Below, piece after piece: positions 1 through 64,000 of a stretch of 64,000 nucleotides of DNA (position 1 is its first letter; every line of letters starts with the position of its first letter). The position numbers and the translations under genes were made by a program. Source of the DNA: Flavobacteriaceae bacterium GF1 (GTDB taxonomy: Bacteria; Bacteroidota; Bacteroidia; Flavobacteriales; Flavobacteriaceae); contig WNKP01000002.1 in assembly GCA_009797885.1 (NCBI GenBank), positions 434,001-498,000 of the forward strand, written 5' to 3'. The notes below the pieces were generated by a model. It worked only from the letters and a program-made list of their open reading frames with translations. It was not told where the DNA came from and ran no database searches.

Positions 1-218
1 CCTACATCACGGTGCAGAATGAGTTGGTTGGTGCCTACAACGATTTAAGGAATAGGGAGGCCCAAAGACTTTTTGGTCGTGATTTTACTGAAATGGAAGC
101 AAAATATCTCAACCCGGAAACACCTTCGGCGGAAAGGGACGACCTGAAGCCCAAAGTAAAGCGGGTTCAAGAACTGTTTCCACAGAAATTATCCGAAGCA
201 GAGACCTCCGTTAATTAA
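1..218 (+). CDS. ExbD/TolR-family protein, C-terminal part (cut by window start)
   Basis: The reading frame is open from the first bases (Y-I-T-V precedes the first GTG at 12), so this is the 3' end of a longer gene. About 70 residues remain, with no membrane segment left. The stretch V-Q-N-E-L-V-G-A-Y-N-D-L-R-N-R-E and the ending F-P-Q-K match the C-terminal part of the 204-residue ExbD protein at 869-1483, which identifies the family. Known role: ExbD works with ExbB and TonB to power outer-membrane transport with the proton gradient. The stop lies 14 bases before the next exbD gene, so they form one operon. The matching exbB probably lies to the left of the window (inference). Confidence 0.75.
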   Translation, partial: YITVQNELVGAYNDLRNREAQRLFGRDFTEMEAKYLNPETPSAERDDLKPKVKRVQELFPQKLSEAETSVN

Positions 219-232
219 TAAAACTAAAGTAG

Positions 233-715
233 ATGGCTAAATTTGCAAAGAAAAAAGACGGGGATTTACCTGCAGTTTCTACGGCTTCCCTCCCAGATAT
301 TGTCTTTATGTTGCTGTTTTTCTTTATGACCGTAACGACGATGAAGGATAGCTCACTGTTGGTGCAAAACACATTGCCCAATGCCAGTGAGGTGAAAAAG
401 TTGGAGAAGAAGGATCGCGTTATTTATATTTATGTGGGTAAGCCCACCAGGGAATATCAGAGTGTTTATGGTACGGAACCTAAAATTCAGTTGAACGATA
501 AGTTTGCTGATGTTAATGAAGTAGGCTCTTACATTTTGGCCGAGCGTGCCAAAAAACCACAAGAATTACAGAACGTGTTGACCACTGCGTTAAAAGTGGA
601 CAAGGATGCCAATATGGGCCTTATCTCCGATATCAAACAGAAGTTGAGACAGGTAAATGCGTTAAAGGTCAATTACACCACCTATGAAGGAGATGCTTTT
701 AATAATCTCCAGTAG
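233..715 (+). CDS. exbD: ExbD/TolR-family biopolymer transport protein
   Basis: 160 residues. A short charged cytoplasmic start (K-K-K-D-G-D-L-P) is followed by one membrane helix at about residues 18-40 that contains the S-L-P-D-I-V-F-M-L-L-F-F-F-M-T-V-T-T core; its aspartate corresponds to the proton-path Asp of ExbD. The rest is a periplasmic domain. Length is near the usual 140-160. It is the second member of a pair with the truncated gene before it, and is closely similar to the 162-residue protein at 1495-1983, which has the same core motif. Both family members presumably sit with ExbB in the inner membrane and energise TonB-dependent uptake. An intrinsic terminator follows within about 30 bases. 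Confidence 0.9.
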   Translation: MAKFAKKKDGDLPAVSTASLPDIVFMLLFFFMTVTTMKDSSLLVQNTLPNASEVKKLEKKDRVIYIYVGKPTREYQSVYGTEPKIQLNDKFADVNEVGSYILAERAKKPQELQNVLTTALKVDKDANMGLISDIKQKLRQVNALKVNYTTYEGDAFNNLQ

Positions 716-740
716 GTAGGCCTTATCTAAAATGTACTTA

Positions 741-768
741 AAAACGTCCCTTTCGGGGCGTTTTTTGT
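741..768 (+). terminator. Intrinsic terminator after the first ExbD pair
   Basis: A six-pair stem (CGTCCC with GGGGCG, one T-G wobble) closes a TTTC loop, flanked by an A-run on the left and a run of six T on the right. It lies 25 bases after the stop of the exbD gene and before the second ExbD pair, so the two pairs are probably separate transcripts or read through only partly. Confidence 0.7.
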
Positions 769-868
769 TTTCATGGACAAACAGGGGTTTAACAATTTTT
801 TTGGAATGGTTGTTGTGATTGTTCAGCAAAGGGAACAGGAATTCCTTGGCCATTAAAATCACAGTACT

Positions 869-1483
869 ATGTCAAAATTAAAACAAGCCCCCGAAGTTAA
901 TGCGGGCTCCATGGCAGACATCGCATTCTTATTGTTGATCTTCTTTTTGGTGACCGCCTCAATTGAGACCGATGTTGGATTGAATCGTATCCTACCTAGG
1001 GAAAGCACGGACCCATATGTTGAAATAAAAGCAAGAAACTTATTGGAAATCGGTATCAATGCCCAAAACCAGTTAATGGTGGAAGGGGATATCCTGGGAC
1101 TGGAAGAATTACGTACCAAAGTGGTTTCATTTATTGATAATGGGGGGCTAGAAACGGATGATAAAGACTTTTGCGGCTACTGTAAAGGGGAACGCCTTGC
1201 CCATCTTTCAGAACATCCGGACGAGGCCATTATTTCCATAACGACAAGTAGGGATAGTGACTATGCCTATTATGTTTCGGTACAGAATGAAATAATCGGG
1301 GCATATAACTTTCTTAGAAACCGGGAAAGTTCAAGATTGTATGGAGTACCATACGAAATCCTTGTACAAAATTATGGCGAGGATATCGGTCCTACGGAGA
1401 AGATGGCCATAAAGGGGAAAATTGAAGCCATAAGGGCCATGTTCCCTCAAAAAATAATTGAACCAGAAATAATACATCAATAA
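869..1483 (+). CDS. ExbD/TolR-family protein, long form with Cys motif
   Basis: 204 residues, longer than typical ExbD. One membrane helix at about residues 14-34 carries the S-M-A-D-I-A-F-L-L-L-I-F-F-L-V-T core with the conserved Asp. The periplasmic part has an acidic insertion holding a C-G-Y-C motif near residue 100, then I-S-I-T-T-S-R-D-S-D-Y-A-Y-Y and a C-terminal helical tail (Q-N-E-I-I-G-A-Y-N-F-L-R-N-R-E) shared with the truncated gene at the left edge. The two Cys could bind metal or form a disulfide in the periplasm (inference). The next exbD starts 11 bases after the stop, so they are one unit. Confidence 0.85.
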   Translation: MSKLKQAPEVNAGSMADIAFLLLIFFLVTASIETDVGLNRILPRESTDPYVEIKARNLLEIGINAQNQLMVEGDILGLEELRTKVVSFIDNGGLETDDKDFCGYCKGERLAHLSEHPDEAIISITTSRDSDYAYYVSVQNEIIGAYNFLRNRESSRLYGVPYEILVQNYGEDIGPTEKMAIKGKIEAIRAMFPQKIIEPEIIHQ

Positions 1484-1494
1484 AAGTCAATATC

Positions 1495-1983
1495 ATGTCG
1501 CCAATTAAGAGAAACAACCCTACCAAGTTACCAGCTATTTCCACGGCTTCATTACCGGATATCGTGTTTATCCTATTGTTCTTTTTTATGACGGTAACCA
1601 CCATTAAGAATCAGAATCTTTTAGTGGAAAACCAATTGCCAATGGCCAATGAAGTGGATAAACTGGATAAGACGGACCGTATCATTGAGATTTTTGTAGG
1701 TCCCGTTTCACCCAATTACAGCAATGGCGATAATGCACCCATCAAAATACAAATTGAGGATAGATTGGTTGCCATAAATGAGGTAGGCTATTGTTCGCTG
1801 AAAGCATTGGGAGCGATGCCAGAACACCTCCAGAGCTCGGCAATGGTTTCCATAAAGGCGGATAATAAGGTAAAAATGGGTGTCATAACCGATCTTAAGA
1901 AGGAGCTCCAAAAAGTAAATCTTCTTAAAATTAATTATACAACGGTTGAAGGAAATGTGTTCAAAAATACGGAATTGAAATAA
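1495..1983 (+). CDS. exbD: ExbD/TolR-family biopolymer transport protein
   Basis: 162 residues with the same plan as the protein at 233-715: a basic start, then a membrane helix with S-L-P-D-I-V-F-I-L-L-F-F-F-M-T-V-T-T, then a periplasmic domain ending in the similar K-V-N-L-L-K-I-N-Y-T-T-V-E-G. The resemblance runs over the whole length, so the two are paralogues. It is the second member of the second ExbD pair and is followed 50 bases on by an outer-membrane protein gene. Predicted role: inner-membrane energy transduction with ExbB and TonB. No exbB is present beside this pair in the window, so it probably shares an ExbB encoded elsewhere. Confidence 0.9.
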   Translation: MSPIKRNNPTKLPAISTASLPDIVFILLFFFMTVTTIKNQNLLVENQLPMANEVDKLDKTDRIIEIFVGPVSPNYSNGDNAPIKIQIEDRLVAINEVGYCSLKALGAMPEHLQSSAMVSIKADNKVKMGVITDLKKELQKVNLLKINYTTVEGNVFKNTELK

Positions 1984-2033
1984 GGAGCCCTTTCCATTGG
2001 CCAAGTGATCCATAGTTTTCTTTATTTTGCTTT

Positions 2034-2726
2034 ATGCCAAGATTCCTTTTTATTGCGTTAGCTCTTTTTTGCCTTGTGCAGAAGATATGTTCCCAAGAAG
2101 TCGAAACCCAAGAAGCTTTTGATGACAAATACTTGGAAGATCAATTTTATATTGGCTTGGGATACAATTTTTTGTTGAACAAACCGGAACCTGTTATTCA
2201 AAGGAACCTTTCCTATAACCTGCAACTGGGGATTATAAAGGACATTCCTTTAAATAAGAAAAGGAACTTTGGTTTGGGGATAGGCCTGGGTTACGGTACC
2301 AATTCCTATTATACCAATATTCTGGTCAATGAGACCAACAATGGTATAACATATGATCTGCTTGTGGACGGGGATGGTGTGAACAGAAGTAAATTTGAGA
2401 CCCATGGCTTGGAGTTTCCGTTCGAGATCAGATGGCGAACCTCTAATCCCATTACCTACAAATTTTGGCGCATTTACGCCGGGATCAAAACGGAATATCT
2501 CTTTTCAAGAAGGTCAAAACAGGTTTCGGATGCGGGAAGCGAAACATTTTCCAATCCCAATATTGAGCAATGGCAATACGGCTTAACCCTTAATTTTGGG
2601 TACAATACCTGGAACTTACATCTGTATTGGGCCTTAAGTGATTTTTTGGACGAAAATGCTGTTTTCAATAACGAGCCCTTGGACATTAGCCCCATCCGAA
2701 TAGGAATTATCTTTTACGTTTTATAA
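2034..2726 (+). CDS. Outer-membrane beta-barrel protein (PorT-like fold)
   Basis: 230 residues. A signal peptide of about 20 residues ends in K-I-C-S-Q. The mature part has alternating hydrophobic strands rich in Tyr, Trp and Gly (F-Y-I-G-L-G-Y-N-F-L, L-T-L-N-F-G-Y-N-T-W-N) and closes with an aromatic-ended strand (I-R-I-G-I-I-F-Y-V-L), as small outer-membrane barrels do. It resembles proteins called PorT-family or porin-family in Flavobacteria. True PorT/SprT of the type IX secretion system usually has other neighbours, so I do not assign that role. It closes the ExbD gene group and overlaps the convergent gene by six bases. Confidence 0.65.
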   Translation: MPRFLFIALALFCLVQKICSQEVETQEAFDDKYLEDQFYIGLGYNFLLNKPEPVIQRNLSYNLQLGIIKDIPLNKKRNFGLGIGLGYGTNSYYTNILVNETNNGITYDLLVDGDGVNRSKFETHGLEFPFEIRWRTSNPITYKFWRIYAGIKTEYLFSRRSKQVSDAGSETFSNPNIEQWQYGLTLNFGYNTWNLHLYWALSDFLDENAVFNNEPLDISPIRIGIIFYVL

Positions 2727-3326
2727 CCAGTACTTAAATACAAATAGCTGGGAACAGCATCCTACAAGAAAACCTATGACAAGCTCTATTTTGGAGTGGG
2801 CCTTCATGAAAAGTCGGGATGTTGCCACAAGTCCCGTCATAAAAGTGAAAATGGCAATGGCAAAAGTGATGTTTATTTCAAAATGAATACTCAATCCCAC
2901 CAAGTAGACCAAAATACTGCCCATTCCCAGTAAATGGACACTTGCCTTTATTCTGGCAAATAACAAAAGAAGCGTGGTAAATGAAGCAATGAGCAGACCA
3001 ACAAAGAAGTAATAGAGTTCGTTGATATAGTTTAAGGGAATTACTTTGTACAAGATCATAAAATGAATGATCATGCTGAGGTAAAGCGGATATTTACGTT
3101 CCTCCAGTTTTGGGGCAAATATTGAGGAGATAAGTCCCAGGTTTCTCAATATTAAGAAGAGGATGATGGGGATGATCACCGTTAAAATAAAAATGGGCAA
3201 AACGTTACCGCTTTGCAATTGAAGGGAACTAAATTTAGGCGTGATCAGGAAGTAGGATATGGTCCCTCCCATAGGGATGAATAGGGGGTGAAAAATATAC
3301 GAAACTCCTTTTAACAAATAGCGCAT
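2721..3326 (-). CDS. Polytopic membrane protein with degenerate PAP2-like motifs
   Basis: 201 residues, mostly hydrophobic, with about six membrane segments and no signal peptide. Near the end S-R-L-F-M-K-A-H-S-K-I-E followed by a G-F-L-V-G helix has the layout of the third PAP2 phosphatase motif (S-R-x5-H-x3-D) with Glu for Asp; A-S-V-H in the preceding helix recalls the second motif and K-L-E-E-R-K-Y-P the first. Known PAP2 enzymes dephosphorylate lipid phosphates such as undecaprenyl diphosphate. Whether this one is active is unclear because every motif deviates. Its start overlaps the rpoN stop by one base, so it is translated from the rpoN transcript. Confidence 0.5.
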   Translation of the reverse strand: MRYLLKGVSYIFHPLFIPMGGTISYFLITPKFSSLQLQSGNVLPIFILTVIIPIILFLILRNLGLISSIFAPKLEERKYPLYLSMIIHFMILYKVIPLNYINELYYFFVGLLIASFTTLLLLFARIKASVHLLGMGSILVYLVGLSIHFEINITFAIAIFTFMTGLVATSRLFMKAHSKIELVIGFLVGCCSQLFVFKYWL

Positions 3327-4783
3327 TAGATTTGTTTACGGAGACGGGCAACGGGAAGGCCCAACTGTTCCCGATATTTGGCAACGGTCCTTCTTGCGAT
3401 GGGATACCCCCTTTCCTTTAAGATTTTCGCCAGTTTATCATCGGTCAGCGGTTTCTTCTTATTCTCTTCTTTAATGACCGTTTCCAAAATCTTTTTGATC
3501 TCTTTGGTGGAGACGTCCTCACCTTGTTCGTTCTTCATGGATTCCGAGAAGAATTCCTTAATAAGCTTGGTACCGTAAGGAGTATCCACATATTTACTGT
3601 TCGCCACTCTGGAGACCGTGGAAACGTCCATATCGATCTGGTCGGCAATATCTTTGAGGATCATGGGCTTCAGCTTCCGCTCATCACCACTCAAAAAATA
3701 CTCTTTTTGGTAGTGCATTATGGCGTTCATGGTAACAAAAAGAGTTTGTTGACGCTGTTTTATGGCATCAATGAACCATTTTGCCGCATCCAATTTTTGT
3801 TTGATAAAAAGTACGGTGTCCTTTTGGGATTTACTTTTGTCCTTTGCGCTTTTATAGCCTTTGAGCATATTGGTGTATTCCTTTGACACATGAAGTTCTG
3901 GGGCATTTCGTCCGTTCAGGGTCAATTCCAACGTACCATCAACAATTCTTATGGAAAAATCGGGGACAACATGTTCCACAAATCTATTGTTTCCCGAGAA
4001 GGATCCTCCGGGCTTGGGATTTAGCTTTTCAATCTCCGCTATGGCCTCCTTTAATTCTTCCTCCGTAATGTCGTGTTTGGTCTGTAGCTTGCTGTAATGC
4101 TTTTTGGTAAATTGTTCAAAGGACTTTTCTATGATTGCCAGGGCCAACGCTATAGAGGGACTTGGTTCCTTTCTGCGCATCTGTATGGCCAAACATTCGT
4201 CCAATGAACGGGCTGCTACGCCGGGAGGGTCCAGCTCCTGTACAATTTTTAAAACACTTTCAATGGTCTTTTCGTCCGTATAAATGTTTTGGGTAAAGGC
4301 CAGGTCGTCCATAATATCGGTGATGGGCCTTCGGATATAGCCGCTTTCGTCAACACTGCCCACCAGAAATTCGGCAATGGCCCATTCCTCATCATTCAGG
4401 GAAACCGTGCTTAATTGGTTGATCAAATACTGATTGAATGATATTCCAGCCGCATAGGGTATGCTTTTCTCATCATCATCCGAGCTGTAATTACTTACTT
4501 GGGTGCGGTAGTCCGGTATTTCATCATCACTTAGGTACTCATCTATGTTGATGTCATCCGTGGCTATGGTCTCACTGTCCTGATGGTCATCATAGGTGTC
4601 CTCATAGGTGTCTTCCAATCTTTCTGCATCCGCCTTTCCACTTTCCAATGCGGGATTCTCCTCCAATTCCTGTTTTAATCGTTGCTCAAATGCCTGTGTG
4701 GGCAGTTGGATCAACTTCATTAGCTGAATTTGCTGTGGAGATAGCTTTTGGGAAAGTTTAAACTGTAAGTGTTGTTTTAGCAT
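3326..4783 (-). CDS. rpoN: RNA polymerase sigma-54 factor RpoN
   Basis: 485 residues. The N-terminal glutamine-rich activator-interacting region (Q-K-L-S-P-Q-Q-I-Q-L-M-K-L-I-Q-L-P) is followed by an acidic stretch at about residues 50-100, the core-binding domain, the helix-turn-helix region (D-I-A-D-Q-I-D-M-D-V-S-T-V-S-R-V) and, near residue 463, the RpoN box A-R-R-T-V-A-K-Y-R-E. All hallmark parts are present. It directs RNA polymerase to -24/-12 promoters and needs enhancer-binding ATPases. It lies just downstream of asnS on the same strand (44-base gap). Confidence 0.97.
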   Translation of the reverse strand: MLKQHLQFKLSQKLSPQQIQLMKLIQLPTQAFEQRLKQELEENPALESGKADAERLEDTYEDTYDDHQDSETIATDDINIDEYLSDDEIPDYRTQVSNYSSDDDEKSIPYAAGISFNQYLINQLSTVSLNDEEWAIAEFLVGSVDESGYIRRPITDIMDDLAFTQNIYTDEKTIESVLKIVQELDPPGVAARSLDECLAIQMRRKEPSPSIALALAIIEKSFEQFTKKHYSKLQTKHDITEEELKEAIAEIEKLNPKPGGSFSGNNRFVEHVVPDFSIRIVDGTLELTLNGRNAPELHVSKEYTNMLKGYKSAKDKSKSQKDTVLFIKQKLDAAKWFIDAIKQRQQTLFVTMNAIMHYQKEYFLSGDERKLKPMILKDIADQIDMDVSTVSRVANSKYVDTPYGTKLIKEFFSESMKNEQGEDVSTKEIKKILETVIKEENKKKPLTDDKLAKILKERGYPIARRTVAKYREQLGLPVARLRKQI

Positions 4784-4827
4784 TATACAGTGATGGTTTC
4801 CTTTCTTCTAAAAATAAAGAAATGAAT

Positions 4828-6264
4828 TTAAAACTCCGCATTTTGGGGTGTACGTGGAAATGGAATGACATCTCGGATATTTCCCATACCCGTTGCAAAC
4901 TGAACCAATCGTTCAAAACCAAGTCCAAACCCACTGTGAACGGCGGTACCAAATTTTCTTAAATCCAAATACCACCATAGTTCTTCTTCAGGGATACCCA
5001 AATCGGCCATTTTTTGCTGTAGGACCTCCAGGCGTTCTTCCCTTTGTGAGCCGCCAACAATTTCCCCAATCCCCGGAAACAGGACGTCCATCGCCCTCAC
5101 CGTTTTTCCATCTTCGTTCAAGCGCATATAAAAAGCCTTTATGGTGGCCGGATAATCAAACAGGATAACAGGACATTTAAAGTGCTTCTCTACCAAAAAA
5201 CGTTCGTGCTCACTTTGCAGATCGGCTCCCCATTCATCAATCGGATATTCAAACTTTTTCTTCTTATTGGGTTTTGAATTTCTGAGAATGTCAATGGCCT
5301 CCGTATAGGTCACCCGTTTAAAGTTGTTATCCACCACAAAACGCAATTTTTCCAAAAGGGCCATTTCACTGCGTTCTGCCTGCGGCTTGGTCTTTTCTTC
5401 ATCCAAAAGTCTTTTTTCCAGGAATTGCAGATCATCTTCACAATGCTCCAGAACGTATTTTAGTACGCCTTTGATAAAATCTTCGGCCAGATCCATATTG
5501 GCATCCAAATCGTAAAAGGCCATTTCCGGTTCAATCATCCAAAACTCTGCCAAGTGACGCGAAGTATTGGAGTTTTCGGCCCTAAAGGTTGGGCCAAAGG
5601 TATATACCTTGCCCAATCCCATGGCATAGGCCTCTGCTTCCAATTGTCCGGACACGGTCAAGTTGGTTTCCTTACCAAAAAAATCTTCCTTATAGTTTAC
5701 TTCCCCATCCTCGGTCAGCGGTGGATTTTTGGCATCCAGGGTGGTCACCCGAAACATTTCACCGGCACCTTCGGCATCGGAACCCGTAATTATTGGAGCG
5801 TGCATATAATAAAATCCGTTCTGCTGAAAGTAATTGTGGATGGCAAATGACAAAGCCGACCTTACCCGCATTACTGCAGAAAATGTATTGGTCCGTACCC
5901 TAAGGTGCGCTTTTTCCCTTAGAAATTCCAATGAATGCTTTTTGGGTTGGATCGGGTAGGTTTCGGGATCTGCCTTTCCGTGGATAAAGAGATCGGTAAC
6001 CTGAATTTCCACATCCTGTCCCCGTCCCTGGCTTTCCACCAAGTTCCCCTTGACCTTTATGGCAGCTCCGGTGGAAATGGAACGTATCAGTTCTTCCTCG
6101 AAATTCCCATAGTCCACCACACATTGTATGTTTTTTATGGTGGAACCGTCATTTAAAGCAATAAATCGATTGCTCCTAAACGTCTTCACCCATCCTTCAA
6201 CAATAACTTCCTGGGACTTTGCTTCTTCCCCCAATAACCGTTTAATGGAAAACGAATTCATCAT
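4828..6264 (-). CDS. asnS: Asparaginyl-tRNA synthetase
   Basis: 478 residues. An N-terminal OB-fold anticodon-binding domain (about 15-105, [14 protein letters not shown]) is followed by the class II catalytic core: motif 2 around [20 protein letters not shown] and motif 3 in the last 40 residues ([15 protein letters not shown]). F-R-A-E-N-S-N-T is characteristic of AsnRS rather than AspRS. It charges tRNA-Asn in the cytoplasm. Two adjacent ATG codons can start it (6264 or 6261). A -7 type box lies 21 bases upstream. Confidence 0.97.
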
Positions 6265-6284
6265 AGGTAACCAAAATTAAGCCC

Positions 6285-6292
6285 CAAAGATA
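6285..6292 (-). promoter_or_regulatory. -7 box upstream of asnS
   Basis: On the minus strand the sequence is TATCTTTG, an exact match to the Bacteroidota -7 consensus TAnnTTTG, 20 bases before the asnS start. No clear TTTG lies at the expected -33 spacing, so the assignment rests on the -7 box and its position. Confidence 0.4.
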
Positions 6293-6333
6293 ATTCTTTA
6301 GCCCAAGTAGAATAGGTATTTCTCTAAGAAAAA

Positions 6334-8730
6334 CTAGTTTGTCCCCCCTTCATTATCCTGGGAAGGGAGTACATCGATATGTGGTTTTTTAAAGGTCTTT
6401 TTGTTGGCAATATTTCGCTCTAGGGACAGCAACAGGGAAGGGAGCAGGATCAAGTTGGACAACATGGCAAACAGTAAAGTGGCCGAGACCAATCCTCCCA
6501 TGGCCTGTGTTCCCCCAAAACTGGAAATGATAAAAACGGAAAAGCCAAAGAAAAGCACAATTGAGGTGTAGAACATGCTTACCCCTGTCTCCCGTAGGGC
6601 ATTGTAGACGGATTTTTTAATGTACCATTTATTGGCCGTCAATTCCTGGCGATATTTTGCAAGAAAATGAATGGTGTCGTCTACAGATATTCCAAAGGCA
6701 ATGCTAAAGATCAAAATAGTGGAAGGCTTTATCGGTATACCCAAAAACCCCATTAGACCCGCGGTAATGACCAGGGGTAGGAGGTTGGGAACGAGGGAGA
6801 TCAATATCATGCGAAAAGAGCGGAACAGGTACGCCATAAAAATGGAAATAAGGCCTACGGCCAATGCCAATGACAATAATAAATTTTTAATGAGGTATTT
6901 GGTGCCTTTAAGGAATAATAGCGCTTTACCGGTCATGTAAACATTATAGCGCTCCTCGGGAAAGATTTTTGAAATGGATTTCAATAGATCCCCCTCAATT
7001 TCTTCCATTCGCGGGGTCTTTACATCCTTCATAAAGGTTGTCATTCGTGCAATTTGGCCCGTACTGTCCACAAAACTCTCCAAAAGGTTCCCATTCTCGG
7101 AGGATTTTCTGGCCACGTCCATAATAAAGTTGTTTTCCTGGGTCGTGGGCAATTGGTAATACTTTGGAATTCCGTTATAAAAAGCCTGTTTGGAATACTT
7201 TACAAGGTTAACAACGGACAGGGTCTTGGAAAGCTCCGGAATTTCGTCAATCTCCTGGGAGAGGGACTCCATACGTCGTAAAGTGGCCAATTTGGCAATG
7301 CCGTTCTTTTTTTTGGAATCGACGACCACTTCAACTGGCATAATACCATCGAACTCTTTTTCAAAAAATCGAATATCCTTGAAGAACTTGGCATTTTTTG
7401 GCAAATCTTCTATCCTGCTTCCCGTTATCTGTATTTGATAAATTCCAATAATGCTTAAAACCAAAACGGTAACGGCCGTAAAATATACCGCAATGCGGTG
7501 ATTGCGCACTACTCGCTCCATCCAGTTTACAAAAGTATCCATCCACTTTTTGTTCAAATGTTTTAGGTGCTTGTACTTGGGAATGGACATAAAGCTATAC
7601 ACAATGGGTATAATGCCCAGGGAAAGGACAAAAATGCATAAAATACTTAGGGAGGCGACAATTCCAAATTCTTTGAGCAAATCACTATCCAGGATAATGA
7701 AGGTGGCAAAACCCAAGGCGGTCGTTACGTTGGTCATTAAAGTGGCATTCCCAATTTTGGTAATGACCCGTTGAAGGGAGAGTGCTTGATTTCCGTGTTT
7801 TTTTACTTCTTGTTGGTATTTATTAATCAGGAAAATGCAGTTGGGGATTCCAATAACAATGATTAGGGGAGGAATCAAAGCCGTGAGGATGGTAATTTCA
7901 TACTTGAAAAGGCCGAGTATTCCAAAAGTCCACATCACCCCAATGATAACCACACATATGGAAATAAAGGTGGCCCTAAAACTTCTAAAGAAGAAAAAGA
8001 ATATTAATGAGGTAACGGCAAGTGCGGCTATAATGAAGTTTCCTATCTCATCGATTATAATCTTTGAGTTCCAAGTTTTTATATAGGGCATTCCAGATAC
8101 CCTAACGTCCAAATTGGTCTCATTTTCAAAGTTTTCGACCAGGTTTTCAAGATCGCTGAGAATGAATTCATTCCGAACGGAAGTATTTAAAATATCCTTG
8201 TCCAAATAAATGATCGTTCGTATGGTTCCGCTTTTCTTATTGAAAATAAGGCTTTCATAAAACGGCAATTCTTGAAATAGTTTCATTTTAATGGCCGAAA
8301 CTTCCGCTGCTGAAGACGGTTCTTCCTCAATTAGATCCTTGAGTACAAACTCTTGTTTTTCATTGTCTTTGATAAGTTCCTGTAGATTGTCCGTAGAGAT
8401 GACCAAATTGACTTCTGGATTGGCTTGAAACTGTTTGCTCAAACGATTCCAACGATTAAAGTTCCCGGGAAGGAACAGGGAACTGTCCTGTACGGCCAGG
8501 ACTATGGCATTGTCTTCCTGTCCAAAAATGGAAACAAACTCTTCATACTGTAAAGTCTCGGGGTGGTCATCGGGTAGCACATTGGCCTCGGTATTGGAAA
8601 ATCGCATATGTTTCCATTGCAATCCCATAAATACGGTAATTCCAGTAATGATCAGTAGAATGATAATCCTATTCCTAAGAATAAGTCGCGCGGTACCGGA
8701 CCAAAACCCTTGCAAAAACTCTTTTAACAT
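6334..8730 (-). CDS. RND-family exporter, MMPL type
   Basis: 798 residues with about twelve membrane helices in two similar halves. Each half has one N-terminal helix, a large periplasmic loop and a group of five helices; G-I-S-V-D-D-T-I-H-F-L-A-K-Y in the second half holds the acidic pair typical of MMPL/RND proton relays. The first half has the matching position degenerate (I-G-I-P-N-C-I-F-L-I-N-K-Y). Known MMPL proteins export lipids, hopanoids or hydrophobic compounds by proton antiport. The substrate cannot be told from sequence. It lies between frr and asnS on the same strand with 69 bases to each side. Confidence 0.85.
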   Translation of the reverse strand: MLKEFLQGFWSGTARLILRNRIIILLIITGITVFMGLQWKHMRFSNTEANVLPDDHPETLQYEEFVSIFGQEDNAIVLAVQDSSLFLPGNFNRWNRLSKQFQANPEVNLVISTDNLQELIKDNEKQEFVLKDLIEEEPSSAAEVSAIKMKLFQELPFYESLIFNKKSGTIRTIIYLDKDILNTSVRNEFILSDLENLVENFENETNLDVRVSGMPYIKTWNSKIIIDEIGNFIIAALAVTSLIFFFFFRSFRATFISICVVIIGVMWTFGILGLFKYEITILTALIPPLIIVIGIPNCIFLINKYQQEVKKHGNQALSLQRVITKIGNATLMTNVTTALGFATFIILDSDLLKEFGIVASLSILCIFVLSLGIIPIVYSFMSIPKYKHLKHLNKKWMDTFVNWMERVVRNHRIAVYFTAVTVLVLSIIGIYQIQITGSRIEDLPKNAKFFKDIRFFEKEFDGIMPVEVVVDSKKKNGIAKLATLRRMESLSQEIDEIPELSKTLSVVNLVKYSKQAFYNGIPKYYQLPTTQENNFIMDVARKSSENGNLLESFVDSTGQIARMTTFMKDVKTPRMEEIEGDLLKSISKIFPEERYNVYMTGKALLFLKGTKYLIKNLLLSLALAVGLISIFMAYLFRSFRMILISLVPNLLPLVITAGLMGFLGIPIKPSTILIFSIAFGISVDDTIHFLAKYRQELTANKWYIKKSVYNALRETGVSMFYTSIVLFFGFSVFIISSFGGTQAMGGLVSATLLFAMLSNLILLPSLLLSLERNIANKKTFKKPHIDVLPSQDNEGGTN

Positions 8731-8747
8731 GTACTGGAAATTGGCTG

Positions 8748-8755
8748 CAAAGGTA
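8748..8755 (-). promoter_or_regulatory. -7 box upstream of the RND exporter gene
   Basis: The minus strand reads TACCTTTG followed by GCAGCC, the same context as the rplM promoter in this window, 17 bases before the start codon. There is no good -33 element, so confidence is moderate. It would let the exporter be transcribed apart from pyrH-frr. Confidence 0.4.
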
Positions 8756-8798
8756 GAAAATGAAGAAGTCTAAGCCTAGAGGAATAGCGAAACAATAA

Positions 8799-9353
8799 CT
8801 AAACTTTCATAATCTCTGCCTCCTTTACATCAAGGATATCCTCCACTTTTTTAATGTACTTGTCCGTTAGTTCCTGTACATCAATCTCGGCATTTCCCAA
8901 TAAATCTTCTGAGATATCCAATTTTTTAAGGTCCTTGTTCGCATCTTGGCGTGCATTACGGATACTTACCCTGGCGTCTTCCGCCTCAGATTTGGCTTGC
9001 TTTACCAAATCCCTTCTCCGCTCTTCGGTCAATGGAGGTACATTGATGATGACACTTTCCCCGTTGTTCATGGGATTAAAACCCAAATTGGAGTTCATGA
9101 TCGCTTTTTCTATTTCCGGGATCATGGATTTTTCCCATGGCTGTACGGAAATGGTTCGCGCATCGGGGGTATTGATGTTTGCCACTTGTGATAATGGGGA
9201 TTGTGAGCCATAATATTCCACCATTACAGTGGATAACATGGCAGGACTTGCCTTACCCGCCCTAATCTTTATCAAGGTTTTTTCCAGATGGGCAATGGAC
9301 CCATCCATACTTTCCTTGGTCGCATCCAATATAAACTGTACTTCTTCATTCAT
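8799..9353 (-). CDS. frr: Ribosome recycling factor
   Basis: 184 residues, the usual length. The N-terminal helix region (M-D-G-S-I-A-H-L-E-K-T-L-I-K-I-R-A-G-K-A-S-P) and the domain II part with P-W-E-K-S-M-I-P-E-I-E-K-A-I are clear RRF signatures, as is the later L-T-E-E-R-R-R-D-L-V-K. It splits post-termination ribosomes together with EF-G. It follows pyrH on the same strand with a gap of 39 bases, the common bacterial pyrH-frr pair. Confidence 0.97.
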   Translation of the reverse strand: MNEEVQFILDATKESMDGSIAHLEKTLIKIRAGKASPAMLSTVMVEYYGSQSPLSQVANINTPDARTISVQPWEKSMIPEIEKAIMNSNLGFNPMNNGESVIINVPPLTEERRRDLVKQAKSEAEDARVSIRNARQDANKDLKKLDISEDLLGNAEIDVQELTDKYIKKVEDILDVKEAEIMKV

Positions 9354-9392
9354 AGAAACGAATTTTCGTTTTTGAAAATAGTCTTTGTGCCG

Positions 9393-10097
9393 TCAATTCA
9401 CAACGGTTCCAATATTTTCTCCGGAAACGATCTTCATAAGATTGCCCCTGGTGTTCATGTCAAATACCAAAATGGGCAGTTCGTTTTCCTGACTTAGGGT
9501 AAAGGCCGTGGTATCCATCACTTTTAGTCCTTTGCTCAGGACTTCTTGGAAGGATAGGGAATCAAATTTAGTTGCCGTTTTGTCCTTTTCGGGATCGGCC
9601 GAATAAATACCATCCACTCGGGTTCCCTTTAAAATGACATCTGCTTTGATTTCGATGGCCCGCAAAACCGCTGCCGAATCTGTGGTAAAATAAGGATTTC
9701 CCGTTCCTCCACCAAAGATAACCACCCTTCCCTTCTCCAAATGCCTAATGGCCCTTCTACGGATAAATGGCTCGGCCACTTCATTTATTTTTATGGCAGA
9801 TTGTACCCTGGTTTCAACACCAATGCCTTCCAAACCACTTTGCAGGGCGAGTGCATTAATGACCGTAGCCAACATACCCATATGATCACCTTGCACCCGA
9901 TCCATTCCTTGTCCAACACCTTTTAAACCCCTAAAAATATTGCCCCCGCCAATGACTATGGCCATTTCAACACCTTTATCCACTACCGTTTTAATGTCTT
10001 CCGCATATTCCTGTATCCTTTTGGGATCAATACCATATTGTTGTTCGCCCATCAAAGCTTCACCGCTCAGTTTTAGGAGAATTCTTTTGTATTCCAT
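9393..10097 (-). CDS. pyrH: UMP kinase
   Basis: 234 residues. It begins with the amino-acid-kinase motif [11 protein letters not shown], has the [10 protein letters not shown] loop near residue 50, D-H-M-G-M-L-A-T near 72, and [15 protein letters not shown]-type residues near 135, all typical of PyrH. It phosphorylates UMP to UDP in pyrimidine nucleotide synthesis. It heads the pyrH-frr unit. In many bacteria tsf lies directly before pyrH; here an ECF sigma gene group on the other strand separates them, and pyrH has its own -7 box. Confidence 0.97.
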
Positions 10098-10119
10098 TTA
10101 AGGTGTTTTGAAATCCCGA

Positions 10120-10127
10120 CAAAAATA
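10120..10127 (-). promoter_or_regulatory. -7 box upstream of pyrH
   Basis: TATTTTTG on the minus strand fits TAnnTTTG, 22 bases before the pyrH start. No -33 TTTG is visible at the preferred spacing. It supports transcription of pyrH-frr independent of the rplM-tsf genes. Confidence 0.45.
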
Positions 10128-10203
10128 ATCAAAATTCTTTTGGCCCTACTCCTTGATTTTATTGGCCAATAGCGACTTTTTTGAATAAAAATGGATACTT
10201 TTT

Positions 10204-10224
10204 GTAACCTTTTATTTTTAAGTC
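10204..10224 (+). promoter_or_regulatory. Possible ECF-type promoter before the sigma gene
   Basis: GTAAC at 10204-10208 and GTC at 10222-10224 lie 28-48 bases before the ECF sigma start and resemble the -35 AAC and -10 GTC elements many ECF factors use for autoregulation. The spacing of 13 bases is shorter than usual, so this is a weak candidate. Confidence 0.3.
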
Positions 10225-10251
10225 AGTATTCCCTTTGAACACAAAAACCAA

Positions 10252-10800
10252 ATGCAGCAACTAACTGACAACGCCTTAATGCTAAAAGTGAAATCCGGTG
10301 ATTTGGACAAGCTGGGATTACTTTATGAGCGACACAAAAAACGGCTGTTCGGTTTTTTCTACAACCTGGACCATAATTCCGGGTTAAGTGAAGATTTGGT
10401 GCAAAACGTTTTTGTGAGGATGTTAAAGTATAGACATACCTACAGTGGCGATGGGTCCTTTTTGTCCTGGATGTTCAGTATGGCCAGAAATGTGAGGTAT
10501 GACCATTACAAAAAGAACGGTCAAAAATATACGGACCTTTCACAGGTGGAATACAGGATGGGGGATGATGAGACCGCAGAGGTCAAAATGGAAAGAAAGG
10601 ACAATGTCTCCATAATTCAAAGGGCAATGATGCAATTGGATTCGGATAAGCGGGAGGTTTTGGTATTAAGCAAGTTCAAGGAAATGAAATTCAGTGAAAT
10701 AGGAAAGGTTTTAGGTTGCTCGGAAGGGGCCGCAAAAGTTAAGGCCCATAGGGCACTAAAGGACCTAAAACAAATTGTTCACAGCATGCAAATAACATAA
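10252..10800 (+). CDS. ECF-type RNA polymerase sigma factor
   Basis: 182 residues. Region 2 lies at about 22-90 (L-Y-E-R-H-K-K-R-L-F-G-F-F-Y, then D-L-V-Q-N-V-F-V-R-M-L and F-L-S-W-M-F-S-M-A-R-N), and region 4 at about 125-175 with the helix-turn-helix M-K-F-S-E-I-G-K-V-L-G-C-S-E-G-A-A-K-V. There is no region 1 or 3, as expected for group 4 factors. It is read 4 bases ahead of a membrane protein with anti-sigma layout and two DUF4097 genes, which are likely partners and targets (inference from order). The signal it answers is unknown. Confidence 0.92.
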   Translation: MQQLTDNALMLKVKSGDLDKLGLLYERHKKRLFGFFYNLDHNSGLSEDLVQNVFVRMLKYRHTYSGDGSFLSWMFSMARNVRYDHYKKNGQKYTDLSQVEYRMGDDETAEVKMERKDNVSIIQRAMMQLDSDKREVLVLSKFKEMKFSEIGKVLGCSEGAAKVKAHRALKDLKQIVHSMQIT

Positions 10801-10804
10801 TCCA

Positions 10805-11602
10805 ATGAAAGGAGAAGAATTTGAAATTTTGGCCCTTGATTATTTAAGGGGAACACTTTCCAAAGATCGGAAAAGTGAATTTGAGGAACTTTTGAAAAGT
10901 GATGTTAAATACAGCGAACAATTGGAGCAATTAAAGGTTGTTTGGGAACTTATGGATGAGGTAAAGGTACCGGAACCGTCCCAGGAAATGGACCATACCT
11001 TCTTTGCCGTGCTGAGCAATGAAATGAAAAACCAAGGAGGGAAAAAGCCCGTTTTGAAGGATTATCTGGATACGCTCTTGGGTTGGTTAATGAAACCCCA
11101 ATTGGCCTATGGACTATTGTTTTTGGTATTGGTAGGAGGGTATTTTTTGAATGTAAAAGAGGAAGTTTCGGATGCTCCCACTACTACGGTAGCAGATTCC
11201 GAAACCGAAGAGGTGCGCGAAAAATTAGTGCTTACCCTATTGGAGCAAAGCTCCGCGAACAGGCGATTGGAAGGCGTAAGTGAAGCCAATAAAATAGGGA
11301 AGGTGGACGATCAGGTCATCAATGCCCTTTTGCGAACCTTGAATAAAGATCCGAACGTGAATGTAAGATTGGCGGCAATAGAATCGCTTACCAATTATGT
11401 GGACGATCCAAAGGTCAGGCAAGGATTGATACAGTCCATACCGTATCAGGAATCACCAATAATCCAGGTCACCTTGGCGAATCTCATGCTTGCCCTGGAA
11501 GAGAAAGAATCCATTGAACCTTTTAAACAACTGTTGGAAAAACCGGAATTGGATACCACAGTAAAGAAAAAGATTGAGAAAACCATAAAATCGATTATTT
11601 AA
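10805..11602 (+). CDS. Membrane protein with HEAT-like repeats, candidate anti-sigma factor
   Basis: 265 residues. The N-terminal 90 residues are cytoplasmic and helical (A-L-D-Y-L-R-G-T-L-S-K-D-R-K-S-E-F-E-E-L-L), like the sigma-binding domain of anti-sigma factors though without the zinc Cys/His set. One membrane helix at about 97-114 follows. The C-terminal 110 residues contain HEAT-like repeats (V-I-N-A-L-L-R-T-L-N-K-D-P-N-V-N-V-R-L-A-A-I-type layout), so the outer part may bind proteins in the periplasm. It starts 4 bases after the ECF sigma gene. Anti-sigma function is inferred from position and topology. Confidence 0.7.
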   Translation: MKGEEFEILALDYLRGTLSKDRKSEFEELLKSDVKYSEQLEQLKVVWELMDEVKVPEPSQEMDHTFFAVLSNEMKNQGGKKPVLKDYLDTLLGWLMKPQLAYGLLFLVLVGGYFLNVKEEVSDAPTTTVADSETEEVREKLVLTLLEQSSANRRLEGVSEANKIGKVDDQVINALLRTLNKDPNVNVRLAAIESLTNYVDDPKVRQGLIQSIPYQESPIIQVTLANLMLALEEKESIEPFKQLLEKPELDTTVKKKIEKTIKSII

Positions 11603-11657
11603 GTATTCATCGGCCCTAGGGGCAAAATCAAATTACGAACAGTCAAATTTTTAAATC

Positions 11658-12521
11658 ATGAAGCAATTAACAGTAATGTTGGTGGTACTATTTCTAGTAC
11701 CGGTTTTGGGCAGGTCCCAGGATAAGGTTTTTAAGGAAACCATTGAAAAAGAACTTTCTTTTGCCAACCAGAACACAGAAAATACGTTGGTGCTAAAAAA
11801 TATTTTTGGGCCAATAACCGTAGAAGGTCACTCTGGAAAAACAATTCAAATTTCTGTGGATAAAGAAATCACGGCGCGCAGCCAAGAGGATTTGGAGCTC
11901 GGTAAAAAAGAGTTGAACCTGAAAGTAGTGGAGCAAGAAAACAGATTGGTTGTCCATCCAGATGCCCCATACATTAACTATAATGAGAAAGGACTTCGGT
12001 TTGACTGGTGCAATAATTATGAGGAACCCGATTACCACCATAAACTGAGCTTCAGGGTAAAAGTTCCCAGGGGCATCAATTTAAATGTAAGTACGGTAAA
12101 TGACGGTGATATTTATGTGGCCAATACCAGTGGAAACTTTATTAAGGTGAACAATGTAAATGGGGGGATAGACCTTAAAAACGTGGAAGGGAAAACCAAT
12201 CTTCATTGTATCAACGGAGCGGTAAACGTTTCCTATGCCAGTAATCCGGATGAAGCCTCGCGATACTATTCATTGAACGGGGACATTACCATTACGTATC
12301 AGACCGCCCTGAGCGCCGATGTGTCCTTTAAGAGCATGAATGGGGAGTTGTTTACTGATTTTGATGTTGAAAGACAATATGTGAGAACCAAGAAGGAAAC
12401 CAGTAAAAAACGTGAAGGAAAATTTAAATATGAATCCACCCCAGTAGTTCAAATTGGAAACGGTGGGCTTCAATTGGAGTTCGAAACCTTGAATGGAAAT
12501 GTATTTATCAAAAAAATCTAA
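11658..12521 (+). CDS. DUF4097-type beta-repeat exported protein (first copy)
   Basis: 287 residues. A signal peptide of about 20 residues ends at G-R-S-Q-D. The rest is beta-rich with recurring short repeats ending in N-G-x-I or N-G-D-I (V-N-N-V-N-G-G-I-D-L, S-L-N-G-D-I-T-I-T, S-M-N-G-E-L, T-L-N-G-N-V-F-I), the pattern of DUF4097/adhesin-like beta-solenoids. It ends 4 bases before a paralogue. Function is not established for the family; it is a likely envelope target or sensor of the ECF system upstream. It carries no lipobox. Confidence 0.75.
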   Translation: MKQLTVMLVVLFLVPVLGRSQDKVFKETIEKELSFANQNTENTLVLKNIFGPITVEGHSGKTIQISVDKEITARSQEDLELGKKELNLKVVEQENRLVVHPDAPYINYNEKGLRFDWCNNYEEPDYHHKLSFRVKVPRGINLNVSTVNDGDIYVANTSGNFIKVNNVNGGIDLKNVEGKTNLHCINGAVNVSYASNPDEASRYYSLNGDITITYQTALSADVSFKSMNGELFTDFDVERQYVRTKKETSKKREGKFKYESTPVVQIGNGGLQLEFETLNGNVFIKKI

Positions 12522-12525
12522 GATT

Positions 12526-13353
12526 ATGAAAAAGTATAGTATAGCACTAATAGCATGTTTCTTGAGCTTTGGGTTCCTGACAGCACAAGAAAAGGAGATT
12601 GACCTGTTTTCGGTTCCCTTGAGCAATCCAAACAGTCCAGGAAAATTGATTGTAAACCAAATAACGGGCTCCATACAGGTGGAGGCGTATGATGGCAAAG
12701 AAGTAATAGTCAAAGCAACCGTGAGCGAGGGCCATGGACATTGCGATGGATGTGGGGATAGAAAGTCCGAAAGTAAGGAGGGAATGCGGAAGATTTCTAC
12801 ATCCAGCTTAAATATTGGTGCCGAGGAAGATAATAATGTAGTACGGATTCAAAATGAACTCTGGAACAAAAAGACGGATCTGTACATAAAAGTACCGACT
12901 GATTTTTCCCTAAAATTAAAAACCATCAACGATGGGGATATCACTGTTGAGGGTGTAAATGGGGAAATGGAAATCAGTAATATCAATGGGCATATCACCT
13001 TGGAATCCGTAAGTGGCTCAGTCCTGGCCAATACCACCAATGGAGAATTAAAGGTGACCTTTAACAGCATTTCAAGCGGGAAGGATATGGCTTTTAGCAG
13101 TTTCAATGGGGACGTAGAAGTGCTTTTTCCCAAATCCCTTAAAGCCAATGTAAAGGCAAAATCGGATATGGGGGATGTATATACCGACTTTGACATGGCG
13201 GTATCCAAAAACGAACCTCAGGTAGATAAGAGCAACTCGTCCGGAAAATATCGGGTAAAGTTGGAGCAGTGGGTGAAGGGAACCATTAATGGTGGTGGTC
13301 CGGAGATGTTATTTAAGACCTTTAATGGAGATATCATGATAAAGTCAAGGTAA
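12526..13353 (+). CDS. DUF4097-type beta-repeat exported protein (second copy)
   Basis: 275 residues from the ATG at 12526, chosen because it opens a good signal peptide (M-K-K-Y-S-I-A-L-I-A-C-F-L-S-F-G-F) 4 bases after the stop of the first copy. The mature part has the same beta repeats (V-N-G-E-M-E-I-S-N-I-N-G-H-I, S-F-N-G-D-V-E-V, T-F-N-G-D-I-M-I). A Cys/His cluster near residue 75 (G-H-G-H-C-D-G-C-G-D) is absent from the first copy and could bind metal. It ends the ECF gene group and is followed by a bidirectional terminator. Confidence 0.75.
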   Translation: MKKYSIALIACFLSFGFLTAQEKEIDLFSVPLSNPNSPGKLIVNQITGSIQVEAYDGKEVIVKATVSEGHGHCDGCGDRKSESKEGMRKISTSSLNIGAEEDNNVVRIQNELWNKKTDLYIKVPTDFSLKLKTINDGDITVEGVNGEMEISNINGHITLESVSGSVLANTTNGELKVTFNSISSGKDMAFSSFNGDVEVLFPKSLKANVKAKSDMGDVYTDFDMAVSKNEPQVDKSNSSGKYRVKLEQWVKGTINGGGPEMLFKTFNGDIMIKSR

Positions 13354-13366
13354 ATGCCATGACCAC

Positions 13367-13400
13367 AAAAAAGGCCCCAATGTACATTGGGGCCTTTTTT
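13367..13400. terminator. Perfect palindromic bidirectional terminator
   Basis: A 34-base perfect palindrome: six A, GGCCCCAATGT, and the exact inverse ending in six T (seven with the next base). It separates the convergent DUF4097 gene and tsf and reads as an intrinsic terminator on both strands. Confidence 0.88.
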
Positions 13401-13420
13401 TATTTTTTTGGGAATGCCTT

Positions 13421-14245
13421 TTATCCCAAGGCAACCCGGGAAAAACCGGTTACTTCCAAAGCGGAATCCACGGATTTTACATATTGTGCAACACTTTGCT
13501 TGCTATCCTTAATAAAGGCCTGGTTGATCAAGGTATTGTCCTTAAAGAAACGTTTTAGTTTTCCTTTGGCAATATTGTCCAACATGGCCTCTGGCTTTCC
13601 TTCCTGACGCAGTTGGTCTTTGGCAATCTCGATTTCCTTATCGATAACGGATTGATCTACACCTTCTTCATTTAGGGCAACAGGATTCATGGCAGCAGCT
13701 TGCATGGCCACATCCTTGGCAGCTACATCGGCACCATTAACATTTGCGGAAAGGCCCACTAAAGTGGCAATCTTGTTACCGGCATGAATGTAAGAACCTA
13801 CAAAAGGGGCATTTAATTTTTCAAAACTCCCTATTTCTATTTTTTCCCCAATAACACCGGTTTGTTCGGTCAATTTTTCGGAAACACTCATTCCGTTATA
13901 TGAGGCGGCAAGGAAATCATCTTTGGAATCAAAACCCAGGGCCAAATCGGCCAATTCATTGGCCAAACCAACGAAAGATTCGTTTTTGGCAACAAAATCC
14001 GTTTCGCAGTTCAGGGAAATGATCACACCAGAGGTGTTGTCACCATTTACTTTGGCGATTGCAGCACCTTCCGAAGAATCCCTGTCAGCCCTTTTGGCAG
14101 CAACCTTTTGTCCTTTTTTTCTTAGTATTTCAATCGCTTTTTCAAAATCCCCTTCTGCTTCAACCAATGCTTTTTTGCAATCCATCATTCCTGCACCGGT
14201 CATTTTTCGCAACTTGTTTACGTCTGCGGCTGTGATATTTGCCAT
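13421..14245 (-). CDS. tsf: Translation elongation factor Ts
   Basis: 274 residues. The N-terminal UBA-like domain has the classic V-N-K-L-R-K-M-T-G-A-G-M-M-D-C-K-K-A-L-V, and the core holds N-C-E-T-D-F-V-A-K-N. It exchanges GDP for GTP on EF-Tu. It follows rpsB on the same strand with a 75-base gap, the near-universal rpsB-tsf pair, and ends at the palindromic terminator. Confidence 0.97.
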   Translation of the reverse strand: MANITAADVNKLRKMTGAGMMDCKKALVEAEGDFEKAIEILRKKGQKVAAKRADRDSSEGAAIAKVNGDNTSGVIISLNCETDFVAKNESFVGLANELADLALGFDSKDDFLAASYNGMSVSEKLTEQTGVIGEKIEIGSFEKLNAPFVGSYIHAGNKIATLVGLSANVNGADVAAKDVAMQAAAMNPVALNEEGVDQSVIDKEIEIAKDQLRQEGKPEAMLDNIAKGKLKRFFKDNTLINQAFIKDSKQSVAQYVKSVDSALEVTGFSRVALG

Positions 14246-14320
14246 TTTGTTACGTCTTTTAAAAGTTATGTAAAGTAAAGCACGGTAGGTAAGTGTGCTT
14301 AGTTTTAGCTCAATGTTAAA

Positions 14321-15382
14321 TTACTCTTCAGAATCTTCAATTCCGCCTTTGACACTGTCCTGCCATTCCTGTAATTCGTCCCATTTTCCATCAGCGGCCA
14401 TTTTGGCTTGTTTGCCCCAAGAACTTGGATCCAAATGGGCCAATCTTGGACTGGATTCGGTCAAAATGGTTTTTACCTTATCCGCTGCCGTTTTTGCCAA
14501 ATCTGCATAGGTAGCAATTCCGGCGGCCACCAAAGCTTCTGCTGTTTTTGGACCTACACCTTCAATTTTGGTCAAATCATCCGGTTTCGCTTCTTTTTTC
14601 ACCGCTTTTGGGGCAGCCGCTTTTTCCTCTTTAGGGGCTGCTTCCGCTTTTGGCTGTTCAGGAGCGGCTTCCTTTTCGGCTTGTTTGTCCGCTTTTCGTT
14701 CCGCTAGACCTTCGGCAACGGCATTCGTTACTTCGGACATGATGATTTCTATGGATTTTCCAGCATCATCATTGGAAGGGATTACAAAATCAATTTGTCT
14801 TGGATCGCAGTTGGTATCGACCATGGCAAAAATTGGAATGTTCAATTTTTGGGCCTCCTTTACTGCAATATGTTCCCTCATGGTATCCACGATAAAGATG
14901 GCACCGGGCAATCTGGTCATATCGGCAATGGAACCCAAGTTTTTTTCCAATTTCCCCCTAAGACGATCTACTTGTAATCGCTCTTTTTTGGAAAGGGTGT
15001 TGAATGTTCCATCTTTCTTCATTCGGTCAATGGAAGTCATCTTTTTTACCGCCTTTCTAATGGTGACGAAGTTGGTCAACATCCCTCCTGGCCATCGTTC
15101 CGTAATGTAGGGCATGTTTACTTTGGACACTTTGTCCGCTACGATGTCCTTGGCTTGTTTTTTAGTGGCCACAAAAAGGATTTTACGGCCAGAGGCAGCA
15201 ATTTTTTTCAATGCTTCCTTGGCTTCTTCCAATTTTGCGGCAGTCTTGTAAAGATTGATGACGTGGATTCCATTACGCTCCATGTAGATGTAGGGCGCCA
15301 TGTTGGGATTCCATTTGCGTGTTAGGTGGCCAAAGTGGACACCTGCTTCCAATAAGTTTTTAACTTCTGTGTTGTTTGCCAT
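14321..15382 (-). CDS. rpsB: Ribosomal protein S2 with C-terminal helix-hairpin-helix extension
   Basis: 353 residues, about 100 more than usual S2. Residues 1-230 are canonical S2 (L-L-E-A-G-V-H-F-G-H at the start, F-V-A-T-K-K-Q-A, E-R-W-P-G-G-M-L-T-N-F). Residues 230-266 are an Ala/Lys/Glu/Pro linker. Residues 267-353 hold a helix-hairpin-helix-like unit (D-L-T-K-I-E-G-V-G-P-K-T-A-E-A-L) and a short Trp-containing tail. Such tails are known on some ribosomal proteins of Bacteroidota; their role is unknown, perhaps RNA binding. Linker, domain and S2 are one continuous frame with no stop, so this is a real fusion. Confidence 0.95.
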   Translation of the reverse strand: MANNTEVKNLLEAGVHFGHLTRKWNPNMAPYIYMERNGIHVINLYKTAAKLEEAKEALKKIAASGRKILFVATKKQAKDIVADKVSKVNMPYITERWPGGMLTNFVTIRKAVKKMTSIDRMKKDGTFNTLSKKERLQVDRLRGKLEKNLGSIADMTRLPGAIFIVDTMREHIAVKEAQKLNIPIFAMVDTNCDPRQIDFVIPSNDDAGKSIEIIMSEVTNAVAEGLAERKADKQAEKEAAPEQPKAEAAPKEEKAAAPKAVKKEAKPDDLTKIEGVGPKTAEALVAAGIATYADLAKTAADKVKTILTESSPRLAHLDPSSWGKQAKMAADGKWDELQEWQDSVKGGIEDSEE

Positions 15383-15590
15383 TTTGTTACTTAGTTTACG
15401 TTCCGTTGAGATAGCAATGTCAAGGTGGTCATCTTTTTGGGAATTGCCCTTGCCATTTAGATGCTAAACTAATTTCCAAAAGGTTGGTTTTCCTTTTTGG
15501 AACAACGACAACTTTTTGTTTAAAATTTAATACCGACACTTAGGGTCGGGTTTTCAATGAACCTTGCTTGAAATACGTCAAGCTTGATAT

Positions 15591-15611
15591 AAAAAGCACG
15601 GCGAACCGTGC
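15591..15611 (-). terminator. Intrinsic terminator after rpsI
   Basis: On the minus strand GCACGG pairs with CCGTGC around a TTCG tetraloop and is followed by five T. It starts 8 bases after the rpsI stop. It separates rplM-rpsI from rpsB-tsf, at least in part. Confidence 0.85.
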
Positions 15612-15618
15612 ATAAAAT

Positions 15619-16005
15619 TTAACGTTTGGAGAATTGGAATTTCTTTCTCGCTTTTTTCTGACCGAATTTTTTACGTTCCACCATTCTTGGGTCACGTGTC
15701 AAGAGGCCTTCCGGTTTTAGGATATTCCTGTTCTCCTCATTGATCTCGCACATTACCCTGGAAAGTGCCAAACGCACCGCTTCTGCCTGACCCGTAATGC
15801 CACCACCATAAACATTCACCTTAACATCATAATTGCCATCGGTTTCCGTTAGGGAAAATGGTTGTTTTACCTTGTACTGAAGGGGAGCAGTGGTAAAATA
15901 ATCCTCCAGTTTTTTATTGTTTACGGTAATATCGCCTTTGCCTTCGGAGACATATACTCTGGCTACCGCGGTTTTTCTTCGTCCTATTTTGTGAACTACC
16001 TCCAT
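15619..16005 (-). CDS. rpsI: Ribosomal protein S9
   Basis: 128 residues with the family start I-G-R-R-K-T-A-V-A-R-V-Y, the mid motif V-Y-G-G-G-I-T-G-Q-A-E-A-V-R-L-A-L-S-R and the basic tail ending K-F-Q-F-S-K-R, whose last residues reach the ribosomal P site. Its start codon overlaps the rplM stop by one base, so the two are translationally coupled. Confidence 0.97.
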   Translation of the reverse strand: MEVVHKIGRRKTAVARVYVSEGKGDITVNNKKLEDYFTTAPLQYKVKQPFSLTETDGNYDVKVNVYGGGITGQAEAVRLALSRVMCEINEENRNILKPEGLLTRDPRMVERKKFGQKKARKKFQFSKR

Positions 16006-16460
16006 TATTTGTAGTCGTTTAGATTAATGGCCTTTGGTTTTTGTGCTTCATGGTTATGCTCAGCGCCTGCGTACACTTTTAGGTTGCGGAACAAGTCAGC
16101 ACCCAATTTGTTTTTTGGAAGCATGCCCTTGACCGATTTCTCTACCAACCGCTCAGGATGTTTGTTCAACAATTCACTTGCTGTTGTGGAGCGTTGTCCA
16201 CCTGGATAACCTGTATACCTCAAATAGGTTTTGTCTTCCCATTTGTTCCCGCTCAATTGAACTTTTTCGGCATTGATAACAATTACATTATCACCACAAT
16301 CAACATGGGGGGTAAAATTGGTTTTGTATTTCCCTCGTAGGATTTTGGCAACCTTGGAAGCCAACCTCCCCAATGTTTGTCCTTCGGCATCGACCAAAAG
16401 CCATTCCTTATTAACGGTGGCTTTATTGGCAGAAATTGTTTTATAACTTAATGTGTCCAT
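16005..16460 (-). CDS. rplM: Ribosomal protein L13
   Basis: 151 residues with the L13 signatures [16 protein letters not shown] and the G-M-L-P-K-N-K-L-G motif near residue 115. It is the first gene of the rplM-rpsI pair and has a strong promoter and a short hairpin leader upstream. Confidence 0.97.
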
Positions 16461-16486
16461 TTCTGTGAAACGTGTTAAAAATCAAT

Positions 16487-16503
16487 CCGTTTTCGTTAAA
16501 CGG
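16487..16503 (-). promoter_or_regulatory. Hairpin at the 5' end of the rplM leader
   Basis: On the minus strand CCGTTT pairs with AAACGG around a five-base loop, immediately after the predicted transcription start and 26 bases before the rplM start codon. An L13 leader RNA has been described for Bacteroidia; this hairpin could be its equivalent, binding L13 for feedback (inference, no covariance check done). Confidence 0.45.
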
Positions 16504-16507
16504 GCTG

Positions 16508-16538
16508 CAAATGTACAATTATTAGATTGAATTACAAA
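16508..16538 (-). promoter_or_regulatory. Promoter of rplM-rpsI
   Basis: On the minus strand TTTG at 16538-16535, a 19-base spacer and TACATTTG at 16515-16508 match the Bacteroidota sigma consensus TTTG-N19-TAnnTTTG exactly. It lies 48 bases before the rplM start. Confidence 0.85.
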
Positions 16539-16694
16539 TGCATAGGATGGAATATTTTTCCAATTTCAACTTCATTATTTTGACCTCCAAAAAAACCTCC
16601 TTTTTATGTTAAAAAAACCAAAAAGAAAATTGAAAGTGTAACTATTAAGAAATCGCCGAGTCTTTACTACACATCAATCAAAAAACGAACGGCC

Positions 16695-19376
16695 GTGTGT
16701 AAACCAACCCTGACCATTCTTGCCCTATTGTTTCTATGGAGCTCATTTTCCCAGGACATGGCCCAAGCGGATACCGAAAAGGTCAAATCAGAGGAACCCG
16801 AAGTAATTGCCAAAAAGATTTACGTTACCCAGGGTATTGGTGAAAAAACACCTCCGGCCATAGATGGATTGCTTAACGATCCCATTTGGGATATGGTGGA
16901 ATGGGCAGGGGATTATATTGAAAACCGACCCGATGAGAATACACCTCCCAGCTTTCAGACCAAATTCAAAATTGTTTACGATAGTAAATACCTTTATATA
17001 GGAGTACGCTGCTTGGATGCCGAGCCCGAGAACATTGTTCGAAGGATGTCCCGAAGGGATGGTTTTGATGGGGATTGGGTAGAGTTCAATATCGATAGTT
17101 ATCACGATAAGAGGACGGCATTTTCCTTTACCGTTACCGCTGCGGGGGTAAAGGGAGACGAATTGGTTTCCGAAAACGGCAATAATTGGGATGATAGTTG
17201 GAACCCTATCTGGTATACCCGTACCAATGTGGATGAGGAAGGCTGGACAGCTGAATTGAAGATTCCTTTCAGTCAAATCAAGTTTGGAAAGGAACAGGAT
17301 CAGGTTTGGGGATTGCAATCCACAAGACGGTTTTTTAGGGAGGAGGAGCGTTCCCTATGGCAGCGCATACCAGTGGACGCCCCGGGATGGGTAAGCGAAT
17401 TTGGGGAACTGCACGGGCTTAAGGACATAGAGCCACAGCACCAATTGGAAATTCAGCCGTATACCGTTGCAAGTGGAGAGACCTATGAAGCGGAAGAGGA
17501 CAATCCATTCCGTACGGGCGAGGAGACCGATTTGAATTTTGGCCTGGATGCCAAGATTGGGATTACCAATGACCTTACCCTGGATCTAACGGTCAATCCG
17601 GATTTTGGTCAGGTTGAAGCGGATCCCTCAGCTATCGCACTGGACGGTTTCCAGATTTTCTTTCGGGAGCAACGACCGTTCTTTGTGGAGAACAATAACA
17701 TCTTCAACTTTAACCTATCCCGATCAGAGGCGGGAAACACCTTTGGGTTTGACAATGTGTTCTACAGTAGACGAATTGGAAGAAATCCGCAGGGATCCCC
17801 GGATACGGAAGATGGGGAGTTTGTGGACATTCCGGACAATACCCAAATTATTGGAGCGGCAAAATTCAGTGGTAAGACCAAAGATGGATGGGCGATAGGC
17901 GTACTGGAAAGTGTTACCGCAAAAAAGTACGCTACCATTGACAATAATGGTGATAGGAGGAGGGAGGTCGTTGAACCCTTGACCAACTATTTTGTTGGAC
18001 GCTTGCAAAAGGATTTTAATGATAGGAATTCCTATATAGGAGGTATTTTCACTGCGGTGAATAGGGACGCCCTGGGTCAAAATATTGATTTTTTACATCG
18101 ACAGGCCTACACCGGCGGATTTGATTTTAAGCACCAGTGGAACAATCGGGATTGGTATGTTGGTGGGAATGTGAATTGGAGCCATGTTAGGGGCAATACC
18201 GAAGCCATTCAGAATACGCAGGAATCCATCACCCATTTGTTCCAACGCGTTGATGCCGATCATGTAAATGTTGATGAAGATCGAACTTCGTTGACCGGAA
18301 CGGGGGGTAACCTCCAATTGGGCAAAGCAGGTGACGGGCACCTCATGTTTGAAACAGGGGGAACATGGCGTTCCCCTGAATTGGAACTTAATGATATTGG
18401 TTTTCAACGACAATCGGACGATATACGGCATTATACCTGGGTGGGCTATCGAACCCTTAAACCGGACAGTACCTTTAGGCGCGTAGGTATTAACTACAAT
18501 CATTGGAGCGTTTGGGATTTTGGTGGCAACCACAATGAGCTTCGTTTTAATACCAATAGCTGGCAAAATTGGGCCAACAATTGGTTCTCAAATTTGGGTA
18601 TCAATTATGCCCCGATCCAATACTCCAATTTTGCCCTGCGGGGAGGACCCAGGCTAAGACGTTCCCCAGAGGTCAGTTTTTGGAACAGCATAGGCACCGA
18701 TGGACGGAAAAAGCTTCGCTTTAACATATTTCATAATGGTAGAAAAGCCCTGGATAACTCCATACAACGTTACAGCATAGAATTTGGCTTTCGCTATCAA
18801 CCTATGGATGCGTTGCGTATCTCGGTATTTCCGGAATATAGTATCAATAATGATAAGCTTCAGTACATTGACAATATTGATACGGATAATGGGGTGCGGT
18901 ATTTGAACGGGGAAATAGATCAGCGCACCTTGAGCATGTCCATTCGACTCAATTATAATATAAATCCCAACTTGACCGTACAGTACTGGGGACAACCTTT
19001 TATCTCCCGGGGGAGGTATTCCAATTTTAAACATGTTACGGATGCCACTGCCAGGGAATTCAACGATCGTTTTTTGCAGTATGATGCCAATCAGGTCTCT
19101 TTCTCGGAGGAAACCTATGCCGTTGATGAAAACTTGGACGGGCAAACCGATTTTAGCTTTGATGACCCTGATTTTGCCTTTGTGCAGTTTCGTTCCAATC
19201 TGGTCATTCGTTGGGAGTATATTCCCGGTTCTGAAATCTTTCTTGTGTGGTCCCAGGATATTTCCCAATCCGGTGACCCTTCCAATGGGTTGTTTGCCAA
19301 TTTGGAGGATAATGTTTTTGGGCAGACCGCACAGAATATCTTCTTGCTCAAGGCCACGTATCGATTTGTTTTTTAA
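16695..19376 (+). CDS. DUF5916 protein with CBM9-like N-terminal domain
   Basis: 893 residues from a GTG start that opens a signal peptide (L-T-I-L-A-L-L-F-L-W-S-S-F-S-Q). Residues about 50-250 look like the carbohydrate-binding family 9-like fold (P-A-I-D-G-L-L-N-D-P-I-W-D, then Y-D-S-K-Y-L-Y-I-G-V-R-C). The remainder is the DUF5916 region, beta-rich with many Y/W/N strands and an aromatic end (L-L-K-A-T-Y-R-F-V-F), consistent with an outer-membrane barrel. The family is common in Bacteroidota; its role is not established. A remnant of a second copy's last codons lies near 23208. Confidence 0.85.
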   Translation: MCKPTLTILALLFLWSSFSQDMAQADTEKVKSEEPEVIAKKIYVTQGIGEKTPPAIDGLLNDPIWDMVEWAGDYIENRPDENTPPSFQTKFKIVYDSKYLYIGVRCLDAEPENIVRRMSRRDGFDGDWVEFNIDSYHDKRTAFSFTVTAAGVKGDELVSENGNNWDDSWNPIWYTRTNVDEEGWTAELKIPFSQIKFGKEQDQVWGLQSTRRFFREEERSLWQRIPVDAPGWVSEFGELHGLKDIEPQHQLEIQPYTVASGETYEAEEDNPFRTGEETDLNFGLDAKIGITNDLTLDLTVNPDFGQVEADPSAIALDGFQIFFREQRPFFVENNNIFNFNLSRSEAGNTFGFDNVFYSRRIGRNPQGSPDTEDGEFVDIPDNTQIIGAAKFSGKTKDGWAIGVLESVTAKKYATIDNNGDRRREVVEPLTNYFVGRLQKDFNDRNSYIGGIFTAVNRDALGQNIDFLHRQAYTGGFDFKHQWNNRDWYVGGNVNWSHVRGNTEAIQNTQESITHLFQRVDADHVNVDEDRTSLTGTGGNLQLGKAGDGHLMFETGGTWRSPELELNDIGFQRQSDDIRHYTWVGYRTLKPDSTFRRVGINYNHWSVWDFGGNHNELRFNTNSWQNWANNWFSNLGINYAPIQYSNFALRGGPRLRRSPEVSFWNSIGTDGRKKLRFNIFHNGRKALDNSIQRYSIEFGFRYQPMDALRISVFPEYSINNDKLQYIDNIDTDNGVRYLNGEIDQRTLSMSIRLNYNINPNLTVQYWGQPFISRGRYSNFKHVTDATAREFNDRFLQYDANQVSFSEETYAVDENLDGQTDFSFDDPDFAFVQFRSNLVIRWEYIPGSEIFLVWSQDISQSGDPSNGLFANLEDNVFGQTAQNIFLLKATYRFVF

Positions 19377-19538
19377 AGGAGTGCTATTTCTGTCGCTTTT
19401 TTGTGTATTTTGAATAATCCCAAAGAACATGCAAATGAAAAGCAAGGTTTTGGGATTTATCTTCTCCTTTTAACTGTATGCTCATGAAGATGGTATGGAT
19501 AAAGCACTTGTGGATACACGGAACTCTATTTTCTATAT

Positions 19539-19565
19539 AAAAGTACCTTTATTACAGGTATTTTT
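19539..19565 (+). terminator. Candidate intrinsic terminator
   Basis: A ten-pair stem (AAAAGTACCT with AGGTATTTTT, one G-T wobble) and a seven-base loop end in a T-run. It lies 160 bases after the DUF5916 gene and before the DUF4249 gene. The stem is AT-rich, so the assignment is moderate. The other bases of this 253-base gap hold no gene I can support. Confidence 0.5.
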
Positions 19566-19629
19566 CTTTAATTGAGAAAGTACGATTGGAGGTGCAATGT
19601 TGGCCAAACCGAAACCAATAGAATAAAAG

Positions 19630-20760
19630 GTGACCAAATCACGGAAGAAAAAATATGCTCAGGTGCTCTGTATGGGATTCTTATTTTCCTTGGGATGTGT
19701 GGAGCCCGTAGAACCCGAATTTGATTTTGAGAGTGGGGTTATTTTTGTCGAAGGACTTATTTCAAATGATCCAAAGACTTCAATTGTAAGAGTTTCGCAA
19801 AATAGCATGGGTGGCAACGAATTTATCCCCAATGCCACGGTTTCTGTAAGGAATACGGATACCAATGTGGTAACTGGATTGTTTGAGGCTAATGATAGGT
19901 ATTTGCTCCCCGAAGATTTTACCGCCGCTGTTGGCGACACTTTTGAGTTAACGGTCACTTTACCGGATGGTAGGCAATATCAGTCTTTGCCAGAGGAAAT
20001 AAGGGATTCGGTTCCGATTTTGGATATAGAGGCCAGATATGATCCTGAGTTGGTTTTTAGGGAGGCCTCGGAAAGCTTTGTTCCAGGTCATACCCTTCAT
20101 GTGAGTTTTGAAGATCCGGAAGAAGGGAACAATTATTATTTCTGGCGGTTTACTTCATTTGAAAACCTTTCTTTTTGTCAACGTTGTTTTAACGGCATCT
20201 TTAGAAATGGGGCTTGTCAAAACAATTCCCCTAGTGAAAGTGAGATACGAAAATCCTTTTATACCTACCGATGTGAAACCAGCTGTTGGCGCATTAGATT
20301 TAATGAAAGTGTTGAAACATTTGCCGATGAGTTTTCAAATGGCTCCCTGATTGAGCGATTGCCTGTTGGGAACGTGTTACTGTACACAAAGGAGGATATT
20401 CTGGTGCAATTGCAACAATATGCGCTATCCGAAAGTGCGTACAGGTATTACCAAATACTTAAGGATATTGTTGATAATAATGGAGGGTTCAACGCTCCAC
20501 CGCCCGCTGCTTTGATTGGGAATATGTTTGCAGTACATGATGAGAACGAATTTGTAATCGGAAGGTTTACGGCTACTTCGGTAGTTTCCCGTTACTTGTT
20601 CATTGACCGCACTACAATAAGCGAGTCCCAAATTGAGGAAAGGATTATGGTACAGAATGAAGAATTTGGGGAGGTTCCCCTGCCTACAAGGAAAACAGCT
20701 CCATGTGAGGAATTACCAAATCGGACGGGAGTCCGCCCAACCGGATGGATCAATAATTAG
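19630..20760 (+). CDS. DUF4249-family lipoprotein
   Basis: 376 residues from a GTG start. The start is a short hydrophobic segment ending in a lipobox-like F-S-L-G-C near residue 18, so it is likely a lipoprotein. The body begins with beta strands (V-F-V-E-G-L-I-S-N-D-P-K-T-S-I-V-R-V) like the N-terminal domain of DUF4249 proteins, and has a Cys-rich stretch near 190-220. The next gene, 5 bases downstream, is a TonB-dependent receptor. This pair recurs in Bacteroidota, and the lipoprotein is thought to assist the receptor. The ligand is unknown. Confidence 0.8.
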   Translation: MTKSRKKKYAQVLCMGFLFSLGCVEPVEPEFDFESGVIFVEGLISNDPKTSIVRVSQNSMGGNEFIPNATVSVRNTDTNVVTGLFEANDRYLLPEDFTAAVGDTFELTVTLPDGRQYQSLPEEIRDSVPILDIEARYDPELVFREASESFVPGHTLHVSFEDPEEGNNYYFWRFTSFENLSFCQRCFNGIFRNGACQNNSPSESEIRKSFYTYRCETSCWRIRFNESVETFADEFSNGSLIERLPVGNVLLYTKEDILVQLQQYALSESAYRYYQILKDIVDNNGGFNAPPPAALIGNMFAVHDENEFVIGRFTATSVVSRYLFIDRTTISESQIEERIMVQNEEFGEVPLPTRKTAPCEELPNRTGVRPTGWINN

Positions 20761-20765
20761 GCATA

Positions 20766-23186
20766 ATGAAACCTGTTTATCACATCACTGGATTACTGCT
20801 TTGCCTGTCTTGTTTTATGGGGTTGGCCCAAACCGTGCTCCAAGAACATGAATTGACGGTTAAAGTGGTAAATGATGCCACAGGTTTTCAAATGAATGAT
20901 GCCGATATTTTTATTGAGCCCTGTTTATGTGGAGGAATTTCGGATGTCAACGGACAATTTTCCATTAAACTTCCGGAAGGAGCATATAAAGTGACGGTTT
21001 CTTTCATCGGGTATAAAAATAACGTACAGAATATCGTTTTGAACCAAAATGCATCTGTTTTGGTCCGTATGATCGTTGAAGAGGAAAAATTATCCGAGGT
21101 CATCGTAAGGGCAAAAAAGGTAAATGATCATTTAATGTCCCCAGAAATGGGTGTTTTGAGGTTGGAACCCCAAACACTTAAAAAAATACCTACGGCAGCG
21201 GGCGAGTTTGATATTTTAAGGGGAATGACCCTTTTGGCAGGAGTAAACAATGCAGGCGATATCAGTAATGGATTGTCCGTCAGAGGTGGGTCCTTAGATC
21301 AAAATCTTGTGTTATATGATGAGGCCCCCGTTTTTAATCCTACCCATTTATTTGGGCTTTTTTCTGTTTTTACACCAGATATGTTGTCTTCCGTGGATTT
21401 ATACCGCGCAAACATTCCGGCAAGATATGGGGGAAGGATTACCTCTGTGTTGGATGTAAAGACGCAGAACCCCTATGTGGATAAGTTAAAACTGAACGGG
21501 GGAATTGGTCTGGTCTCCAGTAGATTCTCATTGCAAACCCCATTGATAGAGGACAAACTTAGTCTGGCGATTGGAGGTAGGGCAGGTTTTACCGATTTTT
21601 TACTTCCCCTGTTTTCTGAACGCTTGGACAATACCAAAGCCCGGTTTTACGATGCTACCCTTAAGCTTTTGTATTTGGCAGGTCCCAAAGATCAAATTGC
21701 ATTTACGGGATTTTACTCAAAGGATTTTTATCAGCTGGATTTCATTTCGCAGGTTGAAAACATCAGTGCAGAAAACAACCAATTCGATTTTAGGACGCTG
21801 AATGGGACTTTAAAATGGCTGCACACGTTTGATGATACAAGCATGTTGAAGACCGTATTGGTTTCAAGTGATTACCTTCCCAAGATTATTTTTCCGGAAA
21901 TTGATAGTTCAAACGAAATATTGTATGATTCAAGGATCGGATATTTAAGTCTGTCTTCGGAGTTTTCAAAGGAAGTAAACGATAGGTTTGATTATTATTT
22001 GGGTTTTCAAGGAAATCGATACGATATTGATCCGGGAAATCTTAACCCTGGGCAGTCCCCCAGTATAAGGTCGGTCAATTTAAACAGGGAGACAAGTTAT
22101 GTATTGTCCACATTTTTAAATACCAATTGGTCTGCCAATAGGTTTTTGTCACTTTCATTGGGGCTTCGCCATAATTCATACCTGCTTGTTGGTCCTTTTG
22201 AGCAGCCCGTTTTCAATGATTTGGGTACCGATATTGAGGATACACGTTTCTTTGAAAAAGGGGAAGTCGCCACCTCTTACCATGATTTGGAGCCCAGATT
22301 GGGTGCTGTATTGAACATTAATGACCAAAGCACGGTTAAACTGAGTTATGCTCGACTAAATCAATATTTGCAGAACGTTTTCAATGCAACCACGCCTTTG
22401 CCTACTTCCAGATGGAAAACTGCGGATGAAAATATTAAACCGCAAAGAGGGAATTCGTACAGTATTGGGTTTTATTATTTGTCGGAAAAGAGCAAAATTG
22501 AGATGGGCCTTGAAGCATACTACAGAAGGACACAAAACAATTTAACCTTTAGGCCGGGGGCAGACTTTTTTCTGGAAGAATTTTTACAGAATTCAGTGGT
22601 GCAAGGAGAAGGAAGAAACTATGGGGTGGAACTGAGCTTTAGAAAACCAAACGGGAAAGTCAATGGTTGGCTGAATTATACGTGGTCCAGGAGTGCATTG
22701 CGTACCAATGATCAAATTCCTGCAAATAGAATCAACAACAACCAGTGGTTCAATTCAGATTTTGATAGGCCCCATGTCTTGAATGCCACCATCAATTTTG
22801 AGGGGGATGCTTTTAATACATGGAGCCTAAACTTTACAGGACAATCGGGTAGGCCATTTACCATACCCAATGGGGTAGTTGAGTTTGAAAATATAGATGT
22901 GCCCCTTTTTTTGGAACGCAATAATTCCAGACTTCCCCTTTACCATCGATTGGATTTTTCCTGGAAGGTCAGGTATTCCAAAAAAGCAAACAAACGCTGG
23001 GTGGGAGATTGGACGTTTACCATTTATAATGTCTATGGCAGGCGCAACCCTATCAACGCTTTTTTTGATCAACGTACCGGAATTGAAAATGCAAGCATTT
23101 TTGGGTCAAGCCCTCTGGGTTCCTATGAAATTGCATTGCTCAACAGCCCATTATTTGCATTGACGTATAACTTCACGTTTCAATGA
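20766..23186 (+). CDS. TonB-dependent receptor with carboxypeptidase-like N-terminal domain
   Basis: 806 residues. A signal peptide is followed by a carboxypeptidase-regulatory-like domain (about 25-105: V-K-V-V-N-D-A-T-G-F-Q-M-N-D-A-D, then V-T-V-S-F-I-G-Y-K), a plug domain (about 110-230: L-S-V-R-G-G-S-L-D-Q-N-L-V-L-Y-D, then P-A-R-Y-G-G-R-I-T-S-V) and a 22-strand-type barrel ending L-T-Y-N-F-T-F-Q. It is shorter than SusC-type receptors and lacks a SusD partner; the DUF4249 lipoprotein just upstream takes that place. Substrate unknown. It depends on TonB, and probably on the ExbD proteins in this window. Confidence 0.92.
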   Translation: MKPVYHITGLLLCLSCFMGLAQTVLQEHELTVKVVNDATGFQMNDADIFIEPCLCGGISDVNGQFSIKLPEGAYKVTVSFIGYKNNVQNIVLNQNASVLVRMIVEEEKLSEVIVRAKKVNDHLMSPEMGVLRLEPQTLKKIPTAAGEFDILRGMTLLAGVNNAGDISNGLSVRGGSLDQNLVLYDEAPVFNPTHLFGLFSVFTPDMLSSVDLYRANIPARYGGRITSVLDVKTQNPYVDKLKLNGGIGLVSSRFSLQTPLIEDKLSLAIGGRAGFTDFLLPLFSERLDNTKARFYDATLKLLYLAGPKDQIAFTGFYSKDFYQLDFISQVENISAENNQFDFRTLNGTLKWLHTFDDTSMLKTVLVSSDYLPKIIFPEIDSSNEILYDSRIGYLSLSSEFSKEVNDRFDYYLGFQGNRYDIDPGNLNPGQSPSIRSVNLNRETSYVLSTFLNTNWSANRFLSLSLGLRHNSYLLVGPFEQPVFNDLGTDIEDTRFFEKGEVATSYHDLEPRLGAVLNINDQSTVKLSYARLNQYLQNVFNATTPLPTSRWKTADENIKPQRGNSYSIGFYYLSEKSKIEMGLEAYYRRTQNNLTFRPGADFFLEEFLQNSVVQGEGRNYGVELSFRKPNGKVNGWLNYTWSRSALRTNDQIPANRINNNQWFNSDFDRPHVLNATINFEGDAFNTWSLNFTGQSGRPFTIPNGVVEFENIDVPLFLERNNSRLPLYHRLDFSWKVRYSKKANKRWVGDWTFTIYNVYGRRNPINAFFDQRTGIENASIFGSSPLGSYEIALLNSPLFALTYNFTFQ

Positions 23187-23207
23187 CCACTTGAGAATTC
23201 TTCCAAC

Positions 23208-23240
23208 GTTTTAATCAAGGCCACGTATCGATTTGTATTT
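23208..23240 (+). pseudogene. Remnant of the 3' end of a DUF5916-type gene
   Basis: The bases read V-L-I-K-A-T-Y-R-F-V-F, matching the last residues L-L-K-A-T-Y-R-F-V-F of the DUF5916 protein, and 22 bases (23215-23236) are identical to 19348-19369. There is no open frame upstream, so this is a leftover of a lost or moved copy. The rest of the 282-base gap to the next gene shows no further gene. Confidence 0.6.
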
Positions 23241-23468
23241 CAATCATGGGAATTCCCGAAAACGCTAAATCGGGTGTAACCTACGGGTAGTCAAATAACA
23301 TGGTAACCAAGGGTCAAGATAGGACAAGTCCTGTTCTTGGGGCTTGGAGCACGGAGATTTTAATACTGATACTCGATGGCTTTACCGGAGGTAGTGCATT
23401 CATTTTATGGGTTTTACACTATAACCCTTTTTTTATCGTTCTTGATTCACTACCAAATAACTAAAACG

Positions 23469-23966
23469 ATGAAAAAGAATTGGATTTTACTAGCTATTGC
23501 TACAATGACCTTATTTGCATGTTCAACGGACAACGAAGGCAACAACGATGAATTGGAAACGAGCGCCTTGGTAGGTACATGGAACATGACCGATGTGCGA
23601 TTTAGTGAGGATCCCAACGATTCGACATTAATTTTGGCCGATGAGTTGGTTGACCAACTTGTACAGGAAAATTGTGTATTGGTCAGTTTTACGTTTAATG
23701 CGGATGGAACGGTTTCCAGTACGGATAAACTGAATTTTATTGAATTTAATGCCGGGCCCATGGGATTGGAGGTTTCATGTCCAACAGAAAGTGAAAGTGA
23801 AACAGGCACCTGGACTTTGGAAGGAGATCAACTCACTGTTGATGATGGCAGCGGAACTACGGAAACCCTTACCATAGGATTGGAAGGAAATACCTTGATC
23901 ATCGCGGGAGAGGATATTGACGCCAACAACTATGCAGGCGCCGAAGTGGTGTTTACAAGGGAATAA
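23469..23966 (+). CDS. Lipocalin-like lipoprotein
   Basis: 165 residues from the ATG at 23469, chosen because it opens a lipoprotein signal (M-K-K-N-W-I-L-L-A-I-A-T-M-T-L-F-A-C-S, lipobox Cys at residue 18). The mature part has L-V-G-T-W-N-M-T-D-V near its start, the G-x-W motif of lipocalin-like domains, then beta strands (V-S-F-T-F-N-A-D-G-T-V, G-T-W-T-L-E-G-D-Q-L-T-V). Such proteins bind small hydrophobic ligands; the target here is unknown. It faces the hisC-like gene across a bidirectional terminator. Confidence 0.7.
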   Translation: MKKNWILLAIATMTLFACSTDNEGNNDELETSALVGTWNMTDVRFSEDPNDSTLILADELVDQLVQENCVLVSFTFNADGTVSSTDKLNFIEFNAGPMGLEVSCPTESESETGTWTLEGDQLTVDDGSGTTETLTIGLEGNTLIIAGEDIDANNYAGAEVVFTRE

Positions 23967-23987
23967 AACATTCAGAAGAAGAAATAC

Positions 23988-24016
23988 AAAAGCCTACTGC
24001 CATTCAGTGGGCTTTT
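23988..24016. terminator. Bidirectional terminator
   Basis: A twelve-pair stem (AAAAGCCTACTG with CAGTGGGCTTTT, one T-G pair) and a five-base loop lie between the convergent lipoprotein and hisC-like genes, overlapping the hisC-like stop codon. Flanking A- and T-runs suit both directions. Confidence 0.8.
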
Positions 24017-25104
24017 AGTTTTTGTAAGGTATCGACCAATGCGCTATTGGCCTCTTGGTCTCCAATGGTTATCCGTACTTTTCCCGGTGCTCCAAATTGT
24101 GATACGGGGCGGACCATAATCCCATGTTCCATTAATTTATTGGTGAATTCCATCTCCGGAAGGGGAGGGTCCACAATAAAAAAGTTGGCCTGGGTTGGCC
24201 AATAGGGAATGCCCAACGAGGTAAAGGAACTTTCCAGATATTTCCTTCCTTCATGGACCGTTTTTACCGTTTTATTTAAGAATTCATGGTCACTTAAGGC
24301 CCCAATAGCAGCCTCCAGGGAAGTCAGGGGCATTAAAAACGGTTTGTGGATCAATCGGATATAGCTGGCTATGGTCTTGGTGGTATAGGCATACCCAATC
24401 CGTAGACCTGCCAATCCATAGGTTTTGGAAAAACTGTTCAAGGCTATAATATTGTGGTCATTTTTTACGTAAGGTAAAGCCGTAGTGTAATCGGGGGCAT
24501 CCGCAAAATGACGGTAGACTTCATCAAAAACGATCAGAATATTTTTGGGGATACGTTCAAGAAAATCCTCCAGGACGGGTTTGGGAATGTACGTTCCCGT
24601 AGGATTGTTTGGGCTGGTTAAAAAAATAATTTTTGTTCTATCGGTTATGGCGTTCAAGATACCTTCCCGATCCAATTCATAATTGGGTAGGCTCAGTGGA
24701 ATATCGATTTGTTTGGCACCGTACCAGCGCGAAAAAACGGAGTAGGGCAAAAAACAGGGATTGGAAAAAATAACTTCGTCCCCTTCGTTGATAAAAGCGC
24801 GAAGCAACATATCAATGATTTCGGAGCCGCTATTTCCCGTGATAAATTGGTCCACATGCAATTGTCCCTCAAAATCGTTGACCAATGCCTCCCGCAATCG
24901 AATATCCGTTTGATCTGGATAAAGGGCAATTTTAGGTATTGCGGATTTTAATCCTTCAATTGCCAATGGGGATGCTCCCAGCGGATTTTCGTTGGAAGAA
25001 AGCTTATAAATCCTTTTGTCCGAGAGCGGGATGTTTTTTCCGCCTTTATAAACCTCTTTAGGTTCTAAAAAAGGTTTGAAGATGGATGCTATTCCTTTGT
25101 CCAT
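24004..25104 (-). CDS. HisC-like class I/II aminotransferase
   Basis: 366 residues, PLP fold type I. The PLP lysine is in N-S-F-S-K-T-Y-G-L-A-G-L-R-I-G; other hallmarks are L-S-S-N-E-N-P-L-G near the start, T-S-P-N-N-P-T-G-T, and D-E-V-Y-R-H-F. By sequence it belongs to the histidinol-phosphate aminotransferase group. It lies 3 bases after a flavin reductase gene and at the end of a tyrosine degradation cluster, not in a his operon. It may therefore serve as the tyrosine or phenylalanine aminotransferase that makes the HppD substrate (inference); HisC enzymes are known to accept aromatic amino acids. Confidence 0.8.
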   Translation of the reverse strand: MDKGIASIFKPFLEPKEVYKGGKNIPLSDKRIYKLSSNENPLGASPLAIEGLKSAIPKIALYPDQTDIRLREALVNDFEGQLHVDQFITGNSGSEIIDMLLRAFINEGDEVIFSNPCFLPYSVFSRWYGAKQIDIPLSLPNYELDREGILNAITDRTKIIFLTSPNNPTGTYIPKPVLEDFLERIPKNILIVFDEVYRHFADAPDYTTALPYVKNDHNIIALNSFSKTYGLAGLRIGYAYTTKTIASYIRLIHKPFLMPLTSLEAAIGALSDHEFLNKTVKTVHEGRKYLESSFTSLGIPYWPTQANFFIVDPPLPEMEFTNKLMEHGIMVRPVSQFGAPGKVRITIGDQEANSALVDTLQKLKAH

Positions 25105-25107
25105 TAC

Positions 25108-26010
25108 TTAAAGATTTTCCGCATACATGAGAATGGTCATTGCCTTATGGGTCTGGTCTTCTTCCAGAACCTTTTGTGCCAACCAATGGAGTTGTTTTTT
25201 GTGTTTGGCGGCATTCGCTCCCATTTTTTTTGCCATCATTCTAATTTCATCATTCGCTTTGATCGCTTCGATTTCTTCCAAGGTTGGAAGGGATTCCAAA
25301 TTCCCAAGACGACCTAGATTGTTTCCCGTCAACACTGTACTTTCCCGAATTTCCTTTGGCAATCCATCAACACCGATCCCTTTGGTCCTTATAGGTTTTG
25401 GAATTTCAAAAAGGGCCTCAATATTGGCCCGTATGTACCAATTTCCACCCATTCTACCTACTAAATCCAATTTTTGGGTATCCAGCTTTCCTTCGGTGAG
25501 ATACGTTTCATTGATATGGATACGCTGTACTTTGGCCAAAATCAAGTTCCCAGCACCAGGGGTGTCCGCAAGTTCAATAATTTCGGTTACAACACATTCA
25601 AAGGAAACGGGTGCTTCACCTACCCTTGGCGGTTTTACCGTTTCACTTGGTACAGGGGTAAGTCCCGCCTTTACAAACTCATTGACCCCTCTTTCATAAG
25701 CCGTACTGGACAATGACATCTGTTCAACGATGGGATGGTTCACAATATTGATGACTACCTCCGGCACCTCTTTCACGTTTTGGTGGGAATGCTTCAGACT
25801 ATTGTCACGTCCACTTCTGGCAGGGGAAAATATAAGGATGGGCGGATTGGAACTGAATACATTGAAATAGCTAAAAGGACTTAGGTTTACATTCCCTTCC
25901 CTGTCAATGGTACTGGCAAAACATATAGGTCGGGGCGCTACTGCCGTCAATAGGATTCCATGTAAATCAGGTTGGGATATGGTATTTGGATCAATCGTTT
26001 TTATGCTCAT
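25108..26010 (-). CDS. Flavin reductase-like (FMN-binding split barrel) protein
   Basis: 300 residues. The N-terminal 200 match the flavin reductase-like domain: A-P-R-P-I-C-F-A-S-T-I-D-R-E-G-N-V-N-L-S-P-F-S-Y-F-N and the later V-I-N-I-V. The C-terminal 100 residues are helical and charged. It binds FMN and may reduce flavin for a partner or use it for its own reaction; the product is not known. It lies between fahA (149 bases) and the HisC-like gene (3 bases) on the same strand, with a -7 box upstream. This protein often accompanies tyrosine degradation genes in Bacteroidota as I recall; a role in the pathway is unproven. Confidence 0.8.
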   Translation of the reverse strand: MSIKTIDPNTISQPDLHGILLTAVAPRPICFASTIDREGNVNLSPFSYFNVFSSNPPILIFSPARSGRDNSLKHSHQNVKEVPEVVINIVNHPIVEQMSLSSTAYERGVNEFVKAGLTPVPSETVKPPRVGEAPVSFECVVTEIIELADTPGAGNLILAKVQRIHINETYLTEGKLDTQKLDLVGRMGGNWYIRANIEALFEIPKPIRTKGIGVDGLPKEIRESTVLTGNNLGRLGNLESLPTLEEIEAIKANDEIRMMAKKMGANAAKHKKQLHWLAQKVLEEDQTHKAMTILMYAENL

Positions 26011-26036
26011 AGTTGTTTTTTCTGCCCTTTTTTTGA

Positions 26037-26044
26037 CAAAGATA
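26037..26044 (-). promoter_or_regulatory. -7 box upstream of the flavin reductase-like gene
   Basis: TATCTTTG on the minus strand fits TAnnTTTG, 26 bases before the start. It implies that the flavin reductase and HisC-like genes can be transcribed apart from fahA. No clear -33 element. Confidence 0.4.
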
Positions 26045-26115
26045 AATCTAGGGGTTACCTATAAAATCGTCATATCGAAAGTCCGCCTAGTCAAAGGGTA
26101 GGAAGGATGGGAATG

Positions 26116-26151
26116 GATTTCCCAATCGCTCCGCTCCTATCGAATTGACAT
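26116..26151. repeat. Short dispersed repeat, copy 1
   Basis: 36 bases, beginning GATTTC and ending TCGAATTGACAT, just after fahA. About 30 of 36 positions equal copy 2 at 27435-27470, without gaps. It resembles the short intergenic repeats with TCGAAATGACA that are scattered in many Bacteroidota genomes. Confidence 0.6.
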
Positions 26152-26159
26152 AATAGACT

Positions 26160-27380
26160 TTATTTGGCCGGTAAAACCTTGGTGGATACCTCACCAAAGC
26201 CTACGCGAATATCGCCTTTTTGGGCATAACCCCGCATGGTTACGGTATCACCATCCTGGATAAACTTCCGTTCGGAGCCGTCATTAATTTGAATGGGCTT
26301 GGTGCCCATCCAGGCCAATTCCAACATGGATCCAAAGCTGTTTTCCTCCTTTCCTGAAATGGTTCCCGAAGCCATCATATCCCCGACATGGATATTACAA
26401 CCGTTTACGGTATGATGTGCCAATTGTTGGGCCATGTTCCAGTACATATACTTGAAATTACTATAACAAACGGTCGTTTCCTTTTCATTTTTAGGGGAAA
26501 TCCCTACTTCCAAATTGATATCATAGTTCTTTTTGCCCTCATACTCCAAATAGGGGAGTACCTTGGGTTCCTGTTTTGGCCCTTCAACCTTAAAAGGCTC
26601 CAATGCTTCCAGGGTCACGATCCAAGGGGAAATGGAGGAGGCAAAGTTCTTTGCCAAAAAAGGGCCGAGCGGGACATATTCCCATTTTTGGATATCGCGG
26701 GCGGACCAATCATTGAAAAGCACCAAACCAAAAATATGATCCTCGGCATCGTTCGTGGAAACAGCATCTCCCATTTCCGTATTTTTTCCCACAACAAAAC
26801 CCATTTCCAATTCAAAGTCCAAGCGTTGGGTAGGTCCAAAAATGGGTTGTTTGGCATCCTGGGGAATGGTCTGTCCCTTGGGACGGTAAATAGGCTCCCC
26901 GCTTGGGATAATGGAACTTGCCCTACCGTGATAGCCTACCGGAATATGCTTCCAATTGGGTAAAAGGGCATTTTCGGGATCACGAAACATCTTACCTACA
27001 TTAGTGGCATGCTCAATACTCGAATAGAAATCCGTATAATCCCCAACACAAATGGGCATATGCATTTGGGCATCGGATTGCCTCACAAAAAGGTTTTGTT
27101 TTCCAGCCAGAATGGAGCTGTCATCCTGTAGCCATTTTTGAATATCGGTCCGTACTTTGGAAGTCACTTTCTTGCCGAGGGCTATGAAGTCATTTAGGTC
27201 ATTGCGTTCAAGGACCGAGACTTCAAAATCAAAAGCTCCAAGCCCATGGACGGCTACCAAATCCAGAATATGGTCTCCAATCGCCACTCCGGCACGTGGA
27301 CTTCCATCTTTTGTTGAGAACATGCCAAAGGGAATATTGTGTATTGAAAAATCCGAGTTTTCAGGAATGTCTATGATCAT
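26160..27380 (-). CDS. fahA: Fumarylacetoacetase
   Basis: 406 residues. The N-terminal SH3-like domain (F-S-I-H-N-I-P-F-G-M-F-S) precedes the catalytic FAH domain, with D-Y-T-D-F-Y-S-S-I-E-H-A-T-N-V-G (metal-binding Asp and Glu, catalytic His) and D-F-E-L-E-M-G-F-V-V-G. It hydrolyses fumarylacetoacetate to fumarate and acetoacetate, the last step of tyrosine degradation. It follows hmgA on the same strand with a gap of 112 bases. It is framed by the two copies of a short repeat. Confidence 0.95.
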   Translation of the reverse strand: MIIDIPENSDFSIHNIPFGMFSTKDGSPRAGVAIGDHILDLVAVHGLGAFDFEVSVLERNDLNDFIALGKKVTSKVRTDIQKWLQDDSSILAGKQNLFVRQSDAQMHMPICVGDYTDFYSSIEHATNVGKMFRDPENALLPNWKHIPVGYHGRASSIIPSGEPIYRPKGQTIPQDAKQPIFGPTQRLDFELEMGFVVGKNTEMGDAVSTNDAEDHIFGLVLFNDWSARDIQKWEYVPLGPFLAKNFASSISPWIVTLEALEPFKVEGPKQEPKVLPYLEYEGKKNYDINLEVGISPKNEKETTVCYSNFKYMYWNMAQQLAHHTVNGCNIHVGDMMASGTISGKEENSFGSMLELAWMGTKPIQINDGSERKFIQDGDTVTMRGYAQKGDIRVGFGEVSTKVLPAK

Positions 27381-27434
27381 ACTTCTACAAGGTTATTTGG
27401 TCGTTTTGAACTAACCTGGGAAATCTAAATTTCA

Positions 27435-27470
27435 GATTTCTCAATCGCTTGGCTCATTTCGAAATGACAT
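27435..27470. repeat. Short dispersed repeat, copy 2
   Basis: 36 bases similar to copy 1, lying between hmgA and fahA. It contains a 14-base perfect palindrome (TCATTTCGAAATGA, 27454-27467). Overlapping its left edge, GAAATCT and AGATTTC (27420-27440) form a small hairpin. Confidence 0.6.
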
Positions 27471-27492
27471 TTGTAATTGGTTTAATTGGAAA

Positions 27493-28650
27493 TTATTCTA
27501 TCCAGGAGCTGTAATATTTGCCATCATCTATTTTAAGGGCATTTTCGGTTACCATTAGCGGTTTAAAGGTATCGATCATGACGGCCAATTCCTCCGTGCC
27601 CTTTTTTCCGATACTGGCTTCATAGGTGCCGGGGTGCGGCCCATGCGGGATACCAGCAGGATGGAGCGAAATATATCCGGGCCCTATGCCCGTCCTGCTC
27701 ATAAAATCCCCATCTACATAATACAGTACTTCATCCGAGTCAATATTGGAATGATTGTAGGGAGCGGGGATGGCCTTTGGATGGTAATCATACAGGCGTG
27801 GACAGAAGGAGCAGACTACAAAGGCGCTGGTTTCAAAGGTTTGGTGTACCGGTGGCGGTTGATGTACCCGACCTGTAATGGGTTCAAAATTATGGATAGA
27901 GAATCCGTAGGGATAATTATAGCCGTCCCAACCCACTACATCAAATGGATGGGTGGCATAGATCAGGCTATGGAGCATGCCCTGCTTCTTGATTTTCATC
28001 ACAAATTCACCTTTCTCATCATGTGCCTTCAAATCCTGCGGCAATTTATAGTCGCGTTCACAGAATGGGGAATGTTCCAACAATTGCCCAAACCAATTTC
28101 GGTAACGTTTGGGCGTGTAGATGGGATGGAAGGATTCTGCATACAGAATTCGGTTGTCTTCCGTATCGAATTCAATTTGATAGATCATCCCCCTGGGAAT
28201 GATCAAATAATCGCCATATTCAAAAGGGATATTTCCCAAAAACGTTTTTAAGGTACCTGTGCCCCTATGGATAAAAAGCATTTCATCGGCATCGGAATTC
28301 TTATAGAAATAGGAAGTCAGGGATTTCTTTGGTGCGGCAAGCCCCACATGCACATCGGAATTGACCAAAAGGGGTTCTCGGGCTTCCAGGAAATCGTCTT
28401 TGGGCTTTACATCGAACCCAACAAGCTTCCTTGAGGTAATATTCTTTGCGACCGCTATTTTGGGGCTAACGTCCAAAGGTTTCCACACTTCCTTTACCTG
28501 TGTAGGTCGGTGAATGTGGTAGAGCAGCGATGACATTCCATCAAAACCTATGGTGCCGAACAATTGTTCGTAATATAAATTCCCATCAGGCTTTTCAAAT
28601 TGGGTGTGTCGCTTTTGCGGAATTTCGCCCAGTCTATGATAAATCGGCAT
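27493..28650 (-). CDS. hmgA: Homogentisate 1,2-dioxygenase
   Basis: 385 residues, cupin-type iron enzyme. The start (Y-H-R-L-G-E-I-P-Q-K-R-H-T-Q-F) is typical of the family. The C-terminal domain carries the iron ligands: P-Y-N-H-S-N-I-D-S-D-E-V-L-Y-Y has the His and Glu and L-H-P-A-G-I-P-H-G-P-H-P-G the later His residues. It opens the homogentisate ring to maleylacetoacetate. It lies 57 bases after hppD in the same direction. Confidence 0.95.
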   Translation of the reverse strand: MPIYHRLGEIPQKRHTQFEKPDGNLYYEQLFGTIGFDGMSSLLYHIHRPTQVKEVWKPLDVSPKIAVAKNITSRKLVGFDVKPKDDFLEAREPLLVNSDVHVGLAAPKKSLTSYFYKNSDADEMLFIHRGTGTLKTFLGNIPFEYGDYLIIPRGMIYQIEFDTEDNRILYAESFHPIYTPKRYRNWFGQLLEHSPFCERDYKLPQDLKAHDEKGEFVMKIKKQGMLHSLIYATHPFDVVGWDGYNYPYGFSIHNFEPITGRVHQPPPVHQTFETSAFVVCSFCPRLYDYHPKAIPAPYNHSNIDSDEVLYYVDGDFMSRTGIGPGYISLHPAGIPHGPHPGTYEASIGKKGTEELAVMIDTFKPLMVTENALKIDDGKYYSSWIE

Positions 28651-28707
28651 TTTTTTTTATTATGTGTTGTAAGTTCGGAGTTTAGAGTTTTAGGCTGAAC
28701 TTATGAA

Positions 28708-29841
28708 TTAATGTAAAGTACCTCTTAACTCTTGCTCCCGCTCAATGGCTTCAAACAATGCTTTAAAATTACCCTTTCCAAAGGATTGTGCCCCTTTTCT
28801 TTGGATAATTTCAAAGAACATGGTGGGCCTTGGTTCAACAGGCTTGGTAAAGATTTGAAGCAAATACCCCTCATCATCACGATCCACCAGAATCCCCAAT
28901 TCCTTTAAAGGAGCAATATCCTCATCTATTTTTCCGACACGATCCGTAACGGCATCATAATAGGTGGATGGTACACGAAGGAATTCCACACCCCGACTGC
29001 GCAAGTCCTTGACCGTTTTAATGATATCGTCAGTGGCAACCGCAATATGTTGTACGCCCTCACCTTCATAAAAATCCAAATACTCTTCAACTTGTGATTT
29101 CTTCTTCCCTTCTGCCGGTTCATTTATTGGGAATTTAATACGTCCGTTCCCATTGCTCATCACCTTACTCATCAATGCCGTGTATTCCGTTGAAATATCA
29201 TTGTCATCAAAGGAAAGGATGTTCACGAATCCCATTACCTTTTCATAGAATTCCACCCAATGGTTCATGCGGTTCCACCCCACATTGCCCACCATATGGT
29301 CCACATATTTTAATCCAGTGGGTGCAGGATTGTAATCTGGGGTCTCCCATTGGATATAACCTGGTAAAAATGTACCGTGGTAATCCTTTCGCTCCACAAA
29401 AACATGGACGGTTTCCCCATAGGCATAAATTCCGGCCCGAACTACCTTTCCGTTTTCATCTTCCTCGGTTTCAGGTTCCATATAGGATTTGGCACCTTTG
29501 GAAATCGCGGTATCATAGGCGTAGGTGGCATCATCCACCCAAAGGGCAACCACCTTTACACCATCCCCGTGTTTGTCTATATGCTGCCCAATTTCAGTTC
29601 CGCTTTTTAGGGGCGAGGTGAGGATCAAACGTATTTTATCTTGAATCACGACATAGCTCTCCCGATCCTTAAGTCCAGTTCGCAATCCGGCATAGGCAAA
29701 GGATTGGAAACCAAAGGCGGTCTTATAGTAATGAGCGGCCTGTTTGGAGTTACCAACGTACAGTTCTATGTAGTCCGTGCCATTAATGGGCATAAAGTCC
29801 TTGGCTTTGCCATGAATTTTAGGAATTGTAGAAGTTTCCAT
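28708..29841 (-). CDS. hppD: 4-Hydroxyphenylpyruvate dioxygenase
   Basis: 377 residues from the ATG at 29841; the frame stays open 28 codons further up but that part overlaps the promoter region and does not match the family. Two vicinal-oxygen-chelate halves are seen: the N-terminal (D-Y-I-E-L-Y-V-G-N-S-K-Q-A) and the catalytic one with iron ligands in Y-V-D-H-M-V-G-N-V, G-V-Q-H-I-A-V-A-T and F-F-E-I-I-Q-R. It turns 4-hydroxyphenylpyruvate into homogentisate. It is the first gene of the degradation cluster and is divergent from marR. Confidence 0.95.
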   Translation of the reverse strand: METSTIPKIHGKAKDFMPINGTDYIELYVGNSKQAAHYYKTAFGFQSFAYAGLRTGLKDRESYVVIQDKIRLILTSPLKSGTEIGQHIDKHGDGVKVVALWVDDATYAYDTAISKGAKSYMEPETEEDENGKVVRAGIYAYGETVHVFVERKDYHGTFLPGYIQWETPDYNPAPTGLKYVDHMVGNVGWNRMNHWVEFYEKVMGFVNILSFDDNDISTEYTALMSKVMSNGNGRIKFPINEPAEGKKKSQVEEYLDFYEGEGVQHIAVATDDIIKTVKDLRSRGVEFLRVPSTYYDAVTDRVGKIDEDIAPLKELGILVDRDDEGYLLQIFTKPVEPRPTMFFEIIQRKGAQSFGKGNFKALFEAIEREQELRGTLH

Positions 29842-29870
29842 GGAAGTATATTTTGTTTGTAAAAATTTTG

Positions 29871-29885
29871 TTGTTGATGCAACAA
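29871..29885. promoter_or_regulatory. Palindromic operator candidate between hppD and marR
   Basis: TTGTTG-ATG-CAACAA is a 15-base perfect inverted repeat with a three-base centre; a second reading pairs TTTTGTTG (29867-29874) with CAACAAAA (29880-29887). MarR-family proteins bind such TTGnnnCAA-type palindromes. It overlaps the -7 end of the hppD promoter and lies at the -33 position of the marR promoter, so bound repressor would block both. Confidence 0.65.
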
Positions 29886-29900
29886 AAATAAGTATTTTTG
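29883..29900. promoter_or_regulatory. Divergent -7 boxes of hppD and marR
   Basis: The minus strand has TATTTTTG at 29890-29883 (hppD) and the plus strand TATTTTTG at 29893-29900 (marR). Both match TAnnTTTG exactly and are separated by two bases, giving closely spaced divergent promoters. Confidence 0.55.
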
Positions 29901-29916
29901 AAATGCGAAATGATTT

Positions 29917-30390
29917 TTGAATCAAAATTTCAGGTTAAAATTGCTCAATCAGATTGATGAAATACAAGGAATAGGCCTTCATTTGGATTTGGTGCTTCGA
30001 AAGGTCCAGGAAGCCTATCTACGAAAATTTGAACAGTTGCACGTGGAAATGACCATTGAACAATGGGTTATTCTGCATCAAGTCCATGAATTGGCGGACA
30101 ATGCCTCGCAACGGGAAATTGTTCAATTGAACTTCAGGAATAGGGCCACAATTTCCAGGGTTATCGGTGGTTTGGAACGAAAAGGTTGGCTGACCAAAAC
30201 CCGTTTTGATGGGGACCAAAAACGGTTTAAATTGGAACTGACCCCCAAAGGAAAAACCCTTATTGATTTGGTGTTGCCCCATGCCGTTGCCCTTCGAAAA
30301 CAAACCGTAAAGAATCTAGATCTCATGGAATTTGATACCTTTCTAAAAGTTTTGGATCAAATAGGGGCAAACTATGAAGCATATCGCTAA
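29917..30390 (+). CDS. MarR-family transcriptional regulator
   Basis: 157 residues from a TTG at 29917; a second in-frame TTG at 29941 is also possible, and neither start is strong. The winged-helix core is clear: M-T-I-E-Q-W-V-I-L-H-Q-V, recognition helix region N-F-R-N-R-A-T-I-S-R-V-I-G-G-L-E-R-K-G-W-L, wing D-Q-K-R-F-K-L-E-L-T-P-K-G. Divergent from hppD, it probably represses the homogentisate genes until an aromatic intermediate releases it (inference from position and the shared palindrome). Its 3' end overlaps the next gene by 17 bases. Confidence 0.88.
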   Translation: MNQNFRLKLLNQIDEIQGIGLHLDLVLRKVQEAYLRKFEQLHVEMTIEQWVILHQVHELADNASQREIVQLNFRNRATISRVIGGLERKGWLTKTRFDGDQKRFKLELTPKGKTLIDLVLPHAVALRKQTVKNLDLMEFDTFLKVLDQIGANYEAYR

Positions 30391-31405
30391 AAGAGCTATT
30401 CTTTTCTTTTTTCTTTTTCTTGGTTTGATGGGGTGTAAAAAAACACCAAAAGCCAAGGAGACACAAACGGCACCCATTGTTGAGAAACAATTGAGTGCCC
30501 ATGAGGCGTACTTACTGGAGATTTCCAAAATACCGAGGAAAGAGGATATGGACCCTACCCAAGATATGATCCAAATCAAAGGAGGGACTTTTATGATGGG
30601 AGGGGTGTCCGATCAGGCAAGAAGGGATGAGTTTCCGCGCCATAGTGAAACTGTAGGCCCCTTCTGGATGGATAGGACCGAAGTGACCAATGCGCAATTC
30701 AAGGAATTTGTAGATGCCACAGGTTATGTGACCATTGCGGAAAAAGAGGCCTTTATTGAAGGGCAACGCTATGATCCCGGAGCCTTGGTGTTCGATGGGA
30801 GCAATCCCCAAATGTGGTGGAAGTTCCAAAAAGGGGCCAACTGGAAACAACCCTACGGACCGGGCAGTTCCATTGCGGGCAAGGAAAACCATCCCGTGGT
30901 ACAGTTAGCCTGGTATGATGCCATGGCCTATGCCCATTGGGTAGGTAAGCGATTGCCAACGGAAGCGGAATGGGAATATGCCGCCCGGGGGGGAAGCCAG
31001 GGGACCAAATATTTTTGGGGTGATGATTTTGCCCAAGCCACCCAGAACGCCAATTTTCACCAAGGGGATTTTCCAGTGGAAAACCTGTTGGAGGACCGGT
31101 TTGAAAAAACGGCCAAAGTCGGCTCCTTTCCACCCAATGGTTTTGGACTTTTTGATATGGCAGGAAATGTTTGGGAGTGGTGTTTGGACACCTATTATCC
31201 CAATGCCTACGAAATGTTGGAGCGAAGGGAGGACGGCTACTTCAAAAAATACCTGAATCCCCAACAACAAAAAGTGATACGCGGGGGGTCGTTTTTATGT
31301 AGTGAAAGTTACTGCACGGGCTATAGGGCTTCGGCACGTATGAGCTCCACCCCGGATACCGGTTTGGAACATACCGGCTTTCGATTGGTCTATGTGGAGG
31401 ACTGA
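30374..31405 (+). CDS. SUMF1-like (formylglycine-generating enzyme family) lipoprotein
   Basis: 343 residues. The start (F-F-F-L-F-L-G-L-M-G-C-K-K) is a lipoprotein signal with Cys at about residue 21. The SUMF1 domain fills residues 60-340: I-K-G-G-T-F-M-M-G-G, then F-W-M-D-R-T-E-V-T-N-A-Q-F, R-L-P-T-E-A-E-W-E-Y-A-A-R-G-G, and the end V-I-R-G-G-S-F-L-C-S with S-Y-C-T-G-Y-R-A-S-A-R. The two Cys of F-L-C-S-E-S-Y-C match those of the active formylglycine-generating enzyme, which converts a sulfatase Cys into formylglycine. Many bacterial relatives have other roles, and no sulfatase is nearby. It overlaps marR by 17 bases. Confidence 0.85.
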   Translation: MKHIAKRAILFFFLFLGLMGCKKTPKAKETQTAPIVEKQLSAHEAYLLEISKIPRKEDMDPTQDMIQIKGGTFMMGGVSDQARRDEFPRHSETVGPFWMDRTEVTNAQFKEFVDATGYVTIAEKEAFIEGQRYDPGALVFDGSNPQMWWKFQKGANWKQPYGPGSSIAGKENHPVVQLAWYDAMAYAHWVGKRLPTEAEWEYAARGGSQGTKYFWGDDFAQATQNANFHQGDFPVENLLEDRFEKTAKVGSFPPNGFGLFDMAGNVWEWCLDTYYPNAYEMLERREDGYFKKYLNPQQQKVIRGGSFLCSESYCTGYRASARMSSTPDTGLEHTGFRLVYVED

Positions 31406-31434
31406 CCTGTGATACGGTAATCCTTAAATGAATA

Positions 31435-31467
31435 ATCCCGCCCATATTTGTACGATTAAGGCGGGAT
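31435..31467 (-). terminator. Possible terminator after nrdJ
   Basis: An eight-pair GC-rich stem (ATCCCGCC with GGCGGGAT) and a 17-base loop lie between the convergent SUMF1-like and nrdJ genes. There is no long T-run, so it may instead be a simple RNA end stabiliser. Confidence 0.35.
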
Positions 31468-31514
31468 ATCATGTATTCCACTTCCCCATTCAAGGGGCAT
31501 TGTTGCTTATACCG

Positions 31515-34073
31515 TTATCCACATTTAGAGGAACCACAGTCCTTACAGGTAAGGCAGCCTTCCTGATAGATGAGGTTGGTGGATTGGCAGTTGCTGCATT
31601 TTTGTCCCTTGGCAACCGTGCCATCGGCCACATATCGTTTCAGTGCCCGTGCCACTCCATTTTTCCAGGTGTTGATGGATTCGTTATCCAATTGAAGGCC
31701 ATTGATCAGGTGTACCACATTTTCTATGGGCATGCCCTGTCTCAAGGTTCCTGAAATCAGTTTGGCGTAGTTCCAGAATTCGGGATTGAATTTGTACGAT
31801 AAGCCTTCAATAGTGGTTTTGTAGCCCCTTCGGTTTTTGTATTGGAAATCATATCGGGAGTTGCCCTCTTCATCCTTGTTTTTAATGATCAAACCTTTGT
31901 TGGCCCACCTCGGGAGTAGGATACCATCCTCATCATCGGCCAAACCGGTAAAGATTTCATAAGGCTTGTTTTCGATAAGCCCAATAAATGCTATCCATTT
32001 ATCCTTATTGTTTTGGAAACGCACAACATCGGCCTCCAAAACCTGAGGTCTTTTCTTGGGAAATACGACCAGGGTATCGCCCTCTTTTTCCTCCTTTTTA
32101 CTGTCCTCATTGGAGATAAGCACGCCGGAACGCGATCCGTCACGGTATACCGTAACTCCCTTGCAGCCGCTTTTCCACGCTTCCAAATAGAGTTGTCCCA
32201 CCAACTCCTTGGATACGTGGTTGGGCAAGTTTATGGTAACGCTAATGCTATGGTCCACCCATTTTTGGACTGCTCCCTGTAAATGAACCTTGCTCAACCA
32301 ATCCACATCGTTGGACGTGGCCTTGTAATAGGGGGATTTTTTTACCAATTCGTCAATTTCCTCCTGGGAATAGTTTTGGTTCATTGCGATACCGTTGGCT
32401 TCCATCCATTGTTTAAATCGGTGATGGAACACCGTGTATTCTTCCCAGGAATCCCCTACTTCGTCCACAAAATCCACCCGAGCCGATTTATCATTGGGGT
32501 TTACCTTTCGGCGTCTTTTGTATACGGGAAGGAATACGGGTTCAATACCTGAGGTGGTCTGGGTCATTAAACTGGTGGTTCCCGTTGGGGCAATGGTAAG
32601 GAGTGCAATGTTCCGGCGTCCGTGCTCCAACATTTCGTAATACAGTTTTTCATCTGCCTTGCGAAGGCGTTGGATAAATGGATTGCCCTTTTCGCGTTCC
32701 GCATCAAAAATGCCAAACGCCCCACGTTCCTTGGCCGTCCGTACGGATTCCCGGTATGCCGCCAAGGCAATGGTCTTGTGTACTTCTACGGAAAATTCGT
32801 TGGCCACTTCGGTACCGTAACGTAGTCCCAAGGCCGCGAGCATATCACCCTCAGCAGTAATTCCAATTCCCGTTCTCCGTCCCTCCCGTGCTTTTTTGCG
32901 GATGTTCTTCCAAAGATTGACTTCAACGGTTTTCACCTCCTTCAGTTCGGGATCGGAGGCTATCTTACCTAGAATTGCATCTACTTTTTCCAGTTCCAGG
33001 TCAATGATGTCATCCATGATGCGCTGCGCCCGGGCTACATGCTTTTTGAAAAGGTCAAAATTAAAGGTAGCCGCTTTGGTAAAGGGTTTTTCCACGTAGG
33101 AGAAGAGATTGATGGCCAATAAGCGGCATGAGTCATAAGGGCAAAGCGGAATTTCCCCACAGGGATTGGTGGATACGGTCCTATAGCCCAAATCCGCATA
33201 ACAATCGGGAACGGATTCCCGGGTGATGGTATTCCAGAAGAGGATGCCCGGCTCTGCGGACTGCCATGCATTGGCCACAATCTTGTCCCACAGTTTTTTG
33301 GCATCAATAGTCTTATTGTATTTGGGGTTTTCACTAAAAATGGGGAATTTCTGCTCATAAGGTTGTTGGGTTTCCACGGCTTTCATGAAATCGTCATCCA
33401 TTCGCACGGAAACATTGGCGCCCGTAACCTTTCCCTGTTCCATTTTGGCATCAATGAAATCTTCGGCATCCGGGTGGTTGATACTTACGGAAAGCATAAG
33501 TGCGCCCCGGCGTCCATCTTGTGCTACCTCCCGGGTAGAATTGCTATACCGCTCCATAAAGGGGACCAGGCCCGTAGAGGTGAGTGCGGAATTCTTTACC
33601 GGCGATCCCTTGGGCCTAATATGGGAAAGATCATGGCCTACCCCGCCACGACGCTTCATAAGCTGTACCTGTTCCTGATCGATTTTAAGGATGCCTCCAT
33701 AGGAGTCGGATTGTCCATCGTTCCCCACTACAAAACAATTGGAAAGCGAAGCTATCTGGTAGGGATTGCCAATACCCGCCATGGGACTTCCCTGGGGGAC
33801 GATGTATTTAAAATCCTTGATAAGATCATATACTTCCCCCTCGGTCATGGGATTCGGATACTTTTGCTCTATCCGCGCAATCTCCTTGGCAATACGGCGG
33901 TGCATATCGTTTGGAGTACGTTCATAAATGTTGCCCTCAGAATCCTTTAGGGCATATTTGTTCACCCAGACCATGGCGGCGAGATCATCTCCTTTAAAAT
34001 AATCCACGGAGGCTTCATACGCTTCTTGTTGGGTGTAGGTTTTAGGGACGGTTTGGACACGGGTCGACTGCAT
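31515..34073 (-). CDS. nrdJ: Adenosylcobalamin-dependent ribonucleotide reductase
   Basis: 852 residues, class II. The barrel holds the substrate-site Cys in S-L-S-N-C-F-V, R-R-G-G-V-G-H-D-L-S-H-I-R-P-K-G, and the N-P-C-G-E-I-P-L finger loop with the thiyl radical Cys and active-site Glu. I-A-P-T-G-T-T-S-L-M follows. The C-terminal tail has Cys pairs (C-S-N-C ... C-L-T-C-K-D-C) that bind zinc and hold the redox Cys. It makes deoxyribonucleotides with B12 and without oxygen dependence. No R2 subunit gene is nearby, as expected. No cobalamin riboswitch is evident in the upstream bases. Confidence 0.93.
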   Translation of the reverse strand: MQSTRVQTVPKTYTQQEAYEASVDYFKGDDLAAMVWVNKYALKDSEGNIYERTPNDMHRRIAKEIARIEQKYPNPMTEGEVYDLIKDFKYIVPQGSPMAGIGNPYQIASLSNCFVVGNDGQSDSYGGILKIDQEQVQLMKRRGGVGHDLSHIRPKGSPVKNSALTSTGLVPFMERYSNSTREVAQDGRRGALMLSVSINHPDAEDFIDAKMEQGKVTGANVSVRMDDDFMKAVETQQPYEQKFPIFSENPKYNKTIDAKKLWDKIVANAWQSAEPGILFWNTITRESVPDCYADLGYRTVSTNPCGEIPLCPYDSCRLLAINLFSYVEKPFTKAATFNFDLFKKHVARAQRIMDDIIDLELEKVDAILGKIASDPELKEVKTVEVNLWKNIRKKAREGRRTGIGITAEGDMLAALGLRYGTEVANEFSVEVHKTIALAAYRESVRTAKERGAFGIFDAEREKGNPFIQRLRKADEKLYYEMLEHGRRNIALLTIAPTGTTSLMTQTTSGIEPVFLPVYKRRRKVNPNDKSARVDFVDEVGDSWEEYTVFHHRFKQWMEANGIAMNQNYSQEEIDELVKKSPYYKATSNDVDWLSKVHLQGAVQKWVDHSISVTINLPNHVSKELVGQLYLEAWKSGCKGVTVYRDGSRSGVLISNEDSKKEEKEGDTLVVFPKKRPQVLEADVVRFQNNKDKWIAFIGLIENKPYEIFTGLADDEDGILLPRWANKGLIIKNKDEEGNSRYDFQYKNRRGYKTTIEGLSYKFNPEFWNYAKLISGTLRQGMPIENVVHLINGLQLDNESINTWKNGVARALKRYVADGTVAKGQKCSNCQSTNLIYQEGCLTCKDCGSSKCG

Positions 34074-34402
34074 TTTTGAACGGATTTTAGAAAATTAGCA
34101 ATGATGTTAAGGGAATGTAAAATTAGGAAAAACGGAAAAAAATGGAACCTGACAAAAATCATAAAGTCACCCATTTTTAGTGATTAATCATATAATAATC
34201 AATGATTTACGAATTTATCAACAAAAAAAAGTTGACAAAAAATGGTGAGAAGGGATTTTTGAAAGTCTTTATGCAGTAGGGAGGAAATTGCAGCGATCGG
34301 TGTCTGCGGAATGGATATTGGAAACTGTGAATATACCTTGCCCCGATACTATGGTGCACCTTGGAAAACACATAACTATGCCACCAACCGAATACTGTTG
34401 TG
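34074..34402. other. Gene-free stretch between nrdJ and the DUF4440-like gene
   Basis: 329 bases with no gene I can support. The left half is AT-rich and contains a small inverted repeat, TCAAC (34218-34222) and GTTGA (34231-34235), around a run of A; on the minus strand the loop is a T-run, so it could end the lipoprotein transcript. The right half is mixed in composition and shows no recognisable element. Confidence 0.5.
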
Positions 34403-34885
34403 CTAGGGCCTTTGTATTTTGCCATCATGGAAACCGGCCCTTTTCCAACCTTCGTTCCCATAGACCCAAATATTGGTAATGCGGTATTCGTGTTCCTTTG
34501 TTCCCGAGCTATCACCGGTTACAATAAGCACCTTTCCCGTAACGATGGCGGTGGTGCCGTGGTATTCAATTTGTTGCTCCTTAAGGGAATAGTCCAGAAC
34601 TTTTAGGTCACCGGATTTTAATTGGCGGTTTCTTTGCCGCAAATAATTGAACCAGTCCGTTTTGGAAATGACCTTGGAACTACCATTGGTATGTACATAG
34701 TTTTCGGTGGTCAAGGAATCCAAAATGGCCAAATCCCCGTTGGCAAATGCGGTGTTGAACTTTTTTAGGACTAGAGGGAGTGCATTCCTTGCTACAGAAA
34801 TATCCTTATTTGTTGGTAGATCACGGTTGCAGGAAAGTAAAAACAGTAAAAGGAACAGTAGGAATGGTAACAGCGATTTCATCAC
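34403..34885 (-). CDS. NTF2-like (DUF4440/SnoaL-type) lipoprotein
   Basis: 160 residues. The start is a lipoprotein signal (L-L-F-L-L-L-F-L-L-S-C-N, Cys near residue 19); two adjacent Met codons can start it. The rest fits the cone-shaped NTF2 fold: a helix with F-N-T-A-F-A-N-G-D-L-A-I-L-D-S-L, then E-N-Y-V-H-T-N-G, and strands ending R-I-T-N-I-W-V-Y-G-N-E-G-W-K-R-A-G-F-H. Family members range from small-molecule binding to isomerases; no catalytic site is certain here. It stands alone between nrdJ and a small gene. Confidence 0.7.
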   Translation of the reverse strand: MMKSLLPFLLFLLLFLLSCNRDLPTNKDISVARNALPLVLKKFNTAFANGDLAILDSLTTENYVHTNGSSKVISKTDWFNYLRQRNRQLKSGDLKVLDYSLKEQQIEYHGTTAIVTGKVLIVTGDSSGTKEHEYRITNIWVYGNEGWKRAGFHDGKIQRP

Positions 34886-35049
34886 TTTGGTTTTATCGAA
34901 TTTCCCTTACTTTTTTGGTACTTTACCTTAAGGGAGTGTTAAAAAGGGTCATTTGGGGTAAAATAGCATAGAAAGTGGGTAATACTATTGATTTCCACAC
35001 CAAAGGGCAGTAGCATCTTTGCCGCTCATTTTTCAAAAAAAAACGTAGT

Positions 35050-35208
35050 ATGAAGAAGTTAACGTATTACCCGAACATGTGGCAAACCTATCCGTTTTCA
35101 ATGGATTTGTTCATCCAGGCAGAAAAGGAAGCTGCGAAGAAAGCTGCGAGGAAAGCGGCTGAGAAAAAAGAAAGGAAACCGAAGTTTAAATTGGCTTTGA
35201 GTTGGTAG
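35050..35208 (+). CDS. Small Ala/Lys-rich protein (52 residues)
   Basis: 52 residues: M-K-K-L-T-Y-Y-P-N-M-W-Q-T-Y-P-F-S-M-D-L-F at the start, then a charged helix (E-K-E-A-A-K-K-A-A-R-K-A-A-E-K-K-E-R-K), and K-F-K-L-A-L-S-W at the end. The gene stands alone with a strong terminator 21 bases after its stop, which supports a real transcript. The helix is amphipathic and very basic, so nucleic-acid or membrane contact is possible. I know no family for it. Confidence 0.6.
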   Translation: MKKLTYYPNMWQTYPFSMDLFIQAEKEAAKKAARKAAEKKERKPKFKLALSW

Positions 35209-35228
35209 GCCAAACCATAGTGAGAATG

Positions 35229-35255
35229 AAAAAGGCACCCATTGGGTGCCTTTTT
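35229..35255. terminator. Bidirectional terminator
   Basis: AAAAAGGCACCC and GGGTGCCTTTTT form a perfect twelve-pair stem around ATT, between the small gene and the convergent polA. Confidence 0.9.
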
Positions 35256-35259
35256 AGTT

Positions 35260-38118
35260 TTAGTGTGCCTCCAGCCAATTCGCTCCGATGCCTACTTCCA
35301 CGTCCAAGGGTACGGCCAACGTATAGGCATTTTCCATTTCGGTTTTAATAAGCGTTTTCATCTCCTCCAGTTCGGGTTTGTAGCAATCAAACACCAATTC
35401 ATCGTGCACCTGGAGTAACATTTTGGTCTTGTAGTTGCCTTCCGTAAGCTTTTTGTGGATATTGATCATTGCAATTTTTATGATATCCGCCGCACTACCT
35501 TGGATTGGGGCGTTCACAGCGTTTCGTTCCGCTGCACCGCGCACCACCTGATTCCCTGCGTTGATATCCTTTAAATACCGTCTGCGGCCCAAAACGGTCT
35601 GTACATATCCATTCTCCCGAGCAAAATCGACCTGTTCCCCCATATAATTACGGAGCTTGGGATAGGTCTTATAGTAAGTTTCTATGAGTTCCTTGGCCTC
35701 AGTTCTATTTAAATCCGTTTGATTGCTCAGTCCAAAGGCGGAAACGCCATAGATAATGCCAAAATTTACGGTTTTGGCATTGCTTCGCTGTTCGCGGGTG
35801 ACCTCGTCAATAGGGACATTAAAAACCCTGGACGCTGTAGAGGCGTGAATGTCCTCCCCATTTTTGAATGCTTCGATCATGGTATCTTCCTCACTCAAAG
35901 CCGCAATGATCCGCAGTTCGATCTGGGAATAATCCGCAGCCAGCAACACATAGTTTTCATCCCTTGGAATAAAGGCTTTCCGTACTTGTCGCCCTCGTTC
36001 CGTTCGTATGGGGATATTCTGCAGATTGGGATTGTTACTGCTCAATCGACCTGTGGCGGCCACGGTCTGCATATAATCCGTATGCACCCTTCCACTGTGT
36101 TTTTGGACTTCATTGGGCAATGCATCCACATAGGTGCTCTTTAGTTTGGTCAACCCACGATAGTCCAAAACATTTTGAATGATTTCATGGTCCTTGGCCA
36201 AATAGGAAAGCACTTCCTCGGAAGTGGAAAATTGCCCGGTTTTGGTCTTTTTGGGTTTGTCCACCAATTTCATTTTTCCAAACAGTATTTCCCCCAACTG
36301 TTTGGGGGAACCGATATTGAACTGTTCCCCAGCTAGCTCATAGATTTTTCCTTCCAGTTCTTTAATGTCCTTATCCAGTACGGTGGAAAGGTCGTTCAAA
36401 AAGCTTTCATCCAAATTAATGCCTTCACGTTCCATGTCCGCCAAAACCCGGAGCAAGGGTACTTCAATGCCTTCAAAGAGGGTGTCCGTCTTTGCTTCGG
36501 TCAGCTCCGGACGGAACTTTTGGGCCAATTGATAGGTGACATCGGCATCTTCCACGGCATATTCCGTCTGCTTTTCCAATGGAACTTGCCGCATGCTCAG
36601 TTGATTTTTTCCTTTTTTTCCGATGAGTTCGGTGATGGAAACAGGGGTGTAGTTTAAATAGGTTTCCGAAAGTACGTCCATATTGTGTCGCATATCCGGA
36701 TTGATGAGGTAGTGGGCCAACATGGTGTCAAATAACTTTCCCTTTACATCAACCCCATAATTGTGCATAACCTTGATGTCATATTTAAGGTTTTGACCTA
36801 TTTTCTCAATATCCTCCGCTTCAAAGAAGGGTCTTAGTTTTTCGATAACGACCATGGCTTTCTCCCTTTCCTCCGGAAATGGGACATAAAAGCCCTTACC
36901 TTCGGCCCAGGAAAATGCAATGCCAACGAGTTCGGCCTCCAAGGGATTGATGGATGTTGTCTCCGTATCAAAGCAGACCGCGTGCTGCTTCATCAGGCTT
37001 TTTAGAAACAGTTCCATGCCCAGTCCATCTTGGACCATTTGATAAAAGTGTGGTACTTCGGAAATGGTTTTTCGGCTACTTACCTCCTTTATGGTGGCCG
37101 CTGCTTCACTGGGGTTGCCTCCAAAAAGGGTAAATTGTCCGCTTCCGGCTACTTTGGACTCCCCCTGACCTTGTTCCGAATACACTTTTTCCTTGGTCAC
37201 GGTTTTGGTGGTTTGGGGGTCGGCCTCCGCTTCACCGGAAAACAGTTTAAGGAATTGTTCTTTTAACCTTCGGAATTCAAGTTCTTCAAACAGCTCCTGT
37301 ACTTTTTCAGCATCGGGGGGGCACATTTCAAAATCGGCAGCATCAAATTGCACATCACAGTCAATTTTAATTTCGGCCAGTTTTCTGGAGAGGCGACCAA
37401 GTTCGGCGTTCGTTTCCACCTTTTCCTTCATTTTGCCTTTTAGCTGATCGGTATTGGCCAGGAGTCCTTCCAGTGAACCGAATTGCGCCAGAAACTTTTG
37501 TGCGGTTTTGTCACCAACCCCGGGCAATCCCGGAATGTTGTCACTGGCATCACCCATCATTCCCAGATAATCGATCACCTGTTCCGGGCGCTCTACCCCA
37601 AAACGTTTTTGGACCTCCGGAATTCCCCAAATCTCTATTCCGTTCCCCATCCGAGCGGGGCGATACATGAAAATGTTTTCGGAAACCAATTGGCCAAAAT
37701 CCTTGTCCGGGGTTACCATGAAGACCTTATAATCCTCTTTTTCGGCCTGTTTTGCCAAAGTACCGATAAGGTCATCCGCCTCATATCCTTCCAACTCCAC
37801 TACCGGAATTTTGAGTGCCTTTAAAATATCCTGGATATAGGGAACGGCAATACGGATCGCATCGGGGGTCTCATCCCGGTTGGCCTTGTAGTCTTCAAAA
37901 AGTTCCGTGCGCTCCACACTGCCTCCCTTGTCAAAGGCAACGGCCAAATGATCGGGCTTTTCCCTGCGAATGACGTCAAAAAGGGAATTCATAAAACCCA
38001 TAATGGCCGAAGTGTCCATGCCTTTGGAATTGATTCTTGGGTTTTTGATAAAGGCGTAGTAGCCCCTAAAAATTAAAGCGTAGGCATCTAAAAGAAAGAG
38101 TCTTTTTTGGTCAGACAT
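35260..38118 (-). CDS. polA: DNA polymerase I
   Basis: 952 residues with all three domains. The 5'-3' exonuclease fills about 1-300 (L-F-L-L-D-A-Y-A-L-I-F-R-G-Y; G-D-A-S-D-N-I-P-G). The 3'-5' exonuclease is intact, with D-T-E-T at about 384 and Y-A-V-E-D-A-D-V-T near 540. The polymerase domain occupies the last 380 residues (L-A-A-D-Y-S-Q-I-E-L-R, and Q-V-H-D-E-L-V-F near the end). It fills gaps and removes Okazaki primers. Confidence 0.98.
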   Translation of the reverse strand: MSDQKRLFLLDAYALIFRGYYAFIKNPRINSKGMDTSAIMGFMNSLFDVIRREKPDHLAVAFDKGGSVERTELFEDYKANRDETPDAIRIAVPYIQDILKALKIPVVELEGYEADDLIGTLAKQAEKEDYKVFMVTPDKDFGQLVSENIFMYRPARMGNGIEIWGIPEVQKRFGVERPEQVIDYLGMMGDASDNIPGLPGVGDKTAQKFLAQFGSLEGLLANTDQLKGKMKEKVETNAELGRLSRKLAEIKIDCDVQFDAADFEMCPPDAEKVQELFEELEFRRLKEQFLKLFSGEAEADPQTTKTVTKEKVYSEQGQGESKVAGSGQFTLFGGNPSEAAATIKEVSSRKTISEVPHFYQMVQDGLGMELFLKSLMKQHAVCFDTETTSINPLEAELVGIAFSWAEGKGFYVPFPEEREKAMVVIEKLRPFFEAEDIEKIGQNLKYDIKVMHNYGVDVKGKLFDTMLAHYLINPDMRHNMDVLSETYLNYTPVSITELIGKKGKNQLSMRQVPLEKQTEYAVEDADVTYQLAQKFRPELTEAKTDTLFEGIEVPLLRVLADMEREGINLDESFLNDLSTVLDKDIKELEGKIYELAGEQFNIGSPKQLGEILFGKMKLVDKPKKTKTGQFSTSEEVLSYLAKDHEIIQNVLDYRGLTKLKSTYVDALPNEVQKHSGRVHTDYMQTVAATGRLSSNNPNLQNIPIRTERGRQVRKAFIPRDENYVLLAADYSQIELRIIAALSEEDTMIEAFKNGEDIHASTASRVFNVPIDEVTREQRSNAKTVNFGIIYGVSAFGLSNQTDLNRTEAKELIETYYKTYPKLRNYMGEQVDFARENGYVQTVLGRRRYLKDINAGNQVVRGAAERNAVNAPIQGSAADIIKIAMINIHKKLTEGNYKTKMLLQVHDELVFDCYKPELEEMKTLIKTEMENAYTLAVPLDVEVGIGANWLEAH

Positions 38119-38125
38119 CTGATGT

Positions 38126-38198
38126 GGTTAAAAGTTATTATTTAATAGTAAAAGGTTATTGGTTGATAGTTAAAGGTTACTAGTTATTGGTTAAAAGT
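38126..38198. repeat. Short degenerate repeats before polA
   Basis: Several imperfect copies of GGTTAAAAG / GTTATTGGTT / AGTTAAAGGTTA follow one another between the polA start and its likely promoter. They lie in the predicted polA leader. Such low-complexity tracts are frequent between genes in Flavobacteriaceae. Confidence 0.5.
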
Positions 38199-38216
38199 GG
38201 GTATCGGTACGATTTT

Positions 38217-38244
38217 TAAATGTACAAAGATTAATTGTCTCCAA
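38217..38244 (-). promoter_or_regulatory. Candidate polA promoter
   Basis: On the minus strand TTG (38244-38242), a 17-base spacer and TACATTTA (38224-38217) approach the TTTG-N19-TAnnTTTG consensus, with the last base of the -7 box off. It is about 100 bases before polA. Confidence 0.35.
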
Positions 38245-38279
38245 GGAAGGGAACTCCAAGGGCCATTACAATTGAAAAA

Positions 38280-39566
38280 TCAAAGATTTCCGTGATAATA
38301 AAAGGGGATGGTCCATTCCTTGGAATCCGCATCAGCCCCATTTTTTACAACTTTCAATTGGTGCTGTCCCCTGGCCTGGTCCGATAGGTCAATATATCCC
38401 AAAATACCGAATTGCCCGGTTTGTGGGTGGTCGTATTTGACAAATTCCACAGTAACCGGTTGCCCATCAACGGCCACAAAATGATTTTGTTGATAGCAGG
38501 AGAGGTAGTCTTTCCATACGCCTTGCATTTCAACTTTATCTTCTTTCAATGGATTTTTAGGTTTTTGGATGCCACAAGCCTGTTCAAAATGGTCAAGTTC
38601 ATTATCAAAAATGGGAATAAAAAGTCGCACCACCCTTTTTTCAATAATATCGGAGTCAATTTCCGGAGTAAGTAAAAAGGAACTTTCATTGTTATTGGTG
38701 TTGTAGAAATAGGCATATGTTTTAAAGGAATCCTTTGGTGCCTTGTGACGCACCATGTGGAACAAATTGGTTTTCTGCGCTTGAAAAACCGATAAGCTTG
38801 CACCCGCGAAGAAGAACAACAGTACCAAAGTAACAAGGCTTTTTTTTCGCTTGAAATTTGAGCCAAAAATCATACTCACCTGGAGAAAGTTCTTTGCCAA
38901 CGGTCCCATGAGTATTAAGCTCGAAATCTTCACTACCCAAAAAAACGAATGCTGTAGGCGGGCATTGGTTTTAAGTTTTTTGAGGTTTGCAAAAACGTTC
39001 AAAATGCTCTGTACCACTAAAAGTAGGGCAATTAAAGCAATGGGTATTAAAAGCACCGCTACAGGGACAATTCCTTTAAGCTTATTGAATATAAAGAGAT
39101 ACAAGGCACTAAAAACGGTAATGTAGGCGTAGAGACCCAGTATGGTAAAAGCGGCCGAAAATATAACACTACACAATTCATCAATGGAATCAATGCTTTT
39201 GGACAATTTTGGAAGATAGTCCGTCATCTTTTTGGTATAGATTTCGGAATAAGCACTATCTTTTATGCTATAGTCCGGAAATACGGAATTCAATCCCACC
39301 AATCCAATCCAATAGGAACGAAGAATGAAATGGATGATGAACATGGTGGCCAGGATACTAAAGGCCAAAATGCCCATAAATGCTATAAAATAGCCTATTA
39401 TATACTGGGTCTCGTTTAGTTTATTGATCAGAAAATCAATTAAAAAATCGATTAGGACAAAGGATTGAAAAATTCCATAAATCGCTACCGCAGAGACCAG
39501 CAATTCTGCTTCCCAACTTTCGTCTTTTAGGCGCTGAAGCCATGATTTGGATGATGATTCTGCCAT
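38280..39566 (-). CDS. Membrane protein of unknown function
   Basis: 428 residues; I do not recognise the family. The N-terminal half has about five to six membrane helices (about 18-45, 50-78, 130-155, 165-195 and one near 245-265 with V-T-L-V-L-L-F-F-F-A-G-A-S-L-S-V). Between helices lies the charged I-Y-T-K-K-M-T-D-Y-L-P segment. The C-terminal 160 residues are soluble and hold a motif-like C-G-I-Q-K-P and S-C-Y-Q-Q-N, then beta strands, probably outside the membrane. It stands alone between polA and the glycosylasparaginase gene. Confidence 0.6.
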   Translation of the reverse strand: MAESSSKSWLQRLKDESWEAELLVSAVAIYGIFQSFVLIDFLIDFLINKLNETQYIIGYFIAFMGILAFSILATMFIIHFILRSYWIGLVGLNSVFPDYSIKDSAYSEIYTKKMTDYLPKLSKSIDSIDELCSVIFSAAFTILGLYAYITVFSALYLFIFNKLKGIVPVAVLLIPIALIALLLVVQSILNVFANLKKLKTNARLQHSFFWVVKISSLILMGPLAKNFLQVSMIFGSNFKRKKSLVTLVLLFFFAGASLSVFQAQKTNLFHMVRHKAPKDSFKTYAYFYNTNNNESSFLLTPEIDSDIIEKRVVRLFIPIFDNELDHFEQACGIQKPKNPLKEDKVEMQGVWKDYLSCYQQNHFVAVDGQPVTVEFVKYDHPQTGQFGILGYIDLSDQARGQHQLKVVKNGADADSKEWTIPFYYHGNL

Positions 39567-39695
39567 AGGGTAATGGGTATAAAGTGTTGGTTTGCGACCG
39601 ACCCCCTAAAATTCGAAAGGGGATTAAGCACTGGAAAATAGGGAATCATATAGGTTGAAAAATGGTTCTCAAATGCCATAGGGAGCAATCCCGTT

Positions 39696-40688
39696 TTATG
39701 GTTCTAAAAAACTACCGGGTTCAATATTTTCATGCCCATTTTTGGAATACACCCGATAACTGAAGCCGGGATGGATGCAATAGCCTCCGGTTTCCCCATT
39801 TTTGTTGATGGCAATATAACCTACCTGAAAGTCTTTGTGCCTGGGATTTCCTTTTACAATGCGATGTACCGCTTCTTCGCAGGCTTCTTGTGGGGAACGT
39901 CCTTGCCGCATAAGCTCCACGACCAGGAAACTCCCCACCGTTTTCACCACTTCCTCACCTTGGCCAGTTGCTGCAGCACCCCCAATTTCATTATCCACGA
40001 ACAGGCCGGAGCCAATGATTGGGGAATCTCCGACCCTTCCGGCCATTTTGTAGGCCATGCCACTTGTGGTACAGGCCCCGGAAATGTCCCCTTTTTCATC
40101 AATGGCCACCATTCCAATGGTATCATGATTTTCAATATTGATCACCGGCTCGTATTTGGATTCCTTTTTCCATTCCTCCCATTCCAAGCGCGACTTTTCC
40201 GTGAGGAGGTTTTCTTTGGCAAATCCCTGCTCATAGGCAAATTGCTCTGCCCCTTCTCCCGCCAACATCACATGGGGCGTAGCTTCCATTACTTTTCTGG
40301 CCACTGAGATGGCATGGGTCACATTTTGTAGAAAGACCACGGCACCACAGTTGCCATTTTGGTCCATGATGCAGGCGTCCAAGGTCACTCGACCTTCCCG
40401 ATCTGGCCGTCCACCCTTTCCCACGGACTGGTTATTGGTATCGGCCTCTTCCACTTTTGTGCCCTGTTCCACGGCATCCAACGCCGTTCCACCACTATTC
40501 AACACTTCCCAGGCCTTGGCAGTGGCATTGGGAACATTCCATGTTGCAATTACAATGGGTTTTCTTGCGGGTACCGAAATGGGTATTTCCTTTTCTTCCG
40601 GGGCATTCTTGCAGGAACTGAACAAAGGGGCGGAAACGATGCCCGCCGTGGAAAGACTTGATTTTTTTAGGAACTTACGTCTACGCAT
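39696..40688 (-). CDS. N(4)-(beta-N-acetylglucosaminyl)-L-asparaginase family (Ntn hydrolase)
   Basis: 330 residues. A twin-arginine-like start (M-R-R-R-K-F-L-K-K-S-S) with a later S-S-C-K suggests an exported, perhaps lipid-anchored enzyme. The fold is that of glycosylasparaginase: N-S-G-G-T-A-L-D-A-V-E near 55, and the self-cleavage site N-H-D-T-I-G-M-V-A-I-D, where the Thr becomes the N-terminal nucleophile. R-V-G-D-S-P-I-I-G-S-G-L follows, as in the family. It cleaves the GlcNAc-Asn bond of glycoprotein remnants. The gene's start faces away from cutC. Confidence 0.88.
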   Translation of the reverse strand: MRRRKFLKKSSLSTAGIVSAPLFSSCKNAPEEKEIPISVPARKPIVIATWNVPNATAKAWEVLNSGGTALDAVEQGTKVEEADTNNQSVGKGGRPDREGRVTLDACIMDQNGNCGAVVFLQNVTHAISVARKVMEATPHVMLAGEGAEQFAYEQGFAKENLLTEKSRLEWEEWKKESKYEPVINIENHDTIGMVAIDEKGDISGACTTSGMAYKMAGRVGDSPIIGSGLFVDNEIGGAAATGQGEEVVKTVGSFLVVELMRQGRSPQEACEEAVHRIVKGNPRHKDFQVGYIAINKNGETGGYCIHPGFSYRVYSKNGHENIEPGSFLEP

Positions 40689-40733
40689 GGATTCATATTT
40701 GATTCCAATATACTATTTTGGCATGGATGCACC

Positions 40734-40741
40734 TATCTTTG
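40734..40741 (+). promoter_or_regulatory. -7 box upstream of cutC
   Basis: TATCTTTG fits TAnnTTTG, 60 bases before the chosen cutC start at 40801. It lies between the divergent glycosylasparaginase and cutC genes. No good -33 element. Confidence 0.35.
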
Positions 40742-40800
40742 GGCTTCAATCTTTCATTTTTATGAAGACCAACGGTCAATGGGATTATAAAAACCAGGAA

Positions 40801-41520
40801 ATGCTAGTAGAAGTCTGTGCCAATAGTTTGCAATCTGCCCTTAATGCGCAACGGTCAGGTGCCCATAGGATTGAAATTTGTTCTGAGCTAGGGGTAGGTG
40901 GTATAAGCCCGTCCCATGGCCTTTTAAGATTGGTAAGGGAACAACTGACCATTCCCATCCATGTGCTCATCCGTCCCAGAAGTGGACATTTTACCTATTC
41001 GGAATCCGAGTTTCAGGTCATGATGGCCGATATTGCATTTTGCAAGGAATTGGGGGTGGAAGGAATTGTTTCCGGGGTTTTAAAAGCTGACTCCACCTTG
41101 GATTTTGAAAGAACCCGGGAACTGGTGGAATGGGCCAAACCACTGCATTTTACCTTTCATCGTGCTTTTGACTGGGTGCCCCATCCGGAGACCGTATTGA
41201 AGCAACTCGAGGAGATAGGTGTGGATACCGTTTTGACTTCCGGGAAACAACCTACGGCCGAAAAGGGACTGGAAAACCTAAGGAAATGGCAGAAAACCAC
41301 TCAAATGACCCTAATGGCCGGGGGCGGTGTGAATCCGGAAAATGCCATGCGGTTTAAGGAAGCAGGACTTTATGCGCTACATCTTTCAGGAACCGCCTTT
41401 GTGAATAAGGTTGCACTGGACCAAAAGATTCCCATGAATTCCAACAAGCACTTGGTGGAACACCATGTGGCCGTAACGAATTCGGAAATTGTTCGTCAAA
41501 TTGTTGAGTATCTCAAGTAA
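40801..41520 (+). CDS. cutC: CutC-family protein
   Basis: 239 residues from the ATG at 40801, chosen because M-L-V-E-V-C-A-N-S-L-Q-S-A is the family start; an in-frame ATG at 40762 is possible. TIM-barrel features include G-A-H-R-I-E-I-C-S-E-L-G-V-G-G-I-S-P-S and V-L-I-R-P-R-S-G-H-F-T-Y. R-A-F-D-W-V and T-S-G-K-Q-P-T-A follow. It was named for copper tolerance, though a direct copper role is disputed. It precedes the two metallophosphoesterase genes with a 55-base gap. Confidence 0.93.
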   Translation: MLVEVCANSLQSALNAQRSGAHRIEICSELGVGGISPSHGLLRLVREQLTIPIHVLIRPRSGHFTYSESEFQVMMADIAFCKELGVEGIVSGVLKADSTLDFERTRELVEWAKPLHFTFHRAFDWVPHPETVLKQLEEIGVDTVLTSGKQPTAEKGLENLRKWQKTTQMTLMAGGGVNPENAMRFKEAGLYALHLSGTAFVNKVALDQKIPMNSNKHLVEHHVAVTNSEIVRQIVEYLK

Positions 41521-41575
41521 ATTTGAAGAAGCAAGTTGATTTATTTGTAATCCAATAGTTTTAATTTTTTTTCTC

Positions 41576-42817
41576 TTGACTAGATTATTTATTGCCATCA
41601 CCTACGTCTTTTTTACCATTTACGGGTTTTATGCCATAAAAAGTAGTTTTAAATCCAAATGGCTTCGAGGAGCTTATTTTTTATTGACTTTAGGGGTTTT
41701 CTGTTATTTCCTCTTTGAGGTTCTTATTGATTTGGGTAGTGTCAGATATGATTCGGATAAATTGCTGGTTTTTGCGGTTTTCTTTGCGTTTTATATTCTG
41801 GTGCTTATTCTTGGTGGAATCATGATTTTAGAGGATGTGGTAAGGTTACTTCGTTTGAAGTATGGCAGATTAAAGGAGCGTGTTTTTAAGCGGTCCACTA
41901 AAGAATACTGGCCCGAAAGAAGGGCAGTTGTGGGAAGATTGGCCTTGTTTTTGGGATTTTTACCCTTTGGGGCCTTGTTGTATGGAATATTTGAAGGGCG
42001 ATATAATTTTAAGGTCATTACTTACGAACTGGAATTCGAGGATTTACCTCTGGAATTTGATGGCTACACCATTACTCATTTTTCCGATGTTCATGCGGGG
42101 GGGTTGGACAATCCCTCCAAAGTAAAGTATGCAGTGGATTTGATCAATAACCAGAAGAGCGATACCATAATTTTTACCGGAGATTTTGTGGACAGGACAT
42201 CGGATGAACTGGAACCATGGCAAGATGTTTTTTCGGGATTGACTGCTCCTGATGGTAAATATTCTGTTTTGGGTAATCATGATTATGGAGATTATTTTTC
42301 AAAATGGAAGTCTGAGGAAGAGCAGGAAGATGACCTCCAAAAATTGAAGCAGCTTCAAATGGATATGGGGTTTACCGTATTATGCGATATAAATCATTCG
42401 ATAGCAAGGGGTGATAAAAAGTTAATGTTAATTGGTTCCGAAAACTGGAGCGCTTCTGACAAATTGATGCAAAAAGGAAATTTTGAAAATGCTTTAAATG
42501 GGGTTGATTCTGAAGATTTTAAAATTGTACTTACCCATGATCCCTCACATTGGGAAGAGAAGCTTATCAATCATAAATATCATTTCCATCTAACGCTAAG
42601 CGGACATACCCATGGATATCAATTTGGATTGGAAATACCGGATGTGATAAAATGGACTCCCGTGAAATGGCGTTATAAATACTGGGCCGGTATGTATAAA
42701 GAAAAGGAACAGTTTATTAATGTTAATCGCGGCTTTGGATACACAGGTTTCCCTGGAAGGATAGGAATTTGGCCAGAAATATCAGTAATTACATTGAGGA
42801 AAAAGCATAGCATATAA
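41576..42817 (+). CDS. Membrane-anchored metallophosphoesterase (first of two)
   Basis: 413 residues from a TTG start, chosen because M-T-R-L-F-I-A-I-T-Y-V aligns with the start of the next gene. Four N-terminal membrane helices fill about residues 1-150. The calcineurin-like domain follows with F-S-D-V-H-A-G-G, F-T-G-D-F-V-D, G-N-H-D-Y-G-D, T-H-D-P-S-H-W and S-G-H-T-H-G, a complete two-metal site. Relatives act on phosphoesters such as UDP-diacylglucosamine or lipid substrates; the substrate here is not known. The paralogue begins 10 bases downstream. Confidence 0.88.
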   Translation: MTRLFIAITYVFFTIYGFYAIKSSFKSKWLRGAYFLLTLGVFCYFLFEVLIDLGSVRYDSDKLLVFAVFFAFYILVLILGGIMILEDVVRLLRLKYGRLKERVFKRSTKEYWPERRAVVGRLALFLGFLPFGALLYGIFEGRYNFKVITYELEFEDLPLEFDGYTITHFSDVHAGGLDNPSKVKYAVDLINNQKSDTIIFTGDFVDRTSDELEPWQDVFSGLTAPDGKYSVLGNHDYGDYFSKWKSEEEQEDDLQKLKQLQMDMGFTVLCDINHSIARGDKKLMLIGSENWSASDKLMQKGNFENALNGVDSEDFKIVLTHDPSHWEEKLINHKYHFHLTLSGHTHGYQFGLEIPDVIKWTPVKWRYKYWAGMYKEKEQFINVNRGFGYTGFPGRIGIWPEISVITLRKKHSI

Positions 42818-42827
42818 ATAAAGTATT

Positions 42828-44063
42828 ATGACCCGATTTATTGTCATTCTTTCCATAGTTTATATTGCCTTGGCCATTTATGGTTTCCAGGCCTTTAAAA
42901 CACTTTTCAGGACCCCATGGGTCCATTTGGTCTATGTCCTGGCCTTTGTATCGGCATGGGGCTATATGATATTTAAGCTGGTGACCTATGAGCCGGGTTC
43001 CGCGATGCGTGGGGGGATTGCCATTGCGGGCGGTATCTTCTTTTCGTTCTTTTTGTTGGCCCTTTTCCTGGGCTTCTTTTTGTTGTTGGAGGATGTGGTG
43101 CGTTTATCGGTTTATGGATTCAACAAGATTTCCGGTGTTTCCGATGAAAGTGCAACGTTCTTTCCCTCCAGGCGAAAGTTTGTAAGTGCCATTGGACTGG
43201 GATTGGCCGCACTGCCTTTTGGGGCATTGCTTTATGGGATGTACAGGGGAAAATATAATTACCAGGTGCTCACTTATGAGTTGGAGTTTGAGGATTTGCC
43301 GGAAGCATTTGATGGATACAGGATTACCCAAATCTCCGATGTGCACAGTGGTAGTTTTGATAATGCCAAAAAGGTAGCCTATGGTGTGGATTTGGTGAAT
43401 CGGCAACAAAGTGATGTCATCCTTTTTACCGGGGATTTGGTCAATGATCGTGCTGCGGAAATGGAGCCTTGGGCCGATACATTTGCCAAACTGGAAGCCA
43501 AAGATGGGGTGTTTTCCGTGTTGGGGAACCACGACTATGGGGATTATACCCAATGGCCATCGGCGGAAGCCAAGGCCAGAAATTTAGAAGACCTAAAAAA
43601 GTTGCAAAAGGAAATGGGTTTTGATCTGTTGTTGGATGAACATCGTTACCTGGAACGCAATGGTCAGCGGATTGCCTTGATCGGTGTTGAAAACTGGGGC
43701 AGGGGACGTTTTAAAAAGGCAGGTGACCTACAAAAGGCAAAGCAGGGGGTTCAAAAAGGGGATTTTAAGATTTTAATGAGCCATGACCCATCCCATTGGG
43801 AAGATGAGGTGATTCATGACGACTACCATTTTCATTTGACCTTAAGCGGGCATACCCATGGGATGCAGTTTGGAGTGGAGATTCCCGGTGTTGTTAAATG
43901 GAGTCCCGTAAAGTGGCGTTATAAGTATTGGGCCGGGGTCTATAAGGAATTGGATCAATTCATCAATGTAAACCGTGGTTTTGGTTTTATTGGTTATCCA
44001 GGTCGTTTTGGGATTTGGCCAGAGATTTCGGTGATTACACTTAAAAAGAAAGGTTTAACGTGA
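42828..44063 (+). CDS. Membrane-anchored metallophosphoesterase (second of two)
   Basis: 411 residues with the same plan as its neighbour: four N-terminal helices, then the catalytic domain with I-S-D-V-H-S-G, F-T-G-D-L-V-N-D, G-N-H-D-Y-G-D, S-H-D-P-S-H-W and S-G-H-T-H-G. Long stretches such as W-S-P-V-K-W-R-Y-K-Y-W-A-G and V-N-R-G-F-G-F are nearly shared, so this is a tandem duplication. All metal ligands are kept in both copies, so both should be active. The pair probably forms one transcript. Confidence 0.88.
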   Translation: MTRFIVILSIVYIALAIYGFQAFKTLFRTPWVHLVYVLAFVSAWGYMIFKLVTYEPGSAMRGGIAIAGGIFFSFFLLALFLGFFLLLEDVVRLSVYGFNKISGVSDESATFFPSRRKFVSAIGLGLAALPFGALLYGMYRGKYNYQVLTYELEFEDLPEAFDGYRITQISDVHSGSFDNAKKVAYGVDLVNRQQSDVILFTGDLVNDRAAEMEPWADTFAKLEAKDGVFSVLGNHDYGDYTQWPSAEAKARNLEDLKKLQKEMGFDLLLDEHRYLERNGQRIALIGVENWGRGRFKKAGDLQKAKQGVQKGDFKILMSHDPSHWEDEVIHDDYHFHLTLSGHTHGMQFGVEIPGVVKWSPVKWRYKYWAGVYKELDQFINVNRGFGFIGYPGRFGIWPEISVITLKKKGLT

Positions 44064-44123
44064 ATTTAACCTAAATCAAGGGGTTAAAGGCCCTACTTAA
44101 GGTACCTCTTTAACAAATTTTGT

Positions 44124-44131
44124 TACTTTTG
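44124..44131 (+). promoter_or_regulatory. -7 box upstream of the thioredoxin-fold gene
   Basis: TACTTTTG fits TAnnTTTG and lies 20 bases before the start. No -33 TTTG is at the right distance. Confidence 0.4.
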
Positions 44132-44151
44132 AGTTAGAAATGCGTTAACAT

Positions 44152-44448
44152 ATGTCCAAATTTGGTGAACTTATTGACTTAGACATCCCTGTGCTGTTGG
44201 ATTTTTATGCGGATTGGAACGAACAGTCCACATCCATGCACCCGGTCTTACGTGATGTTGCTGCCGCCCTTGGTGATAAAGGCAAGGTCATCAAAATAGA
44301 TGTCGATAAAAACAAGGAGCTTTCCCAAGCCTTACGAATTAAAGGTTTACCAACCTTAATGATCTACAAAAAGGGGGAAATGGTATGGCGCCAAAGTGGC
44401 GAACAGGATGCCAATACACTCATTGGAATACTGAACGAATACACTTAG
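44152..44448 (+). CDS. Thioredoxin-fold protein lacking the active-site cysteines
   Basis: 98 residues. The fold follows thioredoxin: V-L-L-D-F-Y-A-D-W near residues 14-22, I-D-V-D-K-N-K-E-L near 50, the cis-Pro loop G-L-P-T-L-M near 65. The W-C-G-P-C site reads W-N-E-Q-S (22-26), and there is no Cys anywhere in the protein, so it cannot do thiol-disulfide exchange. It might be a binding or scaffold protein, or an inactive partner of an active thioredoxin (inference). It faces the DUF2723 gene convergently. Confidence 0.85.
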   Translation: MSKFGELIDLDIPVLLDFYADWNEQSTSMHPVLRDVAAALGDKGKVIKIDVDKNKELSQALRIKGLPTLMIYKKGEMVWRQSGEQDANTLIGILNEYT

Positions 44449-44475
44449 GACACTTTTACTTTTTCCTTTAGATTT

Positions 44476-47400
44476 TTATTGCCCTTCATCATCCACCAAA
44501 ACGGAATCCGTGGTATTGGGAATGGTATCCAATGGAACACTGTCCATTACATCCGGGTCAGGACCAAAGGTTTCTTCATAGTATTCTTCGCCGTCATCTA
44601 CAAAGTCATCAAATAGACCTATGTATTCTTTAAGGGTCAAGGATTCTTTTTCGGAGTATTCCATATCCGTATTGTCCGATAGAATGTAGACAATACGCTG
44701 ATACGCTTCCAAATTGGTCAAAATATCATCAATCTTTGCATATTGCTCATCCCTTGGTATTCCGGCGTAATACGCCAATCGTTCCTGATAGACCTTTTTT
44801 AGTTTTTCAAACAATTCCCTGGCCTTTTGCTGCTCACCAACTTTGTAATAACCATCAAGAAAAGGTTCCACAAAGGTGTAGAAGCCAAAACGCTCAAAGG
44901 GCATATGAGTCATGGCCAGATCAATAATGTCCTTGGCCTTGTCAATCTTTCCTTCCTCAATAAGTTGCTCACTCAATCGCGCCAGGTTACTTCTATAGGA
45001 CAGCCCCTGGGAACGTGTCTGGGGATCATGATAAATGTCCAGATCGGAAGAATTGCCCCATTCCCATTTTTCAACAATTTCGTACATCAGGTCGGTATCG
45101 ATTCGTCCCATATCAAAAGGACTCCTGTTTTCGGTTTTAATGGGTACCAGTTTATAGACAAGGCCGTCCAGCTGGAGGTAATCCTTCATCCATATATATT
45201 CCGCACTGTCAAAACTCCCCCCCGAAAAATAGATGGGGCGCTTCCAATCATTGTTGGCCAGAAGATCCAACATGAGGATACGTTGTTTTGTCAGCGCACT
45301 TTCGGGAAGGTCAATATCAATATAGTCCACTATCAAAGCACTGTCCTTTTCCCTGACAAGTCCACTTTCCAATACATTTTTTTTATTGACCGGAACCCTG
45401 ACCTTATTGGTGGGGTAATACACAATATCCAGTGTGCTTGCCGGATAGTCACTTACTTCCCTTCCCTGTTTCTCAAACAAATGTTTGAATTTGGTCTGAG
45501 GTTTGTCACTCCCCACCCAGTTCATGAAATCCTTAATGTTCCATCTGCTTTCCGTGATGGGTTGAAAATAAATGGCATCACGGGTTCCATAACTGTATTT
45601 GTCATGGGTGAGTTGGGAGGGGATGGGATCACTCTCATAGGCCCTTCGCTTCATTTGGTCAATATACCAGTCCGTCGCAAAAAGACTGGTGTTCACAACA
45701 CGAACATCTGTGCGGTGTCCTTCAATTTCCTGTGCATACCAAAGTGGAAAAGTATCATTATCCCCAATGGTGAACAAAATGGCCCCTGCATCTTCCTGAC
45801 AGGAATCCAAATAGGCTTTTGCCGTGGAACGGGCGGTATACCGACCGGAACGGTCATGGTCGTCCCAATTCTGGAAGGCCATCAATAGGGGTACGGCCAA
45901 TAGGCAAAGTATGGTGGCTATAGGGGCCGCCAGTTTTGGTTTGAGTAGTTTTTTGATTTCCTCAAACAATCCATAAACCCCCAATCCTATCCAAATACAG
46001 AAGATGAAGAACGAACCCACCAGGGAGTAGTCCCGTTCCCGGGGTTGAAAAATATAGGGATTGGTGTAAAACTGAATGGCGAAGCCCGTGAACATAAAGA
46101 ACACAAAAAGCACCCAGAACTGTTTTGGGTTACGGGAGATTTGAAATACGATTCCAATGATACCCAACAGCAGCGGCAAAAAGAAATAGGTATTTCTTGC
46201 CTTATTGTCCAGCACATCACTGGGAAGGTTTTCCTGACTACCCAATCGCAGGCCATCCAAAAATTTAATGCCACTCAGCCAATGCCCATTTTCATCGTAC
46301 CGTCCCTGTACATCATTTTGCCTACCTACAAAATTCCACATGAAATAGCGCATATACATATAACTCCACTGAAATTCAAGAAGGTAATTTAGGTTTTGTC
46401 CCAAGCTCGGGGGCAGCACATCGATATAGTCCGAAAAACTTCTAAGGAACTGCATGTACTGTTCCGTATCGATTTCGCCCTGGGCGTCCAGTTGTTTGAA
46501 CTGGTTTACGGCGTCCCTAAGTTCGTTCTGGGAAATGTATTCGGGCTTTATCCTAAAATTCAGCCGCCCAAAATAGCGCATATAGTTTTCCGCATGCTGC
46601 TCACTCCAAAGTCGTGGCAGAAGGCCTACATGTTTTTTGTTGGGACTTTGTAAAGCATCCTTATAGTTGTTTACAATGACATATTTACCCAAGGCTTCGT
46701 CCTTTTCATATTTGGGTTTATCGTCCATATCATCCCCGGGGGGTGCAAAGGAATTGGAAAAATAGGCACCGTAAAATGGGCTTTCCACTCCGGGGTACTG
46801 TTCCCTATTGTAGTAGGCCAATAGTGATCGTGCATCCTCCGGATTATTCTCATTGACCACGGTTTTTGCATTGGCACGTATGGGCAATAACAGCCAGGAA
46901 GAGAAACCAAGGATAAGGAACATGAGACAGAGCGTGATAAGGTTTCCTATCTCAAAACCATTTTTTCGGGTGTAGCGCAAGGCAAAATAGAACACGGCCA
47001 AAAACACCATGCCCATAATCAAGGTCCCTGAATTAAAGGGAAGTCCCACTTCATTGATGAAAAACACTTCGCTCCAACCAAATAGTTTCAGTACATAGGT
47101 CAGAGAGAACTTATAGACCAACATTAAAATACCCACGACCAGGATATTGGCAATCAAAAAGTTTTTGACGGTAGTCTTTTTATACGTTTTGAAATAATAG
47201 AGCAATCCTATTGAGGGGATGGCCAAAAAGCCCATAAATTGAATACCAAAGACCAGACCTACCACAAAACAAATGAGCAAAAGCCATTTGTTCCCTCGTT
47301 CGTTTTCCAGGTTGTCCACCCATTTTAAGCCTAACCATAACAGTAGGGCCATAATAAAACTGGCCATGGCGTACACCTCAGTTTCCACGGCGTTGAACCA

Positions 47401-47817
47401 AAAGCTGTCGGAATAGGTAAATGCAAGGGCCCCAACCAAACCGCTTCCAAAAATGGCGATGGCCTTACTGTTGGAAACCTTGGATTTTTTGACAATCAGC
47501 TTTCTGGTGAGATTGGTGATGATCCAAAAGGTAAAAAGCACGGCAAACGCACTGGAGACCACGGATACCATATTGACCATTAGGGCAACTTTCGAAGCCT
47601 CCCCAAAGGCGAACAGGGCAAAAACCGCCCCTATCATTTGAAGTAAGGGGGCCCCTGGTGGGTGGCCTACCTGTAATTTGGCGGAGGTGGTGATGTACTC
47701 CCCGGCATCCCAAAAACTTCCAGTAGGTTCAACGGTAAGAAAATAGGTAATTATGGCAATGGTAAAGGAAGCCCATCCCAAGATGGTGTTCCATTTTTGA
47801 TAGTCTTTTGCAAACAT
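44476..47817 (-). CDS. DUF2723 membrane protein, putative glycosyltransferase
   Basis: 1113 residues. About a dozen membrane helices lie in the first 650 residues, beginning with the DUF2723 hallmark (Y-F-L-T-V-E-P-T-G-S-F-W-D-A-G-E-Y; then V-G-H-P-P-G-A-P-L). This resembles protein O-mannosyltransferase-type GT-C enzymes, where the Asp-Glu pair is the likely acceptor or lipid-sugar site. The C-terminal 400 residues are soluble, with a stretch like L-F-T-I-G-D-N-D-T-F-P-L-W-Y-A-Q. Function unproven; a role in protein glycosylation is plausible in Bacteroidota. It is transcribed from a -7 box upstream and ends next to the thioredoxin-like gene. Confidence 0.82.
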   Translation of the reverse strand: MFAKDYQKWNTILGWASFTIAIITYFLTVEPTGSFWDAGEYITTSAKLQVGHPPGAPLLQMIGAVFALFAFGEASKVALMVNMVSVVSSAFAVLFTFWIITNLTRKLIVKKSKVSNSKAIAIFGSGLVGALAFTYSDSFWFNAVETEVYAMASFIMALLLWLGLKWVDNLENERGNKWLLLICFVVGLVFGIQFMGFLAIPSIGLLYYFKTYKKTTVKNFLIANILVVGILMLVYKFSLTYVLKLFGWSEVFFINEVGLPFNSGTLIMGMVFLAVFYFALRYTRKNGFEIGNLITLCLMFLILGFSSWLLLPIRANAKTVVNENNPEDARSLLAYYNREQYPGVESPFYGAYFSNSFAPPGDDMDDKPKYEKDEALGKYVIVNNYKDALQSPNKKHVGLLPRLWSEQHAENYMRYFGRLNFRIKPEYISQNELRDAVNQFKQLDAQGEIDTEQYMQFLRSFSDYIDVLPPSLGQNLNYLLEFQWSYMYMRYFMWNFVGRQNDVQGRYDENGHWLSGIKFLDGLRLGSQENLPSDVLDNKARNTYFFLPLLLGIIGIVFQISRNPKQFWVLFVFFMFTGFAIQFYTNPYIFQPRERDYSLVGSFFIFCIWIGLGVYGLFEEIKKLLKPKLAAPIATILCLLAVPLLMAFQNWDDHDRSGRYTARSTAKAYLDSCQEDAGAILFTIGDNDTFPLWYAQEIEGHRTDVRVVNTSLFATDWYIDQMKRRAYESDPIPSQLTHDKYSYGTRDAIYFQPITESRWNIKDFMNWVGSDKPQTKFKHLFEKQGREVSDYPASTLDIVYYPTNKVRVPVNKKNVLESGLVREKDSALIVDYIDIDLPESALTKQRILMLDLLANNDWKRPIYFSGGSFDSAEYIWMKDYLQLDGLVYKLVPIKTENRSPFDMGRIDTDLMYEIVEKWEWGNSSDLDIYHDPQTRSQGLSYRSNLARLSEQLIEEGKIDKAKDIIDLAMTHMPFERFGFYTFVEPFLDGYYKVGEQQKARELFEKLKKVYQERLAYYAGIPRDEQYAKIDDILTNLEAYQRIVYILSDNTDMEYSEKESLTLKEYIGLFDDFVDDGEEYYEETFGPDPDVMDSVPLDTIPNTTDSVLVDDEGQ

Positions 47818-47851
47818 GCGGTACTTGGTTGTCCAATCGGGGCGAATTTAC

Positions 47852-47859
47852 CAAAATTA
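47852..47859 (-). promoter_or_regulatory. -7 box upstream of the DUF2723 gene
   Basis: TAATTTTG on the minus strand fits TAnnTTTG, 34 bases before the start. No -33 element at the preferred spacing. Confidence 0.35.
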
Positions 47860-47924
47860 CCATAGACAATTCACCACTTTAGTAAAAGGTTTAACACAAA
47901 GGTTTTGGAATGTGGTCAAAATAA

Positions 47925-47955
47925 TTTGGTGAGCTAAAAGTTTGTCTTAAATTTG
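47925..47955 (+). promoter_or_regulatory. Promoter of tRNA-Gln
   Basis: TTTG at 47925-47928, a 19-base spacer, and TAAATTTG at 47948-47955 match the Bacteroidota consensus exactly. The tRNA begins 33 bases after the -7 box. Confidence 0.8.
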
Positions 47956-47988
47956 CACGCTCAAAAGTGAAAGCTTTTGATGGTATTT

Positions 47989-48060
47989 TGGCCTATGGTG
48001 TAATTGGCAACACTACTGGTTTTGGTCCAGTCATTCTAGGTTCGAGTCCTAGTAGGCCAA
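47989..48060 (+). tRNA. tRNA-Gln (anticodon TTG)
   Basis: 72 bases fold into a full cloverleaf. The acceptor stem pairs TGGCCTA (47989-47995) with TAGGCCA (48053-48059), discriminator A at 48060. The anticodon stem is ACTGG/CCAGT with loop TTTTGGT, giving anticodon TTG for CAA/CAG. The T arm has GGTTCGAGTCC. No CCA is encoded. A promoter and an intrinsic terminator flank it. Confidence 0.97.
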
Positions 48061-48071
48061 CGGAGTTGGAG

Positions 48072-48101
48072 AAACCTATTGCGATAGCAGTAGGTTTTTT
48101 T
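48072..48101 (+). terminator. Terminator of tRNA-Gln
   Basis: AAACCTATTGC pairs with GCAGTAGGTTT (one T-G wobble) around a GATA loop and runs into seven T. Confidence 0.8.
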
Positions 48102-48155
48102 ATGCCATAAAAACTGGGCAGGAAGTTTAGCCGAAAGAGGCCGAGGTAGGGCCCG

Positions 48156-48165
48156 GTAGGCCAAC
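48156..48165 (+). other. Copy of the tRNA-Gln 3' end
   Basis: Ten bases (GTAGGCCAAC) equal the 3' end of the tRNA-Gln and its next base (48052-48061). No cloverleaf can be built from the bases before it. It is followed closely by its own terminator, which suggests the tail of a lost second tRNA-Gln or an old integration junction. Confidence 0.4.
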
Positions 48166-48170
48166 TTTAA

Positions 48171-48205
48171 AAACCCTTGATCTTATAAATAATCAAGGGT
48201 TTTTT
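48171..48205. terminator. Intrinsic terminator before lacI
   Basis: AAACCCTTGAT and ATCAAGGGTTT form an eleven-pair stem with a ten-base loop, A-run before and T-run after. It follows the tRNA-like fragment and precedes the lacI-type gene by 67 bases. Confidence 0.75.
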
Positions 48206-48272
48206 AATTTAAGGTTTATTTCAATAAATTCACACAAGAACAATTGTGTTTTTGAAATACGAGCGAGGCGAC

Positions 48273-49295
48273 ATGAAAAAAAAGGCTTCATTAAAGGACA
48301 TTGCAAAGGAGTTGGGTGTTTCCGTAGCAACGGTATCCTATGTGCTTACCGAAAAGAAGGATAGTCGGGTAAGTCCTGCTATGGCCAAAAAGGTGAAGGA
48401 GGTAGCCAAGCGGTTAAATTACCAACCCAATACCGTCGCCCAAAGTTTAAAAACAGGCTCAACAAATACCATAGGACTTATATTGGCGGATATCTCAAAT
48501 CCATTTTTTGCGAACATCGCCAGGGTCATAGAAGACGAAGCCGCTAAGTCCAACTATACGGTAATTTTTGGAAGTTCTGATGAAAAAGCTTCAAAATCAA
48601 AACAACTCATAGATTTTTTGTCAAGCCGTCAGGTGGATGGATTTATCATTGCACCATCCGAAGGAGGGGAAGAACATTTAAGGCTATTACAAAAACAAGG
48701 AATGCCCGTAGTTTTAATTGATAGGTTTTTCCCTGAAGTATTCAGTGATCAGGTTATGATAGATAATTTTAAGGCGTCTTTTGATTTGGTTGAAGAGTTG
48801 GTGAAATCAGGTCATAAAAATATAGGAATGCTTGCCTATGGAAACAGTTTGCATCATATGCAGGAGCGCGTTAGGGGGTATCAATCCGTTTTAAAAAAAT
48901 ATGATTTGAAAAGTACTCCGGATAAACTAGGTCATATTCCTTATGAAAACATTTTATTTGAAGTTGAGTCGGCCATTGATAAAATGTTAGCCTCCAAAGA
49001 ACCGATCGATTCCATTTTTTTTGCCACTAACACTTTGGCTATCAGAGGTTTGAAATATTTTCACAAACTGAATATAAAAGTTCCGGACGATGTGGCGGTG
49101 GTTAGTTTTGATCAAGGTGAAGCATTTGATTTTTATTATTGTCCGTTGACCCATGTGCGACAACCCTTGGAAAAAATGGCAAAAAATGCGGTCCATTGCC
49201 TTATAGATCGCATTGAAAACCCTTCACTACCAAACAAGACCATATGCTTGGAAGCTGAGGTTGTGGTCCAGGAATCCTCAGCAAAAACGCACTGA
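48273..49295 (+). CDS. LacI-family transcriptional regulator of the sugar locus
   Basis: 340 residues from the ATG at 48273, chosen because the helix-turn-helix (S-L-K-D-I-A-K-E-L-G-V-S-V-A-T-V-S-Y-V-L) must start within the first ten residues; an upstream GTG is less likely. The hinge helix region is Y-Q-P-N-T-V-A-Q-S-L. The periplasmic-binding-protein-type effector domain begins with T-I-G-L-I-L-A-D-I-S-N-P-F-F. It lies directly before fucI in the same direction. Likely ligand: a sugar or sugar phosphate of the pathway; likely operators are the two TTAAACG palindromes in this locus (inference). Confidence 0.92.
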   Translation: MKKKASLKDIAKELGVSVATVSYVLTEKKDSRVSPAMAKKVKEVAKRLNYQPNTVAQSLKTGSTNTIGLILADISNPFFANIARVIEDEAAKSNYTVIFGSSDEKASKSKQLIDFLSSRQVDGFIIAPSEGGEEHLRLLQKQGMPVVLIDRFFPEVFSDQVMIDNFKASFDLVEELVKSGHKNIGMLAYGNSLHHMQERVRGYQSVLKKYDLKSTPDKLGHIPYENILFEVESAIDKMLASKEPIDSIFFATNTLAIRGLKYFHKLNIKVPDDVAVVSFDQGEAFDFYYCPLTHVRQPLEKMAKNAVHCLIDRIENPSLPNKTICLEAEVVVQESSAKTH

Positions 49296-49342
49296 TCGTA
49301 GCATTGAGTTAACAGTATCATAACTGCCTTTGATTTTTCTGT

Positions 49343-49365
49343 TTAAACGATTAAGCATATCTTTG
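49343..49365 (+). promoter_or_regulatory. LacI-type operator and -7 box before fucI
   Basis: TTAAACGATTAA (49343-49354) is a palindrome around a central CG with one mismatch; TATCTTTG (49358-49365) is a perfect -7 box three bases later. A repressor bound there would block the fucI operon promoter. Nearly the same palindrome occurs before the GH151-like gene. The 77 bases between it and fucI hold no further element that I can name. Confidence 0.65.
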
Positions 49366-49442
49366 AAAAAATCGGGTACTTTAAAACAGGTGCTTTAGAA
49401 AATGACTATTGTAAAACCATATAACCGTTAACCAAACAGGAT

Positions 49443-51200
49443 ATGAATCCAAAAATTGGAATTAGGCCAATTATAGATGGTCGCCTCGGTGGCGTCCGTG
49501 AATCTTTGGAAGAAACGACGATGCAGATGGCTCGTAATGTTGCCAAGTTTTATGCCGAGAATTTAAAATACCCAGATGGGACCCCAGTTGAATGTGTCCT
49601 TTCGGATTCTTGTATTGGCGGTGTGAAAGAGGCGTTGGACTGTGCCAGAAAGTTTAAGATGGAAAATGTTGGTGTTTCCTTATCAGTTACACCGTGCTGG
49701 TGCTATGGGACGGAAACCATGGACATGGATGCCACCATACCCAAGGCTATTTGGGGTTTTAATGGTACGGAACGTCCCGGTGCCGTATATCTGGCGGCCA
49801 CTTTGGCCGGACATAACCAAAAAGGACTTCCCTGCTTTGGAATTTACGGTCGTGATGTGCAAGATCTTGGGGACCAGGAAATTCCCAAGGATGTACAAAA
49901 GAAACTATTGTCATTTGCGCGTGCTGGTCTAGCCGTTGCTTTAATGAGAGGACGATCCTATTTGGCTATTGGCTCTGTTTCCATGGGCATTGCTGGTTCC
50001 GAGATTCAATCAGATTTCTTCCAATCCTATCTAGGAATGCGAAATGAGTTTGTTGACTCAACTGAAGTTCTTCGTCGAATGGATTTTAATATCTATGACC
50101 AGGAGGAATATCAAAAAGCTTTAAAATGGACCAAAAAACACTGCAAGGAGGGTGAGGATTTCAACGAAATCGATAAACAAAGATCCAGGGAGCAAAAGGA
50201 CAACGACTGGGAGGTTGTGGTTAAAATGGCCCTTATTATTCGCGATTTAATGGAAGGCAATCCCAAATTGGCGGAAATGGGTCATGGTGAAGAGGCCTTG
50301 GGACACGACGCCTTGGTAAGCGGCTTTCAGGGCCAAAGACAATGGACGGATTTTCTGCCCAACGGTGATTTCGCCGAGGCTATTCTTAATTCTTCCTTTG
50401 ATTGGAACGGTCTTCGGAAACCATTTTTGGTAGCCACTGAAAATGATTCCCTAAACGGCATTTCTATGTTGTTCAATCATTTGTTGACCAATACCGCACA
50501 GATTTTTGCAGATGTCAGAACGTATTGGAGCCCAGAATCCGTTGAACGGGTTACGGGATGGAAACCGGAGGGGCATGCTTCAAATGGCTTTATTCATTTG
50601 ATCAATTCCGGATCGGCCACTTTGGACGGTTCGGGACAACAACAAAAAGATGGCAAGCCGGTAATGAAGCCTTTTTGGGAGATTACGGAAGATGAAAAGG
50701 AAGCTTGCCTGGAAGCGACCACATGGTATCCTGCCGATTTGGGATACTTCCGGGGTGGGGGCTATTCTTCCAATTTTCTAACAAAGGGCGCTATGCCCTT
50801 GACCATGTGCCGTATCAACCTGATCAAAGGTTTGGGACCTGCACTTCAAATTGCCGAAGGTTGGAGTGTCGATCTTCCTGAGGATGTTCACAACGCTTTG
50901 GACGTCAGAACAAACAGGACATGGCCCACTACATGGTTTGTTCCCAATTTAACTGGCTCGGGTGCATTTGTGGATGTATATGCTGTGATGAATAATTGGG
51001 GGGCAAATCATGGGGCCATTAGTTACGGACATATTGGTGATGAACTGATTACTTTGGCCGCTATGCTTAGGATACCCGTTTGTATGCATAATGTGGGTGA
51101 GAACAGAATTTTTAGACCATCTGCTTGGAATTCCTTTGGTATGGACAAAGAAGGGCAAGACTACCGTGCATGTAGTGCCTATGGCCCGCTTTATTCCTAA
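49443..51200 (+). CDS. fucI: L-fucose isomerase
   Basis: 585 residues, close to E. coli FucI (591) by length and by many conserved runs: [12 protein letters not shown] near the start, [44 protein letters not shown], and W-G-A-N-H-G near the end. It uses Mn2+ and turns L-fucose into L-fuculose; FucI enzymes also turn D-arabinose into D-ribulose. The stop overlaps the next start (TAATG), so the kinase is translationally coupled. Confidence 0.96.
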
Positions 51201-52882
51201 TGCGTCTTTTGTCTATGAATGATTCCAGCCCTTTAGTGATTGGTGTAGATTATGGCACTGCCTCTGTTAGGTCCCTTATTGTGGATGCCTATTCTGGGGA
51301 GGAAATGGCTACTTCCGTGTTTGAATACCCAAGATGGAAAGCTCGAAAATACGTTGATGATAACAAAAATCAATATCGTCAACATCCCCTTGATTACATT
51401 GAAGGTTTACAACACACCTTAACTGAAAGTTTAGCTAAGCTTACCCCCAAACAGCGAAAGCAAATCAAGGCTATTTCAGTGGATACCACTGGTTCAACAC
51501 CCGTAGCGGTCGATAGCAAAGGAGTACCCCTTGCCCTGTATCCGAAGTTTAAGGATAATCCCAATGCCATGTTTTTTCTTTGGAAAGATCATACGGCCAT
51601 CAAAGAGGCAGGGGAAATCAACGAGCTGTCCGTACAAGGAGGGATAAATTATTTGGACTATTGTGGGGGAATTTATTCGTCTGAATGGTATTGGGCGAAA
51701 TTGCTGCACGTACTTCGTATGGACGAGGAAGTGAGGAACGCTTGCCATGCTTGGGTAGAGCATTGTGACTGGATTCCGTTCTTGCTTACAGGCGGCCGTG
51801 GTGTAGCAGATATTAAAAGGAGCGTTTGTGCTGCAGGCCATAAGGCACTATGGTCTCCCAAATGGGCCGGTTTTCCTCCGGATACTTTTTTCAAAGAATT
51901 GGATCCCCTCTTAATGCGTATTGTGAAAAATATGCCCTCCAGCGTCTTTACTTCTGATAGGGCTGCCGGAACATTATGCGCGGAATGGGCCAAGAAACTT
52001 GGTCTTGACACCAATGTGGTGATAGGAATTGGTGCACTTGACGCCCATATGGGTGCTGTAGGAGGAGAAATAGCCCCTAATTACCTCAGCAAAGTAATGG
52101 GTACCTCTACCTGTGATATGATGGTAATTTCGAAGGAAAATATTGGAGATACCCTGATTCCTGGAATTTGTGGTCAAGTTGATGGGTCCATAATCCCAGG
52201 ATTTATCGGATTGGAGGCTGGTCAGTCGGCCTTTGGTGATGTTTTTGCCTGGTTCAAAGAGCTGTTGCTCTGGCCAATTATTGATTTTAAGTCAAAGCAC
52301 ACGGACCTATCCAAAAAAACCGTAAACGACATCACCCAAATCCAAGAGGATATTTTGGTCCAGTTGAGTGAAAAAGCCGCTGCGATCGTGCCTACGGTTA
52401 CTTCCGAGTTTGCCGTGGAATGGCTCAATGGAAGAAGGACACCCGATGCCAATCCTCTTTTGACCGGCGCTTTAAAACATCTGACACTGGGATCTGGCCC
52501 CCCCGAAATTTACAGGGCCTTGGTGGAGGCCACTTGTTTTGGGGCAAAAAGTATTGTTCAGCGTTTTATTGAAAATGGTATCCTGGTTGAAGGGGTAAAT
52601 GGAGTTGGCGGGGTAGCAAAAAAATCCCCTTTTGTAATGCAGATGATGGCCGATATTCTCGAAATGCCCATTAGAATACATAGATCCGAACAAACCTGCG
52701 CACTGGGTGCCGCTATGTTTGCGGCTACAGTTGCAGGAATATATAAAAATGTACAAGAAGCAATCGATAAGATGGGTGTGGGCTTTGAAAAAGAGTATAT
52801 CCCTTCCTTAAGGTATCGTGATATTTACAGAACACGGTATCAAAACTATCTTGATTGGAGTGCTCAAATTGAAAAAAGTTAA
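51200..52882 (+). CDS. Ribulokinase-type (AraB-like) FGGY kinase
   Basis: 560 residues. FGGY kinase with the AraB pattern: G-V-D-Y-G-T-A-S-V-R-S-L at the start, D-T-T-G-S-T-P-V, F-F-L-W-K-D-H-T-A, Y-C-G-G-I-Y-S-S-E-W-Y-W-A-K, and G-F-I-G-L-E-A-G-Q-S-A-F-G-D. These are ribulokinase, not fuculokinase, signatures. Known ribulokinases phosphorylate L- and D-ribulose and some related ketoses. It is coupled to fucI, so the expected substrates are L-fuculose or D-ribulose. A second ATG at 51215 is possible. Confidence 0.9.
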   Translation: MRLLSMNDSSPLVIGVDYGTASVRSLIVDAYSGEEMATSVFEYPRWKARKYVDDNKNQYRQHPLDYIEGLQHTLTESLAKLTPKQRKQIKAISVDTTGSTPVAVDSKGVPLALYPKFKDNPNAMFFLWKDHTAIKEAGEINELSVQGGINYLDYCGGIYSSEWYWAKLLHVLRMDEEVRNACHAWVEHCDWIPFLLTGGRGVADIKRSVCAAGHKALWSPKWAGFPPDTFFKELDPLLMRIVKNMPSSVFTSDRAAGTLCAEWAKKLGLDTNVVIGIGALDAHMGAVGGEIAPNYLSKVMGTSTCDMMVISKENIGDTLIPGICGQVDGSIIPGFIGLEAGQSAFGDVFAWFKELLLWPIIDFKSKHTDLSKKTVNDITQIQEDILVQLSEKAAAIVPTVTSEFAVEWLNGRRTPDANPLLTGALKHLTLGSGPPEIYRALVEATCFGAKSIVQRFIENGILVEGVNGVGGVAKKSPFVMQMMADILEMPIRIHRSEQTCALGAAMFAATVAGIYKNVQEAIDKMGVGFEKEYIPSLRYRDIYRTRYQNYLDWSAQIEKS

Positions 52883-52888
52883 CCTTAT

Positions 52889-54727
52889 ATGCCTACAAAA
52901 GTCAGAAATAGTTCCGAACTGCAAAGTGCGATTGACCACCTTAACAGCGGGGCTGGTCAAAAACACCTTATTTTGGATCAAGGGGACTATTTTTTTGAAC
53001 GTCCACTTGAAATAAATTCCAACTGTTCAGGATTGGTTATTGAAGGTGCTGGAAAAGTCAATCTGTTTGGGGGAGTACGTATCACCAGATGGCAGAAAAA
53101 AAATGACTTTTTATGGTCTGCTAAATTACCTCAAACATCCAATGTTCCTTTGGATTTTCGTATGCTTATCGTAAATGGGCGGTATGCCGATAGGGCAAGG
53201 TTGCCCGAAAAAGGCTTTTTCATTCACGAAACCGAGTTTGATGTGACTTGGAAAAGTACCTACGAAGGTGGTTTTGAACGACAACCTACACCTAAAGAGC
53301 TTACAACTTTAAAATATAAGCCAGAGGACATACCAAAAACGCTTGAGCCTAAAAATGCCGAGTTGACCATTTTTCATATGTGGGACGAATCTTTGGTGGG
53401 GGTAAAGCGTATTGATGGAACTGCCCGTACGATTACATTTTCCAATCCGTCAGGTTGGCCACCTGGTGCTTTCACCAAGGCCTACAACTTTGAAAAACGT
53501 TACATTCTTTGGAACACTATTGAGGGAATGACAAAACCAGGGCAATGGTTTCTGGATAGAAGGCATGGCGAAATTGTATACTGGCCCTTGGAAAATGAAC
53601 GTATGCAGGAGGCCACCATTATTGCTCCTTGTTTGGAAAGTTTGATCATTGTAGGACATTCTGATGAGGATATCGTTACCGACATTCAAATTAAGAATAT
53701 GTCAATTTCTGCTACGAATGCCCCATTGATGAGTGGTGCATTTGGTGCTAAATTATTTGATGGAGCCGTTTCGTTGCGGAATGTGGAAGGAGCCACTTTG
53801 CAAAATCTCAATATATTCAATGTTGGGGCACACTGCATAAAAGCTTCCGGTGACCATATTTCAATACGTTCCTGCCATCTGCATAACGCCGGTGCCGGTG
53901 CAATACGTTTAGTAGGTTCACATGCTTTAATACACAATAACCACATACATGATATTGGTAAGACATTTCCGAGTGCCATCGCAATGTACGTTGGTGCTAC
54001 CGACCCAAATGTACCCGAGGAATGGGAAGCTGGAAAGTTGTACACCGACTGCAAAATAACCCATAATGAACTTCATGATGTGCCTTACGCTGCGATATGT
54101 GCCGGAGGTAAAAACTTGAGAATAGAAAAAAACCTGGTCCATAGGGCCATGCAGAATTTGTATGATGGTGCAGGTATTTACATAACGTTCTGTACCAATG
54201 CCTTGGTCAAACAAAATTTCATTCGGGATATAAAGGATACACCAGGGGCAGGTACTTCTGCCTATTATCTGGATGAAAAAGCGATTGATTGTACCATAGA
54301 AGAAAATGTTGAGATCAATGTGCCAAGGCCCAGTCATAACCACATTGCCTTCAACAATACGTTTAGGAACAATATTTTCATTATGAAGGGTAAAGGCTGG
54401 TTTTCCTTGGAACGAAGTAAAGGATACCATTTTGAAAAAAATGTGATGGTGGCTACTGAAGGTTTGGAATTTTACGATATGGTTGCCGTGGAACGGCTGG
54501 AGAATAATATTCTATGCCCAGGTCAAGGGCAACTTATCACCAAAGAGCTTGACCATTACGACGTACGCTCGGCATATGAATTAAAATTGGAAAATGGAAA
54601 TACCACTGATGATCCCTTACTCCTGAATTATGAAAATGGAAAAATTCAATTTGCCAATGATTCCATTGCCCACAAGTTAGGGATTCAAGAAGTGGATGTT
54701 TCAGATGCAGGATTAATTAAAGAGTGA
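52889..54727 (+). CDS. Right-handed beta-helix protein, GH141-like
   Basis: 612 residues without a signal peptide, so it should be cytoplasmic. The N-terminal part has the G-A-G-K-V-N-L-F-G-G-V-R-I-T segment and V-N-G-R-Y-A-D-R-A-R-L-P, typical for the GH141 type of beta-helix enzymes. Parallel beta-helix coils fill about residues 260-520 (I-R-S-C-H-L-H-N-A-G-A-G-A-I-R-L, I-H-N-N-H-I-H-D-I-G). GH141 includes an alpha-L-fucosidase and xylanase. The family call is by recall of motifs, not a search. It starts 6 bases after the kinase gene. Confidence 0.65.
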   Translation: MPTKVRNSSELQSAIDHLNSGAGQKHLILDQGDYFFERPLEINSNCSGLVIEGAGKVNLFGGVRITRWQKKNDFLWSAKLPQTSNVPLDFRMLIVNGRYADRARLPEKGFFIHETEFDVTWKSTYEGGFERQPTPKELTTLKYKPEDIPKTLEPKNAELTIFHMWDESLVGVKRIDGTARTITFSNPSGWPPGAFTKAYNFEKRYILWNTIEGMTKPGQWFLDRRHGEIVYWPLENERMQEATIIAPCLESLIIVGHSDEDIVTDIQIKNMSISATNAPLMSGAFGAKLFDGAVSLRNVEGATLQNLNIFNVGAHCIKASGDHISIRSCHLHNAGAGAIRLVGSHALIHNNHIHDIGKTFPSAIAMYVGATDPNVPEEWEAGKLYTDCKITHNELHDVPYAAICAGGKNLRIEKNLVHRAMQNLYDGAGIYITFCTNALVKQNFIRDIKDTPGAGTSAYYLDEKAIDCTIEENVEINVPRPSHNHIAFNNTFRNNIFIMKGKGWFSLERSKGYHFEKNVMVATEGLEFYDMVAVERLENNILCPGQGQLITKELDHYDVRSAYELKLENGNTTDDPLLLNYENGKIQFANDSIAHKLGIQEVDVSDAGLIKE

Positions 54728-54774
54728 GGATAAAATTTCAAAAAAAAGACCAAAATAACTAGCTAAAATTTAAG

Positions 54775-55857
54775 ATGAACACAATTGACAAGTCAAAAGC
54801 TGGGGCCAGTTTAAAAGTTTTTAGATCGCCCAAAAATCCGATTATTTCACCAAAAGATGTCAAACCTTCACAAAACGATTTTGAGGTCGTTTGTGTATTC
54901 AATTGTGGCGTCATCAGATTTGAAGGTGATGTGCTACTATTGCTAAGGGTAGCCGAAAGACCCATTGCCAGAAACGAAAATGAAGTTCGAACGGTTTACT
55001 TTGACCACGAAAAGAGTGAAATTACCGTAAAATCATTTGACAAAAATATGAAGGGCATTGGTCTCCACGACTCCCGATATATTTACACCCCCGAACGAAT
55101 TTATCTTTCTTCCATGTCTCATTTTAGGGTTGCCCGCAGCAAAAACGGAATTGATTTTGATATTGATGACGAACCTTGTATGTTGCCCAGTAACGTCTAT
55201 GAGATGTACGGTATAGAAGATCCCAGAATCACATTGATAGACGATACCTACTATATCAATTACAGTGCATGTTCAACCATTGGTGGGGTCACAACGTGTT
55301 TGGCAACAACCAAAGACTTTAAAAACTATGAGAAGCACGGGGTCATCTTCACCCCGGATAACAAGGATGTTGCCATTTTCCCTGAGAAAATCAATGGAAA
55401 ATATTATGCCTTGAGTCGACCTATTTCAGCGGAATATAAACTTAAGGATATCTGGATTGCTGAATCACCCGATCTTATCTGTTGGGGCAATCATAAATTC
55501 TTGATGAGCACCAGGGAGAATTACTGGGACGATGGTAGAATCGGTTGTAGTGCCGTCCCCTTTAGAACGGAAAAGGGATGGTTGGAGATCTATCATGGTG
55601 CTTCAAAGGACAATGTGTATTGTTTGGGAGCGGCCTTATATGATGGCAATGATCCCTCAAAAGTATTGTCCCGTTCAGAAAACCCCATAATGCTGCCCGA
55701 GGAGGAGTATGAAATCAATGGGTTCTTTGGTAATGTTATTTTCAACTGTGGGGTATTGGTGGAAGATGGGATAGTGAAAATTTATTACGGTGCAGCGGAT
55801 ACGTATATCGGCTATGCGGAGGTAAAATTACAGGACATTTTGGACGACTTGAAATAG
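54775..55857 (+). CDS. GH130-family-like glycoside phosphorylase or hydrolase
   Basis: 360 residues, no signal peptide. A five-bladed beta-propeller is indicated by repeated strands. The family's acid segment Y-G-I-E-D-P-R-I-T near residue 145 includes the Asp that acts as general acid in GH130 enzymes; V-F-N-C-G-V-I-R near the start and Y-Y-G-A-A-D-T-Y-I-G-Y near the end also fit. Known members phosphorolyse or hydrolyse beta-mannosides; the substrate here is probably different, given its place next to fucI. Function is inferred; specificity is unknown. Confidence 0.75.
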   Translation: MNTIDKSKAGASLKVFRSPKNPIISPKDVKPSQNDFEVVCVFNCGVIRFEGDVLLLLRVAERPIARNENEVRTVYFDHEKSEITVKSFDKNMKGIGLHDSRYIYTPERIYLSSMSHFRVARSKNGIDFDIDDEPCMLPSNVYEMYGIEDPRITLIDDTYYINYSACSTIGGVTTCLATTKDFKNYEKHGVIFTPDNKDVAIFPEKINGKYYALSRPISAEYKLKDIWIAESPDLICWGNHKFLMSTRENYWDDGRIGCSAVPFRTEKGWLEIYHGASKDNVYCLGAALYDGNDPSKVLSRSENPIMLPEEEYEINGFFGNVIFNCGVLVEDGIVKIYYGAADTYIGYAEVKLQDILDDLK

Positions 55858-55923
55858 TGGTAATCAAACGTCACTTAAAGATGGTGAACCAAACAAGTGG
55901 ACTAACCTTTTATAACTAGGACC

Positions 55924-57105
55924 ATGACAAATGCGATTCGAGCCATTTACTTTTTCTTTCATGTTGGATTGGGATGCGTATTTGCCTTTTTAGTTCCGTA
56001 TTTGGGAGCAGAAGGTTTTTCCGATGCGGAAATAAGTTCCATTTTCTTCTTGGGTTCCCTTTGTGGGGCCATCGGTGTGCCCTTGTTCTGGGGGTATCTT
56101 TCCGATAGGGTAGGGAAACCGCAATTGGTAGTGAAAATATTGACATTGGGAACGTTGATCGGAAGTATTCCCTTATTATTTCTAAAGGACTATTGGCCAT
56201 TTTTGATTTCCTATTTTGTCTATTCATTTTTTTCCATCGGTATAATGGGTATCCTGGATGCGATGGCCTCCACCCTTGCCAAGGAAAAAGGGATCGATTT
56301 TGGCCGTCTGCGATTATTTGTGCCCGCCGGCTGGTTTCTGGGCTCTATTTTAATGGGTGCTTACTTGGAGTATTTTGAGAAAGCGTGGAACGATGTGGCA
56401 GTGATTGCCGGTATGGTCATAAGTTTTTCCTTAATGTTTCTCGCTTCGTTGTTTTTGAAAAAATCCACAATCGAAAATCAGGAAAGACCCAAAACCAAAG
56501 ATATGTTGGCCCTTTTTAAGGATAAGGGGCTCATGGTCTTTTTCCTAATGGCCTTTTTGAATTTTATTGCCTTAGCAGCATATATGGGCAACTATAGCCA
56601 ATTGATCAAGGCTGCGGGCCATGGTGCATTTGTTGTTAGTATGGCCTTTGCCGTAGCCACCCTATCCGAAGTAATTTTTATGCTCTTATTTGAAAGGTTG
56701 AAAAATTGGATAGGTATTTATTGGGTAATCATTTCCTCGGTCCTGATCAGTATCATTCGATGGTTGATCGTTGCCAATACCACAGATGCCAATGTTTTGG
56801 TGGGGATTCAAGTCTTACACTCTGAAATAGGTCTTTTTACGTTGGCCTGTGTATCCTTGATTACGGATAGCGTACCAAAAAAGATTGTCACCACCGCACA
56901 GACACTATTTTATACCTTGACCTATGGTTTAGGGCTCTTTTTGGGTGGCATATTGATGGGCGCTATTGGCGATACCACCTACAACGGATACCGTAATATG
57001 TTTTTGATTTCTGCTTTGCTACATGTGATTCCGCTTTTTCTATGTTTTGTAGTGAAGCGAATGGCACTGGCCAAGAACCTGACCGAACCATTGAATTATG
57101 ATTGA
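55924..57105 (+). CDS. MFS transporter
   Basis: 393 residues with about twelve membrane helices. The loop between helices 2 and 3 holds G-Y-L-S-D-R-V-G-K-P-Q, the MFS signature, and the general look is of the LacY/nucleoside-proton symporter branch (H-V-G-L-G-C-V-F-A-F-L-V-P-Y-L). It lies in the sugar operon 66 bases after the GH130-like gene. It may import a disaccharide or oligosaccharide for the cytoplasmic enzymes encoded before it (inference). Confidence 0.85.
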   Translation: MTNAIRAIYFFFHVGLGCVFAFLVPYLGAEGFSDAEISSIFFLGSLCGAIGVPLFWGYLSDRVGKPQLVVKILTLGTLIGSIPLLFLKDYWPFLISYFVYSFFSIGIMGILDAMASTLAKEKGIDFGRLRLFVPAGWFLGSILMGAYLEYFEKAWNDVAVIAGMVISFSLMFLASLFLKKSTIENQERPKTKDMLALFKDKGLMVFFLMAFLNFIALAAYMGNYSQLIKAAGHGAFVVSMAFAVATLSEVIFMLLFERLKNWIGIYWVIISSVLISIIRWLIVANTTDANVLVGIQVLHSEIGLFTLACVSLITDSVPKKIVTTAQTLFYTLTYGLGLFLGGILMGAIGDTTYNGYRNMFLISALLHVIPLFLCFVVKRMALAKNLTEPLNYD

Positions 57106-57179
57106 AAAGAAGTTTAACAACTTACTGTCCCATGCGATATAACTGTAGCACCGACAACAGGGAATAAAGTCCATAAAAT

Positions 57180-57225
57180 GGTATTGCCGCATGAGGAAAG
57201 ATATATAGGAATGTACGGCAATACC
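57180..57225. repeat. Inverted repeat before the nucleoside-hydrolase-like gene
   Basis: GGTATTGCCG (57180-57189) and CGGCAATACC (57216-57225) are perfect inverse copies 26 bases apart; CAT and ATG just inside extend the stem past a two-base bulge. There is no T-run after it, so it is more likely an RNA processing or stability element than a terminator. A weak LacI-like TTAACGCTTAA follows at 57226. Confidence 0.6.
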
Positions 57226-57250
57226 TTAACGCTTAAAAGAAAAAGATATA

Positions 57251-58297
57251 ATGATTATACATATGGGATTACATAACCGAAAACTATTACTATGCCTATT
57301 CGTTTTTAGCGCGGTATTTGGAATAGGCCAAAAAAATGAAGTTCCTCAAATCATTTTTGATACGGATATGGGAGGGGATATTGATGATCTTGGAGCGCTC
57401 TACGCCCTAAATGTTTACGCAGATCAAGGAAAATGTAATATCAAGGCCGTGATGTCTTCTTGGGCAATGGCTTTTCACGTAGATGGGATAGATGCCGTGA
57501 ACACCTACTTTGGGCGACCTGACATTCCGATAGGGGCCCATGAGGACGAATGGTATGAAGTGGAAGCGTATACTTGGTTTCTGGGGGAAGAATTTCCACA
57601 TGATATCACGGGTAGAAAAGCCCCAAAGGCAACGGAATTGTACCGTGAAATACTGTCAAAAAGTGAAGATACGAGTATTACCATTGTGGTTACAGGTAGG
57701 CTCAACAATATTGAAAAACTGCTGAAATCGGGTCCGGATATCCATTCCAAAAAAAATGGAATCGACTTGATCAAACAAAAGGTCAAGCATCTTTACATCA
57801 TGGGGGGTGGCTATGCCGGGCAGTCCTTTCCAGAGTCCAATTTTAAATGGGGTGGGGAGGGGCTCACGCAATACGTTATTGAAAATTGTCCGAGCCCCAT
57901 GATTTTTAATGGACTTGAAATTGGACATGCAGATGAAGGTTATGCCACGGGAGAAAGGATAAATGACCTTTCATCGGGTCATATTTTAAAGGAAGGTTAT
58001 GGATATTTCTTCAAAAATCCACCGGAATGGACACGTTTGGCACCGGACGACACCATTAAACCGTGGTCCATTTGGGATATCATAACGGTTCAGGTGGCCG
58101 TTACCGGAGTTCAAGACTATTTTGAAGAAGTGTCGGTGGGCCATAACCATGTGCTCAAGTCTGGTCTGAATGTTTGGAAGGATGACCCGGATAAAGACCA
58201 CACCTACCTTATCAAAAAAATGGAGCCAGAAGTATATGCCGATAAAGTGATTCAATCGCTATTGATGACTCCAGCTTTGTTTCAAAGCAGACAATAA
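57251..58297 (+). CDS. Secreted nucleoside-hydrolase-like protein
   Basis: 348 residues. A signal peptide (L-L-L-C-L-F-V-F-S-A-V-F-G) is followed at about residue 35 by I-I-F-D-T-D-M-G-G-D-I-D-D, the calcium- and ribose-binding signature of nucleoside hydrolases. A second part has V-T-G-R-L-N-N-I and I-M-G-G-G-Y-A. Known enzymes split N-glycosidic bonds of nucleosides, releasing ribose. Here it is exported and sits in a fucose-type locus, so it may act on another pentose or deoxyhexose glycoside (inference). An alternative ATG lies at 57263. Confidence 0.8.
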   Translation: MIIHMGLHNRKLLLCLFVFSAVFGIGQKNEVPQIIFDTDMGGDIDDLGALYALNVYADQGKCNIKAVMSSWAMAFHVDGIDAVNTYFGRPDIPIGAHEDEWYEVEAYTWFLGEEFPHDITGRKAPKATELYREILSKSEDTSITIVVTGRLNNIEKLLKSGPDIHSKKNGIDLIKQKVKHLYIMGGGYAGQSFPESNFKWGGEGLTQYVIENCPSPMIFNGLEIGHADEGYATGERINDLSSGHILKEGYGYFFKNPPEWTRLAPDDTIKPWSIWDIITVQVAVTGVQDYFEEVSVGHNHVLKSGLNVWKDDPDKDHTYLIKKMEPEVYADKVIQSLLMTPALFQSRQ

Positions 58298-58359
58298 GGG
58301 TAATAGTATATTAGAAGCAATCCTATAAAGGAGTTTGCCCAACCAATTAAGACAATTGT

Positions 58360-59679
58360 ATGGAGAAATCACAAAAACCCATCGTAAGAAAGGAATTGGT
58401 TTTCCCTTTTATAATGATTACTTCCCTTTTCTTTTTATGGGGTATCGCCAATGATTTGACCAATCCGATGGTCTCGGCATTTAAAAAGGTGATGCCGGAG
58501 CTTTCCAATTTTGAAGCTGCATTGGTGCAACTTGCTTTTTATGGAGGCTATGCTACCATGGCCATTCCTGCGGCACTATTCATAAGGAGATATAGTTACA
58601 AAAAAGGGATACTATTGGGCTTGGCACTGTATGCTGTCGGAGCTTTTTTATTTTATCCTGCTGCTTCCTACGAACAGTTTGGGTTTTTCCTGGCGTCTTT
58701 GTACGTTCTCACTTTTGGTTTGGCCTTTCTTGAAACGACGGCCAACCCTTTTGTCCTCTCCATGGGTGATGCCGAAACGGCCACTCAACGTTTGAACCTG
58801 TCCCAGGCATTCAATCCCATGGGCTCTCTTTTGGGAATGTTGGTAGCACAGATTTTTGTAATACAATCCCTGCGTTCGGATGACTATTCAACAGAAGCCT
58901 ATAATGCCTTGGGAATAGCCGAGAAAGCCGCCATACGGGAAAACGACCTGGGCATCATTAGCTATCCCTATATTGCTTTGGGAATATTGGTGCTGGTCAT
59001 TCTCTTGATAATCGCCTTGACGAAATTTCCAACGGTCAAAAAAGAGGCCGAAATATCTTTGAAAGCGTCATTTGCCAAATTGTTGAAGAACAAGGGTTAC
59101 TATGAAGGGGTCATAGCACAGGCGTTTTATGTAGGCGCACAGATCATGTGCTGGACATTTATTTTTCAATATGTGGATGAAATGAACATGGACCGTAGCC
59201 CCGACGAACAACTTACCGCCACTTGGTACAATATGGCGGCCATGGTTTTATTTCTTTCCGGGCGGTGGATATGTACATGGTTGTTGAAATATATCAAGTC
59301 AGCAAGACTAATGCTGTACTTTGCCATGGGAGGGGTAATCTGTTGTGCATTGACCATATTGTTGCCGGGCATTTTGGGCTTATACGCCTTAGTGGGTATA
59401 AGCATATGTATGTCCCTCATGTTCCCCACCATCTATGGTATTGCACTGAAAGATATGGGCGATGAAGCAAAATTGGGTTCTGCAGGCTTGGTTATGGCCA
59501 TTGTTGGCGGGGCATTGATGCCTCCATTACAAGCAGCTATTTTGGACTGGGGAGGACCTGGTTTTTCAGACGTTCAACTTCTGGGTTTTGTACCGGAAGT
59601 TCGTTTTTCCTTTGTGCTGCCACTTTTTTGTCTGGTCGTTGTGGGCATCTATAGCTATCGATCTTTACACCGAACTTAA
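58360..59679 (+). CDS. fucP: L-fucose/proton symporter, FucP type
   Basis: 439 residues, length as in E. coli FucP (438). Twelve helices with F-F-L-W-G-I-A-N-D-L-T-N-P-M in the first, A-F-Y-G-G-Y-A-T-M-A-I-P-A in the second, and L-E-T-T-A-N-P-F-V-L, all FucP-family hallmarks. It imports L-fucose (or relatives such as D-arabinose) with protons. The gene ends 4 bases before the convergent permease gene and closes the sugar operon. Confidence 0.88.
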   Translation: MEKSQKPIVRKELVFPFIMITSLFFLWGIANDLTNPMVSAFKKVMPELSNFEAALVQLAFYGGYATMAIPAALFIRRYSYKKGILLGLALYAVGAFLFYPAASYEQFGFFLASLYVLTFGLAFLETTANPFVLSMGDAETATQRLNLSQAFNPMGSLLGMLVAQIFVIQSLRSDDYSTEAYNALGIAEKAAIRENDLGIISYPYIALGILVLVILLIIALTKFPTVKKEAEISLKASFAKLLKNKGYYEGVIAQAFYVGAQIMCWTFIFQYVDEMNMDRSPDEQLTATWYNMAAMVLFLSGRWICTWLLKYIKSARLMLYFAMGGVICCALTILLPGILGLYALVGISICMSLMFPTIYGIALKDMGDEAKLGSAGLVMAIVGGALMPPLQAAILDWGGPGFSDVQLLGFVPEVRFSFVLPLFCLVVVGIYSYRSLHRT

Positions 59680-59683
59680 GTAT

Positions 59684-61147
59684 CTAGTGTATCCCCAAAA
59701 TAGGTAAGACCACATAATAAAGAAGCAAGGGCAGGGCAATGATACTGATAAGGTTTAACCAGAACCCCGTTTTTGCCATGTCTCCAATACGTAATCGTTC
59801 GCTCGCGAAAATCACAGTATTGGTCCCTGTACCTGACGGCAGCATAAAAGCGAACGAGCAGGCAAAAGTAGCAGGTACCATGACTAGAAGGGGATTTATA
59901 CCTCCCGAAACGGCAATTGCTGCCAATATGGGTAAAAAAATGGTTGCGGTTGCGGTGTTTGAATTCACCTCGGTCAGGAAAATAATGAAACAGACAATCA
60001 AAACGATGAGCAGAAATACCGGAATATTTTCAAGTGCCGTAAACTTGTTTCCAATCCAAACGGCCAGCCCCGTACTTCCAAAGGCCTTGCCCAACGCCAA
60101 ACCACCCCCTAAAAACATGGCCACCCCCCAAGGTATGTCCTTGGCCAAGTTCCAGTTCATCAATCTACCACCTTTGCCGTTTGGCGTAATGAACAACAGA
60201 ATGGCCCCTAAGAAAGCAACGGTGCTGTCGTGCATATAATCCGGATAGTTAAGCCAGTTGCTCCAGCCTGGGATTGAAAAAGCTCCAATGGTTATGTTTT
60301 TTCTAAAAACCCATCCAAGGGCAGTCAGAAGAAAAATGACCGATATCCTTTGCTCTCCACTACTGATTTTACCCAAATCCCCCAAATCATCGATTACGAT
60401 ACTTTTGTCTTTCTTGATTCGGAAAAAAAGGACAAGGAACACCCATGTCAATGGAATAAAGATGAGAACTACGGGTAAACCCATGGTCATCCACTTTAAA
60501 AAATCGAGGGATGGTAGGTTAGGGGACAATTCTTCCAAGAGGCCGGCAAGCACCAAATTTGTTGGACTTCCGATTAATGTGCCAGTACCACCAATACTGG
60601 CGGCATAGGCAATGCCCAAAAGTAAGGCCAAACCAAATTTTTTGTCCTCACTGGTCCCTTTCCCATCTATCATGGCCACAGCTATTGGCAACATAATCAA
60701 TACCACGGCCATATTGGTAATCCACATGGATAGAAAAGCGGTAATCAGCATAAAGCCTAGAATGATGATTCTTTTATTCGTTCCCAAGCGACGGATAAAC
60801 CAAAATGCCAATCGGCGATGTAGCATTTGCTTTTCAATGCCCTTGGCCAGGATAAATGCACCAAGTAGCATCAGGACATAGTTGTGACCATAGCTGACAC
60901 TGGTTTCGGCTGAGTTCAAAATACCCAATGTTGGAAACAACAGTATGGGAAGAAAGGCCGTAATATAGATAGGTATGGCTTCCGTTACCCACCAAACGAT
61001 CATTAAAAGAGCCACCGCCATTAATCTTTGACCTTCCGGAGAAAGCGTATTGGGGGTAGGTATCAGTACTACGACAACAAACAAAATCAACCCTGTGTAA
61101 AGGCCAATTTTTCTCAGTTCCATTTTCGTACGATTTTTGGCTGGCAA
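59684..61147 (-). CDS. DASS/SLC13-family carrier
   Basis: 487 residues, about eleven membrane helices, an alternative Met at 61123 fits the membrane start better. The family motifs S-I-G-G-T-G-T-L-I-G-S-P-T-N-L-V near residue 195 and S-G-T-G-T-N-T-V-I-F-A near residue 440 are clear; these form the Na+ and carboxylate sites in VcINDY-type carriers. Substrates are dicarboxylates or sulfate in known cases. It is convergent to fucP, directly before the GH151-like genes on the minus strand. The link with sugar use is unclear; it may import an organic acid product. Confidence 0.85.
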   Translation of the reverse strand: MPAKNRTKMELRKIGLYTGLILFVVVVLIPTPNTLSPEGQRLMAVALLMIVWWVTEAIPIYITAFLPILLFPTLGILNSAETSVSYGHNYVLMLLGAFILAKGIEKQMLHRRLAFWFIRRLGTNKRIIILGFMLITAFLSMWITNMAVVLIMLPIAVAMIDGKGTSEDKKFGLALLLGIAYAASIGGTGTLIGSPTNLVLAGLLEELSPNLPSLDFLKWMTMGLPVVLIFIPLTWVFLVLFFRIKKDKSIVIDDLGDLGKISSGEQRISVIFLLTALGWVFRKNITIGAFSIPGWSNWLNYPDYMHDSTVAFLGAILLFITPNGKGGRLMNWNLAKDIPWGVAMFLGGGLALGKAFGSTGLAVWIGNKFTALENIPVFLLIVLIVCFIIFLTEVNSNTATATIFLPILAAIAVSGGINPLLVMVPATFACSFAFMLPSGTGTNTVIFASERLRIGDMAKTGFWLNLISIIALPLLLYYVVLPILGIH

Positions 61148-61312
61148 TACATAAGCCCTGTTGTTTTTTACGATTACCTTGATTGATTTTTAATAGCCCT
61201 AAGGCACATAAATCGACCAATTCATAATCCCTATGTTTTTATGACCACTGATAAGACCAACAAATTGAAATCATAAAACGTATGTACCATAGGGTAGGAA
61301 TCTTGGTTGAAA

Positions 61313-63382
61313 TCAATACTCAAAAACAATGGCCGTATGCATTGTAAAAGTTGGTACCTTAACCTTAATGCGCGTGCCATCTTTTGTAAATTCCAAAGGC
61401 CTGTTACCTGGCACTTGTACTACTTTTTTGATGGGTTCCTCTACCTGAAGTGTCAATGCAACATTGGGTACTGGCAAAAAATCTTCAATAACACTCACGT
61501 CACCCCTGAGCAAAGGTGGGGCATATAGCAGATGGGCCACATATCTATTTTTACCCTTTTGATTTAAAAGGCTAACACGACCGGAACTCGGCAGATGGTC
61601 TACTTTTAAGTTGGGGTTTTTATACAAAAGGTCTATGGCATTTTTTACCAGTTGTCGATGTAGAAATACTCCATCTTTATGGTACAGTCTGTCCAAAGCA
61701 TGTGCAAAAAACAGGATGTTTCCATTTCTTATGACTGCAGGATATTCAGAATCTTCCAATTTGTAAGGGGTCTCCCTATGACCATTGAACTTGTCATAGG
61801 TCCTATTGAAATAGGGTTCACGTATCTTGGCAAGAACCTCTCCCTTAGTTGATTTAACCAAAAGTCCGGCCTTATAATTCAAGAAAGGGGTAGTGACAAC
61901 GTCTTTTCCCAAATCCTTCTTCACGACCGTGAAATCAAATTGAAAATCTGATGGCCCTATATAGTCCGCCCCAACGTCAAACAAAAATTTATTTCGTGTT
62001 TCGTTTAAGGCTCCATCAGCAAAGACAATCAGTTTTCCGCCCCTATCTACCCAATCATTGATTTTTTTTGCCTGTTCAGGGGTGATTGAGGGTTCGCTTG
62101 GGATGATGATAAGCTCAAAGTCATCTAAATTATCTGCTTCAGCCACTTTAAAGTCGTCATGGGTTTCCAGGAGCATATTGATGACACCGTGATCGGCGGA
62201 TACATCCAATGTTAGCCATATGCCCAGTTTGGACACTGGTACTCCGCCAGGGCCATAGTCTTCTATTTGTTTGACATATTCATAGGCGTGTCCAATATTC
62301 CTATAGGTTTCCATATCCATCTCACCCGAAGGGTGTAATTGGTCACCGAAGTTGCATGAGGCACCAAACGAAATCATGGCCGCGGCTTCATATTTTATGG
62401 CATCTTTATGCTTAAAGCCACCAAATTCACCCCATGCTTTATGAAATTTTCCGCTCATGCCCACTGCTGGTGTACCCTGTTGTAAGTGGTATTTGGCATC
62501 TAAGGGTAATTTATTGTACCCACCCCAAGTGGTAGGTAGGTCTTCCAAATCTTGATGGGTGTCCATATCAAAAAGCCGCTCTTTGAAAAGATAGACATCT
62601 TTGATTCGAGTAACGGCATTGAAGTACACGGTAGCCTCAGGATTGTACTTGGCGACCAACTGCCTGAGTTCTTTCATGTGGGCTTTTAACGCCAATGCAT
62701 GACTACGTTCCACGGCCAGTGTATCCGTAATATCGATACCTTCCTTTTTCATTCTGGCCATGGCATATTGGTTGTAGTTGGTTTTCGCTACATGGTAGAT
62801 ATCGAACCAAAAGCCGTCAAAATCGGGATATCGTTGGCAAATTTCTTCTACCTGTTTCATGATGTGTTCATGATAAGGCGTGCCAATGCTGGGATCCATT
62901 CGCTTCCAAAGATAGGTGGGTCGTTCGGTATCAGGTGACGTATCCCAGTCATAACCGGGAGCATTGATGGATCCGTCCTTGTTGCGAATTGTCCATTCGG
63001 GGTGTTCCCGTGCGTCAAGTTCACTCCATCCAATGGTAAAATAGAATGGGGCCTTGACGCCAATTTCATGGCAGGCCTCCAGTTGTGCACCAAGAAGGTC
63101 GAAATCCAAATTGGGGTGCATTTTACCCACTTTCGATGGATAGTAGGTCCAGCCATGATGTCCCTTGCTAAAAATATTGATATGGTTGATGTTACCAGCT
63201 TTTAAAGCAGCCTGAAACTGCTTTTTGTCAAATTTTTTTCCAATATCAGGGATGTGTTCGGAGGTATGGAAGTCTAAATGTACCTGCCTTGTGGGCATGG
63301 GCTGATCAATACTTCGTTGGGTCTGGGCGACACTACCTTGAGCACCTAAAAAAATACAAATAATGCTGACTATTTTGCGCAT
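61313..63382 (-). CDS. Secreted GH151-like putative alpha-L-fucosidase
   Basis: 689 residues with a signal peptide ending at V-A-Q. A TIM barrel fills about residues 30-370: V-H-L-D-F-H-T-S-E-H-I-P near the start, K-G-H-H-G-W-T-Y-Y-P, F-D-G-F-W-F-D-I-Y-H near 200 (Asp is a candidate nucleophile), then F-G-A-S-C-N-F-G-D-Q. A GH42-like trimerisation domain (about 390-600) and a beta-sandwich end follow. I place it near GH151 by recall of this pattern. Expected role: release of fucose or a like sugar from oligosaccharides in the periplasm. A LacI-type operator lies 10 bases before the start. Confidence 0.7.
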   Translation of the reverse strand: MRKIVSIICIFLGAQGSVAQTQRSIDQPMPTRQVHLDFHTSEHIPDIGKKFDKKQFQAALKAGNINHINIFSKGHHGWTYYPSKVGKMHPNLDFDLLGAQLEACHEIGVKAPFYFTIGWSELDAREHPEWTIRNKDGSINAPGYDWDTSPDTERPTYLWKRMDPSIGTPYHEHIMKQVEEICQRYPDFDGFWFDIYHVAKTNYNQYAMARMKKEGIDITDTLAVERSHALALKAHMKELRQLVAKYNPEATVYFNAVTRIKDVYLFKERLFDMDTHQDLEDLPTTWGGYNKLPLDAKYHLQQGTPAVGMSGKFHKAWGEFGGFKHKDAIKYEAAAMISFGASCNFGDQLHPSGEMDMETYRNIGHAYEYVKQIEDYGPGGVPVSKLGIWLTLDVSADHGVINMLLETHDDFKVAEADNLDDFELIIIPSEPSITPEQAKKINDWVDRGGKLIVFADGALNETRNKFLFDVGADYIGPSDFQFDFTVVKKDLGKDVVTTPFLNYKAGLLVKSTKGEVLAKIREPYFNRTYDKFNGHRETPYKLEDSEYPAVIRNGNILFFAHALDRLYHKDGVFLHRQLVKNAIDLLYKNPNLKVDHLPSSGRVSLLNQKGKNRYVAHLLYAPPLLRGDVSVIEDFLPVPNVALTLQVEEPIKKVVQVPGNRPLEFTKDGTRIKVKVPTFTMHTAIVFEY

Positions 63383-63391
63383 GGAAAAAGG

Positions 63392-63403
63392 TTAAACGTT
63401 TAA
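63392..63403 (-). promoter_or_regulatory. LacI-type operator before the GH151-like gene
   Basis: TTAAACGTTTAA is a perfect 12-base palindrome with central CG, 9 bases before the start codon, and it follows a -7-like TACATTTA (minus strand, 63414-63407). Eleven of twelve bases equal the site before fucI. No further gene is seen in the 176 bases up to the next gene; AGAACG and CGTTCT at 63491-63513 form a small hairpin. Confidence 0.65.
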
Positions 63404-63558
63404 TCATAAATGTAATAAAATTCAAGAAATTCCGGGCATTACATCCAATGGCTTTCTGCCTAGGTTCAAGAACGGTTTGATAATCTTCCAAGAACGCCAC
63501 CAGGGGACGTTCTGATGCTTTAAGCTCCATTGTTATATTCCAGGGGTTTTGGCCATTG

Positions 63559-64000
63559 TTACTCATATTCGAATACCACTGCCGTATGGCATTCCAGTTT
63601 TGGTACGGTCAACTTCAACTTGCCCTTATCGGTTTTTGTCTCCAATAGTTCACCGGAGGGAACCAGATATACGGCTGTCACTTTTTCGGGCAAATCAATT
63701 TCGAGCGGCACATCGTACAACGATACCAAATCTTCGATGACCCTTACAGAGCCCCTTTGTATCGGAGATGCATACATCAGATGAACAACGTACCTCTTGA
63801 GTTCTGGTTGATGCAAAAGATTAATACGGCCCATGCTTGGCATTTTGGTGGTCACTAGGGGCTTCTCCCTAAGAAGTTGCAGTGCATTGAAAAATAGATC
63901 TCTGTGTATCCTTGCACCCTCCTTTGCATATTGTCTGTCCAGATCATGGGCGATAAAGATGATATTACCATTCCTTATGACGGCCGGATGTAGGGCGGTA
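63559..64000 (-). CDS. Second GH151-like protein, C-terminal part (cut by window end)
   Basis: The frame is open from the right edge to 63559, 146 residues. It reads A-V-I-R-N-G-N-I-I-F-I-A-H-D-L-D-R-Q-Y and ends C-H-T-A-V-V-F-E-Y-E. The neighbour at 61313 has A-V-I-R-N-G-N-I-L-F-F-A-H-A-L-D-R-L-Y and ends M-H-T-A-I-V-F-E-Y, so the two are tandem paralogues. Only the end of the trimerisation-like domain and the beta-sandwich is present here; the catalytic part lies outside. It precedes the first GH151-like gene in the same direction. Confidence 0.75.
   Translation of the reverse strand, partial: TALHPAVIRNGNIIFIAHDLDRQYAKEGARIHRDLFFNALQLLREKPLVTTKMPSMGRINLLHQPELKRYVVHLMYASPIQRGSVRVIEDLVSLYDVPLEIDLPEKVTAVYLVPSGELLETKTDKGKLKLTVPKLECHTAVVFEYE

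Follow-up and report, generated by a model that had tools for sequence, protein, structure and literature searches.

A FucI and AraB-type kinase pair in a LacI-associated glycan locus of a Flavobacteriaceae bacterium, with D-arabinose as its probable sugar

We analyzed a 64,000-nucleotide stretch of contig WNKP01000002.1 of Flavobacteriaceae bacterium GF1 (the window), whose last part carries the genes and putative operators listed in Table 1. As the earlier note had claimed, fucI overlaps an FGGY kinase gene; both open reading frames lie where it placed them, and the TAATG common to the end of one and the start of the other was read in the sequence at positions 51198–51202. The FucI scores exceeded both equivalog cut-offs (850 for TIGR01089 and 775 for NF008220). 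The kinase passed the cut-off of the ribulokinase model NF003154 (673 bits vs 428), fell narrowly below that of the ribulokinase model TIGR01234 (575.7 bits vs 583.25) and lay far below that of the fuculokinase model TIGR02628 (36.1 bits vs 470.9). Neither a fuculokinase-type kinase nor a class II aldolase was found in the locus, in agreement with the earlier note. The kinase was 46% identical to the E. coli araBAD ribulokinase and shared its residues at four ribulose-contact columns, but unlike the araBAD gene it adjoins neither AraA nor AraD.

Table 1. Features at the locus, in window coordinates
Feature	Position	Strand	Basis or remark
LacI-family regulator	48246..49295	+	PF00356/PF13377; start ATG 48273 likelier than GTG 48246
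Putative LacI operator TTAAACGATTAA	49343..49354	+	lies 100 bp before fucI
FucI-type ketol isomerase (L-fucose/D-arabinose isomerase)	49443..51200	+	TIGR01089 1070.9 bits, NF008220 1087.9 bits
AraB-type FGGY kinase, proposed D-ribulokinase	51200..52882	+	TAATG overlap with fucI, family scores, kinase tree, alignment
GH141-like beta-helix enzyme	52889..54727	+	PF21231 GH141_M; weak match to BT_1002 5mqp
GH130 mannoside phosphorylase-like enzyme	54775..55857	+	PF04041 216.5 bits; no signal peptide by eye
MFS transporter (MFS_1_like), possible sugar/oligosaccharide importer	55924..57105	+	PF12832 155 bits
Nucleoside-hydrolase-fold protein, probably secreted	57251..58297	+	PF01156 49.6 bits; N-terminus hydrophobic by eye
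FucP-type sugar:H+ symporter	58360..59679	+	TIGR00885 522.6 bits
DASS/Na+-sulfate-type anion symporter, regulon membership uncertain	59684..61147	-	PF00939, TIGR00785
GH151 enzyme, signal peptide seen by eye	61313..63382	-	6tvk match 372.6 bits, residues 27-689
Putative LacI operator TTAAACGTTTAA	63392..63403	.	10 bp upstream of GH151
Second GH151, 3' part, lipoprotein by eye	63559..64000, on past window end (L018:1560-3659)	-	48% identical to first GH151

The first GH151 enzyme was assigned by its near full-length similarity to the solved alpha-L-fucosidase 6tvk, which we take to be a GH151 enzyme. The GH130-like enzyme scored 486.5 bits against NF050092, under the cut-off of 550. The GH141-like enzyme lacks a signal peptide by eye and scored 41.6 bits against PF21231 GH141_M (cut-off 27). 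PMC12786026 gives D523 and D564 as the catalytic Asp pair of BT1002; in a weak match, D426 of the GH141-like enzyme aligned with the Asp that we took, after a numbering shift, as the first of these, and the motif alone makes D462 a possible second.

The LacI protein was 53–57% identical to those of three other FucI-AraB loci (L131, L051 and L052), and it presumably regulates the neighboring fucI operon. In the same genome the operator motif also occurs before a SusC gene and near an esterase gene, so that GH151, SusC and esterase-sulfatase genes, some of them past the window end, share one motif with the fucI operon; in several relatives it likewise precedes fucI, GH172 or SusC. Operator motifs and co-directional genes continue for ∼18 kb past position 64000. 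The earlier note had drawn the locus too small: it is a larger, probably LacI-controlled polysaccharide utilization locus (PUL), and it reaches beyond the window.

We searched the genome, which is 99.99% complete, for PF00596, the aldolase/AraD fold that takes in FucA, RhaD and AraD. No match was found (0/1), with 12/14 in the control. The earlier note had proposed, as evidence against its reading, to look outside the locus for a gene for fuculose-phosphate aldolase with this LacI operator; at the level of the fold, such a gene is ruled out. The AraD of the L-arabinose araBAD pathway is missing by the same search. The locus resembles the phosphorylative FucI-FucK-FucA pathway for L-fucose in having FucI and FucP, but differs from it in lacking a FucK-type kinase, and its genome in lacking a FucA-fold match. 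Our family sample held 397 genomes, 28 of them with FucI (9 with the FucI-AraB pair and 19 without). PF00596 was present in all 19 FucI genomes without the pair and in 3/9 with it; its absence was not commoner in FucI-AraB genomes (6/9) than in FucI-negative ones (270/369).

Besides the window, 20 FucI loci carry the FucI-AraB pair, and cultured relatives that have it include Rufibacter roseus and Flavobacterium weaverense. The pairing is not due to chance: among 107 FucI rows, 18 other distinct loci had an AraB-type kinase within 9 kb of FucI and no match to a FucK/RhaB-type kinase or an aldolase, and in two Bacillota loci all three kinds of match lay near FucI. The 20 rows with the AraB-type kinase only (19 distinct loci including the window) gave no aldolase match within 9 kb in a blastp search with E. 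coli references, some of the stretches being short. Seven of the eight near relatives of FucI were paired (the exception was L056). On the FucI tree, the AraB-type label requires nine changes. The window kinase fell inside a 100/100 clade of nine FucI-linked kinases, separate from the araBAD kinases. Pocket residues failed as proof of D-ribulose specificity: a single alignment column separated the FucI-linked from the araBAD kinases (17 vs 16 rows, five diverged rows left out), so the kinase sequence is silent on D- versus L-ribulose. In one E. coli strain, D-ribulose is a substrate of AraB (PMC12307932).

In relatives, FucI-AraB often has GH172 or GH116 nearby. Both families include known D-arabinofuranosidases; GH172 lay within 40 kb of FucI in 7/13 FucI-AraB genomes compared with 3/23 of the other class, and GH116 was found in L053 and a Dysgonomonas locus, both FucI-AraB. 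Two loci (L059 and L069) had FucI and GH172, with the AraB-type kinase absent from the stretch examined. GH151 of the window type was present in 4/9 FucI-AraB genomes and in 0/19 other FucI genomes. Against the D-arabinose reading, GH29 lay near FucI-AraB in L061, L133 and L134. The locus of one relative ends in transketolase and transaldolase genes; of four Arenibacter-type loci read, only this one had them. DUF6786 was dropped as a marker of D-arabinose use; it also accompanies FucI in L056 and L086 (by eye) and occurs in genomes of the other class.

The route from D-arabinose to D-ribulose 5-phosphate is already known in kind from E. coli B and from a Microbacterium D-arabinan locus. In the L-fucose-D-arabinose cluster of E. 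coli B, with the D-ribulokinase DarK in the fuc locus, FucI makes D-ribulose and a dedicated FGGY kinase forms D-ribulose 5-phosphate (PMC12307932 and PMC6336799), and a LacI-family regulator adjoins the kinase. The REL606 record labels this gene FGGY kinase only, and we identify it as DarK by position. In contrast to the window's AraB-type kinase, which sits in a glycan locus, the E. coli B kinase forms a distant long branch in the kinase tree; its cluster has an ABC transporter, fucK is still present there, and fucA is annotated as two partial pieces around IS1. The Dysgonomonas gadei D-arabinan PUL42 (PMC10115798) has a predicted fucose isomerase (FucI) in a SusC/D-type locus. By gene content alone, we liken to it a locus of Dysgonomonas sp. 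UBA7710 that comprises LacI, FucP, GH172, GH116, DUF6786, FucI, SusC/D and, ∼16 kb from FucI, an AraB-type kinase, and that shares LacI, FucP and this kinase type with the window locus. Both Dysgonomonas loci have GH172 (and D. gadei DUF4185/GH183), whereas the locus studied here has GH151, GH141-like, GH130 and sulfatase genes. The Microbacterium arabinogalactanolyticum D-arabinan PUL differs by its ABC transporter and GH183/GH172/GH116 (PMC10509167). No match to GH172 (PF11175) or DUF6786 was found in the genome that carries the window, so its glycan appears to differ from D-arabinan, and a simple D-arabinan explanation through its own GH172 is ruled out.

Taken together, these data are best explained by the catabolic end of a LacI-controlled PUL through which D-arabinose, alone or with other residues, is released and used via D-ribulose 5-phosphate, a reading to which we give a probability of roughly 0.74. 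The pair most likely channels this rare sugar to central metabolism, since no fucose-type aldolase was found in the genome. By gene content, the locus has both the FucI-type isomerase and the pentulose kinase of this route. Gene order, families, the missing PF00596 match, the common operator motif and the repeated occurrence of the pair are observed, whereas substrate, kinase specificity, control by this LacI and the glycan are inferred. D-arabinose would be freed from a sulfated, esterified polysaccharide, alone or with other residues, imported by FucP or the MFS transporter, isomerized by FucI to D-ribulose and phosphorylated by the kinase to D-ribulose 5-phosphate, which would join the pentose phosphate pathway, so that no aldolase would be needed. 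GH151 outside the cytoplasm and the GH141-like enzyme within it would cleave beta-D-arabinopyranosyl (alpha-L-fucosyl-like) linkages. A literature search turned up nothing useful on sulfated algal glycans that contain D-arabinopyranose. The alpha-D-arabinosides that the earlier note had proposed do not fit: by our own derivation from configuration, an alpha-L-fucopyranoside corresponds to a beta-D-arabinopyranoside. Of that note's D-arabinose or mixed-sugar reading, the course from D-arabinose to D-ribulose 5-phosphate is now best supported, by the missing PF00596 and by the GH172 or GH116 that often lies near related FucI-AraB loci.

Several of the same genes suit L-fucose. FucP, GH151, the GH141-like enzyme and sulfatase jointly match sulfated fucose polymers, and most identified fucoidan PULs contain GH141 (PMC12786026). 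The locus might degrade fucoidan, with FucI forming L-fuculose, the kinase L-fuculose 1-phosphate and an aldolase outside PF00596, for example of the ketose-bisphosphate type, splitting it. A class II aldolase of that type exists at C22:33.4 kb (TIGR00167, 261.8 vs 215.6 bits), but no TTAAACGNTTAA site was reported at C22:28-65 kb. This course is quite unlikely given the AraB-type kinase with its low fuculokinase score, the PF00596 present in every other FucI genome of the family sample and the D-arabinofuranosidase families often found near FucI-AraB relatives. The locus enzymes may be promiscuous and serve both sugars, but an L-fuculose phosphate aldolase for a fucose branch did not turn up.

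We give little weight to a division of labor in which FucI and the kinase would take D-arabinose while L-fucose from the same glycan would take a route of its own, for instance a non-phosphorylative one, or would only be transported. SDR and amidohydrolase genes lie near FucI-AraB in L054 and L135, and an altronate-dehydratase-type gene in L053 and L054, where they possibly serve non-phosphorylative L-fucose use; known L-fucose dehydrogenases accept both sugars (PMC6336799). Such genes are nevertheless absent from this locus, and of nine MR_MLE proteins in the genome the four scanned included none at the curated cut-off; their cluster resembles a sugar-acid locus and, in these four, gave no clear L-fuconate route. 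No FucU match was found in the genome, in a search that had no positive control. It is very improbable that FucI acts on L-galactose or D-altrose and the kinase on L-tagatose or D-psicose, since the kinase is of the ribulokinase (pentulose) type and no locus feature points to such hexoses.

In annotation, a locus that carries FucI and FucP is easily assigned to fucose use. If the D-arabinose reading is true, such loci with an AraB-type kinase and without a class II aldolase are D-arabinose loci, the inferred diets of such bacteria change, and D-arabinose glycans outside mycobacteria are indicated; the substrate of the GH151 and GH141-like enzymes becomes a directly testable question. What is new is the clade of FucI-linked AraB-type kinases and its use in a GH151/GH141/sulfatase locus without GH172. 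It is a speculative and rather doubtful extension that this is a dedicated Bacteroidota clade of D-ribulokinases, and that some GH151 and GH141-like "alpha-L-fucosidases" there are beta-D-arabinopyranosidases opening an unrecognised sulfated, D-arabinose-containing glycan.

The operator motif has five further sites outside the locus, within or next to other genes that we named by eye. One is at a ribosomal protein gene, one at the end of a gene for a POT-type transporter and one where a 910-aa gene starts; a fourth precedes an nrd-like gene. The fifth, at the start of a beta-helix gene that belongs to a polysaccharide-synthesis cluster (C11), could be a genuine operator.

Genes of the FucI-AraB locus within and beyond the window
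Feature	Coordinates	Strand	Remark
lacI	48246 or 48273 (alternative starts) to 49295	+	
fucI	49443-51200	+	above both equivalog cut-offs
AraB-type FGGY kinase	51200-52882	+	start codon overlaps fucI stop at TAATG
GH141-like gene, GH130 gene, MFS transporter		+	between kinase and fucP, in that order
nucleoside-hydrolase-fold gene	57251-58297	+	after MFS transporter, before fucP
fucP	58360-59679	+	
DASS symporter, GH151 gene, end of second GH151 gene		-	
remainder of second GH151, beta-helix protein, two FG-GAP/ASPIC-type proteins		-	past window end
SusD, SusC (named by eye), sulfatase, esterase		-	past window end, after FG-GAP/ASPIC-type proteins

The locus runs past the window end on the minus strand; of the FG-GAP/ASPIC-type pair found there, one protein was scanned and the other grouped with it. 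As judged by eye, the GH141-like and GH130 proteins lack a signal peptide and GH151 has one. The nucleoside-hydrolase-fold protein lies within a sugar operon. The overlap of fucI and kinase gene that the earlier note had claimed was found at 51200. The kinase exceeded the NF003154 ribulokinase cut-off, narrowly missed TIGR01234 and fell well short of fuculokinase, with 36.1 bits against a cut-off of 470.9. Its top sequence match among solved structures was ribulokinase 3qdk (321 bits), whose ribulose-contact positions we take to include K208, D274 and E329. At the four ribulose-contact columns the window kinase carries G98, K215, D281 and E339, the same letters as E. coli AraB and a set not in common with FucK or RhaB. 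The remaining 3qdk contact position is A96, as named in PMC12307932. A single alignment column told FucI-linked from araBAD kinases, so specificity needs an assay.

The earlier note had called for a genome search for a fuculose-phosphate aldolase; PF00596, the fold shared by FucA, RhaD and AraD, had no match in the window's own genome (99.99% complete; control positive in 12/14). The fold occurred in 121 of 397 genomes of the family. Among the 28 with FucI, an AraB-type kinase stood beside FucI in nine, window included, and PF00596 was present in 3/9 of these versus 19/19 of the others (Fisher p 0.0002, kinship ignored). Its frequency in FucI-negative genomes (99/369) is similar to that in FucI-AraB genomes, indicating that the latter do not need the aldolase, rather than avoiding it. 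In a second, partly overlapping set of 43 searched genomes, PF00596 was absent from 9/15 FucI-AraB and 0/26 other FucI genomes, the 26 counting among them the Dysgonomonas genome UBA7710 and two Bacillota that carry kinases of both types; omitted from the count were two genomes of the same genus that lack FucI, and locus L053 was also outside the comparison. Many family genomes carry a frame of ~431-458 aa in which PF00596 matches twice, as class II aldolase domains in tandem (for example G159:C1:465247-466413 and G061:C1:28123-29289); in some it lies near a ~705 aa frame with a single match. Elsewhere in the window's genome, genes for DhaK, tartrate dehydrogenase, an FBA-like aldolase of class II and four MR_MLE proteins lie in a locus of sugar-acid type at G000:C22:28000-61000 (L165, L166).

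In the proposed route, FucI would convert D-arabinose to D-ribulose, and the AraB-type kinase would phosphorylate this to D-ribulose 5-phosphate, which would enter the pentose phosphate pathway. According to PMC12307932, an E. coli strain feeds that pathway through its AraB, which phosphorylates D-ribulose. FucI with a D-ribulokinase is already known for D-arabinose from E. coli B (PMC6336799 and PMC12307932), and PMC3637100 reports that a FucI-bearing bacterium yielded no D-ribulokinase candidate. Among the listings and paper passages covered by our literature search, there was no description of the FucI-AraB-type pair in Bacteroidota or of GH151 in D-arabinose loci. In E. coli B REL606, the fucA annotation falls into two partial pieces on either side of an IS1 (L155:3971-5395), near an FGGY kinase presumed to be DarK; this is compatible with FucA-independent use of D-arabinose.

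We classed 107 FucI rows by E. coli reference proteins, counting kinases within 9 kb. Twenty had an AraB-type kinase, with FucK/RhaB-type kinase and aldolase matches absent (one duplicate, leaving 19 loci counting the window); two, from Bacillota, had all three; 43 had a FucK/RhaB-type kinase or aldolase; and 42 had none of these genes, one of them with a DarK-like kinase and one being the Dysgonomonas locus. The other paired loci (n=20) comprised 8 from named Bacteroidota, 4 from Bacillota and 8 from additional members of the window's family. The Bacillota loci L082, L096, L108 and L128 combine FucI with an AraB-like kinase 33-35% identical; L082 and L096 additionally have a RhaB-like kinase and aldolase. 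Seven of eight FucI relatives at least 74% identical were AraB-paired; no AraB-type kinase was found in the stretch examined of L056 (FucI 75% identical). The window's kinase type occurred in 16 genomes of a 120-genome family sample, with AraD adjoining one copy in all except the window genome; in G094 a second copy adjoins FucI. In a 41-row kinase tree, with DarK as a long branch, the window kinase fell inside a 100/100 clade of nine FucI-linked kinases representing at least four named families, and one change separated FucI-linked from araBAD-linked kinases (81% of bootstraps). Mapping the AraB-type label onto the FucI tree takes nine changes, at least five forced, so the pairing has arisen or disappeared more than once.

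The GH172 family includes exo-alpha-D-arabinofuranosidases. At most 40 kb separated GH172 (PF11175) from a FucI in 7/13 FucI-AraB genomes versus 3/23 others (p 0.018). One of the three is UBA7710, with an AraB-type kinase ~16 kb from that FucI copy and a locus of LacI, FucP, GH172, GH116, DUF6786, FucI, SusC/D-type genes and kinase; no AraB-type kinase was found in the stretches examined of the other two (L059, L069). Of the 397 family genomes, ten carried GH151 of the window type (E up to 1e-30); four of the ten had FucI, all four FucI-AraB, and none of the ten, several incomplete, matched PF00596. In G244, G250 and G269 a series of GH172 genes precedes GH151, which lies ~31-34 kb from FucI; in G328, which lacks FucI, GH151 has GH172 and an ASPIC-type protein nearby. 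The loci of G244, G269 and Arenibacter contain GH141-like proteins that share 22-24% identity with that of the window. Genes for GH151 and GH141-like enzymes thus do accompany loci of the D-arabinose type, although the window genome has no PF11175 match. Judged by configuration (our own derivation), beta-D-arabinopyranosides are the counterparts of alpha-L-fucosides, and D-arabinose could therefore be released by the predicted GH151 and GH141-like enzymes. In G269, genes for transketolase and transaldolase lie at the end of the FucI-AraB/GH172 locus (L181:9163-11870); they were not found in the portions examined of G244, G250 and Arenibacter. Transaldolase also adjoins araB in L002 and L005. 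DUF6786 (PF20583), at a guess a mutarotase-like helper, recurs beside FucI in L051 (8694-9935) and nine further FucI-AraB loci, and by eye in L056 and L086; the loci concerned are of the D-arabinan type as well as the fucosidase type.

The 5.28 Mb genome holds the motif TTAAACGNTTAA at ten sites (16 strand matches; reversed-pattern control 3), five of them inside the ~34 kb locus: 100 bp upstream of fucI, 10 bp upstream of GH151, two upstream of SusC, and one within the longest esterase frame, ~90 bp upstream of an inner ATG (hand count). Because mononucleotide composition predicts ~6 places per genome, the signal is the clustering, not the total. With at most one mismatch, the motif lay upstream of fucI, GH172, DUF6786, lacI or SusC in L131, L051, L052, L053, L054, L133 and L135, of fucP in L061 and L134, and of the kinase in L138 and L140; in L139 its sole occurrence was intragenic, and it was not found in L055, L057, L094 or L144. 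A perfect TTAAACGTTTAA palindrome lies at a beta-helix gene start in a polysaccharide-synthesis cluster (G000:C11:850484).
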